DNA of 64,000 bases. Origin: Parvibaculaceae bacterium. GTDB lineage: Bacteria; Pseudomonadota; Alphaproteobacteria; Parvibaculales; Parvibaculaceae. Numbering within the stretch: position 1 is the first letter of the stretch; each line of letters starts with the position of its first letter. This document shows, one piece after another, positions 1 to 64,000 of the stretch. The notes under the pieces are model-generated. The model was not told the origin of the DNA and did no database searches. It worked only from the letters and a program-made list of their open reading frames with translations. The DNA is taken from assembly GCA_028283765.1 (NCBI GenBank), contig JAPWJY010000003.1, forward strand, positions 124,001 to 188,000, written 5' to 3'. A program made the translations under genes and the position numbers.

Positions 1-1
1 C

Positions 2-130
2 GAGCAGGCGGCGTTCTGGGATGACGCCCAGAAGGTTCTTCAAAATGCACGCCAGACCGCCCAGGAACTGGAAGAGCTGTTTGAAAGCGACGCGAAGTCT
101 GACCTGGTTTCCACACAGGCTGCCCAATAG
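2..130 (+). CDS. C-terminal end of an unidentified protein (partial)
   Basis: An open frame enters from the left edge and ends with TAG at 128-130, giving 42 residues. The visible tail is hydrophilic and rich in Glu, Gln and Ala (it reads LQNARQTAQELEELFES near the middle), which suggests a helical, possibly coiled C-terminus. No domain can be recognised from so short a piece. It runs the same way as the exporter gene at 615, but 484 bases separate them, so an operon link is not shown. The function is unknown. Confidence 0.6.
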   Translation, partial: EQAAFWDDAQKVLQNARQTAQELEELFESDAKSDLVSTQAAQ

Positions 131-614
131 GCCGGAGAGGGGGCTGGCCTCTTCCCGCAAGGTCGGCCTTGCACTGCAGCATAGGATTTAGCTAGACGCA
201 GGCCTCCACGTTTGAGAAAACCCCATTTCCCTGTGGTACAGGGTAACGTTTGCTTAAGGGATCTGGCTCGTCCAGGCCTTCAAACACAGGCGAAAGAGGG
301 GTTTCTCATGGCCGTTTCAGGTCGTGGCGAAGCCCTTTCAAGGACGATCAGTATTTATTCAGGCGTTGTCATGCGCGTGGCGGGAGTGGAGAGAGTGAAT
401 GATTGAATAGGGTGCGGCGCCTTGCCGCACCGCGGAGAGTGTTTCCGCAGACATGCCGGAAACGGGCCAGGCAGACCCCTGTTTCGCACCCGGTTCGGCC
501 GCTCATCCATTTTTATCGTGTTTATCGTGCCAAAGACGTCAGGCCGCCGGGAACAGGCGGCGTAAAAAACAGAACATCAACAGCAATAAGCCGTGCCACC
601 AAAGGGAGGTTCCG
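131..614. other. 484-base non-coding stretch with hairpins and a tandem repeat
   Basis: I find no convincing gene here; a 64-codon frame at 212-406 has no recognisable features. There are three structured elements. A 6-bp inverted repeat with a 3-base loop lies at 229-243 (CCCTGT/ACAGGG). A perfect 8-bp hairpin lies at 411-431 (GGTGCGGC/GCCGCACC, 5-base loop). A tandem 9-base repeat, TTTATCGTG, lies at 512-520 and 521-529, upstream of the exporter gene, where it could be a regulator site (inference). A further short hairpin spans 543-561. Confidence 0.5.
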
Positions 615-2975
615 TTGCAGCGCATTGAGAATTTTGTGTTCAAGTACCGCGCGATCATCCTCGCGTGTCTGGCCGTTCTGACTGTTATCATGGGTTTTTT
701 CGCGTCCCAGCTCCGCATGGACGCCGGTTTTGCCAAGATGTTGCCCATCGGGCATCCCTACATCAATACGTTCATGAAATATTCCACCGACTTCGGCGGC
801 GGCAACCGCGTGGTGGTTGTTCTTGAGTCGAAGAAGGGCACGATCTTCGACGCCAAGTTCCTGAAGGCGCTGAACGATGCGACGCAGGATCTGTTCTATA
901 TCCCCGGTGTTGCACGCCACACGGTGACCTCGCTCTGGACGCCCAACACGCGCTACATAGCGGTGACGGAGCAGGGGCTTGAGGCTGGTGACGTCATTCC
1001 CGCCGATTTCAAGCCGACCAAGGAAAGCATCCAGCAGGTTCTGGAGAATGTGCTCCGGGCCGGCCTTGTCGGACGGTTGGTTTCCAACGATTTCAAGTCC
1101 GCCATGATTCGCGCCGATCTGCTCGATGTGGACCCGACCACGCAGCAGAAGCTCGATTATTTCAAGGTTGCGGACGAGCTTGAGAAGAATATCCGCGACA
1201 AATATGTGAGCGACGATTTCGATGTGAAGATCATCGGTTTCGCCAAGCTTACCGGCGATATTGCGAATGGTGCGCGTTCGGTTGTCACCTTCTTCGCGGT
1301 CGCTTTCGTGCTGACGGCCTTCATGCTCTGGCTCTATTGCCGGTCATGGGTGCTCACCTTCGTGACCGTCGGCTGTTCGCTCTGCTCGCTTGTCTGGCAA
1401 TTCGGCGTACTCCATCTGCTGGGGTTCGGGCTTGATCCGCTGGCCGTGCTGGTGCCGTTCCTCGTCTTTGCCATCGGCGTCAGTCACGGCGTGCAGCAGA
1501 TCAACATGGTCGGCGCTGAAATAGCCGCCGGTCTCGACAAGAATCAGGCGGCCCGCGCCACCTTCACCTTCCTGCTGCGCCCGGGCTCGGTTGCGCTGCT
1601 GACCTGCCTTGCCGGCTTTGGTACGCTCTACATCATCCCCATCGGCATGATCCGCGAACTTGCCGTCACCGCGTCCATCGGCATCTCGTTCAAGATCGTC
1701 TCGAACCTCATCATGCTGCCGCTGCTGGTTTCCTTTCTGGCGCCTGGCGCGGAATATGGCGACAAGGTGCGCCGCGCGATGGAAATGCGCGCCAAGGCCT
1801 GGCCCTTCATCGCCCAGGTCGCGGTGCCGCGCAATGCCTTCATCCTCATCGGCTTTGCGGTTCTGCTTGGCATTGTCGGCCTTTATGAAAGCCGGACGCG
1901 CCAGATCGGCGACGTGACGGCGGGCGCAGGCGAACTCTGGCCGGAAGCGCGCTATAATCAGGACAGTCATTACATTGCCGATCACTTCAATGTCGGCCTC
2001 AATGTGCTGACGGTCATCGGCGAAGTGCCCGAGGCTGCCTGCGTCAATTATGGCGTGATGAACTATCTCGACCGGTTCGGCTGGTATATGGCCAATGTCG
2101 ATGGCGTGCAGTCGGTTCTGTCGGTACCCATCGTGGCCAAGAGCATCAATGCCATGTGGCAGGAGGGCAATCTCAAGTGGCGTGCCCTGCCGCGCGATCC
2201 CTCGGCGCTGGCTCAGGCGACTGGCAACATCACCAGTTCGACCGGCCTTGTGAATGCCGAATGCTCCCGGATCCCGGTTCAGGTCTATCTGACCGACACC
2301 AAGGCCGAGACGGTCAAGCGCGTTGTTGCGGCGGTCGAGTCCTTTATCGCTGATCCGGCCAACAAGAACCCGGATGTCACCCTGCGGATCGGCACGGGCA
2401 ATGTCACCATTACCGCGGCGACGAACGAGGTCGTCGAACATGCCGAATTGCCGATGCTGCTCTATGTGTACGGCGTCGTCGTGATCCTCGTCATCTTTGT
2501 TTACCGCGAATGGCGCGGCGCAGTTTGCTGCGTAATGCCGCTGGTGCTGGCGACGATTATCGGCAACTGGTTCCTGACCGGCTTCGGCATCGGCCTGAAA
2601 ATCTCGACGCTGCCGGTTCTCGCCATCGCGGTCGGCATCGGCGTCGACTATGGCATCTATGAGTACAACCGGATGCAGCGCTACATGCGCATGGGCCTCA
2701 CCCCGCACAAGGCCTATCTCCAGGCCCTGAACGATGTGGGCTCGGCAACCATGTTCACCGGCGGCACGCTTGCCATCGGCGTTTCAACATGGATTTTCTC
2801 CGCCCTGAAGTTCCAGGCGGACATGGGCCTGCTGCTCACCTTCATGTTCATCGTCAACATGGTCGGTGCGGTCACGCTGCTCCCGGCTCTTGTCGCGGCG
2901 CTGGAATATATCTGGCCGCTGAAGCGCATCCCGCTCACGGAGGACGAGGCGCGCGCTATCCGCCACGCGCACTGA
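615..2975 (+). CDS. RND/MMPL-family exporter
   Basis: This is an inner-membrane exporter of the RND superfamily, MMPL branch, about 786 residues long. One hydrophobic helix lies near residues 11-30 and is followed by a large periplasmic loop to about residue 220. A transmembrane cluster at about 221-400, a second large loop and a second cluster at about 611-765 give the duplicated RND layout. The frame is open from 453, but I place the start at TTG 615 because a GGGAGG ribosome site (604-609) precedes it and the hydrophobic N-terminus begins there. Members of this branch move lipids, hopanoids or hydrophobic compounds; the substrate here cannot be told. A hairpin terminator follows, so it is probably transcribed alone. 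Confidence 0.88.
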   Translation: MQRIENFVFKYRAIILACLAVLTVIMGFFASQLRMDAGFAKMLPIGHPYINTFMKYSTDFGGGNRVVVVLESKKGTIFDAKFLKALNDATQDLFYIPGVARHTVTSLWTPNTRYIAVTEQGLEAGDVIPADFKPTKESIQQVLENVLRAGLVGRLVSNDFKSAMIRADLLDVDPTTQQKLDYFKVADELEKNIRDKYVSDDFDVKIIGFAKLTGDIANGARSVVTFFAVAFVLTAFMLWLYCRSWVLTFVTVGCSLCSLVWQFGVLHLLGFGLDPLAVLVPFLVFAIGVSHGVQQINMVGAEIAAGLDKNQAARATFTFLLRPGSVALLTCLAGFGTLYIIPIGMIRELAVTASIGISFKIVSNLIMLPLLVSFLAPGAEYGDKVRRAMEMRAKAWPFIAQVAVPRNAFILIGFAVLLGIVGLYESRTRQIGDVTAGAGELWPEARYNQDSHYIADHFNVGLNVLTVIGEVPEAACVNYGVMNYLDRFGWYMANVDGVQSVLSVPIVAKSINAMWQEGNLKWRALPRDPSALAQATGNITSSTGLVNAECSRIPVQVYLTDTKAETVKRVVAAVESFIADPANKNPDVTLRIGTGNVTITAATNEVVEHAELPMLLYVYGVVVILVIFVYREWRGAVCCVMPLVLATIIGNWFLTGFGIGLKISTLPVLAIAVGIGVDYGIYEYNRMQRYMRMGLTPHKAYLQALNDVGSATMFTGGTLAIGVSTWIFSALKFQADMGLLLTFMFIVNMVGAVTLLPALVAALEYIWPLKRIPLTEDEARAIRHAH

Positions 2976-3003
2976 CCCTCTTTCTTCACAATCATGCCAA
3001 TAT

Positions 3004-3031
3004 GAAAGGGCGGCCAATGTGCCGCCCTTTC
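3004..3031 (+). terminator. Hairpin terminator after the exporter gene
   Basis: A perfect 11-bp stem (GAAAGGGCGGC at 3004-3014 with GCCGCCCTTTC at 3021-3031) closes a 6-base loop 28 bases after the stop codon. There is no long T run after the stem, so it may terminate weakly or protect the mRNA end. Confidence 0.65.
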
Positions 3032-3140
3032 AGTTGGGGAGAGCGGGGAAGGAGAGATATTTCGGAAAGTGTGCCCCCGTTCTCAGGATTGTCACTTTTC
3101 AAAAACTCATTAACCATTGACATAATGCAGTTGATCGGAT

Positions 3141-3164
3141 TACCTCTAGTCAACCGATAGACAA
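3141..3164 (+). promoter_or_regulatory. Putative Rrf2 operator in front of the regulator gene
   Basis: The motif TAC-CT-CTAGT, then CAAC, then CGAT-A-GACAA ends 6 bases before the regulator start. Nearly the same motif, with a 1-base instead of a 4-base gap, stands before the sulfate-binding-protein gene at 3632-3652. A TTGACA at 3117-3122 could be a -35 box. The repetition at two promoters of one locus suggests binding by the encoded Rrf2 protein and autoregulation (inference). Confidence 0.5.
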
Positions 3165-3170
3165 GTCAAA

Positions 3171-3614
3171 ATGTTATCTCAAAAAGCCAAATATGCTCTC
3201 AAGGCCATGCTCGCACTGTCCGGGAACGACCAAGGGTCGCTTCTGCAGGCAGCGGAGATCGCTGAGCAGCAGAACATACCGCGCAAGTTTCTTGAGCTGA
3301 TCCTGCTCGAACTTCGCAAGCATGGCTTTGTCCACAGCCATCGGGGCAAGAATGGCGGCTATACGCTGGCAAAGCCGGCGGACACCATCACGTTCGGTCA
3401 GATCATCCGGGTCATGGATGGGCCGCTGGCAGCATTGCCATGCGCAAGCCTGACCGGATATCGCCGCTGCGGGGACTGTCAGGACGAAAAGTCCTGCGCC
3501 ATCCGCAAGGCGATGCGCGAGGTTCGTGATTCGGCAGCGTTGATTCTCGACAATCTGACGCTGCAGGCGGCCTGTAGCACCGGCGCGGCGGCGACCCGTG
3601 CCCTCGTCGGCTGA
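3171..3614 (+). CDS. Rrf2-family transcriptional regulator
   Basis: This 147-residue protein has the Rrf2 winged-helix layout: MLSQKAKYALKAMLAL at the N-terminus, then a recognition region around residues 28-66 (IPRKFLELIL, SHRGKNGGYTL). Four cysteines are clustered at C91, C100, C103 and C109, spaced x8, x2, x5, with a fifth at C135. Rrf2 proteins such as IscR and NsrR hold an Fe-S cluster with a cysteine trio in this loop, although the spacing here differs from IscR. The gene lies just ahead of the sulfate ABC genes on the same strand and shares an upstream motif with them. It is therefore probably the local regulator of sulfate uptake, perhaps sensing sulfur or Fe-S status (inference). Confidence 0.88.
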   Translation: MLSQKAKYALKAMLALSGNDQGSLLQAAEIAEQQNIPRKFLELILLELRKHGFVHSHRGKNGGYTLAKPADTITFGQIIRVMDGPLAALPCASLTGYRRCGDCQDEKSCAIRKAMREVRDSAALILDNLTLQAACSTGAAATRALVG

Positions 3615-3631
3615 TTTTTTTTCGCCAAAAA

Positions 3632-3652
3632 TACAACTAGTTCGATTGACAA
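3632..3652 (+). promoter_or_regulatory. Putative Rrf2 operator in front of the sulfate-binding-protein gene
   Basis: The motif TAC-AA-CTAGT-T-CGAT-T-GACAA matches the one at 3141-3164 at all fixed positions, except that the gap between the halves is 3 bases shorter. It ends 24 bases before the chosen start at 3677. It is presumably the operator of the sulfate operon (inference). Confidence 0.5.
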
Positions 3653-3676
3653 TTGGCACTTGTGGAGACGATGACC

Positions 3677-4714
3677 ATGAAGACCTATGCCATTAACGCG
3701 CGCACAACTCTCAAGCGTGCAACCTTTATCGGTCTGGGCCTTGCCCTGCTGATGGGGCCGGCGGCTCAGGCCAGTACCGCGAAACTGCTGAATGTTTCGT
3801 ATGACCCGACCCGCGAGCTTTATCAGGAGTTCGACGCCGCCTTCGCCAAGCACTGGAAGGCGACCACGGGCGAAGATCTTTCCGTGGAAATGTCCCATGG
3901 CGGCTCGGGCAAGCAGGCCCGGTCCGTCGTGGACGGCCTTCCCGCCGATGTGGTGACGCTGGCGCTTGCGGCTGACATCGATCAGATCGCGGACCTTACC
4001 GGCAAGCTGCCCAAGGACTGGCAGAGCCAGTTCCCCGACAACAGCTCGCCCTATACGTCGACCATCGTTCTGCTGGTGCGCAAGGGAAATCCCAAGGGCA
4101 TCAAGGACTGGGGCGATCTCGTGAAGCCGGGCGTGTCGGTGATTACGCCCAATCCCAAGACATCCGGCGGCGCCCGCTGGAACTTCCTTGCCGCCTGGGC
4201 CTATGGCCTGAAGACGTTCGGCGGTGACGAGGCCAAGACCCGCGAATTCATCACGGCGCTGTTCAAGAATGTCCCGGTGCTGGATACCGGCGCACGCGGA
4301 TCGACCACCACTTTCGCCCAGCGCAATATCGGTGATGTGCTGATCTCCTGGGAAAACGAGGCCTATCTCGTCCAGAAGGAATTCCCCGGCGCATTCGAGA
4401 TCGTGAGCCCGTCCATTTCGATCCTGGCCGAGCCGCCCGTTGCCGTGGTTGATGCCAATGCCAAGGCCGATGGCGTTGAAAAGGAAGCCAAAGCCTATCT
4501 CGAATATCTTTATTCCGCAGAAGGACAGAAGATTATCGCGAAGAACTTCTATCGTCCGCGTAAGCCTGAACTGGCCGATCCCAAGGATATAGCCCGTTTC
4601 CAGAAACTGGAACTGGTGACCATCGACAAGGAATTCGGCGGCTGGCGCAAGGCCCAGAAGGACTTCTTCAGTGACGGCGGTGTTTTTGACCAGATCTACA
4701 AGAACGCCCAGTAA
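3677..4714 (+). CDS. sbp: Periplasmic sulfate-binding protein of an ABC transporter
   Basis: This 345-residue protein binds sulfate (or thiosulfate) in the periplasm and delivers it to CysTWA. The N-terminus is a Sec signal: basic residues, a hydrophobic core at about 15-28, and an AQA-S cleavage site near residue 32. The mature part carries [10 protein letters not shown] followed by [12 protein letters not shown], which resembles Sbp more than CysP, and later [13 protein letters not shown] chose ATG 3677 because GGAG at 3664-3667 sits 9 bases upstream; ATG 3671 and TTG 3653 are in-frame alternatives. It is the first gene of the transport operon, and the porin gene follows after 101 bases. 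Confidence 0.93.
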
Positions 4715-4815
4715 AAGCCTTCTGTTCAAATTCTGGCGGAGAGCGAAGGGGCTTTGCTCCCCGCCGACAAAGACGATCAAAACGGCGAAAAGCCGATCAT
4801 CGAGGGGTTGCGATC

Positions 4816-6231
4816 ATGAAAAAAGTTCTCACAACGGTGAGCGCCATCGCGCTGACCGCCGCTTTCACAGGACCTGCTCTGGCGGATGCGAAGACCGATG
4901 CGCAGATCGAGGCGCTGACCGCCAAGATCAACCAGATGTCCAGTACGATAGATAGCCTGCGTACGGAGGTTACCACCCTGCGCACGGAATCAGCCACCCA
5001 GAAGGAGGCGATTGCCCAGACACAGAAGGCGGCTGCATCGACCGCGACGAAGGTGAGCTTTGCCAAGGGCGCGCCGGAAATATCCGCGCCTGACGGCAGT
5101 TCGTTCAAGGTCCGCGGTCAGGTTGCGGCGGACGCCGCCTTCTTCAATTCGCGCAAGGGCGGCAACGACTACAATAACGGCACGGAAATCCGCCGGGCCC
5201 GTCTGGGTATCGATGGCACCTACACGAAGGACTGGGTTTACCGGCTCGAAGCGGATTTCGCCAAATCCAGCCGGGACGACAATTCCAGTCAGGAAATCGA
5301 CCTGAAGGATGCTTATGTCGGCTATCAGGGCATCCACAATACCAAGATCATCATCGGCCAGCAGAAGACGCCCAACACGCTGGAGCAGGCGAATTCGAGC
5401 TATGACCAGCTTTTCACCGAGATACCTCTGATGGTCGAGGCCTTCACCAACCGGCTGACTGCGGGCGGCGACTACAAGATCGGCGCGCAGGCAACCTATG
5501 AGGGCAGCAACTATCTGGTTTCTGGCGGTATCTTTGGCGAGAACTCGGCTGCCTATGGCGGGACTTCCACCACGTCGAGCGCAGCCCAAGGGGTATATCA
5601 TGACGAGGGCTGGGGACCTGCCGCCCGCTTCGTCTATACGCCGATCAAGGAACCCACCAAGCTGATCCACCTTGGCCTCTCGGGCTATTACCGCAACACG
5701 GCGGGCAAGCAGTTCGTCCAGTTCCGTTCAGGTCCTGAAGTCGATGTGGACAGCACCCGTCTGGTCGATACCGGCGCCCTCAAGGCCGATGATTACGAGT
5801 TCGGCGGTGTCGAGCTTGCCGGTGTCTATGGTCCCTTCTTCCTGCAAAGCGAATATGGCGTTACCAAGGTCGACCGGCTTACCGGCTCCAACGTTTCGTT
5901 CGGTGGCGGTTATGCCGAGGTTTCCTATACGCTCACCGGGGAATCGAAGCCTTACAAGAGCGGCGCTTTCCTGCGCACCAAGCCGAAACGCCAGTTCGAC
6001 CCGGGAGCGGGCAACTGGGGCGCATGGGAGGTGGCGGCGCGCTATAGCACCCTGGATCTCAACGACAAGGACATCAGGGGCGGCACCGAAAACAACTGGT
6101 CCCTCGGGCTTAACTGGTATCCGAATGACTATATTCGCTTTCTGGTTGACTACGTGAACTTCGATGCGAAAAGGAACGGGGTCAAGCAGGAGGGCGATGT
6201 CGTCATCACCCGGGCATCAGTCGCCTGGTAA
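4816..6231 (+). CDS. OprP/OprO-like outer-membrane porin inside the sulfate operon
   Basis: This 471-residue protein looks like a trimeric beta-barrel porin of the phosphate-selective porin O/P family. A signal peptide ends near residue 23 (PALA-DA). A coiled-coil segment follows at about 26-75, then a barrel domain with many alternating aromatic strands, ending in a C-terminal Trp as outer-membrane proteins do. In the barrel, RRARLGIDGTY and a DWVYRLEADF strand are typical of the family. The gene lies between the sulfate-binding protein and cysT, all on one strand. It probably lets sulfate or sulfonates cross the outer membrane and is made when sulfur is scarce (inference). Confidence 0.85.
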   Translation: MKKVLTTVSAIALTAAFTGPALADAKTDAQIEALTAKINQMSSTIDSLRTEVTTLRTESATQKEAIAQTQKAAASTATKVSFAKGAPEISAPDGSSFKVRGQVAADAAFFNSRKGGNDYNNGTEIRRARLGIDGTYTKDWVYRLEADFAKSSRDDNSSQEIDLKDAYVGYQGIHNTKIIIGQQKTPNTLEQANSSYDQLFTEIPLMVEAFTNRLTAGGDYKIGAQATYEGSNYLVSGGIFGENSAAYGGTSTTSSAAQGVYHDEGWGPAARFVYTPIKEPTKLIHLGLSGYYRNTAGKQFVQFRSGPEVDVDSTRLVDTGALKADDYEFGGVELAGVYGPFFLQSEYGVTKVDRLTGSNVSFGGGYAEVSYTLTGESKPYKSGAFLRTKPKRQFDPGAGNWGAWEVAARYSTLDLNDKDIRGGTENNWSLGLNWYPNDYIRFLVDYVNFDAKRNGVKQEGDVVITRASVAW

Positions 6232-6298
6232 CCGGGTGTGATCCATGCTCCCTGGGAAGGGTTGGCGTGGATCGCGTCCCGACTTTTGAAATAAGCAG

Positions 6299-6329
6299 CG
6301 CGATCCGGAACAAACTTTTCCGGGTCGCG
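6299..6329 (+). promoter_or_regulatory. Hairpin between the porin gene and cysT
   Basis: A 12-bp stem with one G-U pair (CGCGATCCGGAA at 6299-6310 with TTCCGGGTCGCG at 6318-6329) encloses a 7-base loop. No T run follows, so it is unlikely to stop all transcription. It could protect the upstream mRNA, keeping porin and binding protein more abundant than the permeases, or act as a leaky terminator. Confidence 0.55.
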
Positions 6330-6355
6330 TTCTGGTGTCACGAAAGAAATGCTTC

Positions 6356-7213
6356 ATGAGTTTGACAGCACCGCGACGAACACCATGGCGTAGCCCGTCC
6401 GTCCTGCCCGGCTTTGGCGTGACGTTCGGGTTCTCCATGTTCTGGCTTGGGCTGATCGTCCTCATCCCGCTGGCGGGCATCTTTACCCGGGCTGCAAGTC
6501 TGGGACTATCCGACTTCTTCACCATTCTGGTGGATCCGCGCATTCTGGAGGCTCTGAAGCTGAGCTTTGGCGGCGCGTTGATCGGCGCCCTCATCAACAC
6601 GCTTGTCGGTCCCGTCGTGGCCTGGGTGCTGGTCCGGTATGAGTTCTATGGCCGGGGCATCGTGGATGCGGTCATCGACCTGCCCTTCGCGCTGCCGACC
6701 GCCGTGGCCGGTCTGGCGCTTGCCGCGCTTTATGCGCCCAATGGCTGGCTTGGCGCGCCACTGGCCGATGCCGGCATCAAGGTTCTCTTCACGCCGCTGG
6801 GCGTCATCATTGCGCTCACCTTTATCGGACTTCCGTTCGTGGTGCGTACGCTTCAGCCAGTGCTGGCCGATCTGGAGCCTGAAATAGAAGAGGCGGCGGC
6901 GACACTGGGGGCCTCGCGCTGGCAGACGATCCGCAAGATCCTGCTCCCGGCCCTGTTGCCGACGCTGCTGACCGGCTTTGCGCTCGCCTTCGCCCGCGCT
7001 GTGGGCGAATACGGCTCCGTTATCTTTATTGCAGGCAATCTGCCCTACAAGTCGGAGATCGCGCCGCTTTTGATCATCATCAAGCTTGAGGAATTCAATT
7101 ATCCGGCAGCGACCGCCATTGCGGCGATCATGCTGGTCATGTCCTTCCTGATCCTCCTGATCGTCAATCTTCTGCAGGGCTGGGCGCGCCGCCGCACCGG
7201 CTATGCGGGCTAG
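6356..7213 (+). CDS. cysT: Sulfate ABC transporter permease CysT
   Basis: This inner-membrane permease subunit has about 285 residues and some six hydrophobic segments, from FGFSMFWLGLIVLIPLAGIF near the N-terminus onwards. The EAA loop that contacts the ATPase (EEAAATLGASRWQTIRKILL) lies near residues 177-197. The frame is open from GTG 6335, but ATG 6356 fits the family's N-terminus better. It pairs with CysW to form the channel for sulfate or thiosulfate. The CysW reading frame follows after 10 bases, so the two are translated from one mRNA. Confidence 0.95.
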   Translation: MSLTAPRRTPWRSPSVLPGFGVTFGFSMFWLGLIVLIPLAGIFTRAASLGLSDFFTILVDPRILEALKLSFGGALIGALINTLVGPVVAWVLVRYEFYGRGIVDAVIDLPFALPTAVAGLALAALYAPNGWLGAPLADAGIKVLFTPLGVIIALTFIGLPFVVRTLQPVLADLEPEIEEAAATLGASRWQTIRKILLPALLPTLLTGFALAFARAVGEYGSVIFIAGNLPYKSEIAPLLIIIKLEEFNYPAATAIAAIMLVMSFLILLIVNLLQGWARRRTGYAG

Positions 7214-7223
7214 GAGGGGACCC

Positions 7224-8087
7224 ATGCAATTCATCTCGACATCCCCGCGGCTCGCCAATGTGAGCGAGCCCCTGACGGTGCGGTTTCTGCTGCTTGGCCT
7301 GACGCTGGTCTATCTTCTGGCCATGCTGGTCCTGCCGCTGGGCGTCATCTTCGTCGAGGCGTTCCGCAAGGGTTATGAAACCTATGCGGCTTCGCTGCTG
7401 ACGGACGATTCCATCGCCGCCATCCAGCTCACCCTGCTGGTTGCGGCCATTGCCGTGCCGGCCAACGTCGTCTTCGGGCTGGCCGCGTCCTGGTCCATCG
7501 CCAAATATGACTTCAAGGGCAAGAGCTTCCTGATCACGCTGATCGACCTGCCCTTTTCGGTGTCGCCGGTGGTGGCGGGTCTCATCTATGTGCTGATGTT
7601 CGGGGCGCAGGGCTATCTCGGCCCCTATCTTCAGGCCCATCATATCCAGATCATCTTCGCCGTGCCGGGCATCGTGCTCGCCACCATCTTCGTGACCTTT
7701 CCGTTCGTCGCCCGCCAGCTCATTCCGCTGATGCAGGCGCAGGGCAGCGACGACGAGGAAGCCGCGCTCTCGCTGGGAGCCAGCGGTCTTCGCACCTTCT
7801 TCAGCGTGACGCTGCCCAATGTGCGCTGGGCGCTCCTTTATGGCGTGTTGCTCTGCAATGCCAGGGCAATGGGCGAATTCGGCGCCGTGTCGATCGTTTC
7901 GGGGCATATCCGGGGCAAAACCAACACCATGCCACTACATGTGGAGATCCTCTACAATGAGTACAATTTCGTTGCCGCGTTTGCCGTTGCGTCGCTCCTC
8001 GCGTTCCTCGCGCTCGTTACACTCGGTCTCAAATCCGCGCTCGAATGGCGCTATGGTGGTGAACTTGCGGTCTCAAGAGGGCATTGA
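7224..8087 (+). CDS. cysW: Sulfate ABC transporter permease CysW
   Basis: This is the second permease half, 287 residues and largely hydrophobic. Its EAA loop (EEAALSLGASGLRTFFSV) is near residues 177-195, the same place as in CysT. The end of the protein carries the family's HVEILYNEYNFVAAF stretch. I start it at ATG 7224 because AGGAGGGG (7212-7219) lies right before it; ATG 7203 would overlap cysT. cysA begins 13 bases downstream. Confidence 0.95.
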   Translation: MQFISTSPRLANVSEPLTVRFLLLGLTLVYLLAMLVLPLGVIFVEAFRKGYETYAASLLTDDSIAAIQLTLLVAAIAVPANVVFGLAASWSIAKYDFKGKSFLITLIDLPFSVSPVVAGLIYVLMFGAQGYLGPYLQAHHIQIIFAVPGIVLATIFVTFPFVARQLIPLMQAQGSDDEEAALSLGASGLRTFFSVTLPNVRWALLYGVLLCNARAMGEFGAVSIVSGHIRGKTNTMPLHVEILYNEYNFVAAFAVASLLAFLALVTLGLKSALEWRYGGELAVSRGH

Positions 8088-8100
8088 GGAAGTGACGAGC

Positions 8101-9183
8101 GTGGATGTGACTGAAAAGAGTGCGCCGATCCGCATCGATGTGAAGGATCTTCGCAAGAGTTTTGGCGCCTTTGCCGCTCTCGACGGGGTTTCCTTCACAG
8201 TGCAGCCGGGAGAGTTGCTGGCGCTGCTGGGGCCGTCGGGCTCCGGCAAGACGACGCTGCTGCGCGCCATTGCCGGGCTTTCGCCCGCCGAGCAGGGCAC
8301 GATCCATTTCAATGACGAGGATGCGACCACCTTGTCGCTGCGTGAGCGCCGGGTCGGCTTCGTGTTCCAGCACTATGCGCTGTTCCGTCATATGACCGTG
8401 TTCGACAATATCGCTTTCGGGCTGCGGGTGCGGCCAAGGCGTGAACGGCCCGCCGAAAGCGAGATCACGCAGAGAGCGCGGCGGCTGCTTGAGTTCGTTC
8501 AACTGGGCGGACTCGAAAAGCGCTTTCCGGCACAATTGTCGGGCGGCCAACGCCAGCGGGTCGCTCTGGCGCGCGCGCTTGCCATCGAACCCAATCTGCT
8601 GCTGCTCGATGAGCCTTTCGGGGCGCTCGATGCGAAGGTCCGCAAGGAACTGCGGGCATGGCTCAAGGACGTGCATCGCGAAACCGGCCTGACCACGCTT
8701 TTTGTTACCCATGACCAGGAGGAGGCGCTGGAGCTTGCCGACCGGGTCGTGATCATGCGCAATGGCAGGATCGAACAGATCGGCACCCCTTCGGAAGTCT
8801 ACGAGGAGCCGGCGACGCCTTTCGTCTGTGAATTTCTGGGCAATGTCTCGAAGTTCGATTGCACCATCCGGGATGGCGAGGCGGAGGTGGCCGGGAGCCT
8901 GTTCCCGGTTGGCGAGGAAAATGGCCTGAACGGTCCGGGCGTCGCCTATGTGCGGCCCCATGAGTTCGAAATCGTGATCGATGAGCATGGCGAGGGCCTG
9001 CCCGCCACGGTCAAGTCGGTTCGCCCCTTCGGGCCTACCGTATCGGTCGAACTGGTGCTTGCCGGGCGCGACGGCCCCATTGAAATCGCCGTGCCAAGGG
9101 AACTGATCGGGCTCGGCGATGTCCAGCCCCACCGGGTCGTCCATATCCGGGCGACGGCCGCCCGGATTTTCGCTGCGGGCTGA
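8101..9183 (+). CDS. cysA: Sulfate ABC transporter ATPase CysA
   Basis: This cytoplasmic ATPase drives the CysTW permease. The 360-residue protein shows Walker A GPSGSGKTT near residues 44-52, the Q-loop FVFQHYALF, the ABC signature LSGGQRQR near 147, Walker B LLLLDEPFGALD near 166, and the switch His in FVTHDQEEA near 202. The C-terminal 120 residues form the regulatory TOBE-like part. The frame is open far upstream inside cysW, but GTG 8101 follows a GAGGA site at 8086-8090 by 10 bases and gives the normal length. A hairpin after the stop ends the operon. Confidence 0.94.
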   Translation: MDVTEKSAPIRIDVKDLRKSFGAFAALDGVSFTVQPGELLALLGPSGSGKTTLLRAIAGLSPAEQGTIHFNDEDATTLSLRERRVGFVFQHYALFRHMTVFDNIAFGLRVRPRRERPAESEITQRARRLLEFVQLGGLEKRFPAQLSGGQRQRVALARALAIEPNLLLLDEPFGALDAKVRKELRAWLKDVHRETGLTTLFVTHDQEEALELADRVVIMRNGRIEQIGTPSEVYEEPATPFVCEFLGNVSKFDCTIRDGEAEVAGSLFPVGEENGLNGPGVAYVRPHEFEIVIDEHGEGLPATVKSVRPFGPTVSVELVLAGRDGPIEIAVPRELIGLGDVQPHRVVHIRATAARIFAAG

Positions 9184-9189
9184 CAGGCT

Positions 9190-9220
9190 ATGATGCGCGC
9201 CGCTGACCGGCGCACATCAT
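9190..9220. terminator. Bidirectional hairpin between cysA and the P450 gene
   Basis: A 13-bp stem with one mismatch or wobble (ATGATGCGCGCCG at 9190-9202, CGGCGCACATCAT at 9208-9220) lies between two convergent genes, so it probably ends both transcripts. No long T run is present. Confidence 0.6.
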
Positions 9221-9247
9221 GTTGATTTGGGTATTCAGCCTTGAGCT

Positions 9248-10501
9248 TTACGCGGCTTGCGGCCGCGCGGCGTAGCGGATGGGCAGCCGCTTCAGGCCCG
9301 AGACAAAGCTCGCCTGCACATTGGGGTGCTCGCCGGTGATCTCGAAGCTGTCGAAACGGGCCAGAAGTTCAGCGTAAAGCGCCTTGATCTCCATTTTGGC
9401 CAGATGCTGGCCAAGGCAGAGATGAGCACCGTAGCCGAAGGCAAGGTGGCGGTTGGGCGAGCGGTCGACCTTGAACTTGAACGGCTCGTCGAAGACCTCC
9501 TCGTCGCGGTTGCCCGAAGGGTACATCATCATCAGATGGTCGCCCTTGCGGATGGTCTTGTCACGCAGCACATAATCTTCCGTGGCCGTCCGCATGAAAT
9601 GCTTGACCGGGGTGACCCAGCGGATCATTTCATCGACTGCAGAAGCCAGCAGGGCCGGGTTGGCGCGCAGCTTGGCGAGTTCATCGGGGTTTTCGATCAG
9701 GGCCTTGAGGCCGCCCGCTGTGGTCGAGCTTGTGGTGTCGTGGCCCGCCGTCGCGACAATGATGTAATAGCTCATGGCTTCCAGATCGCCGATCGGCTTG
9801 CCGTCCAGCGTCGCATTCGCGATCACGCTGGCGACGTCGTCGCGCGGATTGGCGCGGCGCTCGGCGGTCAGCGCGGTGAAGAACTGGAAAAAATCCGTGA
9901 TCGTCGCCATCAGATCGTCGAAGCCGCCGCCGCGCTGGGTGTCGGGATCCTGCGCGCCGAAAAGCTCCTGGGTCAGAGCAAGCATGCGGGCTTCGTCTTT
10001 GCGGTCGACGCCCAGAATGGTCATGATGACGCGCAGCGGATACCACATGGCGACATCTGTGACGAAGTCGCATTCGCCGCCCTTCGCTTCCATCTTGTCC
10101 ACGAATTCGCGCGCAAGGCCGGAGAGCTTGTCGTCGAGCTTTTTGAGGTTCGGCGGCATGAACCAGGCCTGCGTCAGCGCCCGGTAGGCCCGGTGATCGG
10201 GGTTGTCCATATGCACGAGCGTGCGCAGCAGCAGGTGGCTGCCGCCGGTGAATTCCTTGGTCTTTTCCAGCGCCTCGGTGGTCGTCAGCGTCAGCAGGGG
10301 ATCGTTGATGAAGCGCTCGTTCTGCTTTTCGACTTCCATGATGTCGGCATGTTTCGAGACCAGCCAGAACGGCGTATAGCCCTCGACCTCAACCCTGTGG
10401 ACCGGGTCCTCATGGCGGATTTCACTCAGCAGCCGGTGAAAAAGCTCGTCTTGCGCATAGGTTCTGGGGTCGACAATCAGTTCATCGATATTGGGTGTCA
10501 T
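9248..10501 (-). CDS. Cytochrome P450
   Basis: This is a soluble class I bacterial P450 of 417 residues. The I-helix oxygen-binding motif AGHDTTSS is near residue 250, the K-helix ExxR motif is EMIRW near 287, and the haem loop FGYGAHLCLGQ carries the Cys ligand near 358. The N-terminus has no membrane anchor, as expected. Its electron donors (ferredoxin and reductase) are not in the window. GGAGGAGG lies just upstream of the ATG. Bacterial P450s of this type often hydroxylate terpenes, steroids or fatty acids. The divergently read thiolase suggests a role in breaking down such a compound (inference); the substrate is unknown. Confidence 0.93.
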   Translation of the reverse strand: MTPNIDELIVDPRTYAQDELFHRLLSEIRHEDPVHRVEVEGYTPFWLVSKHADIMEVEKQNERFINDPLLTLTTTEALEKTKEFTGGSHLLLRTLVHMDNPDHRAYRALTQAWFMPPNLKKLDDKLSGLAREFVDKMEAKGGECDFVTDVAMWYPLRVIMTILGVDRKDEARMLALTQELFGAQDPDTQRGGGFDDLMATITDFFQFFTALTAERRANPRDDVASVIANATLDGKPIGDLEAMSYYIIVATAGHDTTSSTTAGGLKALIENPDELAKLRANPALLASAVDEMIRWVTPVKHFMRTATEDYVLRDKTIRKGDHLMMMYPSGNRDEEVFDEPFKFKVDRSPNRHLAFGYGAHLCLGQHLAKMEIKALYAELLARFDSFEITGEHPNVQASFVSGLKRLPIRYAARPQAA

Positions 10502-10737
10502 TGGATCCTCCTCCGGCCGATTTTTCGAGACGTGCCCGACAGCGCGGGATTTCCAAGGATTCCCCTGCGTTAGTCTGGGCTGTCTGTTTGCTTTACTGAA
10601 AATGTAGCGGAAACAGGGCCTTCTGTCGTGCGGGAAGCGTGAGAAAGGCGCTGGACAAGTGCGCCTGCTTGCCGATTATTGGCCGCAACGAGACCACAAG
10701 GACCGGCCCAAACCGGCCCCTCTAAAGGAGATGGATG

Positions 10738-11910
10738 ATGGCTGAAGCATATATCGTTGCGATCGCGCGCACCGCTGGCGGCCGCCGCGGCGGGCGGCTC
10801 AAGGACTGGCACCCGGTTGATCTGGGTGCGTCGGTTATCAATTCGCTGCTCGACCAGACGGGCATCGATCCGGCACGGGTCGATGATGTGATCTTCGGGT
10901 GCGTGGGACAGGTTGGCGAGCAGGCAATCAATGTTGCCCGCAATGTGGTGATGGCCTCGCGCCTGCCGGAAAGCGTGCCTGCGACCTCCGTTGACCGCCA
11001 GTGCGGTTCGGCCCAGCAGTCGCTTCATTTTGCGGCGCAGGCCGTTCTTTCCGGCTTCCAGGATGTCATCATCGCCGGCGGCGTGGAAAGCATGACCCGC
11101 GTGCCCATGGGGCTGGCGGCTTCCCTGCCGGCCAAGAACGGGTTCGGCAACTACATGAGCCCCGGCCTCAAGGAGAAATATCCGGGCATCCAGTTCAGCC
11201 AGTTCACCGGTGCGGAGATGATTTCCAAGAAATATGGTCTGAGCAAGGACAATCTCGACGAATTTTCCTTCTCGAGCCATCGCAAGGCGATTGCCGCCAC
11301 CCAGTCCGGCGCCTTCAAGGATGAGATCGTGCCGCTCGAGGTCACCCTTGAGGATGGCACGAAGGAGCAGCACACGGTTGATGAGGGCATCCGTTTCGAG
11401 GCCAGCCTTGAGGGCATCAAGGGCGTGAAGCTTCTGGTCGAAGGCGGCACGATCACCGCGGCATCCTCAAGCCAGATCTGTGATGGCGCTTCGGCGGTGA
11501 TGATCGTCAATGAAAAGGGCCTGAAGGATCTGGGGCTGACCCCGATCGCCCGTATCCACCACCTGCATGTGACGGGCGGCGATCCGGTGATCATGCTGGA
11601 GACCCCGATTCCGGCGACCGAGCAGGCGCTCAAGCGCGCGGGCATGTCGATCGATGAGATCGACCTCTATGAAGTGAACGAGGCGTTTGCGCCTGTTCCG
11701 CTGGCCTGGCTCCAGCAGATCAAGGCTGATCCGGAGCGCCTGAACGTGAATGGTGGCGCCATTGCGCTTGGCCATCCGCTCGGCTCTTCGGGCACCAAGC
11801 TGATGACCACCTTGGTCAATGCCCTGCGAACCAGGAACAAGCGCTATGGCCTCCAGACCATGTGCGAAGGCGGCGGCCTTGCAAATGTGACCATCGTCGA
11901 GCGGCTCTGA
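10738..11910 (+). CDS. Acetyl-CoA acyltransferase (thiolase)
   Basis: Thiolases cleave 3-ketoacyl-CoA with CoA in the last step of beta-oxidation, or condense two acyl-CoAs. This 390-residue protein has the nucleophile in DRQCGSAQ (Cys 89 from the chosen start), NEAFAPVP, the His loop GGAIALGHPLGSSGTK and the second catalytic Cys in MCEGGG. ATG 10738 is preferred over ATG 10735 because it stands 7 bases after GGAG and puts the nucleophile at position 89, as in well-studied thiolases. The divergent neighbour is a P450, and a strong terminator follows. I read it as a degradative thiolase rather than PhaA because no phaB or phaC is nearby. Confidence 0.92.
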   Translation: MAEAYIVAIARTAGGRRGGRLKDWHPVDLGASVINSLLDQTGIDPARVDDVIFGCVGQVGEQAINVARNVVMASRLPESVPATSVDRQCGSAQQSLHFAAQAVLSGFQDVIIAGGVESMTRVPMGLAASLPAKNGFGNYMSPGLKEKYPGIQFSQFTGAEMISKKYGLSKDNLDEFSFSSHRKAIAATQSGAFKDEIVPLEVTLEDGTKEQHTVDEGIRFEASLEGIKGVKLLVEGGTITAASSSQICDGASAVMIVNEKGLKDLGLTPIARIHHLHVTGGDPVIMLETPIPATEQALKRAGMSIDEIDLYEVNEAFAPVPLAWLQQIKADPERLNVNGGAIALGHPLGSSGTKLMTTLVNALRTRNKRYGLQTMCEGGGLANVTIVERL

Positions 11911-11938
11911 TCGCTCTGAGAGGCACGATTGAAGACGG

Positions 11939-11965
11939 GGCGGGATCGCAGGATCCCGCCTTTTT
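11939..11965 (+). terminator. Intrinsic terminator of the thiolase gene
   Basis: A 9-bp stem (GGCGGGATC at 11939-11947, GATCCCGCC at 11952-11960) with a 4-base loop is followed by five Ts, a classic intrinsic terminator 28 bases after the stop codon. Confidence 0.85.
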
Positions 11966-12016
11966 CATGGGTTTCTGCCGGGTCAGAGCGTCACTCAAGG
12001 GGTATCGAGGCTGAGT

Positions 12017-12071
12017 GTATAAAAATGAATTAAAAAATAACTTAAATTGAAATCAAATCTTAAATTATTTA
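12017..12071 (+). promoter_or_regulatory. AT-rich promoter region of the MerR-family gene
   Basis: About 55 bases made almost wholly of A and T, with many TTAA and AAAT steps, interrupt otherwise GC-rich DNA. The tract sits 84 bases ahead of the regulator start. It is a likely promoter or binding site for a nucleoid protein; I do not assign definite -35 and -10 boxes. Confidence 0.4.
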
Positions 12072-12154
12072 CCCTTCGGTTTGATAAGCATTGCCTGTTT
12101 CCGTGTCCATCTATGGATCAAAGGAATGCCGATGTTCGCAACGAGGGGCATAGG

Positions 12155-13045
12155 ATGAGCGATCAGAACGCAATTGCGGTAAACGGCAGCGCGGCTGTTG
12201 ACAGGGGTAGGGAACCGGGGCGTTTCGACGATGCCTCAAGCCTTCCGGGCCGTTTTCCCCGCTATCCCGGCCGCTTTCAGGACATGGACCATGGTATGCC
12301 CGGAATCCCGCCCAAGGGACTGAAAATGAAGGACCTTGAGGAGGTCTCCGGCGTTAACCGCGAGACGATCAGGTTCTATATCCGGGAGGGATTGCTGCCT
12401 GAGCCGGAACGGCCCAAGCGCAATGTCGCGACCTATGGTTTTGCGCATGTCTCCCGCCTTCGTCTGATTCGAAAGTTGCAGTCCGAGCGGTTTTTGCCGC
12501 TGAACGTCATCAGGACCATTATTCATGCAGCCGAAGCGTCAAACCATGCTTCGGCTGACGCCTTCATCGGCCTTGAAAACAGGCTTTACCCGTTTCTGGC
12601 CGATCAGAACCTTCCCGGACCCCGGACACTTGCGCAGGCGGTGGAGGCATGGGGCGTGCCGGAACAGGCGATCAGGGAACTCGACGCGATCGGTCTTGTC
12701 CGCATCGACCGGACCGATGACGGGGAGTATCTGAATGAACGCAACATGAGCATTCTCAGGCTCTGGCAGGAGTTCCGGGCTCTCGGCTTCGGGCCGGAGG
12801 CAGGGTTTGCCACGGAGCTCTGGAGCATCTATGTGGAGGCGATGCGTGCCCTGGTGGCCAGAGAGGCCACGCTGTTCCAGAGCGTCAGCGTGGCGGACAA
12901 GGCACAAGCGGCCATGATGGCTGAAAGCGGGATTCGCATTATCAACGAAATCCTGCCTTTGCTACGCATTGAAACGCTGGTCCGGAACGCGAAGGAAGCC
13001 AGCAAGGCTCACCGCCTTGAGGCCGGGAAAACCGATTGCCTCTGA
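12155..13045 (+). CDS. MerR-family transcriptional regulator
   Basis: This 296-residue DNA-binding protein has a MerR winged helix at about residues 57-125 (MKDLEEVSGVNRETIRFYIR, then a YGFAHVSRLRLIRKL wing and helix). Some 55 poorly ordered residues precede it, rich in Pro, Gly and Arg. The C-terminal 170 residues are helical, with no cysteine cluster for metal binding, so a small-molecule ligand is more likely. ATG 12155 follows GAGGGG by 6 bases; an in-frame ATG at 12047 lies in AT-rich promoter DNA and is unlikely. It converges on the orphan ABC ATPase gene. Its target is not apparent. Confidence 0.82.
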   Translation: MSDQNAIAVNGSAAVDRGREPGRFDDASSLPGRFPRYPGRFQDMDHGMPGIPPKGLKMKDLEEVSGVNRETIRFYIREGLLPEPERPKRNVATYGFAHVSRLRLIRKLQSERFLPLNVIRTIIHAAEASNHASADAFIGLENRLYPFLADQNLPGPRTLAQAVEAWGVPEQAIRELDAIGLVRIDRTDDGEYLNERNMSILRLWQEFRALGFGPEAGFATELWSIYVEAMRALVAREATLFQSVSVADKAQAAMMAESGIRIINEILPLLRIETLVRNAKEASKAHRLEAGKTDCL

Positions 13046-13069
13046 TATAAAGACGAGGGAAGCCGCGCT

Positions 13070-14167
13070 CTATGCGTTGAGCACGAGCGCGTCTTCCTTG
13101 CGCCAGTAGCACCAGTGCTCTTCGCCGCTCTTGAAGGTGTAATATTCGATGTCGCGCGACAGGTTGCCGACATCGACCAGCAGCGGATTCGCCGCGCCGG
13201 CCACATCCATGAACACATTGCTGAAGCTGCCATAATAGGCGACTTCCCGGACCTTGCCCCGGACGCTGATGACGCCGGGATCGGTCGGCTTTTCGTCCGC
13301 GAGGAAAATCTTCTCGGGGCGGATCGCCAGCGAAATATTGCCCTCGGCCTTGCCCGGCATGGCGACTTCGCCCAGCGCGCTCGATGAAATCTTGATTTCC
13401 TCGCCGCTGATCTTTGTCGCGGTGCCATCGAACAGATTGATCTTGCCGATGAAGTCGGCAACGAAGCGGCTGCTCGGATTCTCATAGAGGTCGGATGGCT
13501 TGGCGACCTGGCGCACCTGCCCGCCTTCCATGATCGCGGCCCGGTTGGCCATCGACAGGGCTTCCGACTGGTCATGGGTCACGATCACGAAGGTGATGCC
13601 GACGGTCTGCTGGAGCTTGACCAGTTCGAGCTGCATGGCCTCGCGCAGCTTGGCGTCGAGAGCCGATAGCGGTTCGTCGAGCAGCAGCACGGAGGGGCGC
13701 TTCACGAGGGCGCGGGCAAGGGCCACGCGCTGGCGCTGGCCGCCGGAGAGTTCATCAGGCTTGCGCTTGCCATAGCCGCCGAGCTTGACCAGTTCCAGCG
13801 CTTCGTCTGCGCGCTGCTTGATTTCGTTTTTGGGACAGCCTTCGATCTTGAGGCCATAGGCGACATTCTCGGCGACAGTCATATGCGGGAAAACCGCATA
13901 GGACTGGAACACCATGTTCACCGGGCGCTTGTTTGGCGCCACCTTGGCCATGTCGTGGCCATCGATGATGACCTGGCCTTCCGATGGGGTTTCAAAGCCC
14001 GCGAGCATGCGCAGCAAGGTGGTCTTGCCGCAGCCGGACGGCCCGAGCAGGGCGAAAAATTCACCCCGGTAAACCTCCAGATTGACGTGGTTCACAGCGC
14101 GAACACTTCCATTGAAAATCTTGGAAACATCCTTGATTTGAATGATGGGAGTTTTGTCCTGCGCCAT
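13070..14167 (-). CDS. PotA-type ABC transporter ATPase without partner permeases
   Basis: This 365-residue ATPase shows Walker A GPSGCGKTT at residues 42-50, Q-loop VFQSYAVFPHMT, signature LSGGQRQR near 141, Walker B LLLLDEPLSALD near 161 and IVTHDQSEA, followed by a TOBE domain. It matches ATPases of spermidine/putrescine-type importers (PotA/PotG). Unusually, no permease or binding-protein gene lies on either side: the MerR gene converges on it and the upstream genes read the other way. It must serve a permease encoded elsewhere or be a left-over. An AAGGA ribosome site is visible before the ATG. Confidence 0.9.
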   Translation of the reverse strand: MAQDKTPIIQIKDVSKIFNGSVRAVNHVNLEVYRGEFFALLGPSGCGKTTLLRMLAGFETPSEGQVIIDGHDMAKVAPNKRPVNMVFQSYAVFPHMTVAENVAYGLKIEGCPKNEIKQRADEALELVKLGGYGKRKPDELSGGQRQRVALARALVKRPSVLLLDEPLSALDAKLREAMQLELVKLQQTVGITFVIVTHDQSEALSMANRAAIMEGGQVRQVAKPSDLYENPSSRFVADFIGKINLFDGTATKISGEEIKISSSALGEVAMPGKAEGNISLAIRPEKIFLADEKPTDPGVISVRGKVREVAYYGSFSNVFMDVAGAANPLLVDVGNLSRDIEYYTFKSGEEHWCYWRKEDALVLNA

Positions 14168-14500
14168 TTCAAGTCCTTAAAGAAGCCTCTGATGCTCGCC
14201 TCAAGGATGGGGGGAGCCCGCGCGCGAGGTCAAGTGCCCAAACGGCGTGGAAGCGGGAATTGTCGCGCTTCCTGCCGCGTCTGCCGCACTTGTGGTCGTA
14301 TGCTTGTTTATTGGGCTGCGTCTTGTGCAGTTTTGCGGCTTTCCTCTGGCGGCGGGGCTGGATAGAGGCCCAGGTCAGTCAGAAGGAGTGCGCCCCGAGC
14401 CGGTTTCGGGACAGCAATGGCACATGCCAACCCATGAAGCTATGGCACTTCATGGGGTTCATATGATATTAATTATCATATGCATAATTGGGGTATTTGA
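14168..14500. other. 333-base intergenic stretch with two perfect inverted repeats
   Basis: No firm gene is seen; 68- and 96-codon frames overlap here but lack clear ribosome sites and family features. The left part should hold the promoter of the PotA-type gene. The right end holds two inverted repeats with perfect 9-base arms. One is CCCATGAAG with CTTCATGGG at 14431-14456 (8-base spacer). The other is CATATGATA with TATCATATG at 14460-14482 (5-base spacer). They lie 19 to 70 bases before the small membrane-protein gene and may be operators or an RNA structure. Confidence 0.55.
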
Positions 14501-14662
14501 ATGCGGCGGCAGTTTCAGGGGCTGGTCATTGCCATAATGACAGCGGTAACAGCTCTCATCGTCGGCATACTGATGACAGGGCATCTGTATCTCTCTCTTG
14601 TGGTGGCGCTCATCACCGCCCTTATCATGGTGCTTGCCCGCTTCCTTCCCTTCGTACGTTGA
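14501..14662 (+). CDS. Small membrane protein of 53 residues
   Basis: A short frame encodes 53 residues with two hydrophobic stretches. The first, about residues 8-26, reads LVIAIMTAVTALIVGIL; the second, about 31-48, reads LSLVVALITALIMVLA. They are separated by a short polar turn (TGHLY), and basic residues stand at both ends. This would form a helical hairpin in the inner membrane. A weak GGGG site lies 8-11 bases upstream, and two perfect inverted repeats lie just before the gene. I do not recognise a family. Hydrophobic codon bias could also arise by chance, so it is only a candidate gene. Confidence 0.45.
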   Translation: MRRQFQGLVIAIMTAVTALIVGILMTGHLYLSLVVALITALIMVLARFLPFVR

Positions 14663-14983
14663 TTTTATCGGACAGCCGTTTCCGGATGCTTGTCCCGGCA
14701 GGTGTTTAGGATTTGGTCACTTCTGTGACGAAATTGCTTAACGCCTGAGCAGGAGACAGGCCGAAACCCTTGTTCCAGTTCGCGGAATACAAAGAACTTG
14801 CCTGCCTCCGGATTGGGCGGCCCTTCGTGATAAGCTTAATATAATAAACAGGCCTTCTGCAAATCTTTCCGGGCCATATTGGAAGCCCGGCCCGGTGAAG
14901 GTAGATTTGATCCGCTCTCTTGTCGGCGCTCTCAGGCGCCCGCCACGCTTGCCCTGCAAGCTGTTCCCAAACGAGGTCGTTAG
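14663..14983. other. 321-base region upstream of alanine dehydrogenase
   Basis: I see no gene here. A perfect TATAAT occurs at 14840-14845 with no good -35 at the usual spacing, which fits an activator-dependent promoter with a leader of about 130 bases. Within that leader, CCGGGC (14869-14874) and GCCCGG (14885-14890) can pair as a 6-bp hairpin. No known riboswitch fold is recognisable. Many bacteria control ald through an Lrp-type activator; no such gene lies in the window. Confidence 0.4.
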
Positions 14984-16102
14984 ATGCGCATTGGTGTTCC
15001 CAAGGAAATCAAGAACCACGAATATCGGGTGGGCATGACCCCCTCGAGCGTGCGTGAGGCGGTGCACCATGGGCATGAAGTGCTGGTGCAGAAGAATGCA
15101 GGCGCGGGCATCGGGCTCTATGACGAGCAGTATGCCAAGGCCGGCGCGAAGATCATCGACACGGCGGAGGAAATTTTCGCCGCCGCCGAGATGATCGTAA
15201 AGGTGAAGGAACCGCAGCCGAACGAATGCAAGATGCTGCGTCCTGGCCAGATCCTCTTCACCTATCTCCATCTGGCGCCCGACCCGGAACAGGCGCAGGC
15301 GCTCATGGAGTCCGGCTGCATCGCCATCGCCTATGAAACGGTGACGGACGTGCGTGGCGGCCTGCCGTTGCTCGCTCCCATGTCAGAAGTGGCTGGGCGC
15401 ATGTCGATCCAGGCCGGTGCCCACAGCCTTGAGATTGCCCAGGGCGGACGCGGCATGCTGCTCGGCGGCGTGCCCGGTGTTCCGGCCGCCAAGGTCGTCG
15501 TGCTGGGCGGCGGCGTTTCAGGCATGAACGCGGCGCGCATGGCCATGGGCCTCGAAGCCCATGTCACGGTCATCGATCTCAACCTGCATCGTCTGTATGA
15601 GCTTGATCTCCAGTTCGGCCCGAAGCTCAACACGGTTTATTCCACGGTCGACGCCATCGAGGAAAATGTGCTCGGTGCCGATCTCGTCATCGGCGCGGTG
15701 CTGGTGCCCGGCGCTGCCGCGCCCAAGCTTGTCAGCGAGGCGCTGGTCAAGCAGATGAAGAAGGGCTCGGTGCTGGTGGACATCGCCATCGACCAGGGCG
15801 GCTGCTTTGAAACCTCGCATGCCACGACGCATGCGGACCCGACCTTCATCAAGCATGATGTCGTGCATTATTGCGTCGCCAACATGCCGGGCGCCGTGGC
15901 GCGGACCTCGACCTTCGCGCTCAACAACGCCACGCTGCCCTTCACGCTGGCGCTCGCCAACAAGGGCTACAAGAAGGCGCTTCAGGATAATCCCCACCTT
16001 CTCGCGGGGCTCAACGTCTATCAGGGCAAGATCACGTTCAAGGCCGTCTCCGAGGCCATCAACGTGCCGTTCCATGATGCGGCCACATTGCTGTCTGCCT
16101 GA
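14984..16102 (+). CDS. ald: Alanine dehydrogenase
   Basis: This enzyme interconverts L-alanine and pyruvate plus ammonia with NAD in the cytoplasm. The 372-residue length and N-terminus [17 protein letters not shown] are diagnostic. The substrate-binding region holds VKVKEPQ and the catalytic His region FTYLHLA near residues 70-97. The Rossmann loop is [16 protein letters not shown] near 170-185. The conserved [18 protein letters not shown] lies near 265-285. It stands alone with its own long leader and a strong terminator, as is usual for a gene induced by alanine. Confidence 0.97.
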
Positions 16103-16130
16103 TCTCTCCCCCGGCGATAGCAGAATGTGA

Positions 16131-16160
16131 AAGAGGCGCCTGGTGGGGCGCCTCTTTTTT
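16131..16160. terminator. Intrinsic terminator after ald
   Basis: A 10-bp stem (AAGAGGCGCC at 16131-16140, GGCGCCTCTT at 16147-16156) with a 6-base loop runs into a T tract ending at 16160. It lies between ald and the convergent CoA-ligase gene and can work for both. Confidence 0.85.
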
Positions 16161-16165
16161 ATTTC

Positions 16166-17755
16166 CTATTCCCGGGTTTCGAGCATCCGCCGCAATTCGG
16201 CCTTGGCGATCTTCTCCAGCGTCGAGCGGGGGAAGGCATCAAGCACCCTGACTTCACGCGGTACCTTGAAACCGGCCAGCGAGTTTGTGCAGGCCGAGAT
16301 CACCGCCTCGCCCAGCCTGCGGGCCATGTCCTCGCCTGCATCCGGCACCAGCAGAAAGGCTACCGGCACCTCGTCCAGCATGGGGTCCTTGCGGGCGACC
16401 ACGGCGCATTCATGGATGCCGGGCACGGTCATGATCACGCGCTCGATCTCCGAGGCCGCCACGTTCTCGCCGCCGACTTTCAGCATGTCCTTGTCGCGAT
16501 CTGCGAACTGGAGATAGCCGGACGCGAGCACCTTCGCCCGGTCGCCGGTGATGAAGAAGCCATGCTCGTCAAAGCTCTCTTCAGTTGCCTGCGGGTTGTC
16601 GAGATATTCGCTGAAGAGGGAAAGGCCCGGAATGCCGCGTATGCGCAGCGCGCCGGTTTCGCCGGGCTCCGTCGCCTTGCCGTTCTCGTCGATCACCGTG
16701 ATCTCATAGGCGGGGGAGGGGCGGCCCATGGTCATTGGCACGTCAGGCAGGTGCGTGCTGCCGACTGTGCCGTGGGTGATGGTTTCCGTCATGCCCCACC
16801 AGCCGACGGTCTTGACCCTGAAATGGGCGTCGGAGGCCGGTTCGCACACGCCATTGCCCCAGAAGCGATAATGGTGCGCCGGCACTTCGTGGCTCAACAG
16901 CGCCTTGAGGCAGAATGGCACCATCGAGGTCCATGTGGTGGCGCGGCGCAGCGACACCTCCCAGAAGCGCGACGCCGAGAAACGCGGCAGCAGCACCACG
17001 GTGGCCCCGGCCCAGAGCGCGGCCAGAACCGAATAGGACTGGGCGTTGGTGTGGAACAGCGGGAGGTAGGTCAGATGCCTGTCGGTGGATTGAAGATCCT
17101 CATGCTGCGCACTGAGCTTTGCGCCCCACAGCGCGTTGGCGTGGGTCCAGAGCACGCCCTTGGGCCGCGCCGTGGTGCCCGACGTGTACTGGATGCTGAT
17201 CGGCCGCATCGGATCGGGCGCGCGCAGGGGCGCGGCGTCGGCATCGCCATAGAGGGAGGCAAAGCTCTCCGTGTGGGCGGGCACATGGCCCGGCGCCGGT
17301 GCCGCCCCATTGTCATGGCTGGTCACCACGAGCCAGCCAATATCCGGGCAGCTTGACGCGACAAGTCCGGCGAATTTCGGCTGGGTGATCGCGCCGACCG
17401 CGCGCGAGTGACCGGCGAAATAATTGAGTTCATCGGCTACCGAGCGGGCGTTGGTGGTGAGTGCCACCGCGCCCAGATGGGCGCAGGCAAACCAGCCGAT
17501 CAGGATTTCCGGACAATTGTCGAAATGGAGGAGAACCCGGTCTCCCGGGTTCACTCCGCGCGCCTGAAGGCCTGCCGCCACCCGGCGTGCATCCTCATAA
17601 AAGCGGCGGTAGCTCCATGTTTCAGGCTCCCCTTCGAACGGCTCCCAGATCAGGAACGGATGGTCCGGACGGGATGTGGCATGGAGAGCGAGCAGATGGG
17701 GAATGTCGAACCCGGCGAAAGGATGAACATGGGGATTGGCGAGGCTCAGGCGCAT
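16166..17755 (-). CDS. AMP-forming acyl/aryl-CoA ligase
   Basis: This enzyme activates a carboxylic acid with ATP and CoA through an acyl-AMP. The 529-residue protein has the adenylate-forming core motifs: the P-loop-like YTSGTTARPKG near 187, GWWGMTETI near 320, the hinge region TGDRAKVLASGY with DRDKDMLKVGGENV, and the catalytic Lys in STLEKIAKAELR near the C-terminus. A family-typical GVNPGDRVLL lies near residue 70. The gene follows a TetR gene on the same strand and is likely controlled with it. The acid substrate is not predictable; the small A-domain resembles benzoate- or cyclic-acid-activating ligases only loosely. Confidence 0.9.
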   Translation of the reverse strand: MRLSLANPHVHPFAGFDIPHLLALHATSRPDHPFLIWEPFEGEPETWSYRRFYEDARRVAAGLQARGVNPGDRVLLHFDNCPEILIGWFACAHLGAVALTTNARSVADELNYFAGHSRAVGAITQPKFAGLVASSCPDIGWLVVTSHDNGAAPAPGHVPAHTESFASLYGDADAAPLRAPDPMRPISIQYTSGTTARPKGVLWTHANALWGAKLSAQHEDLQSTDRHLTYLPLFHTNAQSYSVLAALWAGATVVLLPRFSASRFWEVSLRRATTWTSMVPFCLKALLSHEVPAHHYRFWGNGVCEPASDAHFRVKTVGWWGMTETITHGTVGSTHLPDVPMTMGRPSPAYEITVIDENGKATEPGETGALRIRGIPGLSLFSEYLDNPQATEESFDEHGFFITGDRAKVLASGYLQFADRDKDMLKVGGENVAASEIERVIMTVPGIHECAVVARKDPMLDEVPVAFLLVPDAGEDMARRLGEAVISACTNSLAGFKVPREVRVLDAFPRSTLEKIAKAELRRMLETRE

Positions 17756-17845
17756 GGCGGATCTTTTCAGATTTCTGTTCTGCCGGAAGGGTGCGCGAGT
17801 CCGGGAGCGGATTCAAGGCGCAAATCCCGAAAGCGCCGGATACCG

Positions 17846-18487
17846 TCAGGGCGCGAGGCTTCGGAGTACCAGATTGACCAGCTCGTTCTGAGCTTTCGGC
17901 CAGTTGTCGAGGTTGTAGGCCAGCATCGCGGGATGGCAGAAGGATTTCATGGCCTGCCGGATGGCCCGGCAGGTCTCGTCGAGCGGCGTTTTCCGTTCGA
18001 ACGCGCCCGATAGCCTGCCTTCCTTCACGATGCTCTCGACAAGAGCCTGCATCCGGTCGTTCATGACGCGGTTGCAATGCCAGTCCTCCACGACGGCATG
18101 GGAAACCATGTCGTAAAGCTGGCGTTCCAGAAAAAACAGATCGACGGAACTCTTCGTTACGCTCCTGAACAGCAGCCGGAGTTTTTCGGGCGATGTTTTG
18201 TCATTTTTGACGGCCTTCTCGGCTGCATCGCAAATCTCGACGACGTGCCGCATGGCGATGGCCTCGCCTATGGCCTGCTTGGAATCGAAGAACTTGTAGA
18301 TATAGGCCTTGGAAAAGCCGATCGCCCCGGCAAGACCGGACACGGTCGTCTTGCCATAGCCGAACTGGCGGAAATGCGCGTCGGCGGCCTCCATGATCTG
18401 CCCACGGATGATATGATCGGCCGGTCCGCGCCAGCCCTCGCTCGCCATGTCATGGATATTCCCGCTCATCCGTCTGGAATATTCCAT
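17846..18487 (-). CDS. TetR-family transcriptional regulator
   Basis: This is a 213-residue repressor-type protein. The HTH at about residues 30-75 reads IMEAADAHFRQFGYGKTTVSGLAGAIGFSKAYIYKFFDSKQAIGE in pieces typical of TetR: helix, recognition helix after FSKAYIYKFF, then SKQAI. The C-terminal part binds an unknown ligand. The CoA ligase lies 90 bases downstream on the same strand; the flavin reductase and hydrolase genes are divergent. A 24-base palindrome in the divergent promoter (18508-18531) is its likely operator. An in-frame ATG at 18469 is an alternative start. Confidence 0.88.
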   Translation of the reverse strand: MEYSRRMSGNIHDMASEGWRGPADHIIRGQIMEAADAHFRQFGYGKTTVSGLAGAIGFSKAYIYKFFDSKQAIGEAIAMRHVVEICDAAEKAVKNDKTSPEKLRLLFRSVTKSSVDLFFLERQLYDMVSHAVVEDWHCNRVMNDRMQALVESIVKEGRLSGAFERKTPLDETCRAIRQAMKSFCHPAMLAYNLDNWPKAQNELVNLVLRSLAP

Positions 18488-18507
18488 TGCCCGGTTGTTG
18501 ACAATGA

Positions 18508-18531
18508 GTGACTGATATAGATATTAGTCAC
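18508..18531. promoter_or_regulatory. Putative TetR operator over a promoter
   Basis: GTGACTGATAT (18508-18518) and ATATTAGTCAC (18521-18531) form an inverted repeat with one mismatch and a 2-base centre. A TTGACA at 18498-18503 places a -10 region inside the repeat on the + strand, so a bound repressor would block transcription of the flavin reductase and hydrolase genes. Confidence 0.6.
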
Positions 18532-18574
18532 AACCCGTTTCAGACATTGATCGCATGGCGGTCCGGAGAGGAAA

Positions 18575-19210
18575 ATGGCAGGGGAAACCGCGCATTTCTA
18601 TGAGCCTGCGAACGGTCATGGGCTGGCCTATGACCCTTTCAATTCGATCGTCGGTCCGCGCCCGATCGGCTGGATATCCAGCGTGAACGCGCAAGGAGTG
18701 CCCAATCTCGCGCCTTACAGCTTCTTCAACGCCTTCAACTATGTGCCCCCGATCATCGGATTTTCGAGCATCGGCTGGAAGGACAGCGTCGCCAATATCG
18801 AGGCGACGGGCGTGTTCGTCTGGAACCTCGCCACAAGGCGGCTGGCGCAGGCGATGAACGCGACCTCGGCGCATGTGCCCGGGGACGTCGATGAGTTCGG
18901 ACTTTCCGGCCTGACGCCGGTTCCCGGCCGGGTGGTGGCAGCGCCCCGGGTTCTGGAGAGCCCGGTGAATTTCGAATGCAGGCTCAGCCAGCTCATTCGC
19001 CTCAAGTCGGCCAGCGGTGCGGAAACCGATAGCTGGCTCGTGCTGGGCGAGGTGGTCGGGGTCCATATCGATACAGACGCGATACCGGACGGCCGTTACG
19101 ACACTTTCGGCCAGGGGGTCATTCTCCGGGCGGGCCGGTTGGGCGACTACGCGGAAATAAGCCGGGAAAACATGTTCGAGATGGCGCGGCCCGACTGGCC
19201 AGGCGCCTGA
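18575..19210 (+). CDS. Flavin reductase-like FMN-binding protein
   Basis: This 211-residue protein belongs to the flavin-reductase-like split-barrel family (DIM6/NTAB, PF01613). The N-terminal region has FNSIVGPRPIGWISSVN, the family's FMN-binding start. It continues with GVPNLAPYSFFNAFNYVPP and the GWKDSVANIEATG..VWNLAT stretch. Members reduce FMN for two-component monooxygenases or bind flavin for other redox roles. Here the metallo-hydrolase gene follows after 32 bases in the same operon, and a TetR gene is divergent. It could feed reduced FMN to the luciferase-like monooxygenase at 28057 (inference). Confidence 0.88.
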   Translation: MAGETAHFYEPANGHGLAYDPFNSIVGPRPIGWISSVNAQGVPNLAPYSFFNAFNYVPPIIGFSSIGWKDSVANIEATGVFVWNLATRRLAQAMNATSAHVPGDVDEFGLSGLTPVPGRVVAAPRVLESPVNFECRLSQLIRLKSASGAETDSWLVLGEVVGVHIDTDAIPDGRYDTFGQGVILRAGRLGDYAEISRENMFEMARPDWPGA

Positions 19211-19242
19211 GCGGTAAAGTAAAGAAGAAACGGGAGGGTTTC

Positions 19243-20199
19243 ATGGAAGAATTTATCGCCGCTGGCGTCGTGCCGAAGCGGTGGCATATCGGCGATGTCA
19301 TCATTACAAGGATCGTCGAGCTTGGCGGGTTTCCGGTCCCGGCGTCGCTGACCTTCGCCGATCTGGATATCGGGCAAGTCACGGCGCAGAAATGGCTTCA
19401 GCCCCATTTCGCCACTGAGGACGGGCGTCTTTATATCTCGGTTCAGGCATTCCTGATCGAGTCCCGGGGACGGCGCATCATCGTCGACACCTGCGTCGGC
19501 AACGACAAGGAGCGCGAATCCGCTCATTTCAATATGCTTCAGGGCCGCTTTCTGGAGGATCTGGCCGAGGCAGGGTTTCCAGCCGAAAGCATCGATACGG
19601 TTCTTTGCACGCATCTGCATGTCGATCATGTGGGCTGGAACACGAAGCTGGTGGATGGCGCATGGGTGCCCACCTTCGCCAATGCCCGCTATCTGTTCGG
19701 CCGCACGGAATGGGATCACTGGAACAAGGAGCGGCACGACCAGATAGATGGCGATGTTCTGGGCGATTCCGTCATGCCCGTGGTCGAGGCCGGGCTGGTC
19801 GATCTTGTGGAAACGAACCATAGCCTCACCGACGAGGTCCGGCTCATTCCCACGCCCGGCCACACGCCGGGGCATGTCAGCGTCGAAATCGAATCCCGGG
19901 GTTTCCGTGCGGTGATCACCGGGGATGTCATGCATCATCCTCTCCAGTGCGGCGCGCCCGATCAGGCCAGCAACTTCGACTCCGACAGGGAAGCGGCGCG
20001 CGGGATGCGCCACCGGTTCCTCGACACATATGCGGATCAGCCGGTTGCCGTCTTCGGCACGCATTTCGCCCACCCGACTGCCGGGTGGATCAAGCGCGAC
20101 GGTCAGGTCTGGCGGTTCGAGGTGGATGCGGAAACCTGCAACGAGGCGGAAGCGTTTCTCACGCAGGGTGGGCAGCGCTGGGCCAGTTCCAACGGTTGA
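19243..20199 (+). CDS. Metallo-beta-lactamase-fold hydrolase
   Basis: This is a zinc-dependent hydrolase of 318 residues. The metal motif HLHVDHVGW (HxHxDH) lies near 124-132. Further ligands are expected at the His in TPGHTPGHVSV near 206-215, the Asp in ITGDVMHHP near 227, and the His in FGTHFAHPT near 277-282. The overall layout is that of the broad MBL hydrolase group that includes lactonases. Its place behind the flavin reductase suggests it opens a lactone or ester made by a monooxygenase (inference). A ribosome site with GGGAGG precedes the ATG. A strong hairpin terminator follows. Confidence 0.9.
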   Translation: MEEFIAAGVVPKRWHIGDVIITRIVELGGFPVPASLTFADLDIGQVTAQKWLQPHFATEDGRLYISVQAFLIESRGRRIIVDTCVGNDKERESAHFNMLQGRFLEDLAEAGFPAESIDTVLCTHLHVDHVGWNTKLVDGAWVPTFANARYLFGRTEWDHWNKERHDQIDGDVLGDSVMPVVEAGLVDLVETNHSLTDEVRLIPTPGHTPGHVSVEIESRGFRAVITGDVMHHPLQCGAPDQASNFDSDREAARGMRHRFLDTYADQPVAVFGTHFAHPTAGWIKRDGQVWRFEVDAETCNEAEAFLTQGGQRWASSNG

Positions 20200-20216
20200 T
20201 CGTTCTTGGCACGTAA

Positions 20217-20254
20217 AGGCCGGGATGGAGATTCATGAACCTCCATCCCGGCCT
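20217..20254. terminator. Bidirectional terminator between hydrolase genes
   Basis: A perfect 14-bp stem (20217-20230 with 20241-20254; outer bases AGGCCGGG and CCCGGCCT) encloses a 10-base loop between two convergent genes. No long T run follows on the + strand. Confidence 0.75.
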
Positions 20255-20278
20255 CGATTCACAACCCGGTATCTGAGC

Positions 20279-21217
20279 CTAGGCCAGGGCTTTCTTCACG
20301 GCGGCGGCGGCGGCCTTCACGGCCTTGCGGCTTTCATCGAGCACGCCCTGCATGTTGAAGAAGCCGTGGACCATGCCGGAATAATTGACATATTCGACCG
20401 CGACTCCGGCCTTCGCCAGCGCGTCGGCATAGAGCTTGCCCTCGTCGCGCAGCGGGTCGAACCCGGCAGTCACGATATAGGCGGCGGGCAGATTTTCCAG
20501 CGAGGATGCACGCAGCGGTGAAAGCCGGGGATCCGGCACGTCCGCGTCGGTCGAATAATGATTGAAGAACCAGTCCATCGTGGTCTTCTCAAGGAAATAA
20601 CCCTCGCCGTTTTCCACATAGGAGGGCGTGTTCGCCTTGGCGTCGACCGCCGGATAGATCAGAAGCTGGAAGCCGATTTCCGGCTCTCCGGCATCGCGCG
20701 CCAGTTGCGAGATGACGGCCGAAAGATTGCCGCCCGCGCTGTCGCCGGCCACCGCGATGCGGCTTGCATCGATGCCCAGCGCCGCGGCGTTGGCGCTCAC
20801 CCATTTCGTGGCGGCGTAGCAATCCTCGACCGCGGCGGGGAACACATGTTCCGGGGCGAGGCGGTAATGGACGGCGATGACCTTCGCACCCGCCTCATTG
20901 GCAAGCGTCCGGCACAGCGCGTCATGGGTATCGAGATCGCCGATGACCCAGCCGCCGCCGTGGAAAAACACGATGACCGGCAGCGGTCCCTTGCCCGCTT
21001 CGACAGGGGTGTAGATGCGCACGGGAATCTCGCCCCCGGGGCCGGGGATGGTGCGATCCTCGATGCCGCCCGTGGGCAGGTCCTGCGGTTCCATCATCTG
21101 GCTCATGCCGCGATACATTTCGCGGGCCATGGCCGGGGGCAGGTCGGTAATTTTCGGCGCGGCGGGGCCTGCCGCCATGGCGTCGAGCAAGGCCTTGAGT
21201 TGGGGATCGAGCGACAT
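20279..21217 (-). CDS. Alpha/beta hydrolase of the hormone-sensitive-lipase family
   Basis: This is an esterase of 312 residues. The HSL-family oxyanion loop HGGGW is near residue 83, the nucleophile elbow GDSAGG is near 156, the acid is in GFDPLRDEGK near 252 and the base is in MVHGFFNM near 283. These give a complete Ser-Asp-His triad. The longer frame to 21256 is rejected as start because GGAGGAAAC stands right before ATG 21217. It is last of three minus-strand genes (CoA ligase, DUF924 protein, esterase) and may release an acid from an ester that the ligase then activates (inference). Confidence 0.93.
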   Translation of the reverse strand: MSLDPQLKALLDAMAAGPAAPKITDLPPAMAREMYRGMSQMMEPQDLPTGGIEDRTIPGPGGEIPVRIYTPVEAGKGPLPVIVFFHGGGWVIGDLDTHDALCRTLANEAGAKVIAVHYRLAPEHVFPAAVEDCYAATKWVSANAAALGIDASRIAVAGDSAGGNLSAVISQLARDAGEPEIGFQLLIYPAVDAKANTPSYVENGEGYFLEKTTMDWFFNHYSTDADVPDPRLSPLRASSLENLPAAYIVTAGFDPLRDEGKLYADALAKAGVAVEYVNYSGMVHGFFNMQGVLDESRKAVKAAAAAVKKALA

Positions 21218-21283
21218 GTTTCCTCCGGTGTCTATTTTGAGCGCAGTCTTACCCATGGAAGAGCAAACGCAAAGGGCGATTTG

Positions 21284-21826
21284 TTATCCCGCAAATCCGC
21301 CTTCATCGAGAAAGGCCTGCTCATCGGGCGTCGAGCGGCGGCCCAGCACCTCGTTGCGGTGCGGAAAGCGCCCGAAACGGCGGATCACGTCCGCATGAAG
21401 CCCGGCAAACCGAATGACCTCCGGGTCATGTAGTCTGGTCGCTAAATAGTGAAGACCTTCCTCCTGCGCACTCAGCTCTTCCGCGTGCATGAACGGCATG
21501 TAGAGCCAGCGCCGGGCACGCTCCGGCAGTTCGACATCGCGGTGCGCGGCAATGGCCGCCCGCGCCACGGCAAGCGCCTGCTCGTCGTCCGCCCAGGCCC
21601 GGGCATCGTTGCGGAACATGTTGCGCGGAAACTGGTCGAGGGTGATGACGAGGGCGAGCGCGCCTTCGGCCGTTTCCATCCATTGCTGAAGCTGCCCGCA
21701 ACGGGCGGCTTCATGAGTTTCGCGGAAATGTCTGGTTATGTCCTCGTCAAACCTGTCGTTTTTCTGGAACCAGAAACCCTCGTGGGCAAACCAGAAGTTG
21801 AGAATGTCACGAGGCTGAACCCTCAT
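21284..21826 (-). CDS. DUF924 family protein
   Basis: This 180-residue protein begins with RDILNFWFAHEGFWFQKND and contains ALALVITLDQFPRNMFRNDARAWADDEQAL, the signature of the DUF924 family, whose members look like a small helical TPR-type fold. Later LYMPFMHAEELSAQEEG and HADVIRRFGRFPHRNEVLGR complete the pattern. The biochemical role is unknown. The ATG overlaps the stop of the upstream ligase gene by 4 bases, so the two are translationally coupled. The family is widespread and its genomic position varies, so the context says little. Confidence 0.92.
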   Translation of the reverse strand: MRVQPRDILNFWFAHEGFWFQKNDRFDEDITRHFRETHEAARCGQLQQWMETAEGALALVITLDQFPRNMFRNDARAWADDEQALAVARAAIAAHRDVELPERARRWLYMPFMHAEELSAQEEGLHYLATRLHDPEVIRFAGLHADVIRRFGRFPHRNEVLGRRSTPDEQAFLDEGGFAG

Positions 21827-23688
21827 ATCTCGATCACGTCCGCCGGGCAGGGCTCGCAATAGAGCGCGGCGACGAGACCGGCGCGCCGGTCGAGCGTGGC
21901 CCTCTGGTTCACATAGCCCTTGTCGGTGATTTCGTGGCCGTCGATCGAGGGTGGCTCGCTCATCAGGTGGATGCGCGTGATCCGGGTGGAGGAGCCGCCG
22001 CCATTCTTGTTGTGCTCGGCCAGCTTTTCCTTGAGCAGTGCGACCACGGCGGGATGGCGGATCGCTTCTTCCGTCGAGGCTGTGTCCGGCAGACCGGCGA
22101 TGGCTTTCGCCGCGGCGGCGTTGGGCCACGCCAGCAAGGCGATATAGGGCTTGTCGAGGCCCGCGATCACGGCGTCCTGCAACAGCGGCGAACAGGCCGC
22201 CACTACATCGGCGCGCAGCGTGCCTGTAGAAACCCAGGTGCCGCTCGACAGCTTGAAATCCTCGGTTACACGGCCATCGAAAACGATACCTTCTTCCGGG
22301 TGATCGGGATCGAGAAAACGGGCGGCGTCGCCCAGCGAATAAAAGCCTTCCTCGTCGAAAACTTCCTTGGTCTTTTTGGGATCGTTGAGATAGCCGGGCG
22401 TCACCGTCGGCCCCTTCACGCGCACCTCGAGCTTGGTGCCGTTGGGCACCAGCTTGAGCGTGATGCCGGGCAGCGGCAGGCCGATCAGCCCGACGCGCTC
22501 CGTCAGCCAGTGGACCACGGTGATGCCCTGCGTCTCCGTCGCGCCATACATGGTGATGAAGGGAATGCGCGTGCCGGTTTCGGCAATGGCCAGCGCCTGC
22601 ATCCGGTCATAAAGATCAGAAGACAGGGTCGCGCCGCCATAGGCCATATATTCAAGCTTCCTGAAGAAGCTTTTGCGCAAGCTCTCGTCGCGCTCCATGG
22701 CGTCGGCCAGCATGGCGAAGGCGATGGGGGCGGACCCGAAGACCCGCGGGCTCACGTCGCGCAGGTTGCGGATGGTCGTCTCGAACAGACCGGGCACCGG
22801 CTTGCCCGCATCCAGATGCACCGTGCCGCCGGCGGCGAGATTGTTGTTGAAGCCGATGTTGCCTGCCGAAATGTGGTTCCAGGGCATCCATTCCAGGCTC
22901 TCGGGCACCTCGTCTGGATCATTTTCCTCGGTGCGCAGCGCCTCCTGCCCGGCAACCAGCGACATCATCATCAGATGGGTCTGGAGCGCGCCCTTGGGCA
23001 TGCCCGTGGAGCCCGACGTGAACAGATATTTCGCGACGGTGTTGTGGCTGATCTTGTCCATCGAGGCCTTGACGGCGGCCTTGTCGACAGGCGTCGCCAG
23101 CAGTGCGTCATAATGCGTCGCGGTCACGCCCTCCGGCAGGTTGTCACATGCGATCACGTCGATGCTGGAAAGGTCGAGCGCCCGCAGCGCGCGTTCATAT
23201 AGCACGCCCTGCTGGGCGAAGATGACGCGCGGCCGGGTCAGCTCGAACACATGTTTGAGCTTGGAGAAATCCGTGCTCATCAGCGAATAGGGCACGCTGA
23301 CCGGGGCGACGGGCACACGGGCCTTCATCGCGCCCAGCGTCATCAGCGCATGGGGAATAGAGTTTCCCGAAAGGATCATCAGCGGCGTCTGCTCGCCCAT
23401 GCCGCGGGCAAGAAAAGCCGTGGCGATCCGGTTTGCGGCCTCATTGGCCTCGCCATAGGTCACATATTGCCAGTTGCCGTCCGTGCCGCGCTCGCCGATG
23501 AACTTGCGGTCCGGGTGCAGCGCGGCCTTTTCTTCCAGCAGATGGACCGTGCTCTGCTTCATCTCGCCCAGAGGATAGTCCGACGCGATGGTGATCGAGC
23601 CGTCCGCGCGCCTGTCCACCGTGATTTTTGGGGGCTTCTGCTTCAGGGGCTTGAATGGCGGCAGCGTCACTTTTGTCGCGATATTCAT
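21823..23688 (-). CDS. Feruloyl-CoA synthase-like ligase
   Basis: This AMP-forming ligase of 621 residues resembles feruloyl-CoA synthases more than fatty-acid ligases: it is long, has a YLFTSGSTGMPKGAL phosphate loop near 219, and shows FKLSSGTWVSTGTLR near 481, a pattern typical of that group. The C-terminal part contains a GSSTRITRIHLMSEPPS region and ends in a stretch with two Cys. The start at 23688 follows GGGAGGG; a longer frame to 23757 has no such site. No vanillin-forming hydratase or aldehyde dehydrogenase is nearby, so the substrate may be a different aromatic or aryl-propenoic acid. Divergent to it is a carboxymuconolactone-decarboxylase-like gene. Confidence 0.88.
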   Translation of the reverse strand: MNIATKVTLPPFKPLKQKPPKITVDRRADGSITIASDYPLGEMKQSTVHLLEEKAALHPDRKFIGERGTDGNWQYVTYGEANEAANRIATAFLARGMGEQTPLMILSGNSIPHALMTLGAMKARVPVAPVSVPYSLMSTDFSKLKHVFELTRPRVIFAQQGVLYERALRALDLSSIDVIACDNLPEGVTATHYDALLATPVDKAAVKASMDKISHNTVAKYLFTSGSTGMPKGALQTHLMMMSLVAGQEALRTEENDPDEVPESLEWMPWNHISAGNIGFNNNLAAGGTVHLDAGKPVPGLFETTIRNLRDVSPRVFGSAPIAFAMLADAMERDESLRKSFFRKLEYMAYGGATLSSDLYDRMQALAIAETGTRIPFITMYGATETQGITVVHWLTERVGLIGLPLPGITLKLVPNGTKLEVRVKGPTVTPGYLNDPKKTKEVFDEEGFYSLGDAARFLDPDHPEEGIVFDGRVTEDFKLSSGTWVSTGTLRADVVAACSPLLQDAVIAGLDKPYIALLAWPNAAAAKAIAGLPDTASTEEAIRHPAVVALLKEKLAEHNKNGGGSSTRITRIHLMSEPPSIDGHEITDKGYVNQRATLDRRAGLVAALYCEPCPADVIEI

Positions 23689-23888
23689 TGGAACCCTCCC
23701 GGGGTGATTTTCGTTGTACAAAGGCGTCGCCTGACAGGCGCGCTTCCCCTTGTTCATTATTGGGAGCAGTTTAGCCGGGATCGCGCAACTCAGGCAAACC
23801 CGGTGGTTGAATGTTACTGCGACGCGAGCCTGCCGTTGCGTCCGGCTGGGCCCTAAGGCCCTGGAAAACCAGAAAGAGAAACTGCATC

Positions 23889-24440
23889 ATGGCGCGTATT
23901 CCCTATTTCGATCCGGCCGGGGCGACCGGCCTTGCAAAGAAAGCCTACGCCAGGCTGCCCGGCCTCAACATTTTCAGGATGCTGGGTCACTCCGGCGACA
24001 TGATCGAGCCGTTCACCCGGCTGGGGAACGCCATTCTGGCCTTTTCCGAGCTGGATCAGGTTCTGCGCGAGATCGCCATCATCCGCGTGGGCGTGCTCAG
24101 CGGCGCTTCCTATGAAGTCTATCAGCATGAGAACATCGCCCGCCGCTACGGCATGTCCGATGAACTGATCAGCGCCATCCATCAGGGACCGCAGGCGATC
24201 GCCTTTGACGATGTGCAGCGCGCGGTCATGTACTTTACCGATGATGTGGTGAAGAACGTGCGCGCCTCCGATGTCACCTTCAAGCCGCTGGAACGGCATC
24301 TTTCGCCCCGGCAGTTGCAGGAACTGACGATCACCATCGGCTATTACATGATGGTGTCGCGCTTTCTGGAAACCTTCGATGTGGATATCGAGGAGGCTGG
24401 CAGCAAGGCGGCGGTGAAGCTCCCCGGCATGAAGGATTAA
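23889..24440 (+). CDS. Carboxymuconolactone decarboxylase-like protein
   Basis: This 183-residue helical protein is of the CMD/AhpD-like fold. The core segment EIAIIRVGVLSGASYEVYQHENIARRYG (read in parts, near residues 60-88) has the family's Glu, Tyr and His but lacks the CxxC pair of AhpD, so it is not a peroxidase of that type. Members of this branch are often found with aromatic or lipid catabolism, and some act as isomerase-like or decarboxylase enzymes; the activity here is unknown. ATG 23889 is preferred over a frame open from 23811. It is divergent from the feruloyl-CoA synthase-like gene and likely shares control with it. Confidence 0.85.
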   Translation: MARIPYFDPAGATGLAKKAYARLPGLNIFRMLGHSGDMIEPFTRLGNAILAFSELDQVLREIAIIRVGVLSGASYEVYQHENIARRYGMSDELISAIHQGPQAIAFDDVQRAVMYFTDDVVKNVRASDVTFKPLERHLSPRQLQELTITIGYYMMVSRFLETFDVDIEEAGSKAAVKLPGMKD

Positions 24441-24453
24441 AACCCGGCGAAAG

Positions 24454-24479
24454 GGAGGGGAAATAATACCCTCCTTTTT
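24454..24479 (+). terminator. Weak terminator after the CMD-like gene
   Basis: A short stem (GGAGGG at 24454-24459 with CCCTCC at 24469-24474) is followed by five Ts 14 bases after the stop codon. With only 6 bp it may let part of the transcription reach the GST genes. Confidence 0.5.
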
Positions 24480-24560
24480 CCGTAACGGGATGATCATTGC
24501 GCCCTTGTCCCGCCCACGGGATACTCCCCTCAATCGAAAATAAGAACAGGGAGGAAATCC

Positions 24561-25355
24561 ATGGTCACGCTCTACGAGCATCCGCTCTCGCCCTATGCGC
24601 AGAAATGCAAGATAGCGCTGCGCGAGAAGGGGGTGGAGTTTGAACTCAAACAGCCGGGAGCCATCGGCTCAGGAGTCACCGGCCCCAATGAGTTCATGGC
24701 CGCCAATCCGCGCGGGGAGGTCCCTGCCTTCATCGACGGGGATGTGCGCATCTTCGATTCAACCATCATTCTGGAATATATCGAGGATAAGTGGCCCACA
24801 CCCGCCCTGCTGCCGGCAACGCCCGCGGAGCGGGCCCGGGTGCGCATGATCGAGGAGGTCTGCGACACCCATTATGAAGCAATCAACTGGGGCCTTTCCG
24901 AACTGACATGGTTCAGGCGGGCAACCGGCACGCTGGAACAAAGCCTGCGCGGGCAGGCCGCCACCCAGATCCGCAAGATCCATGGCTGGCTTGAGCGCCA
25001 GCTTGGGGAGAGCGACTGGTTCAATGGCGCGCGCTTCGGCTGGGGCGATCTCTGCGTCATTCCCTATGTCGCGGGCTCCATCGGTCATGGAAATCCCCCG
25101 GCGCGAGATTCGGCGCTGGGCCGCTGGGCGGATCGCGCCCGCGCCGTGCCGTCCGTCGCCAGCACCCTTGCCGATGCCCGGGCCGTGCCTTCGGGGCGCG
25201 GCATGAGCGATGTGGCGGGCCTTCTCGAACAGGGGCTGTTCAAGCGCGAATATCGCGATCACCGGCTGGAATGGATGATCAGGTCAGGGGGCGTCGATGT
25301 GGTCCTCAAGGGCCTTGAGAAAAGCAACATCCGCTTCAGCAACGATTTCGAGTGA
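24561..25355 (+). CDS. Glutathione S-transferase-like protein
   Basis: This 264-residue protein begins with an N-terminal thioredoxin-like domain: MVTLYEHPLSPYAQKCKIAL, then the cis-Pro in GEVPAFIDGDV and the ESTIIL-type DSTIILEYIE that binds the glutathione gamma-glutamyl part. The helical GST C-terminal domain spans about 90-215. The final 45 residues (HRLEWMIRSGGVDVVLKGLE) extend beyond a normal GST. The motif SPYAQKC puts Ser or Cys near the glutathione thiol. GGGAGG precedes the ATG. The second GST-like gene starts 5 bases after this one ends, so they form an operon and could act as a pair on the same substrate (inference). Confidence 0.88.
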   Translation: MVTLYEHPLSPYAQKCKIALREKGVEFELKQPGAIGSGVTGPNEFMAANPRGEVPAFIDGDVRIFDSTIILEYIEDKWPTPALLPATPAERARVRMIEEVCDTHYEAINWGLSELTWFRRATGTLEQSLRGQAATQIRKIHGWLERQLGESDWFNGARFGWGDLCVIPYVAGSIGHGNPPARDSALGRWADRARAVPSVASTLADARAVPSGRGMSDVAGLLEQGLFKREYRDHRLEWMIRSGGVDVVLKGLEKSNIRFSNDFE

Positions 25356-25360
25356 GCGCC

Positions 25361-26293
25361 ATGACCGGTCTTTCAAACGCGATCATCTTTCACCAGTATG
25401 ACATTTCGCCTTTTTCGGAAAAGGTGCGCACGGCCTTCGCCATCAAGGGACTTGAGTGGTACGCCGTCAATCAGCCGGTGATCATGCCAAAGCCTGAACT
25501 GCTGGCGCTCACCGGCGGCTACCGCAAGATTCCGGTGATGCAGATCGGGGCTGACATCTATTGCGACAGCCAGATCATTCTGCGCGAGCTTGAGCGGCGC
25601 TTTCCCACGCCGTCGCTGCATGTGGGTGAGGATAAGGGCCTTTCATGGGGTCTTGGCATGTGGACCGACCGCACCTTCTTCCAGACCGTCATTCCGATCA
25701 TTTTCGGCTATGTCGGCAAACATATCACGCCGGAGTTCAAGCAGGACCGTGAAGCCATGTCCGGCCGCCCCTTCGATGTGGCGGCGATGGCGGCGGCGGC
25801 GCCCTTGATGGCGGATCAGTTGCGCGCCCAGATCGACTGGCTGGAAGCCCAGTTGGGTGACGGCAGGCCCTTCCTGCTGGGAGAGAAACCGGGGCTTGCC
25901 GACGTCAATGTCTATTACAACTTCGCCTTTGTCCGCTGGAGCCATCCGGGCGCTCTGGATTTCCTCAAGGGCTATCCGCATGTCGCGCAATGGGAAGCGA
26001 GGATAAAGAATCTGGGACATGGCGAACGCAAGGAACTGTCGCGGGAAGATGCGCTCGACATTGCCCGCGATGCCGCGCCCATGACTGAGCCGTATACGGA
26101 TGAGGGCGAACCCAACGGCCTGAAAACCGGGGATAATATTTCCGTGATGGCGGATGATTATGGCCGCGATCCGATCCGGGGCGAACTTGTCTCCTCGTCG
26201 GCGCAGCACATCGCGCTGAAGCGCACCGATCCTCGCGTCGGTGAGGTTGTTGTGCATTTCCCGCGCGCCGGGTTCTTCGTGATGAAGGGCTGA
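25361..26293 (+). CDS. GST-like protein with an extra C-terminal domain
   Basis: The first 210 residues are a GST fold: a thioredoxin-like start (YDISPFSEKVRTAFAIKG, then YRKIPVMQIGADIYCDSQIIL) and a helical domain ending about 215 (PGLADVNVYYNFAFVRW). Some 95 more residues follow. Their last part reads as short beta strands (GDNISVMADDYGRDPIRGE, then ALKRTDPRVGEVVVHFPR), so a small barrel-like domain is fused behind the GST. I do not know a name for that domain. GTG 25352, which overlaps the upstream stop, is an alternative start. The role is unknown; glutathione chemistry on a catabolic intermediate is plausible. Confidence 0.82.
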   Translation: MTGLSNAIIFHQYDISPFSEKVRTAFAIKGLEWYAVNQPVIMPKPELLALTGGYRKIPVMQIGADIYCDSQIILRELERRFPTPSLHVGEDKGLSWGLGMWTDRTFFQTVIPIIFGYVGKHITPEFKQDREAMSGRPFDVAAMAAAAPLMADQLRAQIDWLEAQLGDGRPFLLGEKPGLADVNVYYNFAFVRWSHPGALDFLKGYPHVAQWEARIKNLGHGERKELSREDALDIARDAAPMTEPYTDEGEPNGLKTGDNISVMADDYGRDPIRGELVSSSAQHIALKRTDPRVGEVVVHFPRAGFFVMKG

Positions 26294-26309
26294 GGGAGGC
26301 GGATATTTT

Positions 26310-26345
26310 CCGGCCCCTTCTTTCCATCCGGATAGAGGGGGCCGG
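26310..26345. terminator. Hairpin between convergent GST-like and SDR genes
   Basis: CCGGCCCC (26310-26317) pairs with GGGGCCGG (26338-26345) across a 20-base loop. It lies in the 64-base gap between convergent genes and is a probable shared terminator. The loop is long and there is no T run. Confidence 0.5.
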
Positions 26346-26357
26346 GAGATTGCGCCT

Positions 26358-27164
26358 CTATCGGGCGGTCATGCCGCCGTCTATGATGAGTTCCGTACCC
26401 GTCATGTAGCGGCTTTCGTCGGAGGCGAGGAAGACGATGCCGTCCGCGATGTCCGAGGGCAGCCCGGCATAGCCGAGCGGTGCGCCAACCTGAGCAATGA
26501 GGTTGGCGTCGATGGCGTTCGCGCCTGCGGGAATGCCGGGCGAGTTGAGCGCGCTCACGCCGCCTTGCGGGATTTTCTGCCAGATCTCGGTGTCGATGAT
26601 GCCGGGGTGCACCGAGTTCACGCGCACGTTCATTTTCGCCTGCGCGCACTCAAGCGCGACCGCTTTGGTGAACAGCCGCACCGCGCCCTTGGTGGCGCAA
26701 TAGCCCGCCAGTCCCGCCGCGCCCTTCAGCCCTGCGACTGAGGAGATATTGATGACCGAGCCGCCGCCGGATGCCGCGATCAGCGGAATGGCGTGCTTCA
26801 CGCCGAAGAACACGCCATCGACATTGATCGCCATCTGCCGCTGCCAGTCGGCATAGGACATGGTGAAAATATCCGCGCTGATGCCGATGCCTGCATTGTT
26901 CACGAGGATATGGAGCCTGCCCTGTTCGGCCTTGATCGTGGCGACGATCTCCTGCCAGCGGGCCTCGTCGATCACATTCTGGCTATGATAGCTGGCCGTG
27001 CCGCCCGCGTTCCTGATCTCCGCCAGCGTTTCATTGCCGCGGGCATCGTCCACGTCGGTGAAAACGACGGTGGCGCCCTCTTTCGCCAGCGCCATGGCGG
27101 CGGCCTTGCCGATGCCTGCTGCTCCGCCGGTGACGAGGGCGACCTTTCCCTGAACGCGACCCAT
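26358..27164 (-). CDS. SDR-family oxidoreductase
   Basis: This NAD(P)-dependent dehydrogenase of 268 residues has the classical SDR layout: cofactor loop TGGAAGIG at about 13-20, NNAG near 91, catalytic Ser in INISSVAG and the YCATK motif near 157-161, and a PG motif with HPGIIDTE. VVFTDVDD after the second strand has Asp at the end of beta-2, which favours NAD over NADP. It may oxidise a cyclic alcohol, for example a 3- or 17-hydroxysteroid or terpene alcohol; the family cannot tell which. The TetR gene at 27325 is divergent and is the likely regulator. Confidence 0.92.
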   Translation of the reverse strand: MGRVQGKVALVTGGAAGIGKAAAMALAKEGATVVFTDVDDARGNETLAEIRNAGGTASYHSQNVIDEARWQEIVATIKAEQGRLHILVNNAGIGISADIFTMSYADWQRQMAINVDGVFFGVKHAIPLIAASGGGSVINISSVAGLKGAAGLAGYCATKGAVRLFTKAVALECAQAKMNVRVNSVHPGIIDTEIWQKIPQGGVSALNSPGIPAGANAIDANLIAQVGAPLGYAGLPSDIADGIVFLASDESRYMTGTELIIDGGMTAR

Positions 27165-27324
27165 GATGTTCTCCCTTTTGTTTATTTTGTTTCCGGCTGG
27201 TTTTAGGGGGTCACGGAGACGCCTACAATCGCTTTCCGCCGGGGAAACCGCAGGGAAATCATTTACAGTCCTGAAAATCAGGCTCTAGTCTGGCAATTCA
27301 CGGTAACAGGACTGGTATGGTGTG

Positions 27325-27933
27325 ATGGCGGAGATTGATGTGGCGGCAGCGCCGGGGCGGCGGGCGCGCAAGAAGGAGCGGACCCGCCACGAGATTTATC
27401 ACACGGCCATGGAACTGTTCGCGCAACGTGATTATGACGGGGTCACGGTCGAGGACATCTGCGCGGGCGCGGACGTCGCCAAGGCGACCTTTTTCGCCCA
27501 TTTCGAGAACAAGGCGGCGTTGATACAGGCCTTCCATGAGGAACTGACCGAGGAAATCTCGGGCGCGCTGGCGAGCCACAAGGGCACGGCGGAAGCGGCG
27601 CTGGAGATCATCATCCGCCACCTCGCGGCTGCGGGGCAGAGCAACGGTCCGGTGCTGAAGAAGATGTACCGCGAATTCATGGCCCAGCCCGAGCTTCATT
27701 CCAAGGCGCAGGATGCCAACCGCAGCCTCATTCAGCTTGTGGTCGCCTTTATCGAAAAGGGGCAGGCGGCGGGCGAGTTTCGCGCCGATGTGCCCGCCGG
27801 GCTTGCGGCTGTCTCCCTTCTCGCCACCTGGGGGTCCGTCACGGCCTCATGGGTTGAATCGGTCGAAAGCGACCCGAGGGAAGATTATTTTGCGGTTTTT
27901 GATCTGCTGTTGAGAGGTATCCGGCAGCGCTGA
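27325..27933 (+). CDS. TetR-family transcriptional regulator
   Basis: This 202-residue regulator has an HTH at about 15-62: ARKKERTRHEIYHTAMELF, then YDGVTVEDICAGADVAKATFFAHFENKAAL, a textbook TetR recognition helix with a TFFAHF core. The rest is the ligand-binding helical domain. GTG 27322 directly before ATG 27325 is an alternative start. It is divergent from the SDR gene and also lies upstream of the luciferase-like monooxygenase gene, so it could control either or both. No clean operator palindrome was found in the 160-base divergent gap. Confidence 0.9.
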   Translation: MAEIDVAAAPGRRARKKERTRHEIYHTAMELFAQRDYDGVTVEDICAGADVAKATFFAHFENKAALIQAFHEELTEEISGALASHKGTAEAALEIIIRHLAAAGQSNGPVLKKMYREFMAQPELHSKAQDANRSLIQLVVAFIEKGQAAGEFRADVPAGLAAVSLLATWGSVTASWVESVESDPREDYFAVFDLLLRGIRQR

Positions 27934-28056
27934 TCCGCCTTACCGCTGCGGCAGGATAACCAGACTGCGGTATGGCTATGGACAATTGGCCCGATTTGGG
28001 GCTTTTTAGACGTAACAAGAATTCGAAAACGAGTTGGCAGGAAATCAGAGGATCCT

Positions 28057-29274
28057 ATGGCTGGAACCAAATTGCGCTTCGGTGCATTCATTGCGCCCTT
28101 TCACCCCCTTGATGAGAACCCGACCCTTGCGCTGGAGCGTGACCTTGAGCTGGTTCAGTGGATGGACAAGCTCGGCTATGACGAAGCCTGGATCGGTGAG
28201 CATCACTCGGCGGGCTATGAGCTGATCGCCTCGCCGGAGCTGTTCATCGCCACGGCGGCGGAGCGCACCAAAAACATCCGTCTGGGCACCGGCGTGTCGT
28301 CATTGCCTTATCATCAGCCTTTGATGCTGGCCGACCGCATCAACCAACTCGACCACATCACCCGTGGCCGGGTCATGTTCGGGGCAGGTCCCGGCGCCTT
28401 GCCATCCGACGCCTATATGATGGGAATCGATGTCGCCAAGCAGCGCGACATGATGGACGAGGCGCTCGATGCTCTGGTTCTCCTGCTGCGCGGCGAGACG
28501 GTCACGAAGAAGACGGACTGGTTCACGCTCAATCAGGCCCGTCTGCAGATGACGCCCTATTCGCGTCCGAGCGTTGAAATCTCGGTTGCCAGCCAGGTTT
28601 CGCCGACCGGGGCGAACGCCGCTGGCCGTCTCGGTCTCGGCTTGCTCTCTATCGGCGCGACGTCCGCCGGCGGCTTCAATGCGCTGTCGTCCAACTGGGC
28701 CATCGCCGAAGCAAAGGCCAAGGAATCCGGCAACGTCATGGACCGTTCGCAGTGGCGTCTGGTCGGGCCGGTCCACATTGCGGAAACCCGTGAGAAGGCG
28801 CGTGAGAACGTGCGCTTCGGGCTGGAAAAGTGGCTCTATTATTTCCGGGAAGTCGCGGCTCTGCCGATGGCCCCCCAGGATGGCACCGATCCGGTCGATG
28901 CCATGATCAATTCCGGTCTGGCCGTTATCGGCACACCGGATGATGCGATTGCCCAGATCGAGCGTTTGCAGGCACAGTCCGGCGGGTTTGGCGCGTTCCT
29001 GCAACTGGGCCAGAACTGGGCGAACTTTGAGAACACCAAGATTTCCTACGAGATGATGGCGCGCTATGTGTTCCCCAAATTCCAGGGGCTCAACGACAAT
29101 CGCGAGGCATCCCTCAACTGGGCGCGCGACAATCGCGGCGAATTCATCGGCCAGGCCATGATGGCGGTCGGCGCCCGCGTCGCCCAGCATGTGGCGGAAA
29201 AGGGCGCGGAAAACATCCGCCCCGAAATCCTCGCCGCCATGGGCCTCGACAAGAAGACGGACGCCGCCCAGTAA
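28057..29274 (+). CDS. Luciferase-like (LLM class) flavin-dependent monooxygenase
   Basis: This 405-residue protein has the TIM-barrel fold of bacterial luciferase and related monooxygenases. The N-terminal part shows KLRFGAFIAPFHPLDENPT and LGYDEAWIGEHHSAGYELIAS. These are followed by ERTKNIRLGTGVSSLPYHQPLMLADRINQLDHI (in pieces) and RGRVMFGAGPGALPSDAYM, all typical of LLM oxidoreductases. Such enzymes use reduced FMN supplied by a separate reductase. The flavin reductase-like protein at 18575 is a candidate partner. Relatives are often named limonene- or alkanal-type monooxygenases; the substrate here is not known. A strong terminator follows the gene, so it is probably monocistronic. Confidence 0.92.
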   Translation: MAGTKLRFGAFIAPFHPLDENPTLALERDLELVQWMDKLGYDEAWIGEHHSAGYELIASPELFIATAAERTKNIRLGTGVSSLPYHQPLMLADRINQLDHITRGRVMFGAGPGALPSDAYMMGIDVAKQRDMMDEALDALVLLLRGETVTKKTDWFTLNQARLQMTPYSRPSVEISVASQVSPTGANAAGRLGLGLLSIGATSAGGFNALSSNWAIAEAKAKESGNVMDRSQWRLVGPVHIAETREKARENVRFGLEKWLYYFREVAALPMAPQDGTDPVDAMINSGLAVIGTPDDAIAQIERLQAQSGGFGAFLQLGQNWANFENTKISYEMMARYVFPKFQGLNDNREASLNWARDNRGEFIGQAMMAVGARVAQHVAEKGAENIRPEILAAMGLDKKTDAAQ

Positions 29275-29296
29275 ATTCAGGGACGGACGGCAACAG

Positions 29297-29325
29297 AAGG
29301 GCGGCCCGATGGGGCCGCCCTTTTT
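29297..29325. terminator. Intrinsic terminator after the LLM monooxygenase gene
   Basis: An 11-bp stem (AAGGGCGGCCC at 29297-29307, GGGCCGCCCTT at 29312-29322) with a 4-base loop ends in a T run to 29325. It lies between convergent genes and probably serves both. Confidence 0.88.
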
Positions 29326-29355
29326 ATTGGACCGTCAATCAGTCAGCAGAGAGCC

Positions 29356-31158
29356 TTAAAGCCTGATCTCGCCGGAGATGATCTGGTTGTAGAGCGTTTC
29401 ATCGAGCGGGACGAAGTGGTTCTGGCCCGGCATGTTGAAATAGAGCGGGTCCTTCACGATCGTCGGATTGAAGCCGTCCGATACTAGATCGACCTTGCGC
29501 TGCTTGAAGGTGCCGGTGATTTCAAGTTCCGGCTGGAGCCGCAGGAACAGCGGCTTGGCATATTCCGGCAACTCGTGCTGGAGGTGGGGACCGAGGTTTT
29601 CCACACTGAAGTTCTTGTCGGCGACGATGGCCACCATGCCCGCGCGGCCGTCCTGGCCGGGCACATGGACACCATAGACATTGGCTTCCTTGACGCCCGG
29701 GAAGACGGTAATGGCTTCCGAAACCTCGTTGGTCGAGACATTCTCGCCCTTCCAGCGGAAGGTGTCGCCAACCCGGTCGACGAAATAGAAATAACCGAGC
29801 TTGTCCTGCTTGAGCAGGTCGCCGGTGCGGAACCAGGCGTCGCCCTTTTCAAAGGCGTTGCGCAGGATCTTCTTCTCGGTCTCTTCTTTTTTGGCGTAGC
29901 CGTCGAAGCGGCCGGTCGGCATGTTGGGATCGACCGTGATCTTGCCGAGTGCCTCGCCCGCCTCGCCGGGCTCGCAGCGGATGCAGAAGCCGTCGGGCCC
30001 GCGCACCGGCTGTTCGGTGTCCACATCGAAGCGGACAAGCTCCACGTTGAACCGGCTCCTGGCCCAGCTTGGCACGCGTCCGACCGCGCCTACCTTGCCG
30101 TCGAAATTCATCAGCGCCACGTTGCCCTCGGTCGCGCCATAGAATTCGAGCATCCGGGGGATGTTGAAGCGTTTCTGGAACGCGGGCCAGATTTCAGGGC
30201 GCAATCCGTTGCCCACGGCCAGCCTGAGCGAATGGTTGGTCTCGAAGGGATGAGGAGGGCTGTTGAGCAGATAGCGGCACAGTTCGCCGATATACTGGAA
30301 CAGGGTCGCGCCATATTTGTTGACGTCGTTCCAGAATTCAGTGGTCGAGAATTTGCGCCGGATGATCACCGAGCCGCCGACGGTCAGCGTGGTGCCGACG
30401 GCGCAGATGCCGCCCGCCGAATGATAGAGCGGCAGCACGCAATACATGCGGTCGCGCGCGGTGGCGTTCGCGCCCGCCGAGAAGGCGCCCATGATGCCGA
30501 GCACGCGGGCATGGGGCAGTTTCGCCGCCTTGGGGTTGCCGGTGGTGCCGCTGGTATAGATGAAAAGGGCATTGTCCTCGATGGTCACGCCCTTGCGCAG
30601 GCCGGCAGGCAGCGGTTCGTCGGGCTGTCCGGCAAGGTCGGCATCCAGATCCTGCGCGCCGTTCACATGGCCACCCGTCGACCAGACCTTGAGCGGACGA
30701 TCGAACCCGTTCGCATCGATGCTGGCGAAGTTTTCCGCCAGCTCCGCGCCAAGGATCAGGTGATCGGCGCCGGAAATGCCCAGGCTGTGGGCCAGCGGCC
30801 CCTTGGTCTGGTTGGTGTTGATGAGGGCGGCCGCCGCGCCGGTCTTGAGGATGCCGAGCCAGGCGAACAGATATTCCGGCCGGTTTTCCATCAGCAGGGC
30901 GACCACATGGCCCTTGCCGATCCCCTGCGCCAGCGCCCAGCGCGCATAGCGGTTCGCCTGCGCGTCATAGTCGCGATAGCTGTAGGTCACATCCTCGAAA
31001 TAGATCGCGATATTGTCGGGAATGTCGCGGGCCTGATCCTCGATGACGTCGGCATAGGTCCGTTCGGGGTTTTTGTAGACGGCCCCGAGCCGTTTCAGGG
31101 TTCTGATTGCCGCGGTTGCAAAGATGACGTCGTTCTTGATACGGGTGATAAGACCCAT
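29356..31158 (-). CDS. Very-long-chain/steroid-type acyl-CoA synthetase
   Basis: This 600-residue AMP-forming ligase resembles the fatty-acid-transport-protein/very-long-chain acyl-CoA synthetase group. Motifs are YTSGTTGNPKAAKL near 201-214, FYGATEGN near 343, and FRTGDLLKQDKLGYFYFVDR near 440 with GDTFRWKGENVSTNEVSEAI. The N-terminal IKNDVIFATAAIRTLKRLG is also typical. In mycobacteria and other steroid degraders, ligases of this group activate cholesterol side chains or long acids. Here the substrate is presumed hydrophobic (inference). AAGGAG lies upstream of the ATG. The TusA-like gene is divergent. Confidence 0.92.
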   Translation of the reverse strand: MGLITRIKNDVIFATAAIRTLKRLGAVYKNPERTYADVIEDQARDIPDNIAIYFEDVTYSYRDYDAQANRYARWALAQGIGKGHVVALLMENRPEYLFAWLGILKTGAAAALINTNQTKGPLAHSLGISGADHLILGAELAENFASIDANGFDRPLKVWSTGGHVNGAQDLDADLAGQPDEPLPAGLRKGVTIEDNALFIYTSGTTGNPKAAKLPHARVLGIMGAFSAGANATARDRMYCVLPLYHSAGGICAVGTTLTVGGSVIIRRKFSTTEFWNDVNKYGATLFQYIGELCRYLLNSPPHPFETNHSLRLAVGNGLRPEIWPAFQKRFNIPRMLEFYGATEGNVALMNFDGKVGAVGRVPSWARSRFNVELVRFDVDTEQPVRGPDGFCIRCEPGEAGEALGKITVDPNMPTGRFDGYAKKEETEKKILRNAFEKGDAWFRTGDLLKQDKLGYFYFVDRVGDTFRWKGENVSTNEVSEAITVFPGVKEANVYGVHVPGQDGRAGMVAIVADKNFSVENLGPHLQHELPEYAKPLFLRLQPELEITGTFKQRKVDLVSDGFNPTIVKDPLYFNMPGQNHFVPLDETLYNQIISGEIRL

Positions 31159-31263
31159 GCCGGGGCACTCCTTGTGAAACGGAGGCTTCCCTTATGCCCG
31201 TGGCACTCAGGCGAGGTCAAGGATTAGGATAGGCGGGCGAGGGGCGCGAAAGCAGGGGACATG

Positions 31264-31521
31264 ATGCCGGATGAAGGAACTGCGCGGGAGGAAACGCTCG
31301 ATACGAGCGGACTCCACTGTCCCATGCCCGTGCTGCTGGTGAAGCGCCGACTCCGGCGCATGGCGCCGGGCGCGCGGCTCACGGTTCAGGCGACGGACCC
31401 GCTGGCCGAACTCGATCTGGCCAATTTCTGCCGGGAGGAGGGCCACGTCCTGCTGTCGGTCGGCAAGGATGCGGACAGGGTCACCGTCCGCATCGAGAGG
31501 GGCCGGTCAGGCGGCCTGTGA
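31264..31521 (+). CDS. TusA/SirA-like sulfur carrier protein
   Basis: This small 85-residue protein has the diagnostic CPMPVLLVKRRL segment (CPxP motif near residues 19-22). The Cys accepts persulfide sulfur for tRNA thiolation, molybdenum cofactor or other sulfur transfer. The rest (LTVQATDPLAELDLANFCREEGH) matches the family's second half, including the common DPLAELDL..FC run. ATG 31264 follows AGGGG by 5 bases; ATG 31261 is an alternative. The 3' end overlaps the convergent Coq4-like gene by 15 bases. No other tus gene is nearby, so the sulfur donor and acceptor are unknown. Confidence 0.9.
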   Translation: MPDEGTAREETLDTSGLHCPMPVLLVKRRLRRMAPGARLTVQATDPLAELDLANFCREEGHVLLSVGKDADRVTVRIERGRSGGL

Positions 31522-32247
31522 AATCCGCGCCAGCGTGGCCTGATACTGCACGGGCGGGGTGAGCCCGAGCGTTTGCCGGACTTCGGCGAGCGGGCGGGTC
31601 AGCAGGTGCTCCCAGTCTGCGGCAGGCATCCATTGGGCCTTCCTGCCGAGGCGGTGACCCTCTAGCACTGCGCGCCAGACGCCGGTGCCGGGATGGTCGC
31701 TGCTCAGCGAGCGCATGCCGAACAACACGATGGCGCCAATGCCGCGGTTGTGCCCCTGGGCATAGGTGAAGGCCAGAAGGGAAAGCTCGCCGAGCCCGTC
31801 GCGGCCATAGCCCGTGGTGACGTGCCACAAATCATGCATGTCGCGCATCCGGTTCCCGAAAAGCCGGGCGGCGGGGGGGAGCGCGGAGAGGTCCGGTCCG
31901 TCCTGTGACGCCTCGACCAGCCCGTCCGCCGTCAGGTTTTCGCCCTGCATGAAGGCAAGATAGTGCCGTCCGAGGCTTTCGGGCGGCAGACTCCTGAGAT
32001 AGCCCACATTGCTGAGCGTCTCCAGCAGGGAGCGCTCTTCCCGCAGAATGGCGGCGCCTGTGGGCAATGAAGCGAAGCGGATGAAATTCTTGCCTTCGGC
32101 CGTGCCGCCAAGCGCGTCGATGACGCGGAACACCTGGGAGGTGTCTTCCTTGTCGTTGATCAGGGCCTGGACAGCGCGCCATGCGTCGAGCAGGCGCACC
32201 CGCTTGCGGGGCATCCTGAATGAGGAAAAATCTGCAGTGGATGTCAT
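31507..32247 (-). CDS. Coq4-like protein
   Basis: This 246-residue protein contains the Coq4 metal motif HDLWH followed eleven residues later by Glu (VTTGYGRDGLGE), near residues 148-164. Yeast and human Coq4 organise the ubiquinone synthesis complex, and the HDxxH-x11-E motif binds zinc. Bacterial homologues are known in alphaproteobacteria. Here the gene sits in a catabolic region, not in a ubiquinone cluster, and is divergent from a TetR gene with a perfect 7-bp inverted repeat between them. It may act on quinone synthesis or a related aromatic compound (inference). The start at 32247 is chosen over 32325 from the family length and a weak AGGA site. Confidence 0.88.
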   Translation of the reverse strand: MTSTADFSSFRMPRKRVRLLDAWRAVQALINDKEDTSQVFRVIDALGGTAEGKNFIRFASLPTGAAILREERSLLETLSNVGYLRSLPPESLGRHYLAFMQGENLTADGLVEASQDGPDLSALPPAARLFGNRMRDMHDLWHVTTGYGRDGLGELSLLAFTYAQGHNRGIGAIVLFGMRSLSSDHPGTGVWRAVLEGHRLGRKAQWMPAADWEHLLTRPLAEVRQTLGLTPPVQYQATLARISQAA

Positions 32248-32327
32248 TGTGTGATCCTGCCTGTCGTGCTGGATACTCAAAAGTGCAAAATACAAAGGAT
32301 ACGCTACATGGGTCTCTTGTCTCATAT

Positions 32328-32345
32328 ATTGACATTCGTGTCAAT
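32328..32345. promoter_or_regulatory. Putative TetR operator between coq4-like and tetR genes
   Basis: ATTGACA (32328-32334) and TGTCAAT (32339-32345) form a perfect inverted repeat with the 4-base centre TTCG. Each arm also contains a TTGACA-like -35 element, one on each strand. It lies in the 187-base gap between the divergent genes and is the likely binding site of the TetR protein at 32435. Confidence 0.55.
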
Positions 32346-32434
32346 TAATATCGCATGGAGAAAAATCTCCCTTCGCGGTTGCAGTCATTGATGAAAGACC
32401 GCATGAATTCCGGGAAGGAAAAGGAGAAATGACC

Positions 32435-33124
32435 ATGGAGCGGAACCTGCCAAATTCACGTACAGACACGGCAGGGGAGGACGCGCCGGTTGCCAAGCGA
32501 AGCCGCCGTCCCGCCGAGGAGGCTCGACGGCTCATTCTTGACGCTGCCGAGAAGCGTCTGGCGGAACAGGGTCCGGAAGGTATCCGGCTGCAGGACATCG
32601 CGCGCGACATCGGTATTTCCCATCCCGCCATTCTCCACCATTTCGAAAGCCGCGAGGGGCTCGTGCGCGCGCTTATCGAGCGCGCTTCCCAGCAATTGCT
32701 CGACACCCTGCTCAAGGCCTTCGAGGTGACCGCAACCGAGAAATTCGGGGTGGGTGACACGATTTCCAAGGTTTTCGAGGTGCTCAGCGACCGGGGTACG
32801 GCGCGGCTGTGGTCATGGCTCCATCTGACGGGGCGGGAGCTTGAGGACGATGTCTCCACCCGCCTGGTCAGGGAAATATCCGAACAACTCCATGCCTTGC
32901 GCGTCCTTCAGGCCCGTGACGCCGGCGTGCAGGAGCCTGGATGGGAAGATACGCTCTTCATCACCATTCTGGTTGCCAGCACCGCCTTTGGCGATGCGAT
33001 CATCGGCCAGCGGCTGACGGCGGGCGTGGTGGAAGGTGCGGACGGGCGCGGCCGTTTCCGGCAATGGTTCGCAAAGCTCCTCGTGGAGCATGGTTCTGCT
33101 GTCCGCCAGCCAAAGGCCGGTTGA
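32435..33124 (+). CDS. TetR-family transcriptional regulator
   Basis: This 229-residue regulator has an HTH at about 20-68: RRPAEEARRLILDAAEKRLAEQG, then GIRLQDIARDIGISHPAILHHFESREGLV, a typical TetR recognition helix with the ILHHFES end. Its start at 32435 follows AGGAG by 8 bases; ATG 32429 lies only 2 bases from that site. It is divergent from the Coq4-like gene and upstream of the acetyltransferase gene, with which it may be co-transcribed. The ligand is unknown. Confidence 0.9.
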   Translation: MERNLPNSRTDTAGEDAPVAKRSRRPAEEARRLILDAAEKRLAEQGPEGIRLQDIARDIGISHPAILHHFESREGLVRALIERASQQLLDTLLKAFEVTATEKFGVGDTISKVFEVLSDRGTARLWSWLHLTGRELEDDVSTRLVREISEQLHALRVLQARDAGVQEPGWEDTLFITILVASTAFGDAIIGQRLTAGVVEGADGRGRFRQWFAKLLVEHGSAVRQPKAG

Positions 33125-33141
33125 ATGCCGGAAAATCCATG

Positions 33142-33633
33142 ATGATCCGGGATGCCGTCGAGAGCGATCTGCCGGCGATTCTCGACATCTACAATGACGC
33201 GGCCCTCCACACGACCTCCATCTGGAACGACGACGCCGTCTCCTTGCAAAACCGCAAGCGCTGGTGGCAAGACCGGTGCGATCAGGGGCTGCCTGTTCTC
33301 GTGGCGACGGGTGAAGGGGGCGCAGTTGAAGGCTATGCCGCCTTCGGCCTGTTCCGTCCTCATGACGGTTACCGCTTCACAGTCGAAAATTCGGTCTATG
33401 TCCGCGATGGCGCGCGCGGGCAGGGTGTGGGGTTCGGGCTGATGGATGTGCTGATCGGGCGGGCAAGGCTTGGCGGCTTCCATATCATGGTCGCCGCCAT
33501 CGAGGCGGGGAACGCCCCTTCCATTGCGCTCCACCGGCGCTGCGGTTTCGTCCAGACCGGCCATATGCCGCAAGTCGGCTTCAAGTTCGGCCAATGGCTC
33601 GATCTGGTGCTGATGCAGAAATCGCTGGACTAG
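33142..33633 (+). CDS. GNAT N-acetyltransferase, phosphinothricin acetyltransferase type
   Basis: This 163-residue enzyme transfers an acetyl group from acetyl-CoA to an amino group. The opening MIRDAVESDLPAILDIYNDA and the acetyl-CoA loop RDGARGQGVGFGLMD near residues 86-101 mark the GNAT fold. NAPSIALHRRCGFVQTGHMPQVGFKFG near the end is typical of the PAT-like branch that acetylates phosphinothricin, methionine sulfone and related amines. The start codon lies 17 bases after the TetR stop, so co-transcription is likely. Whether it gives resistance or has a metabolic role cannot be told. ATG 33139 is an alternative start. Confidence 0.9.
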   Translation: MIRDAVESDLPAILDIYNDAALHTTSIWNDDAVSLQNRKRWWQDRCDQGLPVLVATGEGGAVEGYAAFGLFRPHDGYRFTVENSVYVRDGARGQGVGFGLMDVLIGRARLGGFHIMVAAIEAGNAPSIALHRRCGFVQTGHMPQVGFKFGQWLDLVLMQKSLD

Positions 33634-33640
33634 CCGGTCC

Positions 33641-34846
33641 TCAAAGCCCGAGCACGGCCTTGGCCATGATGTTGCGCTGAACCTCGTTCGAGCCGCCATA
33701 GATGGATGAAGCCCGCACATTGAGATATTTCGGCACGGCCATCAGGGCATGGTCCGGGCCTACGGGCGAGACGTTCGAGCCCCAGACGCGCGCTTCCAGT
33801 ATGTGGGGTTCCGCGTAATAGGCCACGGCTTCGACGCCCAGTTCCGTGAGGCGCTGGTTCATTTCAGTGCCGCGAGTCTTGATGATCGAGGAGGCCGCGC
33901 CCGGGTTCTGGCCGCTCGACAGCGCCGACATGATCCGGTGTTCGGTGAACTCCACCGCGGTCACGTCGATGTCCGCCTCGTCCACCTTGCGCCGGAAGGC
34001 CGGATCCGCGATCAGCTTGCCGCCGTCGCCCATGCGCTCCTCGCTCGCGATGGAGCGCAGCCGGTTGAGGGCGCTGCGCAGGTTGGCCCCGTGGGCCGCG
34101 CCGCCGCGCTCGAACTCCAGCAGATATTTCGCCACCGTCCAGCCATTGTTCTCGGCCCCGACGAGGTTGGCTTTCGGCACCCGCACATTGTCGAAGAACA
34201 CCTGATTGACCTCATGATCGCCCGCCAGCGTGATGATTGGCTCGACCTTGATGCCGGGCGTGTCCATGTCGATCAGGATGAAGGAAATGCCCTCCTGCTT
34301 GCGCGCGCCGGGATCGGTGCGGACAAGGCAGAACATGCGGTTCGCAAAGTGCGCACCCGTGGTCCACAGTTTGCTGCCATTGACGATATAGTCGTCGCCA
34401 TCGCTGATGGCCCGGGTCTGGAGGCTGGCAAGGTCGGAGCCTGATCCGGGTTCGGAATAGCCCTGGCACCACCAGTCCTCGCCATTCAGGATGCGCGGCA
34501 GGTAATAAGCCTTCTGCGCCTCGGTGCCATGGCCCATGAGGGTCGGGCCGACCATGCTGAGGCCCATGTTGGAGGAGGTGGGAACGCCCGCCGTCGCGCA
34601 TTCGCTCGCATAGATGAAGCGCTTCATGACGTCCCAGCCGGTGCCGCCATATTGCTTCGGCCATGAAGGGGCGGCCCAGCCGCGGGCATTGACGATGGCC
34701 AGCCATTCGACCCGCAGGCTGTGATCGGACAGGATGCCGGGCGTCAGCCGCGCGCGCGCCTTCAGTTCCTCGGTCAGATGGGCGCCGAGAAAGGCCCGCA
34801 CCTCGTCGCGAAAGGCCAGATCTTCCTGTTTCATCGCCAGATCCAT
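33641..34846 (-). CDS. Acyl-CoA dehydrogenase family protein
   Basis: This 401-residue flavoenzyme oxidises an acyl-CoA at the alpha-beta bond and passes electrons to ETF. N-terminal helices are followed by the flavin-binding region (QGYSEPGSGSDLASLQTRA near 133-151, then LWTTGAHFANRMFCLVRTD). The C-terminal end carries SSIYGGSNEVQRNIMAKAVLGL, read in parts, where the family's usual YEG Glu is replaced by Gly. The base must therefore be a different residue, as in isovaleryl- or steroid-type dehydrogenases. Such enzymes are often heteromeric; no partner gene adjoins it. GGGAG precedes the ATG. Confidence 0.92.
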   Translation of the reverse strand: MDLAMKQEDLAFRDEVRAFLGAHLTEELKARARLTPGILSDHSLRVEWLAIVNARGWAAPSWPKQYGGTGWDVMKRFIYASECATAGVPTSSNMGLSMVGPTLMGHGTEAQKAYYLPRILNGEDWWCQGYSEPGSGSDLASLQTRAISDGDDYIVNGSKLWTTGAHFANRMFCLVRTDPGARKQEGISFILIDMDTPGIKVEPIITLAGDHEVNQVFFDNVRVPKANLVGAENNGWTVAKYLLEFERGGAAHGANLRSALNRLRSIASEERMGDGGKLIADPAFRRKVDEADIDVTAVEFTEHRIMSALSSGQNPGAASSIIKTRGTEMNQRLTELGVEAVAYYAEPHILEARVWGSNVSPVGPDHALMAVPKYLNVRASSIYGGSNEVQRNIMAKAVLGL

Positions 34847-35012
34847 TGGTTTCTTCTCCCGATTTCACCCGTTTTTGTTTTCTGGCACGGAATTTACAAG
34901 AAAATTGCCTTCAATGGCTATCGCTTGGCTTATCTTTATTCCGGGCGAAAAGTTCCGGCCGAGGATGGTCGTGGCGGGCGTCGTTCATCACAACATATGG
35001 AGATCCGTCTGG

Positions 35013-36551
35013 ATGGAAGCTGCCAACCATCTCATGCTTGTCGCCTCTGGTCTGATCGTCTTCGCCATCATGGCGGGTGCCGCCTTTTCGCGGATCGGCG
35101 CGCCGCTGCTGCTGGTGTTCATGGCGCTCGGGATGCTGGCGGGCGAGGACGGGCCGGGGGGCATCGGTTTCAGCGATTACCGGCTGGCGCATTCGTTCGG
35201 GTCGCTCGCACTCGCGCTCATCCTGTTCGATGGCGGTCTCAACACCTCGCGGCAGATCATGCGCAAGGTGTTGAAACCCGCATTGCTGCTTGCAACCGTG
35301 GGGGTGGTCGTGACCGGCGGGGTGACGGGGCTGGCCGCTGTCTGGCTGCTCGATCTCAGGCTGGAGCAGGGGTTGCTCGTGGGCTCCATCGTCGCCTCGA
35401 CGGACGCCGCCGCCGTCCTGCTGCTGCTGCGCGTCGGCGGATTGCAGTTATCGCAGAAGGTCGAGGGCGCGCTGGAAGTCGAATCCGGCCTCAACGATCC
35501 CATGGCGATCTTCCTCACGCTGATGTGCGTCGAATTCGTGATCAACGGGCTTCCGGGAAGCTGGGCGCAGGGAGCCCATTATCTGGGCCTGTTCGCCTGG
35601 GAAATGGGGGGTGGCCTTGCCATCGGTCTGGCGGGCGGGCTTGCCGTGCTGTTGCTGGTCAACCGTCTGCCGCTCGCCTCGGGTCTTTACCCCATTCTGG
35701 CCAGCGCGCTGGCGCTCGTCGTCTTTTCCTTCGCGCAGACCATCCATGCCAGCGGGTTTCTGGCGATCTATGTCGTCGGCTTCGTGCTCGGCAACAATTA
35801 TTTCCCGTCCTCGCGTGCGGTCAGCCGGTTCTCGGACGGCATGGCCTGGCTTGCCCAGATTTCGATGTTTCTGATGATGGGATTGCTGGTTTCGCCCAGC
35901 GCGCTGGTGCCGTTGCTGGTGCCGGCATTTTGCACGGCGGCCGTGCTCATTCTGGTCGCGCGGCCGCTGGCCGTGTTTCTTTCACTGGCGCCCGTGGGCT
36001 TCACCGGCAAGGAAACGGTCTTCATCGGCTGGGTCGGCTTGCGCGGCGCGGTGCCGATCATCCTGGCGATCATTCCCGTGCTGGTTCATGCGCCGCAGGG
36101 CCACAAGATCTTTTCCGTCGCCTATATCGTGGTGCTGAGTTCGCTCATCGTACAGGGCTGGACGATCCGGCCCTTCGCGCGGTGGCTCGGGCTCGATCTC
36201 GGCGCGCCTGAAACCAGCGAGGAGGAGAAGCCAAGGGCCGATTTCGTGCTCGATCCGCATGTGTCCGCGGGTGTGGTCGCGGAAGCCTATGGCCTGTCGC
36301 TCTCGGTCGGCGAACACAGGCTGACGCTCGACCAGCTTGTCCGCACGCGGCTGGGCGGGGATGCGGTCGAAGGGGCCCGCGTGCCCATCGGCGTCGCCGA
36401 TCTCGTGATCCGCGAGATGGATGAAGGCATCATCCGCCAGCTTGGCCTCGAACTCGATCCCGACCGGCCTTCCGCCTCCGATCTGACGCTGGGCGGTATG
36501 TACCGCCGCGCCGCCCGCATGGTACGTTCGACCTTCGCCACGGCGAAATAA
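35013..36551 (+). CDS. Potassium/proton antiporter, CvrA/NhaP2 type
   Basis: This 512-residue inner-membrane protein has about 12 hydrophobic segments in residues 5-395, including LALILFDGGLNTS near residue 70, ASTDAAAVLLLLR near 130 and ESGLNDPMA near 155. These are hallmark pieces of the CPA1 Na+/K+:H+ exchanger fold. The last 120 residues are soluble and resemble the TrkA-C/CorC-like regulatory tail of NhaP2 (CvrA). It probably exports potassium in exchange for protons. I start it at ATG 35013 after a GGAG site; earlier in-frame ATGs would add a tail not typical of the family. Confidence 0.9.
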   Translation: MEAANHLMLVASGLIVFAIMAGAAFSRIGAPLLLVFMALGMLAGEDGPGGIGFSDYRLAHSFGSLALALILFDGGLNTSRQIMRKVLKPALLLATVGVVVTGGVTGLAAVWLLDLRLEQGLLVGSIVASTDAAAVLLLLRVGGLQLSQKVEGALEVESGLNDPMAIFLTLMCVEFVINGLPGSWAQGAHYLGLFAWEMGGGLAIGLAGGLAVLLLVNRLPLASGLYPILASALALVVFSFAQTIHASGFLAIYVVGFVLGNNYFPSSRAVSRFSDGMAWLAQISMFLMMGLLVSPSALVPLLVPAFCTAAVLILVARPLAVFLSLAPVGFTGKETVFIGWVGLRGAVPIILAIIPVLVHAPQGHKIFSVAYIVVLSSLIVQGWTIRPFARWLGLDLGAPETSEEEKPRADFVLDPHVSAGVVAEAYGLSLSVGEHRLTLDQLVRTRLGGDAVEGARVPIGVADLVIREMDEGIIRQLGLELDPDRPSASDLTLGGMYRRAARMVRSTFATAK

Positions 36552-36598
36552 TCACAAACGAACAGCCACACAAACGGCCAAACAACCGGGAAGAGACC

Positions 36599-37369
36599 AT
36601 GGATCTGGGATTGAAGGGGCGTAACGCCGTCATTACGGGCGCAACGCGCGGCATCGGCCGCGCCATTGCGGAAACCTTTGCCGCCGAAGGCGTGAACGTC
36701 GCCATCTGCGCCCGCAAGGCCGGCGAGGTCGCCGAAGCGGTCGCCGCGCTTCAGGCAAAGGGCGTGAAAGCCGTGGGCGGCGTCGCCGACATCGCGGACG
36801 AGGCGGGCTTCAAGGCATGGATCGCGCAGGCGGGCGAGGAACTGGGCGGCATCGACATGCTGGTCTCCAACGCCAGCGCGCTCCAGAACGGCAATGCGGA
36901 AGAGGCGTGGAAGGCCTGTTTCGAGATCGACGTGCTTGGCGCGGTGCGCGCGGCTGACGCCGCCATGCCCTTCCTGCTCAAGGCGGCGGAAAAAACCGGG
37001 GATGCTTCCATCGTCATCATTTCATCCGTCTCGGCCGCCGAGACCACCTATGGCAACAGCTATGGCGCGATGAAGGCCGCCCAGATCCATCTGGCCAAGG
37101 GGCTGGCCAAGCAGTTCGCGGGCAAGCATGTCCGGGTCAACACGGTTTCTCCCGGCACGGTCTATTTCAAGGGCGGCGTCTGGGACATGATCGAGCAACA
37201 CATGCCCGACACCTTCAAGGACGCGATGAGCCGCAACCCGACGGGCCGCATGGCCACGCCGCAGGACATCGCCAATTCCACGGTCTTCCTGTCGAGCCCG
37301 ATGTCGTCCTTCACCACCGGCAGCAACCTGCTGATCGACGGGGGCTTGTCGAACCGGGTCAATTACTGA
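36599..37369 (+). CDS. SDR-family oxidoreductase
   Basis: This 256-residue dehydrogenase has the cofactor loop TGATRGIG at residues 13-20, AICARKAGE at the end of the second strand (Arg here favours NADP) and SSVSAAETTYGNSYGAMK, which supplies the catalytic Ser, Tyr and Lys (Y-x3-K near 158-162). The common NNAG motif is altered to SNAS near residue 90, a mild oddity that keeps the first Asn one place shifted. The gene begins 47 bases after the antiporter stop. A strong bidirectional hairpin follows. The substrate is unknown. Confidence 0.9.
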   Translation: MDLGLKGRNAVITGATRGIGRAIAETFAAEGVNVAICARKAGEVAEAVAALQAKGVKAVGGVADIADEAGFKAWIAQAGEELGGIDMLVSNASALQNGNAEEAWKACFEIDVLGAVRAADAAMPFLLKAAEKTGDASIVIISSVSAAETTYGNSYGAMKAAQIHLAKGLAKQFAGKHVRVNTVSPGTVYFKGGVWDMIEQHMPDTFKDAMSRNPTGRMATPQDIANSTVFLSSPMSSFTTGSNLLIDGGLSNRVNY

Positions 37370-37379
37370 GCGAAACCGG

Positions 37380-37410
37380 GAGCGCGCTCTTGTCCGGCAA
37401 GGGCGCGTTC
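37380..37410. terminator. Bidirectional terminator between SDR gene and rmuC
   Basis: A 13-pair stem with two G-U pairs (37380-37392 with 37398-37410) and a 5-base loop fills the gap between convergent genes; the core pairs are CGCGC with GCGCG. No long T run follows. Confidence 0.7.
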
Positions 37411-37411
37411 C

Positions 37412-38539
37412 TCAATCGATCAGCGAGGGTTGCGCGCGTTTGGCGGGGATAAGCGGCGTTTCGCCGTCCTCGCCCATTTCGACATCCTGAATCTTCTCGC
37501 CCCGCTTGCTGATCTGGTCGGTCGAGGTGCGGATTTCGCGGATGTCGCCTTCCGCCTGCTGGAAATGCTTGTCGAGATTGTCGACCCGCTTCTGGAGCCG
37601 GACCACGTCCTGAAGCAGCAGGCCGACATATTTCTGGATCACGCCCGCCTGTTCGCGCATCTGGCTGTCCTTCAGCACCGCGCGCACCGTGTTCAGCGTC
37701 GCCATCAGCGTCGTCGGCGAAACGATCCAGACGCGCGCCTGATAGCTGCAGGTCACGACCTCGGGAAAGTTCGCGTGGAGTTCGGCATAGACTGCTTCGG
37801 AGGGCAGGAACATCAGCGCCGATTCCGCCGTTTCGCCGGGGATAATATATTTCGATGAAATATCGTTGATATGCTTGATCAGGTCGGCCCGGAACTGGCG
37901 CTGGGCGGCCAGCTTTTCCGCCTCGCTCTCCGCCTTGCGCAGGGCGTGATAGGCGTCGAGCGGAAACTTCGCGTCGATGGCGATGGGGCCGGGCGGGTTG
38001 GGCAGCAGGATCAGGCAGTCGGCCCGGTTGCGGTTGCCGAGCGTGCTCTGGAAGCTGTAGGCGGAAGGGGGCAGGGCGCTGGTCACGATGTCGTGCAACT
38101 GGATTTCGCCGAATGCGCCGCGCGCCTGCTTGTTGGCCAGAATGTCCTGAAGGCCGACCACCTGGCTTGAGAGTTCCGAGATGTTCTTCTGGGCCTGATC
38201 GATCACGGTCAGCCGGTTGGTGAGATTGCCGAGGGTTTCGGAGGTCTTCCGGCCCGTCTCCTCGAGGCTGGCGCTCATGCGCAGGCTGACCTGGTCGAGC
38301 CGTTCGGTCACCGCCTGCGTCAGGCTCGCCTGTGTCGCCGACTGACCCTCCATCATGGCCTGCAAACGGCCGGAAAAGGTCGCCATGAGCGTGCTCTGCT
38401 GCTCCTTTATGGCGGCCAGTTCCTTCTCGAGCGCCTCGTTTCCGGGCTTCCGGGTAAAAGCGAACACCGCAAGGCCGATTGCCCCCAGCGCCACCACGGC
38501 GGCAAGGACAAGGAGCAGGGTCAGCATGTCTTGAGGCAT
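37412..38539 (-). CDS. rmuC: DNA recombination protein RmuC
   Basis: RmuC-family proteins limit recombination at inverted repeats and have a nuclease-like fold. This 375-residue member starts with a membrane anchor (about residues 7-30, rich in Leu, Val and Ala), continues with a coiled coil at about 35-150 ([14 protein letters not shown] onwards) and then the conserved core. The core contains [34 protein letters not shown] and [14 protein letters not shown], typical of RmuC. It is divergent from def and converges on the SDR gene. A polar, acidic tail follows the core. Confidence 0.95.
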
Positions 38540-38648
38540 CGGGATTGTCCCTGAATGGCAATGTGAGCCCGAGAATAGCCGATTCTGCCCCCGGCATGGG
38601 GCAATCCGTATTCTTGACCCGAGCCGGGTGGCGGCTTATCTGAAAGAC

Positions 38649-39170
38649 ATGACGATCCGCCCCATCATCACCGCGCCCGATCCGCGCCTCAAACAGGTCT
38701 CCAAACCCGTCGAACGGGTGGACGACGCCCTGCGCGCGCTGATGGACGATATGCTGGAGACCATGTACGACGCGCCCGGCATCGGGCTCGCGGCGATCCA
38801 GATCGGCGAGCCGGTCCGGGTCATCGTCATGGATCTGGCGCGCGAGGGCGAGCCGCCGGAACCCCGCTATCTGGTCAATCCCGAGATTCTCTGGAAATCG
38901 GAAGAGCTTGCCACCTATGAGGAAGGCTGCCTTTCCGTGCCCGAGTTTTATGAAGATGTGGCCCGCCCGGCCCGCTGCCGGCTGCGCTATCTCGATTATC
39001 AGGGCGAAATCCGCGAGATCGATTGCGACGGGATGCTGGCCACCTGCGTCCAGCATGAGATGGATCATCTGGAAGGCATTCTTTTCATCGATCATCTGTC
39101 CCGGCTGAAACGGCAGATGATGCTGAAGAAGCTGGAAAAGGCGAAAAAGCTCGACCGGGCTTCCGCATAA
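38649..39170 (+). CDS. def: Peptide deformylase
   Basis: This enzyme removes the formyl group from the first Met of new proteins. The 173-residue protein has the three motifs of the metal site: [10 protein letters not shown] near residue 44, EGCLSVPE near 95 (metal-binding Cys) and QHEMDHLEG near 136 (two metal-binding His and the catalytic Glu). The frame is open from GTG 38628, but ATG 38649 gives the normal N-terminus MTIRPI. fmt, which adds the same formyl group to the initiator tRNA, starts 18 bases downstream. Confidence 0.97.
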
Positions 39171-39188
39171 AGCCTGAACGGAGCGATC

Positions 39189-40133
39189 ATGTCCCCCTTG
39201 CGCCTTGCCTTTATGGGCACGCCCGATTTCGCCGTGCCGGTGCTGGCCGAACTGATCGCGGCGGGTCATGAGATCGTCTGCGTCTACAGCCAGCCGCCGC
39301 GCCCGGCCGGACGCCGTGGCCTCAACGAGCAGCCCTCGCCGGTCCATGCCTTTGCCGAAAGCCTCGGCATCCCGGTCCGCACGCCGGTCGGCCTCAAGGG
39401 GGCGGACGAGCAAGGGGCTTTTGCTGAACTCGGGCTCGATGCTGCCATCGTCGTCGCCTATGGGTTGATCCTGCCCCGCCCGGTGCTCGATGCGCCCCGG
39501 CTCGGCTGCCTCAATCTCCATGCCTCGTTGCTGCCGCGCTGGCGCGGCGCGGCCCCGATCCAGCGTGCGATCATGGCGGGCGACAGGGAAACTGGCGTCA
39601 TGGTGATGCGGATGGAGGAGGGCCTCGATACAGGCCCCGTGCTGCTGGGCGAGCGGGTCGCCATCGGCCCCGAGGCGACGGCGGGCAGTCTCCATGACGA
39701 GCTATCCCATATCGGTGCGTCTCTCATGGTGCGTGCGCTGGCGGCGCTTGAGAGGGGCGGCCTTGTCGCCACGCCCCAGCCGGAAGACGGCGTGACCTAT
39801 GCCCGCAAGATTGGCAAGGAGGAAGCGCGGATCGACTGGACCCACCCTGCCGGTGAGCTTGATTGCCATATCCGGGGTCTGACGCCCTTTCCGGGCGCTT
39901 ATTTCGAGGTTGCGCGCGAGGGCCAGCCGGTGCGGATCAGGGTTATCCGCGCCCTGCCGGTGGAGGGGCGGGGAGAGCCGGGCACGGTGCTTGCCAATGA
40001 GGATGGCCTTGTGGTTGCCTGCGGCGCGGGCGCGCTGCGCTTCACCCGTTTGCAGCGGGCGGGCAAGGGCGCGCTGGACGTGGCGGAATTCCTGCGCGGT
40101 TTTCCGGTCAGGGTCGATGAAAAGCTGGATTGA
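39189..40133 (+). CDS. fmt: Methionyl-tRNA formyltransferase
   Basis: This 314-residue enzyme formylates initiator Met-tRNA with 10-formyl-tetrahydrofolate. The N-terminal [15 protein letters not shown] opening, the [20 protein letters not shown] segment near 108-127 (folate site, with the catalytic Asn and His) and GLDTGPVLL with the catalytic Asp near 144 are all present. The C-terminal tRNA-binding domain covers about 210-314. It lies between def and truA, a common alphaproteobacterial order, with gaps of 18 and 8 bases, so the genes form one operon. Confidence 0.97.
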
Positions 40134-40141
40134 AAGCACCC

Positions 40142-40879
40142 ATGCCCCGATACAAGCTGACAATCGAATATGACGGCGCCGCCTTCTGCGGCTGGCAAAG
40201 CCAGTTGAACGGGCTCGCCGTGCAGAATGCCGTGCAGGACGCGATCGAGCGCTTTTCGGGCGAGGCCGCCCGCGTCCATGGCGCGGGGCGCACGGATTCG
40301 GGCGTCCATGCACTGGGGCAGGTCGCCCATGTCGATCTGGAGCGCGAGGTCGCGACAGACACGCTGCGCGATGCGGTCAATGCCTGTTTGCGCCCGGCGA
40401 AGGTGGCGATTGTCAGGGCTGAACAGGTGGGACCCGATTTCGAGGCGCGCTTTTCGGCGGTGCGCCGCCATTATCTCTATCGCATCGTCAACCGCCGCGC
40501 GCCGCTGACGCTCGACCGGGGGCAGGCCTGGCTGGTCCATCGGCCTCTCGATGCCGAGGCCATGCACGAGGCCGGGCAATTGCTGGTCGGCACTCATGAT
40601 TTCACCAGTTTCCGCTCGGTCAATTGTCAGGCCAAGTCGCCGGTCAAGACGCTGGATGAAATCCGCATATCGCGCTATGGCGACGATATCGAGATGGTCT
40701 GCAACGCCCGTTCGTTTCTGCACAATCAGGTCCGTTCCATCATCGGCACGCTGAAGATGGTGGGCGAGGGAAGCTGGAGCGCGCGCGACGTCGCCCGCGT
40801 CCTCGCCGCCCGCGACCGCACCGCCTGCGGCCCCGTCGCGCCGCCGGACGGGCTCTACCTCATGCAGGTGGATTACTGA
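40142..40879 (+). CDS. truA: tRNA pseudouridine synthase A
   Basis: TruA makes pseudouridine at positions 38-40 of the tRNA anticodon arm. The 245-residue protein opens with [19 protein letters not shown], carries the catalytic Asp in [15 protein letters not shown] near residue 51, and later has [10 protein letters not shown] and [13 protein letters not shown], all standard for the family. A TTG at 40130 overlapping the fmt stop would add 4 residues; ATG 40142 is more likely. The HutD-like gene begins directly at the next base after its stop. Confidence 0.96.
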
Positions 40880-41464
40880 ATGGCCTGGACCGGGCGCATC
40901 GTGCCGCCTTCGGCCTTTCAGGCGATGCCCTGGAAAAACGGCATGGGCATGACCTGGGAAATCGCCAAAACCCCGGAATGGCGGTTGAGCCTTGCCGCCA
41001 TCGAGACGGATGCGCCCTTCTCCCGGTTCGAGGGGCAGGATCGTTTTCTCGTGGTGATCGAGGGGGCCGGGATCGAACTCGGTTTCACCCCGCCGGTTCG
41101 CCTCCTCCATCATGAAGCGCTGCGCTTTCCCGGCGAGACGCCCGTGACCTGCCATCTCATCGACGGGCCGACGCGGGATCTCAACCTGATGGTGGATCGC
41201 GCCATGGCCTCGTTCAGCGCCAGCCTCGTGAAAGGGGCGGATGTGGCGATGGCCGCGCCCGGCGCGCGCTTCTTCCTCGCCATGGCGCTTGCGGGCCGCG
41301 CGCGGCTTGAAATGGCGGGCTATCCCCCGGTGGAGCTTGAGCAAGGCTCCGCCTTCATCGCCGAGCGCTGGTCCGGGGACGAGGGAGAACGCCCCTTGCT
41401 TCATGTGGGCGAAGGCAATGCCGCGTTTCAGGCGAGCATCGTGCCGCTCCGGGATGCAGGATAA
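40880..41464 (+). CDS. HutD-family protein
   Basis: This 194-residue cupin-type protein begins WTGRIVPPSAFQAMPWKNGMGMTWEIA, where PWKNG-G-T-E is the HutD signature. RLSLAAIETDAPFSRFEGQDRFLVVIEG and LIDGPTRDLNLMVDR follow, as in HutD. HutD is linked to histidine utilisation in other bacteria, where its role seems regulatory, but no hut gene lies in the window. Here the start codon immediately follows the truA stop, so it is the last gene of the def-fmt-truA operon. Its job in that setting is unknown. Confidence 0.9.
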   Translation: MAWTGRIVPPSAFQAMPWKNGMGMTWEIAKTPEWRLSLAAIETDAPFSRFEGQDRFLVVIEGAGIELGFTPPVRLLHHEALRFPGETPVTCHLIDGPTRDLNLMVDRAMASFSASLVKGADVAMAAPGARFFLAMALAGRARLEMAGYPPVELEQGSAFIAERWSGDEGERPLLHVGEGNAAFQASIVPLRDAG

Positions 41465-41472
41465 GAAAAGGC

Positions 41473-43332
41473 TCAGCGTCCCGCGCTGCTTTCCTTGATC
41501 GTCTTGATGAAGATGTCCCCGAGATCCTTGAGCTTGGCCTGCCCGACGCCGTGCATTTCCGCGAACTCGGCGCGGCTGACGGGGCGATGGCGGGCCATGT
41601 CGGCAAGCGATTTGTCGGAAAAGATGACATAGGGCGGCACGCCGCGCGCCTGCGCCAGCGTGAGGCGCAACCGCTTGAGGGTGGCGAAAAGGGCGGCCTG
41701 CGACGAGGTGAAGTCCGGCTCGTCCGAACCTGAGCGCTCGCGGCCCTCTTTCCTCTGGGGTTTGGCGACGGGAGGACGGTAGCGGAATTCGCTTTCGCCA
41801 CTTGTGATGAGCGCGCTTTTGCCGGTGAGGCGCAGCCCGCCGAAGCCGCCGATGTCGATTTCCATGAAGCCCGAGGAGACAAGCTGACGGATGATCGCGC
41901 GCCATGGGTCCTTTTTATGGGCAATGCCCGCGCCGAACATGGGCAACTTGTCGTGGCCCGCGGCAATGATCTTCTCGCTGTGGTGGCCCAGCAGAATGTC
42001 GATGATGTGGGCTGCGCCATAGCGCTCGCCGGTGGCGGCAACGGCGTCTATGACCAGACCTGCCTCGCGGGTGCCGTCGGTCAGTTCCACCGGATTCTGG
42101 CAGACGTCGCAATTGCCGCAGGGAGCCGACTTTTCCCCGAAATAGGCGAGCAGGGTCTGTCGGCGGCATTCGGGCGCTTCGCAAAAGCCGATCAGCGTGT
42201 CGAGCCGCTTGTGCTCGCGGCGCTTGTGGTCGTCCTCCGCATTGCTTTCGGCGATGAAGCGGCGGCGCAGGCGGATGTCGTCGAGACCATAGAGCATGAA
42301 GGCGTCTGCGGGCGCGCCGTCGCGGCCCGCGCGCCCGATCTCCTGATAATAGGCTTCGAGGCTGCCGGGAATATCGGTGTGGAAGACGAAGCGCACGTCG
42401 GGCTTGTCGATGCCCATGCCGAACGCGATGGTGGCGACGATGATGGTGGAGGGGTCGGTCAGGAAAATGTCCTGATTGCGGTTGCGCGTCCCCATTTCCA
42501 TGCCCGCGTGATAGGGCAATGCCCGGAAACCCTTCTCGACCAGAAAGGCAGCCGTTTCGTCCGCCTTCTTGCGCGACAGGCAATAGACGATGCCGCTGTC
42601 CTGACGGTGGCTTTCGAGAAAGCGCAGAAGCTGCTTCTTCCACTCCTGTTTCATCTCGACGGTGAGATTGATGTTGGGCCGGTCGAAGCTGGTGACGAAC
42701 TGCTGGCCCTCGCCGCCATAAAGCCGCCCGGCGATGTCGGCCCTCGTGGTCTCGTCCGCCGTTGCCGTCAGCGCCACGATGGGCACGTGAGGAAAGTGAT
42801 GGCGCAGGCCCGACAGCGCTTCATATTCCGGGCGGAAGGAGGGCCCCCATTGCGAAATGCAATGGGCCTCGTCGACCGCGATCAGGCTGACCGGCAGCCG
42901 CTGGAGCGCCGCGATCATGCGCTCGGTCATCAGCCGTTCCGGCGCGAGATAGAGGAGGGGTGCGCCGCCCGACGCCACGCGCCGCCAGCTCAGCACATTG
43001 TCCTCGCGCGAGCGCGAGGAATTGATGGTTTCCGCTTCCACGCCCGCGAGTCGCAGGGCGGCCACCTGATCCTGCATCAGCGCGACCAGCGGCGAGACCA
43101 CCAGCGTGAGGCCGCCGCGCACAAGGGCGGGCACCTGAAAGCAGAGGGATTTGCCGGCGCCCGTCGGCATCACGGCCAGCACATTGCGGCCCGCCAGCAC
43201 GGCCTCGATCACCGGCGTCTGGCCGGGCCGGAAGCTCTCATAGCCGAAGACATCGCGCAGAACCCGGTGCGCGTCGGCCAAAAGGCCTCGTGGCGAAGCG
43301 TCCGGTGCGAGTGATTCGGCAAGATTGTGCAT
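41473..43332 (-). CDS. recQ: ATP-dependent DNA helicase RecQ
   Basis: RecQ unwinds DNA in the 3' to 5' direction for repair and recombination. The 619-residue protein has FRPGQTPVIEAVLAGR and Walker A MPTGAGKSLCF near 53, the DEAH box VDEAHCISQWGPSFRPEY near 153, and ATIAFGMGIDKPDVRFV with the HTDIPGSLEAYYQEIGRAGRDG helicase motifs near 300-335. A zinc-binding region holds Cys in C-R-R-Q and CGNCDVC near 380-410. An HRDC domain occupies about 535-600. It is downstream of ccrM on the same strand with a 49-base gap. Confidence 0.97.
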   Translation of the reverse strand: MHNLAESLAPDASPRGLLADAHRVLRDVFGYESFRPGQTPVIEAVLAGRNVLAVMPTGAGKSLCFQVPALVRGGLTLVVSPLVALMQDQVAALRLAGVEAETINSSRSREDNVLSWRRVASGGAPLLYLAPERLMTERMIAALQRLPVSLIAVDEAHCISQWGPSFRPEYEALSGLRHHFPHVPIVALTATADETTRADIAGRLYGGEGQQFVTSFDRPNINLTVEMKQEWKKQLLRFLESHRQDSGIVYCLSRKKADETAAFLVEKGFRALPYHAGMEMGTRNRNQDIFLTDPSTIIVATIAFGMGIDKPDVRFVFHTDIPGSLEAYYQEIGRAGRDGAPADAFMLYGLDDIRLRRRFIAESNAEDDHKRREHKRLDTLIGFCEAPECRRQTLLAYFGEKSAPCGNCDVCQNPVELTDGTREAGLVIDAVAATGERYGAAHIIDILLGHHSEKIIAAGHDKLPMFGAGIAHKKDPWRAIIRQLVSSGFMEIDIGGFGGLRLTGKSALITSGESEFRYRPPVAKPQRKEGRERSGSDEPDFTSSQAALFATLKRLRLTLAQARGVPPYVIFSDKSLADMARHRPVSRAEFAEMHGVGQAKLKDLGDIFIKTIKESSAGR

Positions 43333-43381
43333 GGCGGGAGACTAACCCGCCGACCGTGAATATCCAGCGGCAAGGCTGAAT

Positions 43382-44617
<1,236 letters not shown>

Positions 44618-45292
44618 AATATGTTGCGTATCGGGGCGAAGCTTTTTCTGTGGTGCGCCGTCGCGCCCAGCCGCTTCAGCGCGTCCAGATGCTCCGCCGT
44701 GCCATAACCGGCGTTGCGTTCCCAGCCATATCCAGGGTGTTCGAGAGCCAGTTCCGTCATGAGGCGGTCGCGGATCACCTTGGCGATGATCGAGGCGGCG
44801 GCGATGGACAGCACCCGTCCGTCGCCCTTGACGATGGGTTTCGCCGGGCAGCGCAGGGCCGGCGCGCGATTGCCGTCGACAAGGGCAAGCGCGGGCGCGG
44901 TTTTGAGGCCGTCCACGGCGCGGGACATGGCGAGCATGGTCGCCTGCAAAATGTTGATCCGGTCGATTTCCTCGACGCTGGCGACGCCCGCCGACCAGTC
45001 GCAGCACCCGGTCAGCGCATCGTGCAGGGCCTCGCGCCGCCGGGCTGTGAGCGCCTTGGAATCATCGAGGCCCTCCGGGATGCGCTGTTCGTCGAGGATC
45101 ACGGCGACAGCGAGCACGGGGCCTGCCAGCGGTCCGCGCCCCACTTCGTCGATGCCGCAGATGAGGTGCCCGGGCGCGCCCAGCGACCGCTCGAAGGCAT
45201 AGTCGAGGGGCCGGAAGCCGGTGAAAAGAGGCGAATCGGACTGCATGGAGGCAGTCTGGCGGGCAGGGCCCCGGCAGGCAACATCCGGCGCG

Positions 45293-46414
45293 TTACAACA
45301 ATGAAAGCTGCACGCCGCGTCCGGGCACCTGGAACTGCGTGCAGTCGAGCCGCCGTCCGGGTTTGTTGAAGCCCAGCCTGCGGGTCGCGATCTCGAAGCG
45401 CCGGGCGATCTGCCAGGCATAGGGGCCGTCGCCCTTCATCCGCTTGCCCCATTCCGCGTCATAGTCCTTGCCGCCGCGCATGGAGCGGATCAGCGACATC
45501 ACATGCTGCGCCCGGTCCGGCACGTTGGCGGCCAGCCATTCGGCGAACAGGTCCTTGATCTCATAGGGCAGGCGCAGCAGCACATAGCCCGCGCTGGTGG
45601 CTCCGGCATAATGGGCGCCGGCCAGTATCTTCTCGATTTCCATGTCGTTGAGGGCGGGAATGATCGGCGCGACCATGACGCCCGTGGGCACGCCCGAGGC
45701 GTTGAGCAGGCGCATCGCCTCGAACCGGCGCGTGGGCGTGGCCGCGCGTGGCTCCATGGTCCGGGCGAGCTTGCCGTCCAGCGTCGTGACCGAGATGGAA
45801 ACCCGGGCGAGTCCCCGGGCGGCCATGGGGGCCAGAATGTCGAGGTCGCGCGCGATCCGGGCGGATTTGGTGACGATGGTGACCGGATGGTTGAACTCGT
45901 TCAGCACCTCGAGGATGCGGCGGGTCAGCCGGTATTCCTGTTCGATGGGCTGATAGGGGTCGGTATTCGTGCCCATGGCGATGGGTTTCGGTTCGTAGCC
46001 GGGGCGCGAGAGTTCGGCGCGCAGCAGGTCCGGCGCGTTGGGCTTGGCGAAAAGCCTGCTTTCAAAGTCGAGGCCCGCCGAAAGCCCCATATAGGAATGG
46101 GTCGGGCGCGCGAAGCAGTAGGTGCAGCCATGCTCGCAGCCCCGGTAGGGGTTGATCGAGCGGTCGAAGGGAATGTCGGGCGAAGCGTTGCGGGTGATGA
46201 TCGTGCGGGCGGCTTCCTCGGTCACATGGGTGTTGAGGCTGGAGGCCTCCTCAAGGGAGTCCCAGCCGTCATCGACGGCCACATTGCCGAAGCGCTCGAA
46301 CCGGCCCGCGCCATTGGAAAGCGTGCCCCGGCCGCGCCGCGCGTCGGGGTGGACGGCGGCGCTGCCGTCCTGGGGGCGGCCCGCTGCTGCATGAGGGGAA
46401 ATGTTCTTTTCCAT
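45293..46414 (-). CDS. PA0069-family radical SAM protein
   Basis: This 373-residue protein binds a 4Fe-4S cluster through the radical SAM triad C-x3-C-x2-C in [19 protein letters not shown] near residues 92-100. The region before it, [14 protein letters not shown], and [22 protein letters not shown] with [16 protein letters not shown] after it define the PA0069 family, related to spore photoproduct lyase. The reaction catalysed in this family is not established; DNA lesion repair is often guessed. ATG 46414 is chosen over 46456. The gene is divergent from the glycosyltransferase gene. Confidence 0.93.
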
Positions 46415-46511
46415 GATTAAAAATATAAGCGCGAATCTGGAACATAACAAGAACATTCAAAAGATTTCGAGGACGGTTCGACAATGGTGAGACGCGCGAT
46501 ATAGTCGCCCC

Positions 46512-47219
46512 ATGCTGAGCGTCATCATACCTACATTGAATGCGGAGGAGACCTTGCCGCGCACCCTGTCGTCGCTCGTTTCGGCGGCGGTGAGCGGGCT
46601 TGTGCGCGAGGTCATCATCGTCGATGGCGGCTCGACCGACGGCACGCTCGACATCATCGACGCTTCGGGCGCGCAGCTTCTCCAGACGCCGTCCAGCCGC
46701 AGCCTGCAACTGGCGAAGGGGGCGGCGGCGGCGCGCCACGACTGGATGCTGTTCCTGCGCGCCGACACCGTGCTGGGGGCGGGCTGGGACGATGAACTGG
46801 CCAACCTGTTCGAACTGATCGAGGGCGGGCGCTTCCGGGGGTCGGAAGTGGCGGGGGCGTTCCGGTTCGAGCTGGACGATTTCTCGGGCGCGGCGCGGGT
46901 GATGGAAAAGTTGGCGGCGCTCCGCTGCGCGCTGTTGCGCCTGCCCTATGGCAATCAGGGATTGCTGGTCAGCCGGGCGCTTTATCGCGCCGTCGGCGGC
47001 TATCGCGAGATGCCGGTGATGGAGGATGTGGATCTGGTGCGCCGGATCGTCAAGCGGATCGGCCGGGCGCGCTTTGTCCTGTTCCGCAGCGCGGCGCTGG
47101 CAAGCCCGGCCCGCTACCGGCGCGACGGATTTTTGGCGCGAGGCCTGCGCAAACAGGCCCGCCTCGCGCTTTTCTGTCTCAGGGTGCCGCCGAGCTTCAT
47201 TGCGCGGCTGTGCGGCTGA
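46512..47219 (+). CDS. Family 2 glycosyltransferase
   Basis: This 235-residue cytoplasmic transferase opens with MLSVIIPTLNAEETLPRTL and has VREVIIVDGGSTDGT (Asp-rich sugar-nucleotide site) near 31-45 and FLRADTVLGAGWDD (the DxD-like site, here RAD) near 77-90. VGGYREMPVMEDVDLVRRIVKRIGR near 159-183 contains the catalytic ED. It fits the short GT2 type found near cell-envelope and poly-cyclic lipid genes in many bacteria; the acceptor is unknown. It starts 97 bases after the divergent radical SAM start and ends one base before the mscL stop on the other strand. Confidence 0.93.
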   Translation: MLSVIIPTLNAEETLPRTLSSLVSAAVSGLVREVIIVDGGSTDGTLDIIDASGAQLLQTPSSRSLQLAKGAAAARHDWMLFLRADTVLGAGWDDELANLFELIEGGRFRGSEVAGAFRFELDDFSGAARVMEKLAALRCALLRLPYGNQGLLVSRALYRAVGGYREMPVMEDVDLVRRIVKRIGRARFVLFRSAALASPARYRRDGFLARGLRKQARLALFCLRVPPSFIARLCG

Positions 47220-47220
47220 G

Positions 47221-47646
47221 TCAGGCTTTCGCCTTCAGCAGATCGCGGATTTCGCCAAGCAGGATCTCTTCGCCGGTCGGCGGCGTCACCTCCTCCGCCT
47301 GCTCCTTCTCGAACCGCTTTTTCAGCACGTTGATCTGGCGGATGATCATGAAGAGCGCGAAGGCGATGATCAGAAAATTGATCACGGCATTGATGAACTT
47401 GCCATAGGCGATGACCGGCACGCCCGCGGCCTTGGCCGCGGCCAGCGTTTCCGGCGAGACGCCGGCCTTGAGCGAAATGAAATAATCGGAAAAGTCGAGG
47501 CCACCCATCAGGACGCCGAGCGGCGGCATCAGTATGTCTGAGACCAGCGAGGTGACGATGCCGGTGAAGGCCGCGCCGATGATGATGCCGACCGCGAGAT
47601 CGACGACATTGCCCTTGAGGGCGAATTCCCGGAATTCCTTTAGCAT
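47221..47646 (-). CDS. mscL: Large-conductance mechanosensitive channel MscL
   Basis: MscL opens when the membrane is stretched and releases solutes on osmotic down-shock. The 141-residue protein starts [42 protein letters not shown] in the usual manner (read in parts), with the first transmembrane helix near 14-44 and the second near 75-100 ([22 protein letters not shown]). The tail is charged with [10 protein letters not shown]. The frame runs to 47880, but ATG 47646 is the family start, with AAGG just upstream. It lies downstream of moaB on the same strand. Confidence 0.97.
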
Positions 47647-47674
47647 GGCGTACCTTTTTACTGTCGGGTCCCGA

Positions 47675-48217
47675 TTATTGACCGCGCCTGTGTTCTTCCA
47701 GACGCGGCATGATCTCGACGAAATTGCAGGGCTGAAAACGGTAGTCGAGCTGGAATCGCAGGATTTCGTCCCAGCCATCCTTGCAGGCCCCGGGCGATCC
47801 GGGCAAGGCAAAAAGGTAAGTACCGTGAGCAACGCCCGCCGTCGCCCGCGACTGGATCGTCGAGACTCCGATCTTGCCATAGCTGATCGCGTGAAAGACG
47901 GCGGCGAAGCCCTCTATTTCCTTCTCATAGACGGATTTGAAGGCTTCCGGCGTCACGTCGCGCCCGGTCAGTCCGGTGCCGCCGGTCGAGATCACCACGT
48001 CGATTTCCGGGTCTGAAATCCAGCGCAGAAGCTGGCGGCGGATCTGCTGGAAATCGTCGGTGACGATGGTGCGCCCGGCAAGAACATGGCCTGCCCCCCC
48101 GATGCGCTGGGCCAGCGTGTCGCCCGACCGGTCCGTATCAGGCGTGCGGGTATCGGAAACCGTCATGACGGCGATGCGGACGGGAAAGAAGGGGCGGGTT
48201 TCGTCAATGCCGGGCAT
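47675..48217 (-). CDS. moaB: Molybdenum cofactor biosynthesis protein MoaB
   Basis: MoaB/Mog-type proteins adenylate molybdopterin or support that step in molybdenum cofactor synthesis. The 180-residue protein has [26 protein letters not shown] near 14-39, [18 protein letters not shown] near 75-92 (the GGTG cofactor loop) and [41 protein letters not shown] near the end, all diagnostic. It is in a minus-strand row with the lytic transglycosylase gene upstream and mscL downstream; a functional link is not obvious. Confidence 0.96.
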
Positions 48218-48272
48218 GGGGCCTCGCGGGTGTGCTCAGGCGACGGACGGACCGGAGAAAGGAGCCGGATCC

Positions 48273-50213
48273 TCAGCGCGCCGCAAAGGCGTCGTCGCCC
48301 GTCGGCGAGTTGGAGTCGTAAACGGGCCAGCCGCCGGAAGCGGTTTCGTCCAGCGTGCGCGACGGCGAGCCGAGGCGGTCGCGGTAAATCCAGAAATTGG
48401 TGACGACGCGCTCGATATAGTTGCGCGTTTCGGCCATCGGGATGCTTTCGATGAAGAGCAGCGGGTCGTTCTGGTAATCCACGCTCGACAGCCAGCGGTT
48501 CAGGTTGCCCGGTCCGCCATTATAGGCCGAGGTGACCATGAAGAGATTGCCGTTGGTCGCCCCGAAGCTCAGCAGTTCCTTGATGTACTGCTGGCCCATC
48601 GACATGTTGACCTGCGGATCGAACAGCTGGTCCGCACCCGAATAGTTCATCGAGGCGGTGCGCGCGATATGAACGGCGGTGGCGGGCATGATCTGCATCA
48701 GGCCGCGCGCGCCCGCAGTCGAGGTGGCGCCGGCGCGAAAGCTGCTTTCCTGCCGGGCGACGGCATAGACGAGGGCGGGATCGACCTCGAAGCCCCCGGC
48801 GGGCTTGTACTTGGGCACCGGATAGAGCGCCGCATTCATCATGATCGAGCCATTGGGGCCGGTCGCGGATGGCACGTCCACGGCGCGGGCAAGCTGCATC
48901 TGCACGGCGGCGAGGCCGAGCTTGCCCGCCAGCGCGACCAGCGTGCCGTCAAGCCCCTGATCCACCCGGTTGGCGGCCCGGACCAGTTCGGCTTCGGCCC
49001 ATTGCGGCTTGTCGACCTGCGAGAGCGCGACGGCGCGCGCCGCGCTCGGATCGTTCAGCAGATGCTGGCAGGCGGCCTGATCGAGAGGCGGCTCGACCCA
49101 GGTGATGTCGGTTTCGCGGCCCAGCAGGCGCGACGAGATCATGCCGTAGAGCGTCGGGCCGGTCTTGGCCGAGAGTTCCAGCATGTCGGCGACATGCTGC
49201 GGCTTTTCCGCCGCCATATAGGCGCGGGCCGCCCAGAAGCCGCCACCGGAGCGGGTCCAGTTGTTCACATTGTCTGAAAGGGCGAGCCGGTTGAAATGGG
49301 CGGCGGCGTCATCGAACTTCTGGAGCCGCCAGGCGGCAAGCCCGCCATACCAGTCCAGCAGCGGGGCCATGGTTGCGCCGGTCGCGCTGACATTGGCGGT
49401 GATCGCATAGGCGACGGGGCTCTGCCGGCTCAGATAGGCGGAGGTGGAAATGACCTCGACGAGCCTGGCGTATTCGCCTTCCGACAGTTGCGGCCGCACG
49501 GCCGCGATATAGGCGATGGCGCCTTCGCCATTGCCCTGGGCGAGGCGGGCGCGGGCGGTCTTTTCCGCCTTGAAATAGGTTTTGGTGAGCGGCACGCGCA
49601 CCGTTTCGGCGACGGCGTTGCTGGCGTCGGCGCCGCCCCGGCTCACATTCGCCACGAAGATCGGGCGGGGCAGCGGCGCGGATTTGACCGGGACCAGCAC
49701 GGTCCGGCTGACGAGCCTGGCCTTTTTCTTGCCTTTGGCCTTGGTTTTCACCTTCACCGTCTTGCGGATGGGCTGGGGTTTGAGCTTCAGGCCCAACTGG
49801 TACATCTGCCCCGCGACCGGAAGATCGGCGTAGCTCTGCATCCATTTCACGACATTGGTGTAGCTGGTGCGGTAGCCGTTGGCGGAGGCATAGCGGTCGT
49901 AAAGCACGTAACCGGCGAGGCGCCTGTCGGAAACCTGCGCCATCAGCCGGTCGGCCGTCGCCCAGTCGCGGCGCTTCTGGGCCATGAATATCTGCTGGTA
50001 AAGCTCGCGGTCGGAAGCGGAGAGGATTTTTACCTCGGCAGCGGCGGCAGGCAGGACATTGCTGCTGGTCTGGGCTTGGACAGGCGCGGCATTGAAGGTC
50101 AGGCCGGGCAGGGCGACGCCAAGCGCGATCGCGGCGGTCAGGCACCATGAAAGGGCGCGGCGGGCGGCAGGCGGCCGCCCGGCCGATGGCACAGGCATAG
50201 ACGCCTCAGACAT
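48273..50213 (-). CDS. Soluble lytic murein transglycosylase
   Basis: This periplasmic enzyme cleaves peptidoglycan strands. The chosen product has 646 residues and a signal peptide at about 15-46. The long middle is an alpha-helical superhelix (as in Slt70). The C-terminal SLT domain holds the catalytic Glu in ARQESSFRAGATS near residue 489, GLMQIMPATA and SAYNGGPGNLNRWL. A Lys/Arg-rich patch, KVKTKAKGKKKARL, at about residues 150-170 is unusual and may contact the cell wall or nucleic acid. An in-frame ATG at 50318 would add 35 residues before the signal, so 50213 is preferred. Confidence 0.9.
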   Translation of the reverse strand: MSEASMPVPSAGRPPAARRALSWCLTAAIALGVALPGLTFNAAPVQAQTSSNVLPAAAAEVKILSASDRELYQQIFMAQKRRDWATADRLMAQVSDRRLAGYVLYDRYASANGYRTSYTNVVKWMQSYADLPVAGQMYQLGLKLKPQPIRKTVKVKTKAKGKKKARLVSRTVLVPVKSAPLPRPIFVANVSRGGADASNAVAETVRVPLTKTYFKAEKTARARLAQGNGEGAIAYIAAVRPQLSEGEYARLVEVISTSAYLSRQSPVAYAITANVSATGATMAPLLDWYGGLAAWRLQKFDDAAAHFNRLALSDNVNNWTRSGGGFWAARAYMAAEKPQHVADMLELSAKTGPTLYGMISSRLLGRETDITWVEPPLDQAACQHLLNDPSAARAVALSQVDKPQWAEAELVRAANRVDQGLDGTLVALAGKLGLAAVQMQLARAVDVPSATGPNGSIMMNAALYPVPKYKPAGGFEVDPALVYAVARQESSFRAGATSTAGARGLMQIMPATAVHIARTASMNYSGADQLFDPQVNMSMGQQYIKELLSFGATNGNLFMVTSAYNGGPGNLNRWLSSVDYQNDPLLFIESIPMAETRNYIERVVTNFWIYRDRLGSPSRTLDETASGGWPVYDSNSPTGDDAFAAR

Positions 50214-50387
50214 GGATGCCGGAGAATTCCCCACGCACAATTCCCTCTGGATGGCCTGCGCAAAGCGCGCCCCTGCGGCCGTGTCCTCTAACGCTGAACG
50301 AAGATGGTATTGAGACATAGAAAAGACGGTTCGGCAAGCAGGAGTTTTCCCACCAGCTTGGATAAATTATTGTTTTACTATGGTGTA

Positions 50388-51236
50388 TTAGGGAAGATTC
50401 TCGATTCTCTGCTTTAAAGACAGGAAATCGCGCCAGGCAAAGCGTTTCTGCGCGGGCTGGCGCAGCAGATAGGCGGGGTGGAAAACGGGCAGCGCGGGCA
50501 CGTCGCGGCTGCCGATTCGATAGCTGGTCCAGCGCCCGCGGAGCTTCATGATGCCTTCCGGCGTATTGAGCATCTGCTTGGCCGAGACGCCGCCGAGAAA
50601 GACCAGAACGGCGGGATCGACCAGTTCGATCTGGCGTTCGATGAAGGGCATGCAGACCGCCTGCTCGGCAGGGGTCGGGGTGCGGTTGCCTGGCGGCCGC
50701 CAGGGCAGCACGTTGGCGATATAGACCTTCGTGCGGTCAAGGCCGATGGCCGCCAGCATCCGGTCCAGCAACTGCCCCGACACGCCGACGAAGGGCCGGC
50801 CCTGAATATCCTCGTCGCGGCCCGGAGCCTCGCCGACCAGCATGATCCGGGCCTCGGGATTGCCGTCCGAAAAGACGAGGTTCTTGGCCGTGAACTTGAG
50901 GGCGCAGCCGTCATAGGCGGCAAGGGCCTCCCTCAGTTCGTCGAGATTCTGGCAGCGCGCGGCGATGTCGCGGGCGATGCCGGCGGAGGCGTCCTGCTCC
51001 AGCGGTATCGTTTTGGGCGTGCCGGCAGCCGGGGATGCCGCCCGTCCGGCAGGAGGCGTGCGTGCAGGCTCGGGTGCGGCGGAGGGCACGGCGTTCTGTG
51101 GCGGCTTGGGGGCGAGCGCATAGCGGTCGACAGGCGCGTCCGAGAGCGCCTCGGTCACCCCGGCGGCGGCATAATACTGGAGGAGGGCGATGGCCTCCGC
51201 CCGGCTGATATTCAAGGGATCCGTGCTGTCCTGCAT
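50388..51236 (-). CDS. Uracil-DNA glycosylase, family 4-like
   Basis: This 282-residue protein removes uracil from DNA. It has an N-terminal low-complexity part (about 1-80, Pro/Ala rich), then motif [18 protein letters not shown] near 129-146, [18 protein letters not shown] near 166-183 and the C-terminal motif [15 protein letters not shown] near 250. Family 4 enzymes bind a 4Fe-4S cluster through four Cys. Here, by comparison with Thermotoga UDG, one position of the first Cys pair is Tyr, and the Cys after the second block (KCRPP in that enzyme) is Trp, leaving only two of the four. The cluster may therefore be lost. This is inference from a remembered alignment. Confidence 0.85.
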
Positions 51237-51501
51237 GTCGTTCTCAACTGGCGGGCGCTCCCGCTATCTTTCACTGTCTCGCGCTTGCCACAAAGCGCTA
51301 AAACCGGGCCCGCCGGGCCGGTCTGGCGCTCAGGCAAGCGTTGACCAATTCCATGCAAGGCACCATAACGAAACTTGTTTGTATATCGAATGATGCAACC
51401 GCGGCCATGGTGTCATGTCACGGAACATTGTTCGGCAACGACGCATAAGCTTCTGTAGGACGAACGGGAAGAAGGGCGCAAAGCCCGCCGGAGAATAATT
51501 G

Positions 51502-53178
51502 ATGAGCGAAGACACAGTGCTGCCTGAACGCGAGTCCATGGAATATGACGTCGTGATCGTGGGTGGCGGACCTGCCGGGCTTTCAGCCGCGATCCGGCTG
51601 AAACAGCAGGCCATCGAGCAGGATTTCGAAATTTCCGTCTGCCTGATCGAGAAGGGTTCGGAAGTCGGCGCGCACATATTGTCCGGCGCGGTGATCGATC
51701 CCGTCGGCCTCGACACGCTGATCCCGAACTGGCGCGAACTGGACGCGCCGGTCGATACGCCGGTGACGGCCGACCATTTCATCTATCTGGGCCCGTCGGG
51801 CGGCGTGCGCCTGCCCAATTTCGCCTTTCCGCCGCTGATGAACAATCACGGCAACTACATCGTCAGCCTTGGCAATGTCTGCCGCTGGCTCGCCGCCCAG
51901 GCCGAAGAGCTTGGCGTTGAAATCTATCCGGGCTTTGCCGGGGCCGAGGTTCTCTACAATGAGGATGGCTCGGTGCGCGGCGTCGCGACCGGCGACATGG
52001 GCGTGGCCAGGGATGGTCACCACAAGGACAGCTACACCCGCGGGATGGAGCTTGTCGGCAAATACACCTTCTTTGCGGAAGGCGTGCGGGGCTCGCTTTC
52101 CAAGCAACTGATCGCCAAATTCGGTCTGGCCGATGGCCGCTCGCCGCAGAAGTTCGGCATCGGCCTCAAGGAGCTTTGGCAGGTCGATCCGGCGAAGTTC
52201 AAGAAGGGTCTGGTCCAGCACACGCTCGGCTGGCCGCTCGACAACGCCACCGGCGGCGGTTCTTTCCTCTATCATTTCGGCGACAATCTGGTTTCGGTCG
52301 GGTTCGTCGTCCATCTGAACTACAAGAACCCCTATCTTTCGCCGTTCGACGAATTCCAGCGCTTCAAGCAGCATCCGATGATCCGGGGCGTGTTCGAGGG
52401 TGGCAAGCGCATCTCCTATGGCGCAAGGGCGATCACCGAGGGCGGCTTCCAGTCGGTGCCGAAGCTCACCTTCCCGGGCGGCGCGCTGATCGGCTGTTCG
52501 GCGGGCTTCGTCAACGTGCCCCGCATCAAGGGCAGCCATAACGCCATGCTGACCGGCATCATGGCCGCCAACGCCGCCTTCGAGGCGGTCAAGGCGGGGC
52601 GCTCGGCGGACGAACTGGTTGCCTATGCGCAGGCCTATGAGCACAGCCCCGTCTACAAGGACCTGAAGCGCGTCCGCAACGTGAAGCCGCTCCTGACCAA
52701 GTTCGGCACCTTCCTCGGCACGCCGCTCGGCGCCCTCGACATGTGGATGAACAATCTGGGGATCGGCCTGCCGTTCACCCTGAAGCACACCAAGGCCGAC
52801 CATGAGTCGATCAGCAAGGCCAGGGATTGCAAGCCGATCGCCTATCCCAGGCCCGACGGCAAGATCTCGTTCGACAAGCTGTCCTCGGTCTTCCTGTCGG
52901 CGACCAACCATGAGGAGGACCAGCCGGTCCACCTCAGGCTCAAGGATCCCGCGGTCCCGATCGACTTCAACCTGCCGATGTACGACGAACCGGCCCAGCG
53001 CTATTGCCCGGCCGGCGTTTACGAGGTGGTCCGGGATGCGGCGGGCGATAATCCCCGGTTTCAGATCAATGCGCAGAACTGCGTCCATTGCAAAACCTGT
53101 GACATCAAGGACCCGACCCAGAATATCGTCTGGACCGTGCCCGAAGGTGCTGGGGGGCCGAACTATCCCAATATGTAG
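51502..53178 (+). CDS. Electron transfer flavoprotein-ubiquinone oxidoreductase
   Basis: This 558-residue membrane-associated enzyme passes electrons from ETF to ubiquinone. The FAD-binding GGGPAGLSAAIRL starts near residue 20. The ubiquinone-binding and membrane-association region lies in the middle. The C-terminal 4Fe-4S domain has Cys 502 in YCPAGVYEV and Cys 527, 530 and 533 in NCVHCKTCDIKDPTQNI. The ending VPEGAGGPNYPNM is typical. ATG 51502 is preferred over TTG 51499. No etfA or etfB is in the window. It connects acyl-CoA dehydrogenases such as the one at 33641 to respiration. Confidence 0.96.
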   Translation: MSEDTVLPERESMEYDVVIVGGGPAGLSAAIRLKQQAIEQDFEISVCLIEKGSEVGAHILSGAVIDPVGLDTLIPNWRELDAPVDTPVTADHFIYLGPSGGVRLPNFAFPPLMNNHGNYIVSLGNVCRWLAAQAEELGVEIYPGFAGAEVLYNEDGSVRGVATGDMGVARDGHHKDSYTRGMELVGKYTFFAEGVRGSLSKQLIAKFGLADGRSPQKFGIGLKELWQVDPAKFKKGLVQHTLGWPLDNATGGGSFLYHFGDNLVSVGFVVHLNYKNPYLSPFDEFQRFKQHPMIRGVFEGGKRISYGARAITEGGFQSVPKLTFPGGALIGCSAGFVNVPRIKGSHNAMLTGIMAANAAFEAVKAGRSADELVAYAQAYEHSPVYKDLKRVRNVKPLLTKFGTFLGTPLGALDMWMNNLGIGLPFTLKHTKADHESISKARDCKPIAYPRPDGKISFDKLSSVFLSATNHEEDQPVHLRLKDPAVPIDFNLPMYDEPAQRYCPAGVYEVVRDAAGDNPRFQINAQNCVHCKTCDIKDPTQNIVWTVPEGAGGPNYPNM

Positions 53179-53331
53179 GCGGATCGCCCGGGGGCCTTCG
53201 TGTCCGCGCCATGTTCACAGCCCCGACGATGGGTTAGGCTTTGCCCAAGCGCCCGGTTTCCTGACGGAGGCCGGGCACATTCGTGCTCTGGCTGGCGGTG
53301 ACGGGTTCCGTTCTCCGCCTGAAGCGAGTTG

Positions 53332-55098
53332 ATGATGGTGTTGAGCTTGTCGAGCGTCCCCGCCTGTCAGGGGCCCCGCAAATGGCTGATGCTTGCGGTG
53401 CTGGCCGGATGGAGCCTTTCCCTTGCCGGGTGCGCCACGACGGACGTGTCGAAGGTACCGTCGGGCACGCTGTACGGCAATTATCTCGCCGCCCGGTACG
53501 CAACCTCCCAGCACCAGACTGAACGCGCCGCATCCTATTATCACGACGCCCTTGCCATCGACCCGTCGAGCGGCGTGCTGCTGGAGCGTGCCTTTCTGAT
53601 GTCGGTGGCGGCGGGCGACATAGACCGCGCGCTCGCCATTTCGGACCCGCTGCTCAGGTCCGATCCCTCCGACCGCCTCGCCCGGCTGGTGCTTGCCCTT
53701 CATGACGTGAAGGATGGAAGCTATGACGACGCCAGGGAGGAGCTGAAGGCGGCGGCGCCCGGTCCCTTCGCCGAACTGATCGGGACGCTGACGCGGGCCT
53801 GGGCGTCCGCCGGGCAGGGCAAGAAGGACGACGCCATCAAGGCGCTCGATACGTTCAAGGGACGCGCCGCCTTCGATCTGTTCCGCGTCTACCATCAGGC
53901 GCTCATCCTCGACATGCTCGGCGACGCGAAGGGCGCGGAAGCCGCCTATCTCGACGCCATGGGCCAGACCGGCTCGACCAGCATCCGCATTGTGCTCGCC
54001 TATGCGAGCTTTCTCGACCGGCAGGGCCACGCGGATCGCGCGCGCACCGTGATCCAGCAATATCAGGCGCTGGCGCCGGACAATCCGCTGACGGAACAGG
54101 CTCTGGCCTCTCTCGACAGCAAGGCCGTGCTGCCGCCGCTGGTCTCCTCCCCGGCGGAAGGCGTGGCGGAAGCGCTCTACGGCCTTTCAAGCGCGCTCGT
54201 GCGCGATCAGGGCGTCGATCTCGCCGAGCTTTACGTCAATCTCGCGCTTTACCTGAGGCCCGACTTCGACCTCGCCCAGATTCTGCTGGCGGAGGTCTAT
54301 GAGCAGGACAAGCGCTTCGACATGGCGGCGAAGCTCTACCGTTCGATCAACCCGGCTTCGCCCCTTTATCCCGATGCGCAGATTCAGGCGGCGCTGGCAC
54401 TCGACCAGCAGGACAAGGAGTCCGAGGCGCTCGCCCTGCTGCGGGACGTCGAGGCCAAAAACCCGCGTCTCGTCGATGCCGTGATCGCGCAGGCCGACAT
54501 ATTGCGCGGCAATCAGAAATTCGCGGAAGCCACGCCTCTTTATGCGCGCGCCATCGCCATGACCGGCGGCAAGCAGGATCCGCGCTTCTGGACGCTCTAT
54601 TATGCGCGCGGCATCTGTTATGAGCGCACGGGCCAGTGGCCGCTGGCGGAAAAGGACCTCAAGCTGGCGCTTGAGCTTTCCGACGACAATCCGATGGTCC
54701 TGAACTATCTGGGCTATTCATGGATCGAGCAGCACAAGAACCTCGATCAGGCGCTCGACATGCTGAAAAAGGCCGTGGATGCGAGGTCCGACGACGGCTT
54801 TGTGGTCGACAGCCTCGGCTGGGCCTATTTCAAGCTCGGCCATTATGACCAGGCGGTCGACTATCTGGTCCGCTCGGTGGAGCTGGAGCCGAACGATGCG
54901 ACCATCAACGAGCATCTGGGCGATGCCTTGTGGATGGCGGGCGACAAGATCGACGCCCGGTTCCAGTGGGCCCATGCGCTGGAAATGAAGCCGGATGCGG
55001 ACAAGGTGAAGCCGTTGCAGCGCAAGCTTGTCTTCGGTCTCGATTTCTCGACGACCTCCGCCGATTCCGGGGCGCGGCCAGCCGTGCCGGGCTCCTGA
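53332..55098 (+). CDS. TPR-repeat lipoprotein
   Basis: This 588-residue protein is predicted to be lipid-anchored: a hydrophobic leader (about 19-33) ends in the lipobox LAGC with the acylated Cys at 34. The rest is made of helical TPR-like repeats across about 45-560. One cluster near residues 430-540 contains canonical pieces such as LNYLGYSWIEQHKNLDQALDML and SLGWAYFKLGHYDQAVDYL. Similar proteins scaffold complexes in the envelope. ispE follows with a 21-base gap, suggesting co-transcription. An in-frame TTG at 53329 or ATG at 53335 would shift the start by one residue. Confidence 0.9.
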   Translation: MMVLSLSSVPACQGPRKWLMLAVLAGWSLSLAGCATTDVSKVPSGTLYGNYLAARYATSQHQTERAASYYHDALAIDPSSGVLLERAFLMSVAAGDIDRALAISDPLLRSDPSDRLARLVLALHDVKDGSYDDAREELKAAAPGPFAELIGTLTRAWASAGQGKKDDAIKALDTFKGRAAFDLFRVYHQALILDMLGDAKGAEAAYLDAMGQTGSTSIRIVLAYASFLDRQGHADRARTVIQQYQALAPDNPLTEQALASLDSKAVLPPLVSSPAEGVAEALYGLSSALVRDQGVDLAELYVNLALYLRPDFDLAQILLAEVYEQDKRFDMAAKLYRSINPASPLYPDAQIQAALALDQQDKESEALALLRDVEAKNPRLVDAVIAQADILRGNQKFAEATPLYARAIAMTGGKQDPRFWTLYYARGICYERTGQWPLAEKDLKLALELSDDNPMVLNYLGYSWIEQHKNLDQALDMLKKAVDARSDDGFVVDSLGWAYFKLGHYDQAVDYLVRSVELEPNDATINEHLGDALWMAGDKIDARFQWAHALEMKPDADKVKPLQRKLVFGLDFSTTSADSGARPAVPGS

Positions 55099-55119
55099 GC
55101 CCTGATCCGGGAGCCCGTC

Positions 55120-55980
55120 TTGCCAGAGGCCATTTCAGGCGTGACCGAAACCGCGCGGGCGAAGATCAACCTGTCCCTGCGGGTTCTGGGCCGCAGGGCC
55201 GACGGCTATCATGAGCTGAGCAGCCTCGTGGTCTTTGCCGGGGTCGGCGACCGTCTTTCCTTCAAGGCTGCCGATCATCTCTCTCTTGACGTGACGGGAC
55301 CGTTCGGCGCGTCTCTCCACGAGGAGGCCGACAATCTGGTCCTGCGGGCGGCCCGGGCGCTGCGTGCCGCATCCGGATGCGCAAAGGGCGCGCATATCGT
55401 CCTCGACAAACGCCTGCCGGTGGCGTCCGGCATAGGTGGCGGATCGGCCGATGCCGCCGCTGCCCTGCGCGGGCTTTCGCGCCTGTGGGGCGTTTCAGCC
55501 GATCTTGAGGAACTGGCATTGGGGCTTGGGGCCGATGTGCCGGTCTGCCTTGAAAGCGTTCCGGCGCTGATGGAGGGCATCGGCGAGCGTCTGCGTCCCG
55601 TACCGCCCCTGCCGCCGCTTCATCTGGTACTGGTCAATCCGGGCGTCGGGGTTTCGACGGGCGAGGTGTTCCGTCTGCTGGCGGCGCCTGCCTTGCCGGA
55701 TCGGTTGCCTGTGGACGTCTTGTGGCGCGAAGGCGGTTTTTTCGACTGGCTTGCTGCCCGTCCGAATGATCTGGAGGCGCCGTCGCGCAAAGCTTGCCCG
55801 GAAATCGGCGGGGTCATCGAGGCACTGGCGGCGACGAGGGGTTGTCTGCTGGCCCGCATGTCGGGGTCGGGGGCCACCTGTTTCGGGCTTTATGCCGATG
55901 AAGGATCAGCCGGGGCCGCCGCACAGGGGCTGCGCGAGCGCCATCCCGGCTGGTGGATCCTCGCGACCGGAACTCAATAG
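55120..55980 (+). CDS. ispE: 4-diphosphocytidyl-2-C-methyl-D-erythritol kinase IspE
   Basis: IspE phosphorylates the MEP-pathway intermediate CDP-ME on the way to isopentenyl diphosphate. The 286-residue GHMP-family kinase opens with [28 protein letters not shown]. The ATP-binding loop is [20 protein letters not shown] near residues 97-116. [12 protein letters not shown] near 247-258 is the final family motif. A TTG start at 55120 has GGGAG 7 bases upstream; GTG 55141 is an alternative. The gene overlaps the convergent polyprenyl synthase gene by 7 bases. The neighbouring product, polyprenyl diphosphate, uses the pathway's end product. Confidence 0.94.
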
Positions 55981-56993
55981 CTGCGGCTGACGCAGAAATC
56001 GGCCAGATCGATGAGCGCGGTGCGGAAGGCGCTGTCCGGGAAGATCACGAGCGCGTCCTTGGCCATGGCGGCATAATGGCGGGCGCGGTTGATGGTGTCG
56101 TCGAGCGCGGCATGACGCTTCATCAGGTCGAGCGCGGTTTCAAGATCGCCTTCCTTCTGGTCGCCGGCCTGAAGGGTGCGCTGCCAGAAAGCCCGTTCCT
56201 CGGCCTTGCCGCGGCGGAAGGCGAGAACCACGGGCAGGGTGATCTTGCCTTCGCGGAAATCGTCCCCGACATTCTTGCCGAGCGTGGCCGCCCGGCCCGA
56301 ATAATCGAGGGCGTCGTCCACGAGCTGGAAAGCTATGCCGAGATTGCGGCCATAGGACTCAAGGGCCAGCTCTTCCTCGCCGGATTTTGCCGCGACCACG
56401 GCTCCGACCTCGGCGGCGGCTGAAAAGAGCGCGGCTGTCTTGGCCGAAATGACCCGCAGATAGGCGTCCTCGGTGGTGCTGGTGTCCTTGGCGGCGGCAA
56501 GCTGCATGACCTCGCCCTCGGCGATGACGGCGGCGGCATTGGAGAGAATCTCCAGCGCGCGCAGCGAGCGCGTTTCCACCATCAGCTTGAAGGCGCGGCC
56601 CAGCAGGAAGTCGCCGACCAGAACGCTGGCCTGATTGCCCCAGACCTTGCGCGCAGTTTCCTGACCCCGGCGCAGATTGCTTTCATCCACTACATCGTCA
56701 TGGAGCAGCGTGGCCGTGTGCATGAATTCGACGGCGGCCGCGAGCTTGATGTGGTCGAGGCCGCTGTAGCCGCACAGGCGCGCCGCCGCGATGGTGATCA
56801 TCGGGCGCAGGCGCTTGCCGCCGGAATTGATCAGATGGTTGGCCAGATCGGGGATCATGGGCACGTCGGACAGCATGCGGTCGCGAATGAATTCATTCAC
56901 CGCGTCCATATCCGGTTTGACGAGGGCTTGCAGGTCAGAGATCGCATTCTGGCTGCGATTGCGATCATCCTCGAGCGGAACGACAACTCCCAA
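55974..56993 (-). CDS. All-trans-polyprenyl diphosphate synthase
   Basis: This prenyltransferase of 339 residues makes the side chain of ubiquinone (octa- or decaprenyl). Its first Asp-rich motif is [13 protein letters not shown] near 98, its second [10 protein letters not shown] near 229. The GGKRLRPM box near residue 46 binds the diphosphate. The start is TTG 56993, preceded by GGGAG with 6 bases between; longer open frames to 57155 have no ribosome site. The exact chain length cannot be read off reliably. It is divergent from the DUF2007 gene and convergent with ispE. Confidence 0.94.
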
Positions 56994-57169
56994 GACCGGC
57001 TCCCGATTTTTTGCGCTTGCGGCTATAGTGGCCCACACGTCCGCTGGTCTATATCCGGTTTTCCGGGATGAGCATAGGTGTGGGGCGCGGTCGCGGCAAG
57101 TTGCCCGCGTCATGTGTTGCGCCCGGCGCACATATGGCAAAAAAGATACGCTCATATAAAGTGGAAAAT

Positions 57170-57382
57170 ATGCGGGAACTGACCCGGACCAATGACGTGA
57201 TTTTCATCTCTTTCCTGGAGCACAGGCTGGGGGAGGAGGGGATTGGCGTCCTCGTGCTCGACCAGTTCACCAGCGTGCTCGAAGGGTCGGCAGGGGCCAT
57301 TCCGCGCCGGCTGATGGTGCTGGAGGATGACTATTCCGCCGCCTGCAAGGTGCTGGCCGAGGCGGAGAGCCTGCGCTCATGA
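57170..57382 (+). CDS. DUF2007-family protein
   Basis: This 70-residue protein reads MRELTRTNDVIFISFLEHRLGEEGIGVLVLDQ and then SVLEGSAGAIPRRLMVLEDD, the DUF2007 pattern (putative small signal-transducing or metal-linked domain). No biochemical role is established. I choose ATG 57170 because the family begins MREL; a longer frame from 57068 contains other ATGs. Its last 4 bases overlap the methyltransferase start, so the two are translationally coupled. It sits divergent from the polyprenyl synthase gene, an order seen in many alphaproteobacteria. Confidence 0.9.
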   Translation: MRELTRTNDVIFISFLEHRLGEEGIGVLVLDQFTSVLEGSAGAIPRRLMVLEDDYSAACKVLAEAESLRS

Positions 57383-58152
57383 CTCTGGAATCCGCAGCAG
57401 GAACAGGCTGGACCGAGGACGGGTTTCTGGGCGGGCGGCTCTCGATCCGCCAGCCCCGGGCCGGCTACCGGGCAGGCGTCGACGCCGTGATGCTGGCGGC
57501 CTCTCTCCCCGCGAAAGCCGGGGAAAGGGTGCTGGAAGCGGGACTTGGCGTGGGCGTCGCCTCGCTTTGCCTCGCCTCAAGGGTGCCCGGCTTGCGCATG
57601 ACGGGGATCGAGATCCAGCCCGACCTTGCGGAAGCGGCCCGCGCCAATGCGGCGCGGAACGGCCTTTCCGGGCTTGAGGTCATGGTGGGGGATCTGCGGG
57701 GCCCCATGAAGGACTGGGCCGCGCAGGGCCTTCTGCCCGGCATTTTCGATCACGTGTTCAGCAATCCGCCCTACTTCGACCATGAGAGCCATGCCTTGCC
57801 GCCGGACGGGGGCAAGGCCGTGGCGCACGCCATGGCGGCGGGCGGGCTCGAAGGCTGGGTCCGTTTCTGCTCGGTGATGGCGAGGCCCGGGGGCAGCGTT
57901 ACTTTTGTTCACCGGAGCGAGGCGCTGCCGGAATTACTGGGCGAAATGGGCAAATTGCTGGGCGGGATCGGGATCTTTCCGCTCTGGCCGCGCGAGGGCG
58001 CTCCGGCCGGGCGCGTGCTGGCGCGGGGCGTCAGGGGCAGCCGCGCGCCGTTCCGTCTTCACAGGGGGCTCGTGCTCCATGGCGAGGGCAACAGCTTCAC
58101 CCCTGCCGCTGAAGCAGTGCTGAGAGCGGGTGCGGCGCTCCCCTTCTCCTGA
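57379..58152 (+). CDS. TrmN6-like methyltransferase
   Basis: This 257-residue AdoMet-dependent enzyme has a Rossmann fold: RVLEAGLGVGVASLCLASRVP near 50-71 (AdoMet site), GIEIQPDLAEAARAN near 75-90 and the catalytic FSNPPYFDHESHALP near 128-142. NPPY and the general layout match tRNA1(Val) adenine-37 N6-methyltransferases (YfiC/TrmN6). The first 30 residues, including DGFLGGRLSIRQPRAGYRAGVDAV, fit the same group. tRNA methylation is the likely role. It overlaps DUF2007 by 4 bases. Confidence 0.9.
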   Translation: MTLESAAGTGWTEDGFLGGRLSIRQPRAGYRAGVDAVMLAASLPAKAGERVLEAGLGVGVASLCLASRVPGLRMTGIEIQPDLAEAARANAARNGLSGLEVMVGDLRGPMKDWAAQGLLPGIFDHVFSNPPYFDHESHALPPDGGKAVAHAMAAGGLEGWVRFCSVMARPGGSVTFVHRSEALPELLGEMGKLLGGIGIFPLWPREGAPAGRVLARGVRGSRAPFRLHRGLVLHGEGNSFTPAAEAVLRAGAALPFS

Positions 58153-58290
58153 TCAGTTCAGCAGCAACACAAGGGCGGGCAGCAATATCCAGCCGCCAAG
58201 TCCCAGAGCCAGCGTGAGGCAGGGCCTGCGCAACCTTGCCGCAAGCAGTTGATGGAGCGTCTGGCACAGAATGTCCGGTTTCTCGACCAT
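58153..58290 (-). CDS. Small hypothetical membrane protein (45 residues)
   Basis: A short frame on the minus strand encodes MVEKPDILCQTLHQLLAAR followed by a basic stretch and a C-terminal hydrophobic segment (about residues 25-44, rich in Leu and Gly). It would be a single-pass peptide anchored at its end. Codons in the body favour G and C at the third position, like the neighbours, which supports it. The open frame reaches 58344, but the extra part is AT-richer and looks like promoter DNA. No family is recognised. Confidence 0.4.
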   Translation of the reverse strand: MVEKPDILCQTLHQLLAARLRRPCLTLALGLGGWILLPALVLLLN

Positions 58291-58433
58291 CCACACAGTC
58301 TGCACGCCGGATTTGAATAAAGACCTAACCAACAGGCGATCCATCCGGGCCGGGCGTAAAAATGCCGGGGCGCTTGAGGCCGGGCCCCCGGGCGCTTATG
58401 TGTAAGAGACATCACGCAAGGGGTTTAATCTCA

Positions 58434-59324
58434 ATGTCCCTCTATCAGTCTTTCGTGGATTTCCTTTCCTCCCTCACAGGGGAGGGCAGGGCGGTCGTGC
58501 CGGTGGTGCGTTTTCAGGGGGTTATCGGTTCGGGCCGGGCGATGCAGGCCGGGCTCAGTCTGGCCTCCGTCGCGGGCCTGCTGGAAAAGGCGTTCAGCAT
58601 GAAGGGGGCGAAGGCTGTGGCGCTGGCGATCAATTCGCCGGGCGGATCGCCGGTCCAGTCCGCGTTGATCTACAAGCGCATCCGGGCGCTGGCCGAGGAA
58701 AAGAACCTGCGCGTCTATGCCTTTGCCGAGGATGTGGCGGCCTCCGGCGGCTATATGCTGGCCTGTGCCGCCGACGAGATCTATGCCGATGAAAGCTCCA
58801 TTCTGGGCTCCATCGGCGTCATTTCGGCGGGCTTCGGCTTCCCGGAACTGCTGAAGAAGGCCGGCATCGAGCGCCGGGTCTACACCTCGGGTGAAAACAA
58901 GTCGGTGCTCGACCCGTTCCAGCCCGAGCGGGCCGAGGATATCGAGCGCCTCAAGGCGCTACAGGCCGATGTGCATGAGAATTTCAAGGATCTGGTGCGC
59001 GCCAGCCGCGGCGCGAAGTTGCGCGCGGACGATCCGGACCTTTTCACCGGCGCCTTCTGGGCCGGAAAACAGTCGGTGGAGCGGGGTCTTGCCGACGGAA
59101 TCGGCGATCTGCGCGGTATCATGCGCAGGAATTTCGGCGACGAGGTGAAGCTGAAAGTGGTCGGTGGCAGCCGTTCCTGGCTGAAATTGCCGTTCGGACG
59201 GTCGCAAGGCCCGGATATGGGCCATGAAACGGCCCTATTTGCCGGGCTCAATGGCCAGACCTTGTGGGCGGGACTGTTGGACGCACTCGAAGCCCGTTTC
59301 CATTGGGGCAAGTTTGGGCTTTAA
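58434..59324 (+). CDS. S49-family serine peptidase
   Basis: This 296-residue protein belongs to the SppA/S49 group that degrades signal peptides or membrane proteins. The catalytic Ser is in AASGGYMLACAADEIYAD near 103 and the general-base Lys in SGENKSVLDPF near 156. INSPGGSPVQSALIYKRI near 65-82 is the family's substrate loop. It has no obvious N-terminal transmembrane helix, so it may be a short cytoplasmic or membrane-associated form. AAGGGG precedes ATG 58434, whereas the open frame runs from 58362. It is followed by a small membrane-protein gene. Confidence 0.93.
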   Translation: MSLYQSFVDFLSSLTGEGRAVVPVVRFQGVIGSGRAMQAGLSLASVAGLLEKAFSMKGAKAVALAINSPGGSPVQSALIYKRIRALAEEKNLRVYAFAEDVAASGGYMLACAADEIYADESSILGSIGVISAGFGFPELLKKAGIERRVYTSGENKSVLDPFQPERAEDIERLKALQADVHENFKDLVRASRGAKLRADDPDLFTGAFWAGKQSVERGLADGIGDLRGIMRRNFGDEVKLKVVGGSRSWLKLPFGRSQGPDMGHETALFAGLNGQTLWAGLLDALEARFHWGKFGL

Positions 59325-59403
59325 TAGGTTTTGCCTGCTCATTTTCCCGGTGCCTGTCATGCAGGGGAACAGGGAGCGATAGAGGATGAGAAGAGGGGTA
59401 ACG

Positions 59404-59619
59404 ATGATGAGCAATGTGGTTTTCACGGCTGTTCTGATGGCGGTGGCATATACGGCTTATCGCGCCCTCACCAAGGCCGCCGAGCAGCGCCGCCGGGCCG
59501 TATTCGCGGAATTCGACAGGCGCAGCAAGGGTCAGGCCAGCGGCGAGCCACGCGATCTTGGCCGCCTGCGCCAGATCGAAGGGGGCGTTTACGTTCCCGA
59601 GCACGATCCGCGTTCCTGA
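59404..59619 (+). CDS. Small hypothetical membrane protein (71 residues)
   Basis: This short protein starts with a transmembrane helix (about residues 3-22, reading NVVFTAVLMAVAYTAYRAL) and continues as a polar, charged tail with KAAEQRRRAVFAEFDRRSKG. GAGGGG lies 7 bases upstream of the ATG, supporting translation. Short proteins of this build are found downstream of S49 peptidase genes in alphaproteobacteria, but I do not know a function. A terminator follows before glyQ. Confidence 0.65.
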   Translation: MMSNVVFTAVLMAVAYTAYRALTKAAEQRRRAVFAEFDRRSKGQASGEPRDLGRLRQIEGGVYVPEHDPRS

Positions 59620-59681
59620 TTTCAAAAGGCTTCAGGCCGTCCCCGCCTTGACCGGGCAGGGGCCGCGCCGCTAACGTGCGC

Positions 59682-59715
59682 GCGCCTTCGGCGGGAAACC
59701 GCCGGGGCGCTTTTT
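59682..59715 (+). terminator. Terminator before glyQ
   Basis: A stem with core CGGCGG/CCGCCG (59689-59694 with 59699-59704), extended by G-U and G-C pairs, closes a 4-base loop and runs into TTTTT at 59711-59715. It ends the transcript of the S49 peptidase and small-protein genes. Confidence 0.72.
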
Positions 59716-59759
59716 ATTTGCCCCCGTCCCTGCTGGCGGGGCCCTGGCGTGAGGCTGAA

Positions 59760-60668
59760 GTGACCCGCTCGATTCCCGCAGAGCACGCTTTCCAGAACCT
59801 GATCCTGACGCTCCAGCATTTCTGGGCGAAACAGGGCTGCGTGATCCTGCAACCCTATGACATGTCGGTGGGCGCGGGCACCTTTCACCCGGCGACCACG
59901 CTGCGGGCGCTTGGCCCGCGCCATTGGAAAGCCGCCTATGTGCAGCCCTCGCGACGGCCGACCGACGGGCGCTACGGCGAGAATCCCAACCGCTTCCAGC
60001 ACTATTACCAGTTTCAGGTGATCCTGAAGCCCTCGCCCGACAATCTTCAGGAACTGTTCCTCCAGAGCCTCTATGCGCTCGGCATCGATCCGAAGAACCA
60101 TGACATCCGCTTTGTCGAGGACGACTGGGAAAGCCCGACGCTGGGCGCCTGGGGCCTTGGCTGGGAGGTCTGGTGCGACGGCATGGAGGTGTCGCAGTTC
60201 ACCTATTTCCAGCAGGTGGGCGGCGTTGAATGCGACCCCGTCTCGGGCGAACTCACCTATGGGCTGGAGCGCCTCGCCATGTATATCCAGGGCGTGGACA
60301 ATGGCTATGAGCTTGAGTTCAACGGAGCGGAGGGAGCGGACCGGCTCACCTATGGCGATGTCTTCCTGCAGAACGAGCAGGAATTCTCCGCCTATAATTT
60401 CGAGGCCGCCGACACCGAAATGCTGTTCCGCCACTTCGCCGATGCGGAGAAGGAATGCAACGCGCTGCTGGACCGCGACCAGCCGCTGCCTTTGCCCGCC
60501 TATGATCAGGTCATCAAGGCCTCGCACAATTTCAACCTGCTCGACGCCCGCGGCGTGATCTCCGTGACCGAGCGGCAGGCCTATATCGGCCGGGTGCGCG
60601 CGCTTTCGCGGCGCTGCGCCGAGGCCTGGCTGAAGACGCCGCAGGCGCAGGCCGTGCGGGGAGCATGA
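59760..60668 (+). CDS. glyQ: Glycyl-tRNA synthetase alpha subunit
   Basis: This 302-residue catalytic subunit of the tetrameric glycine enzyme begins at GTG 59760 behind GAGG. It shows [43 protein letters not shown], in parts, as usual, then [30 protein letters not shown]. Further on are [34 protein letters not shown] and [14 protein letters not shown]. These are the class II synthetase motifs of GlyQ. The beta-subunit gene follows directly, starting at or just after the stop codon. Confidence 0.98.
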
Positions 60669-60670
60669 TC

Positions 60671-62737
60671 ATGTCGGAACTGCTGCTCGAACTTTTCTCG
60701 GAAGAAATCCCCGCCCGGATGCAGAAACGCGCGAGCGAGGATCTGCAACGGCTCATGCTCGAAGGGTTGAAGGAAGCGGGCGTCGAGCCCGCAGCCGCCC
60801 GCGCTTTCGTGACGCCGCGCCGCCTGACCCTGCTGCTCGAAGGCCTGCCCGCGCGCACGCCCGATACGCGCGAGGAAAAGAAGGGCCCCAAGGTCGGCGC
60901 GCCGGAACAGGCCATTCAGGGCTTTCTGCGCGGGGCGGGCCTCGCCTCGATTGAAGAGGCACAGATACAGGAAGACAAGAAGGGCGCTTTCTACATCGCC
61001 ACGATTGAAAAGCCGGGGCGGGCCACGGCAGACGTGATCGCCGCGCTCTTGCCGCAGATCATGCGTTCCTTTCCATGGCCCAAATCCATGCGCTGGGGCA
61101 CGCGGAGCTTGCGCTGGGTGAGGCCGCTGCAATCGATCCTGTGCCTGTTCGCGGGCGAAATCGTGCCCTTCGAGATCGAGGGCATCGCGGCGGGCGATGT
61201 GACGCGCGGCCACCGCTTCATGGCGCCGGAAAGTTTTAGCGTCGCCAATTTCGATGATTATGTGGCGAAGCTTTGCAGCGCGGAAGTTATCCTCGATTCA
61301 GCCGAGCGCGCGCGGATCATTCGCGCTGGCGCGAAAGAGCTTGCGCAAGAGGCCGGGCTGAAGCTTGTGGAGGACGAGGCGCTGATTGCGGAAGTGGCCG
61401 GGCTTGTCGAATGGCCGGTGCCGCTGCTGGGCGCGATCGACGATGAATTCATGGCGGTGCCGCAGGAGGTGCTGACCTCGACCATGCGCGCCAACCAGAA
61501 ATATTTCGCGCTGACCGATGGCAACGGCAAGCTTGCGCCGCGCTTCGTGGTGGTGGCGAACCTGATCGCGGAAGATGGCGGCAAGGCTATCGTCAACGGC
61601 AATGAGCGCGTGCTGCGCGCCCGCTTCTCCGATGCCCGCTTCCTGTGGGAGCAGGACAGGAAGGTGCGCCTTGAAGAGCGCCTGCCGCAGCTTGAGAAAG
61701 TGGTGTTTCAGGCAAAGCTCGGCACCGTGCGCGAGAAGGCGGAGCGGGTCGCGAAGCTGGCGCGCGAGCTTGCGGCCTTTGTGCCGGGCGCCGATGCGGA
61801 CAAGGCGGAAATCGCAGGCCGTCTCGCCAAGGCCGATCTTGTCACCGGCATGGTGGGCGAGTTTCCCGAACTGCAGGGTCTGATGGGCAGCTATTATGCG
61901 AAGGCGGATGGTCTCGGCGACGAGATTGCCGGTGCCATTGCCGAGCATTATTCGCCGGTCGGGCCATCGGACGATGTGCCCGCAAGCCCGCTCGGCAAGG
62001 TGGTCGCGCTGGCGGACAAGATCGATACGCTGACCGGATTCTGGGCGATAGACGAGAAGCCGACCGGATCGAAAGATCCGTATGCGTTGCGGCGCGCGGC
62101 GCTGGGCGTCGTCAGGATCATTCTGGAAGGTGATCTGCGGGTTAACTTGAAAAACGTAGTGTCACTGCAATCTGCTAAACCGTTATCGCTAGTTGAGATT
62201 CTTGGTGGCACCGGTAATCTCATTGAGTTCTTCGCCGATCGTCTGAAAGTCTATCTGCGTGATCGTGGCGCACGGCATGATCTTGTCGATGCAGTGTTCG
62301 CGCTCGAAAGTCAGGACGATCTCGTGCTGATCGTGAAGCGGGTGGAGGCGCTGGGCGCTTTCCTTGCGACGGAAGATGGCGCGAACCTGCTCGCGGGCTA
62401 CAAGCGCGCATCGAACATCCTGCGGATCGAGGAAAAGAAGGACGGGGTTTCTTTCGATGAAGCGCCGGATGCTTCTCTCTTCGCGCAGGACGAGGAGCGC
62501 ACTCTTGCCGCCGCCATCGACAGGGCGGTTGATGATGCGAAAAAAGCCGTGGCGGCCGAGGATTTCGTCGGGGCCATGTCGGGGCTGGCTTCCCTGCGCG
62601 GGCCGGTCGATGCTTTCTTCGACAAGGTGACCGTCAATGCCGATGACGCCGCCCTGCGCGCCAACCGCTTGAAGCTGCTGGCGCGCATCCGCGCCGCGCT
62701 CAACGAGGTGGCGGATTTTTCAAGGATCGAGGGGTAG
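60671..62737 (+). CDS. glyS: Glycyl-tRNA synthetase beta subunit
   Basis: GlyS is the tRNA-binding partner of GlyQ. The 688-residue protein begins [21 protein letters not shown] and contains [27 protein letters not shown] near 135, then [21 protein letters not shown] near 260 and the C-terminal [25 protein letters not shown] near 530. ATG 60665 overlapping the glyQ stop is an alternative, but ATG 60671 lies 8 bases after GGGGAG. A stretch near 62140-62260 uses codons unlike the rest of the gene (TTA, CTA, GTA, TCA, CAA), described as a separate finding. Confidence 0.97.
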
Positions 62738-62884
62738 GCCGCAAGGATCATGTGTAAAAAATCAAAGTTGACGGGAAACCTTCTATAAGGACTATCCGCG
62801 CGCTGGCAGGCGTCGGAGACAAGGCCGGGTACATCCCGTTTTCTGCTCAGAGTGCGAGCGGCGGGAACAGTGGAGAAGCGGGAC

Positions 62885-64000
62885 ATGAGCCAGAGCACGA
62901 AGTGGGTCTACAGTTTTGGTGACGGCAAGGCGGAAGGAAGCGCCGCCATGCGCAACCTTCTGGGCGGCAAAGGCGCGAACCTTGCCGAAATGTCCAATCT
63001 GGGGCTGCCGGTGCCGCCGGGCTTCACCATCACGACCGAGCTTTGCACCGCCTATTACGCAAATGACCGCCAGTATCCTGAAGGATTGCGCGGCGAGGTC
63101 GAGACGGCGCTTGCCGATGTGGGCAGGGCGGTCGGCGCAAGTTTCGGCGATCCGGCGCGCCCGCTGCTGGTTTCGGTGCGCTCCGGCGCGCGCGCGTCCA
63201 TGCCGGGCATGATGGATACGGTGCTGAACCTCGGTCTCAATGACGAGACGGTGGAGGGGCTCGCCCGCAATTCCAACGATCCCCGTTTCGCCTATGACAG
63301 CTATCGCCGTTTCATCCAGATGTATTCTGACGTGGTGCTGGGCGTCGAGCATCACAATTTCGAGGAGATCCTTGAATATTTCAAGGAAGACCTCGGTGTT
63401 TCTCTTGATACGGAACTTTCGGCCAATGACTGGAAGGAAGTGATCGCGCGCTACAAGAAGCGTGTGGAGGAAGAGCTGGGGGAGCCCTTCCCGCAGGATG
63501 TGACGGCGCAATTGTGGGGCGCTATCGGCGCGGTGTTCGGCTCATGGCGCAATGCGCGGGCCGAAACCTACCGGCGGCTCCACAATATTCCGGAAAGCTG
63601 GGGCACCGCCGTCAACGTGCAGGCCATGGTGTTCGGCAATATGGGCGACACCAGCGCGACCGGCGTCGCCTTCACCCGCAATCCTTCCACCGGCGAATTC
63701 GCGCTTTATGGCGAATTCCTTGTCAATGCGCAGGGCGAGGACGTGGTCGCGGGCATCCGCACGCCCCAGTCCCTGACCGAGATTTCGCGCATCGCGGCCA
63801 AGGACACGAAGCCTTCGATGGAAAAGGCGCTGCCCGAGGTTTTCGCTGAGCTGGTCGCGGTGTTCGACCGGCTTGAAAAGCATTACCGCGACATGCAGGA
63901 CGTCGAGTTCACGGTGCAGGAAGGCAAGCTCTGGATGCTCCAGTGCCGGTCCGGCAAGCGCACCGCGCGCGCGGCGCTGAAGATGGCCGTGGACATGGTG
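62885..64000 (+). CDS. ppdK: Pyruvate phosphate dikinase (5' part)
   Basis: This enzyme interconverts pyruvate, ATP and phosphate with phosphoenolpyruvate. The first 372 residues are present and the gene runs off the window. The start [20 protein letters not shown] is typical. [28 protein letters not shown] near residues 27-54 begins the ATP-grasp domain, and [24 protein letters not shown] near 100 and [15 protein letters not shown] near 255 complete it. [11 protein letters not shown] near the visible end is where the family's swivelling phosphohistidine domain is approached. A GGAG site lies just before the ATG. It is downstream of glyS on the same strand with a 147-base gap. Confidence 0.96.

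Follow-up and report, generated by a model that had tools for sequence, protein, structure and literature searches.

A 25-bp operator predicted at an Rrf2 regulator gene and a sulfate uptake operon in Parvibaculaceae

Introduction

Control of cysteine supply by an Rrf2-type protein is known from CymR, the global cysteine regulator of Bacillus subtilis and Staphylococcus aureus, which works with CysK and O-acetylserine and is not known to have an Fe-S cluster. IscR, RirA and NsrR are Fe-S regulators of the Rrf2 type; E. coli IscR has the cysteine spacing CX5CX5C, and IscR acts as an activator at some of its targets. The LysR-type proteins CysB and Cbl of gamma- and betaproteobacteria control sulfate transport and taurine dioxygenase genes. 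Genome annotation systems also describe Rrf2-family proteins as predicted regulators in connection with sulfate transport. In Rhodococcus, the annotation of the Rrf2-family protein IGTS8_peg394 predicts that it regulates sulfate adenylyltransferase (PMC8557817). A search of the open literature, with most subscription journals and regulon databases outside its scope, turned up no Rrf2 protein that regulates sulfate uptake in this class; the alphaproteobacterial Rrf2 family treated here, its operator and its target set are undescribed there, and a prior prediction elsewhere is possible.

The locus described here lies in a 64-kb window of a Parvibaculaceae genome, the window being the whole stretch of DNA that was analysed. 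Its sequence and that of its relatives suggest that it is probably an autoregulated sulfur-supply switch, in which the Rrf2 protein would sit on two operators and repress when sulfur is sufficient.

Organization of the locus

The gene order is rrf2, sulfate-binding protein (sbp), Porin_O_P porin, cysT, cysW and cysA, all on the plus strand. The rrf2 gene (3171–3614) encodes a protein of 147 residues with cysteines at positions 91, 100, 103 and 109. The substrate-binding protein of the sulfate ABC transporter (3671–4714, with the start at 3671 or 3677) scores 469 bits against NF008022, above the cutoff, and the outer-membrane porin within the operon (4816–6231) scores 222 bits against PF07396. 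The permeases CysT (6335–7213; TIGR02139, 394 bits; start perhaps further downstream) and CysW (7227–8087; TIGR02140, 394 bits; start codon not fixed) and the ATPase CysA (8089–9183; TIGR00968, 363 bits; start codon approximate) are all above their cutoffs. The porin suggests a dedicated outer-membrane route for sulfate. A Porin_O_P porin is found inside the sulfate operon in many, not all, relatives.

Between an RND-type transporter gene and rrf2, at about 3004–3032, there is a hairpin, GAAAGGGCGGC-n-GCCGCCCTTTC, with no clear T-run, which is probably a terminator or an attenuating hairpin. No Rfam family and no tandem repeat was found in the window.

Structure of the operator

The sequence-only reading had described a motif of two blocks, TACnnCTAGT and CGATnGACAA, with a central gap of 4 bases before rrf2 and 1 base before sbp. 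Both copies are present as quoted, TACCTCTAGT-CAAC-CGATAGACAA at 3141–3164 and TACAACTAGT-T-CGATTGACAA at 3632–3652, and a scan of both strands of the 64-kb window with TACnnCTAGT-n(0–10)-CGATnGACAA finds these two copies only. The places are therefore right, but the shape was misread. The fixed bases number 17 (8 + 9) instead of 19, and the resemblance is not improbable by chance when the bare pair is considered, because 106 of 1000 dinucleotide shuffles reach the score of 11.5 that the two intergenic regions give in a gapped local alignment. On the basis of this shuffle test, the idea that the pair is significant by itself was rejected. For the half-motif CGATnGACAA, the genome has 22 copies, compared with 10 of a reversed control; as a −35 box it was rejected, since its spacing to the start codon disallows this role for both genes.

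The shape of the operator was settled by comparison with relatives. The sbp site of a same-genus relative, CGACTAATTCGATTGACAA, differs from the Parvibaculum site CTACTAATTTGATCGACAA at 3 of 19 positions without any gap, and the Parvibaculum forms, such as TACCCTACTTAACAGATAGACAA before rrf2 and CACTACTAATTTGATCGACAA before sbp, have constant spacing. The variable gap is thus a misregister, and the gapped two-block motif was rejected in favor of an ungapped one. Each copy is read here as one 25-bp operator of fixed spacing with the ideal form AATCTCTAnTnnnnnAnTAGAGATT. Predicted operator 1 (TACCTCTAGTCAACCGATAGACAAG, 3141–3165) overlaps the predicted −10 region and lies 5 bp upstream of the start codon of rrf2, and predicted operator 2 (AAATACAACTAGTTCGATTGACAAT, 3629–3653) lies upstream of the sulfate operon, between rrf2 and sbp; neither is assigned to a strand.

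The operator is an imperfect palindrome with the core CTAnn-n5-nnTAG. In an ungapped alignment of 33 sites over 25 columns, A7, GAT at columns 15–17 and G19 are invariant. Dyad matches average 5.76 of 12 over the set, compared with 3.41 in shuffles, the largest of 1000 shuffle means being 4.12. Better palindromes, for example ATTCTCTATTAACCCTATAGAGATT, occupy the same positions in other orders, and the two sites of the window are weak ones, each matching at 4 of 12 dyad positions.

The Rrf2 protein

The regulator belongs to the Rrf2 superfamily, scoring 133 bits against PF02082 (cutoff 30) and 120.6 bits against TIGR00738 (cutoff 73.3). Its AlphaFold2 model, with a mean pLDDT of 80.5 and low values around the cysteine loop, shows a winged-helix fold and a long C-terminal helix and is closest to CymR, then to IscR; since the fold matches both, it does not discriminate between them. 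The protein is 97% identical to its same-genus ortholog and 71–79% identical to most Parvibaculum orthologs. The cysteine cluster that the sequence-only reading had pointed out is borne out by all orthologs compared: the four cysteines are invariant as CX8CX2CX5C in 80 of 80, so that binding of a metal or a cluster by them is plausible. The equivalog models of CymR (NF047409, 73 bits against a cutoff of 195), NsrR (NF008240, 56.5 against 182), IscR (TIGR02010, 78 against 207.55) and RirA (NF008886, 56 against 193) are missed by a wide margin. Nor does the rrf2 gene head an isc or suf operon, the next genes being sbp–porin–cysTWA.

The invariant cysteines and a predicted fold that matches IscR too would also suit an IscR/RirA-like protein whose main task is to sense Fe-S or redox status, and which has sulfate uptake among its outputs since sulfur is required for Fe-S assembly. 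However, the scores for IscR and RirA are far under the cutoffs, no isc/suf or iron-uptake gene adjoins the motif in the loci read, and the targets found serve in sulfur scavenging. Such a sensor is therefore regarded as an unlikely alternative. The likeliest reading of the protein is a repressor of the Rrf2 type that controls sulfur acquisition, functionally CymR-like and outside the CymR and IscR families.

Promoter architecture

Upstream of rrf2, the predicted −35 box TTGACA (3117–3122, plus strand) is followed by an 18-bp spacer and by TACCTC at 3141. Among 35 loci of relatives inspected, TTGAC is located 22–24 bp before the operator in all 30 that have an operator before rrf2, and no such TTGAC is present in the five that do not. 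A simple promoter scan left this conserved promoter unflagged, its single match being another, non-conserved one. Since the predicted −10 region falls within operator 1, at this distance from the conserved TTGAC, repression, including self-repression, is the likeliest mode, and operator 1, when occupied, should block the rrf2 promoter. No clear −35 box was identified in the sbp promoter, and TACTAA(T) inside the Parvibaculum sbp sites could be its −10 box.

An sbp site without a recognisable upstream −35 box, together with the systematic difference between TACCCTACTTAACAGATAGACAA before rrf2 and CACTACTAATTTGATCGACAA before sbp, could instead reflect a dual regulator that binds both sites, represses its own gene and activates sbp, as IscR activates some targets. 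However, the possible −10 box TACTAA(T) within the sbp operator favors occlusion, and no activator-type spacing to any downstream promoter was found, which makes dual regulation quite unlikely.

Conservation and co-occurrence

The palindromic matrix was first obtained by searching iteratively through the promoters of these same gene sets, and those scores are partly circular. A symmetric hold-out matrix was therefore trained only on sites outside the family. Over the roughly 64,000 positions of the window, this matrix places the site at 3629 first and that at 3141 third, both in the ungapped register. In each of the 15 Parvibaculaceae contigs examined, the rrf2 and sbp promoters take the two highest ranks. 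The motif is thus conserved upstream of both orthologous genes, the point on which the sequence-only reading had offered itself for refutation. The second rank in the window is taken by a palindrome-like match at 50404, ATTCTCTGCTTTAAAGACAGGAAAT, with a score level with known operators.

A search of the genome and of related genomes, which that reading had also proposed, was made with a family-tuned model that uses sequence only and whose training includes the sites of the window. It matches only these two places in the 3.24-Mb genome (E ≤ 10) and finds the equivalent two sites in genomes G011, G024, G022 and G019; in G015 there is a third, weaker match (L133), treated as probable chance. Relatives without an rrf2 ortholog give no match or chance-level matches only. 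The broad model R2 finds no match in the genome of the window at E ≤ 10, probably because the symmetrised model is too unspecific for these diverged sites, and a class-wide R2 search gave few matches.

The regulator and the transporter are also lost together: sbp is absent from 14 of the 15 other family genomes searched (E ≤ 1e-30; for example, G003, G006 and G013), and the same 14 genomes lack a close rrf2 ortholog. In the exception, G028, rrf2 and sbp are on different contigs, and two operator-like palindromes lie upstream of sbp. Sulfate ABC genes are located downstream in 44 of 80 rrf2 loci. Outside the order, about half of the rrf2 homologs, for example those of Acidocella and many Azospirillum, lack both the operator and neighboring sulfate genes, suggesting that some homologs may have other roles. 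Conservation of the motif, together with the co-occurrence and joint loss of regulator, motif and transporter, gives computational support to the view that the Rrf2 protein regulates its own gene and the neighboring sulfate uptake operon.

A different regulator might instead bind the motif and leave Rrf2 a bystander, but this is very improbable, as most of the loci examined that show sulfate synteny have the motif in front of rrf2 itself and relatives without the ortholog give no or chance-level matches. That the similarity of the two sites is due to chance or to shared promoter elements alone is hardly credible: the shuffles that match the bare-pair score and the partial coincidence of operator 1 with the predicted −10 box would allow it, but it is strongly contradicted by conservation across orders, by recovery with the hold-out matrix and by the motif before unlinked sulfur genes.

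Wider candidate targets

Searching further alphaproteobacterial genomes for the motif, together with matches in fetched loci, gave a wider set of candidate targets, with a model that had no sulfur theme built in beyond the sulfate operon. The matches are individually weak (E of about 0.05–2), those in L055 and L057 coming from matrix scores. The motif is found before TauD-type taurine dioxygenase genes (L145 and L148, above the curated cutoff, and L138, below it), before an sbp gene far from rrf2 (L151), before genes for an NtaA/DmoA-type monooxygenase (L141) and a TauE/SafE exporter (L168), and in an intergenic region of L146 that has a rhodanese-domain gene on one side and a LysR/choline-sulfatase pair on the other. 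In Rhizomicrobium electricum (L055, 10451–11693), a strong operator precedes the serine acetyltransferase gene cysE, to which an rrf2 paralog is convergent. Another rrf2 of this species adjoins porin–sbp–cysTWA (L100). In an alphaproteobacterial MAG (L057, 3000–7500), operator-like sites precede a gene resembling that of a TonB-dependent receptor as well as an arylsulfatase-like gene, the two genes flanking an anaerobic sulfatase maturase. No sulfur gene stands beside the motif at L137, L143, L144 and L147, and about one third of the R2 matches have no obvious adjoining sulfur gene.

The genome of the window has a second sulfate ABC operon outside the window (G000:C3:1386675-1387679; L136 and L152), whose sbp2 is 52% identical. 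A weaker palindrome, TTTCCCTATCGGAAATATATACATT, lies about 87 bp upstream of this operon, and a sister species keeps the block as TTTCCCTATCAGTTTTATATACATT with different flanks. As such a score is expected about once per simulated 3.2-Mb genome, a palindrome in one short promoter is suggestive, and it suggests that the second operon may be under shared control.

There is the tentative possibility, on the less likely side, that the protein represents an unnamed and widespread master regulator of Alphaproteobacteria, a four-cysteine and probably Fe-S-binding Rrf2 repressor that acts through its palindromic operator on sulfate import, on taurine dioxygenases and sulfatases, and on cysteine synthesis. 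If so, the cell would read its sulfur supply through a cluster and not through a LysR-type metabolite sensor.

Model of sulfur-responsive control

The sites, their conservation, register and position, the synteny, the joint loss and the occurrence of the motif in front of further sulfur genes elsewhere were computed; the Rrf2 protein as the binder, repression as the mode and cellular sulfur as the signal are what we infer. In the proposed mechanism, the Rrf2 protein, presumably as a dimer, would bind the 25-bp imperfect palindrome, one copy of which overlaps the predicted −10 region of the rrf2 promoter, the other lying between rrf2 and sbp. When sulfur is sufficient, bound Rrf2 would most likely block RNA polymerase at both promoters. 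When sulfur or cysteine is scarce, Rrf2 would release the DNA, thereby allowing expression of the sbp–porin–cysTWA operon. The signal would be cellular sulfur, possibly sensed by the four conserved cysteines through a cluster or through thiol chemistry. The operator and the target list make this idea directly testable in culturable Parvibaculum, Dongia and Azospirillum.

Comparison with known systems

Rhodococcus IGTS8_peg394 is likewise an Rrf2 protein proposed to control sulfur metabolism, but it is actinobacterial, and the passages of PMC8557817 that concern it rest on annotation and proteomics and give no operator. CysB and Cbl have the same kinds of targets as those predicted here but belong to an unrelated protein family. 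IscR, RirA and NsrR have the Rrf2 fold in common with the present protein, and their cysteine cluster lies in the corresponding region, whereas the targets seen here are for sulfur acquisition and not for Fe-S assembly, iron or NO, and the cysteine spacing is CX8CX2CX5C instead of that of E. coli IscR. CymR is the best structural match, sharing the Rrf2 fold and the regulation of sulfur and cysteine supply genes, which is predicted for the present protein; unlike CymR, the latter has the four-cysteine motif, an alphaproteobacterial host and synteny with sulfate ABC genes. The locus would offer a natural comparison between CymR-like sulfur sensing through an effector and IscR-like sensing through a cluster.
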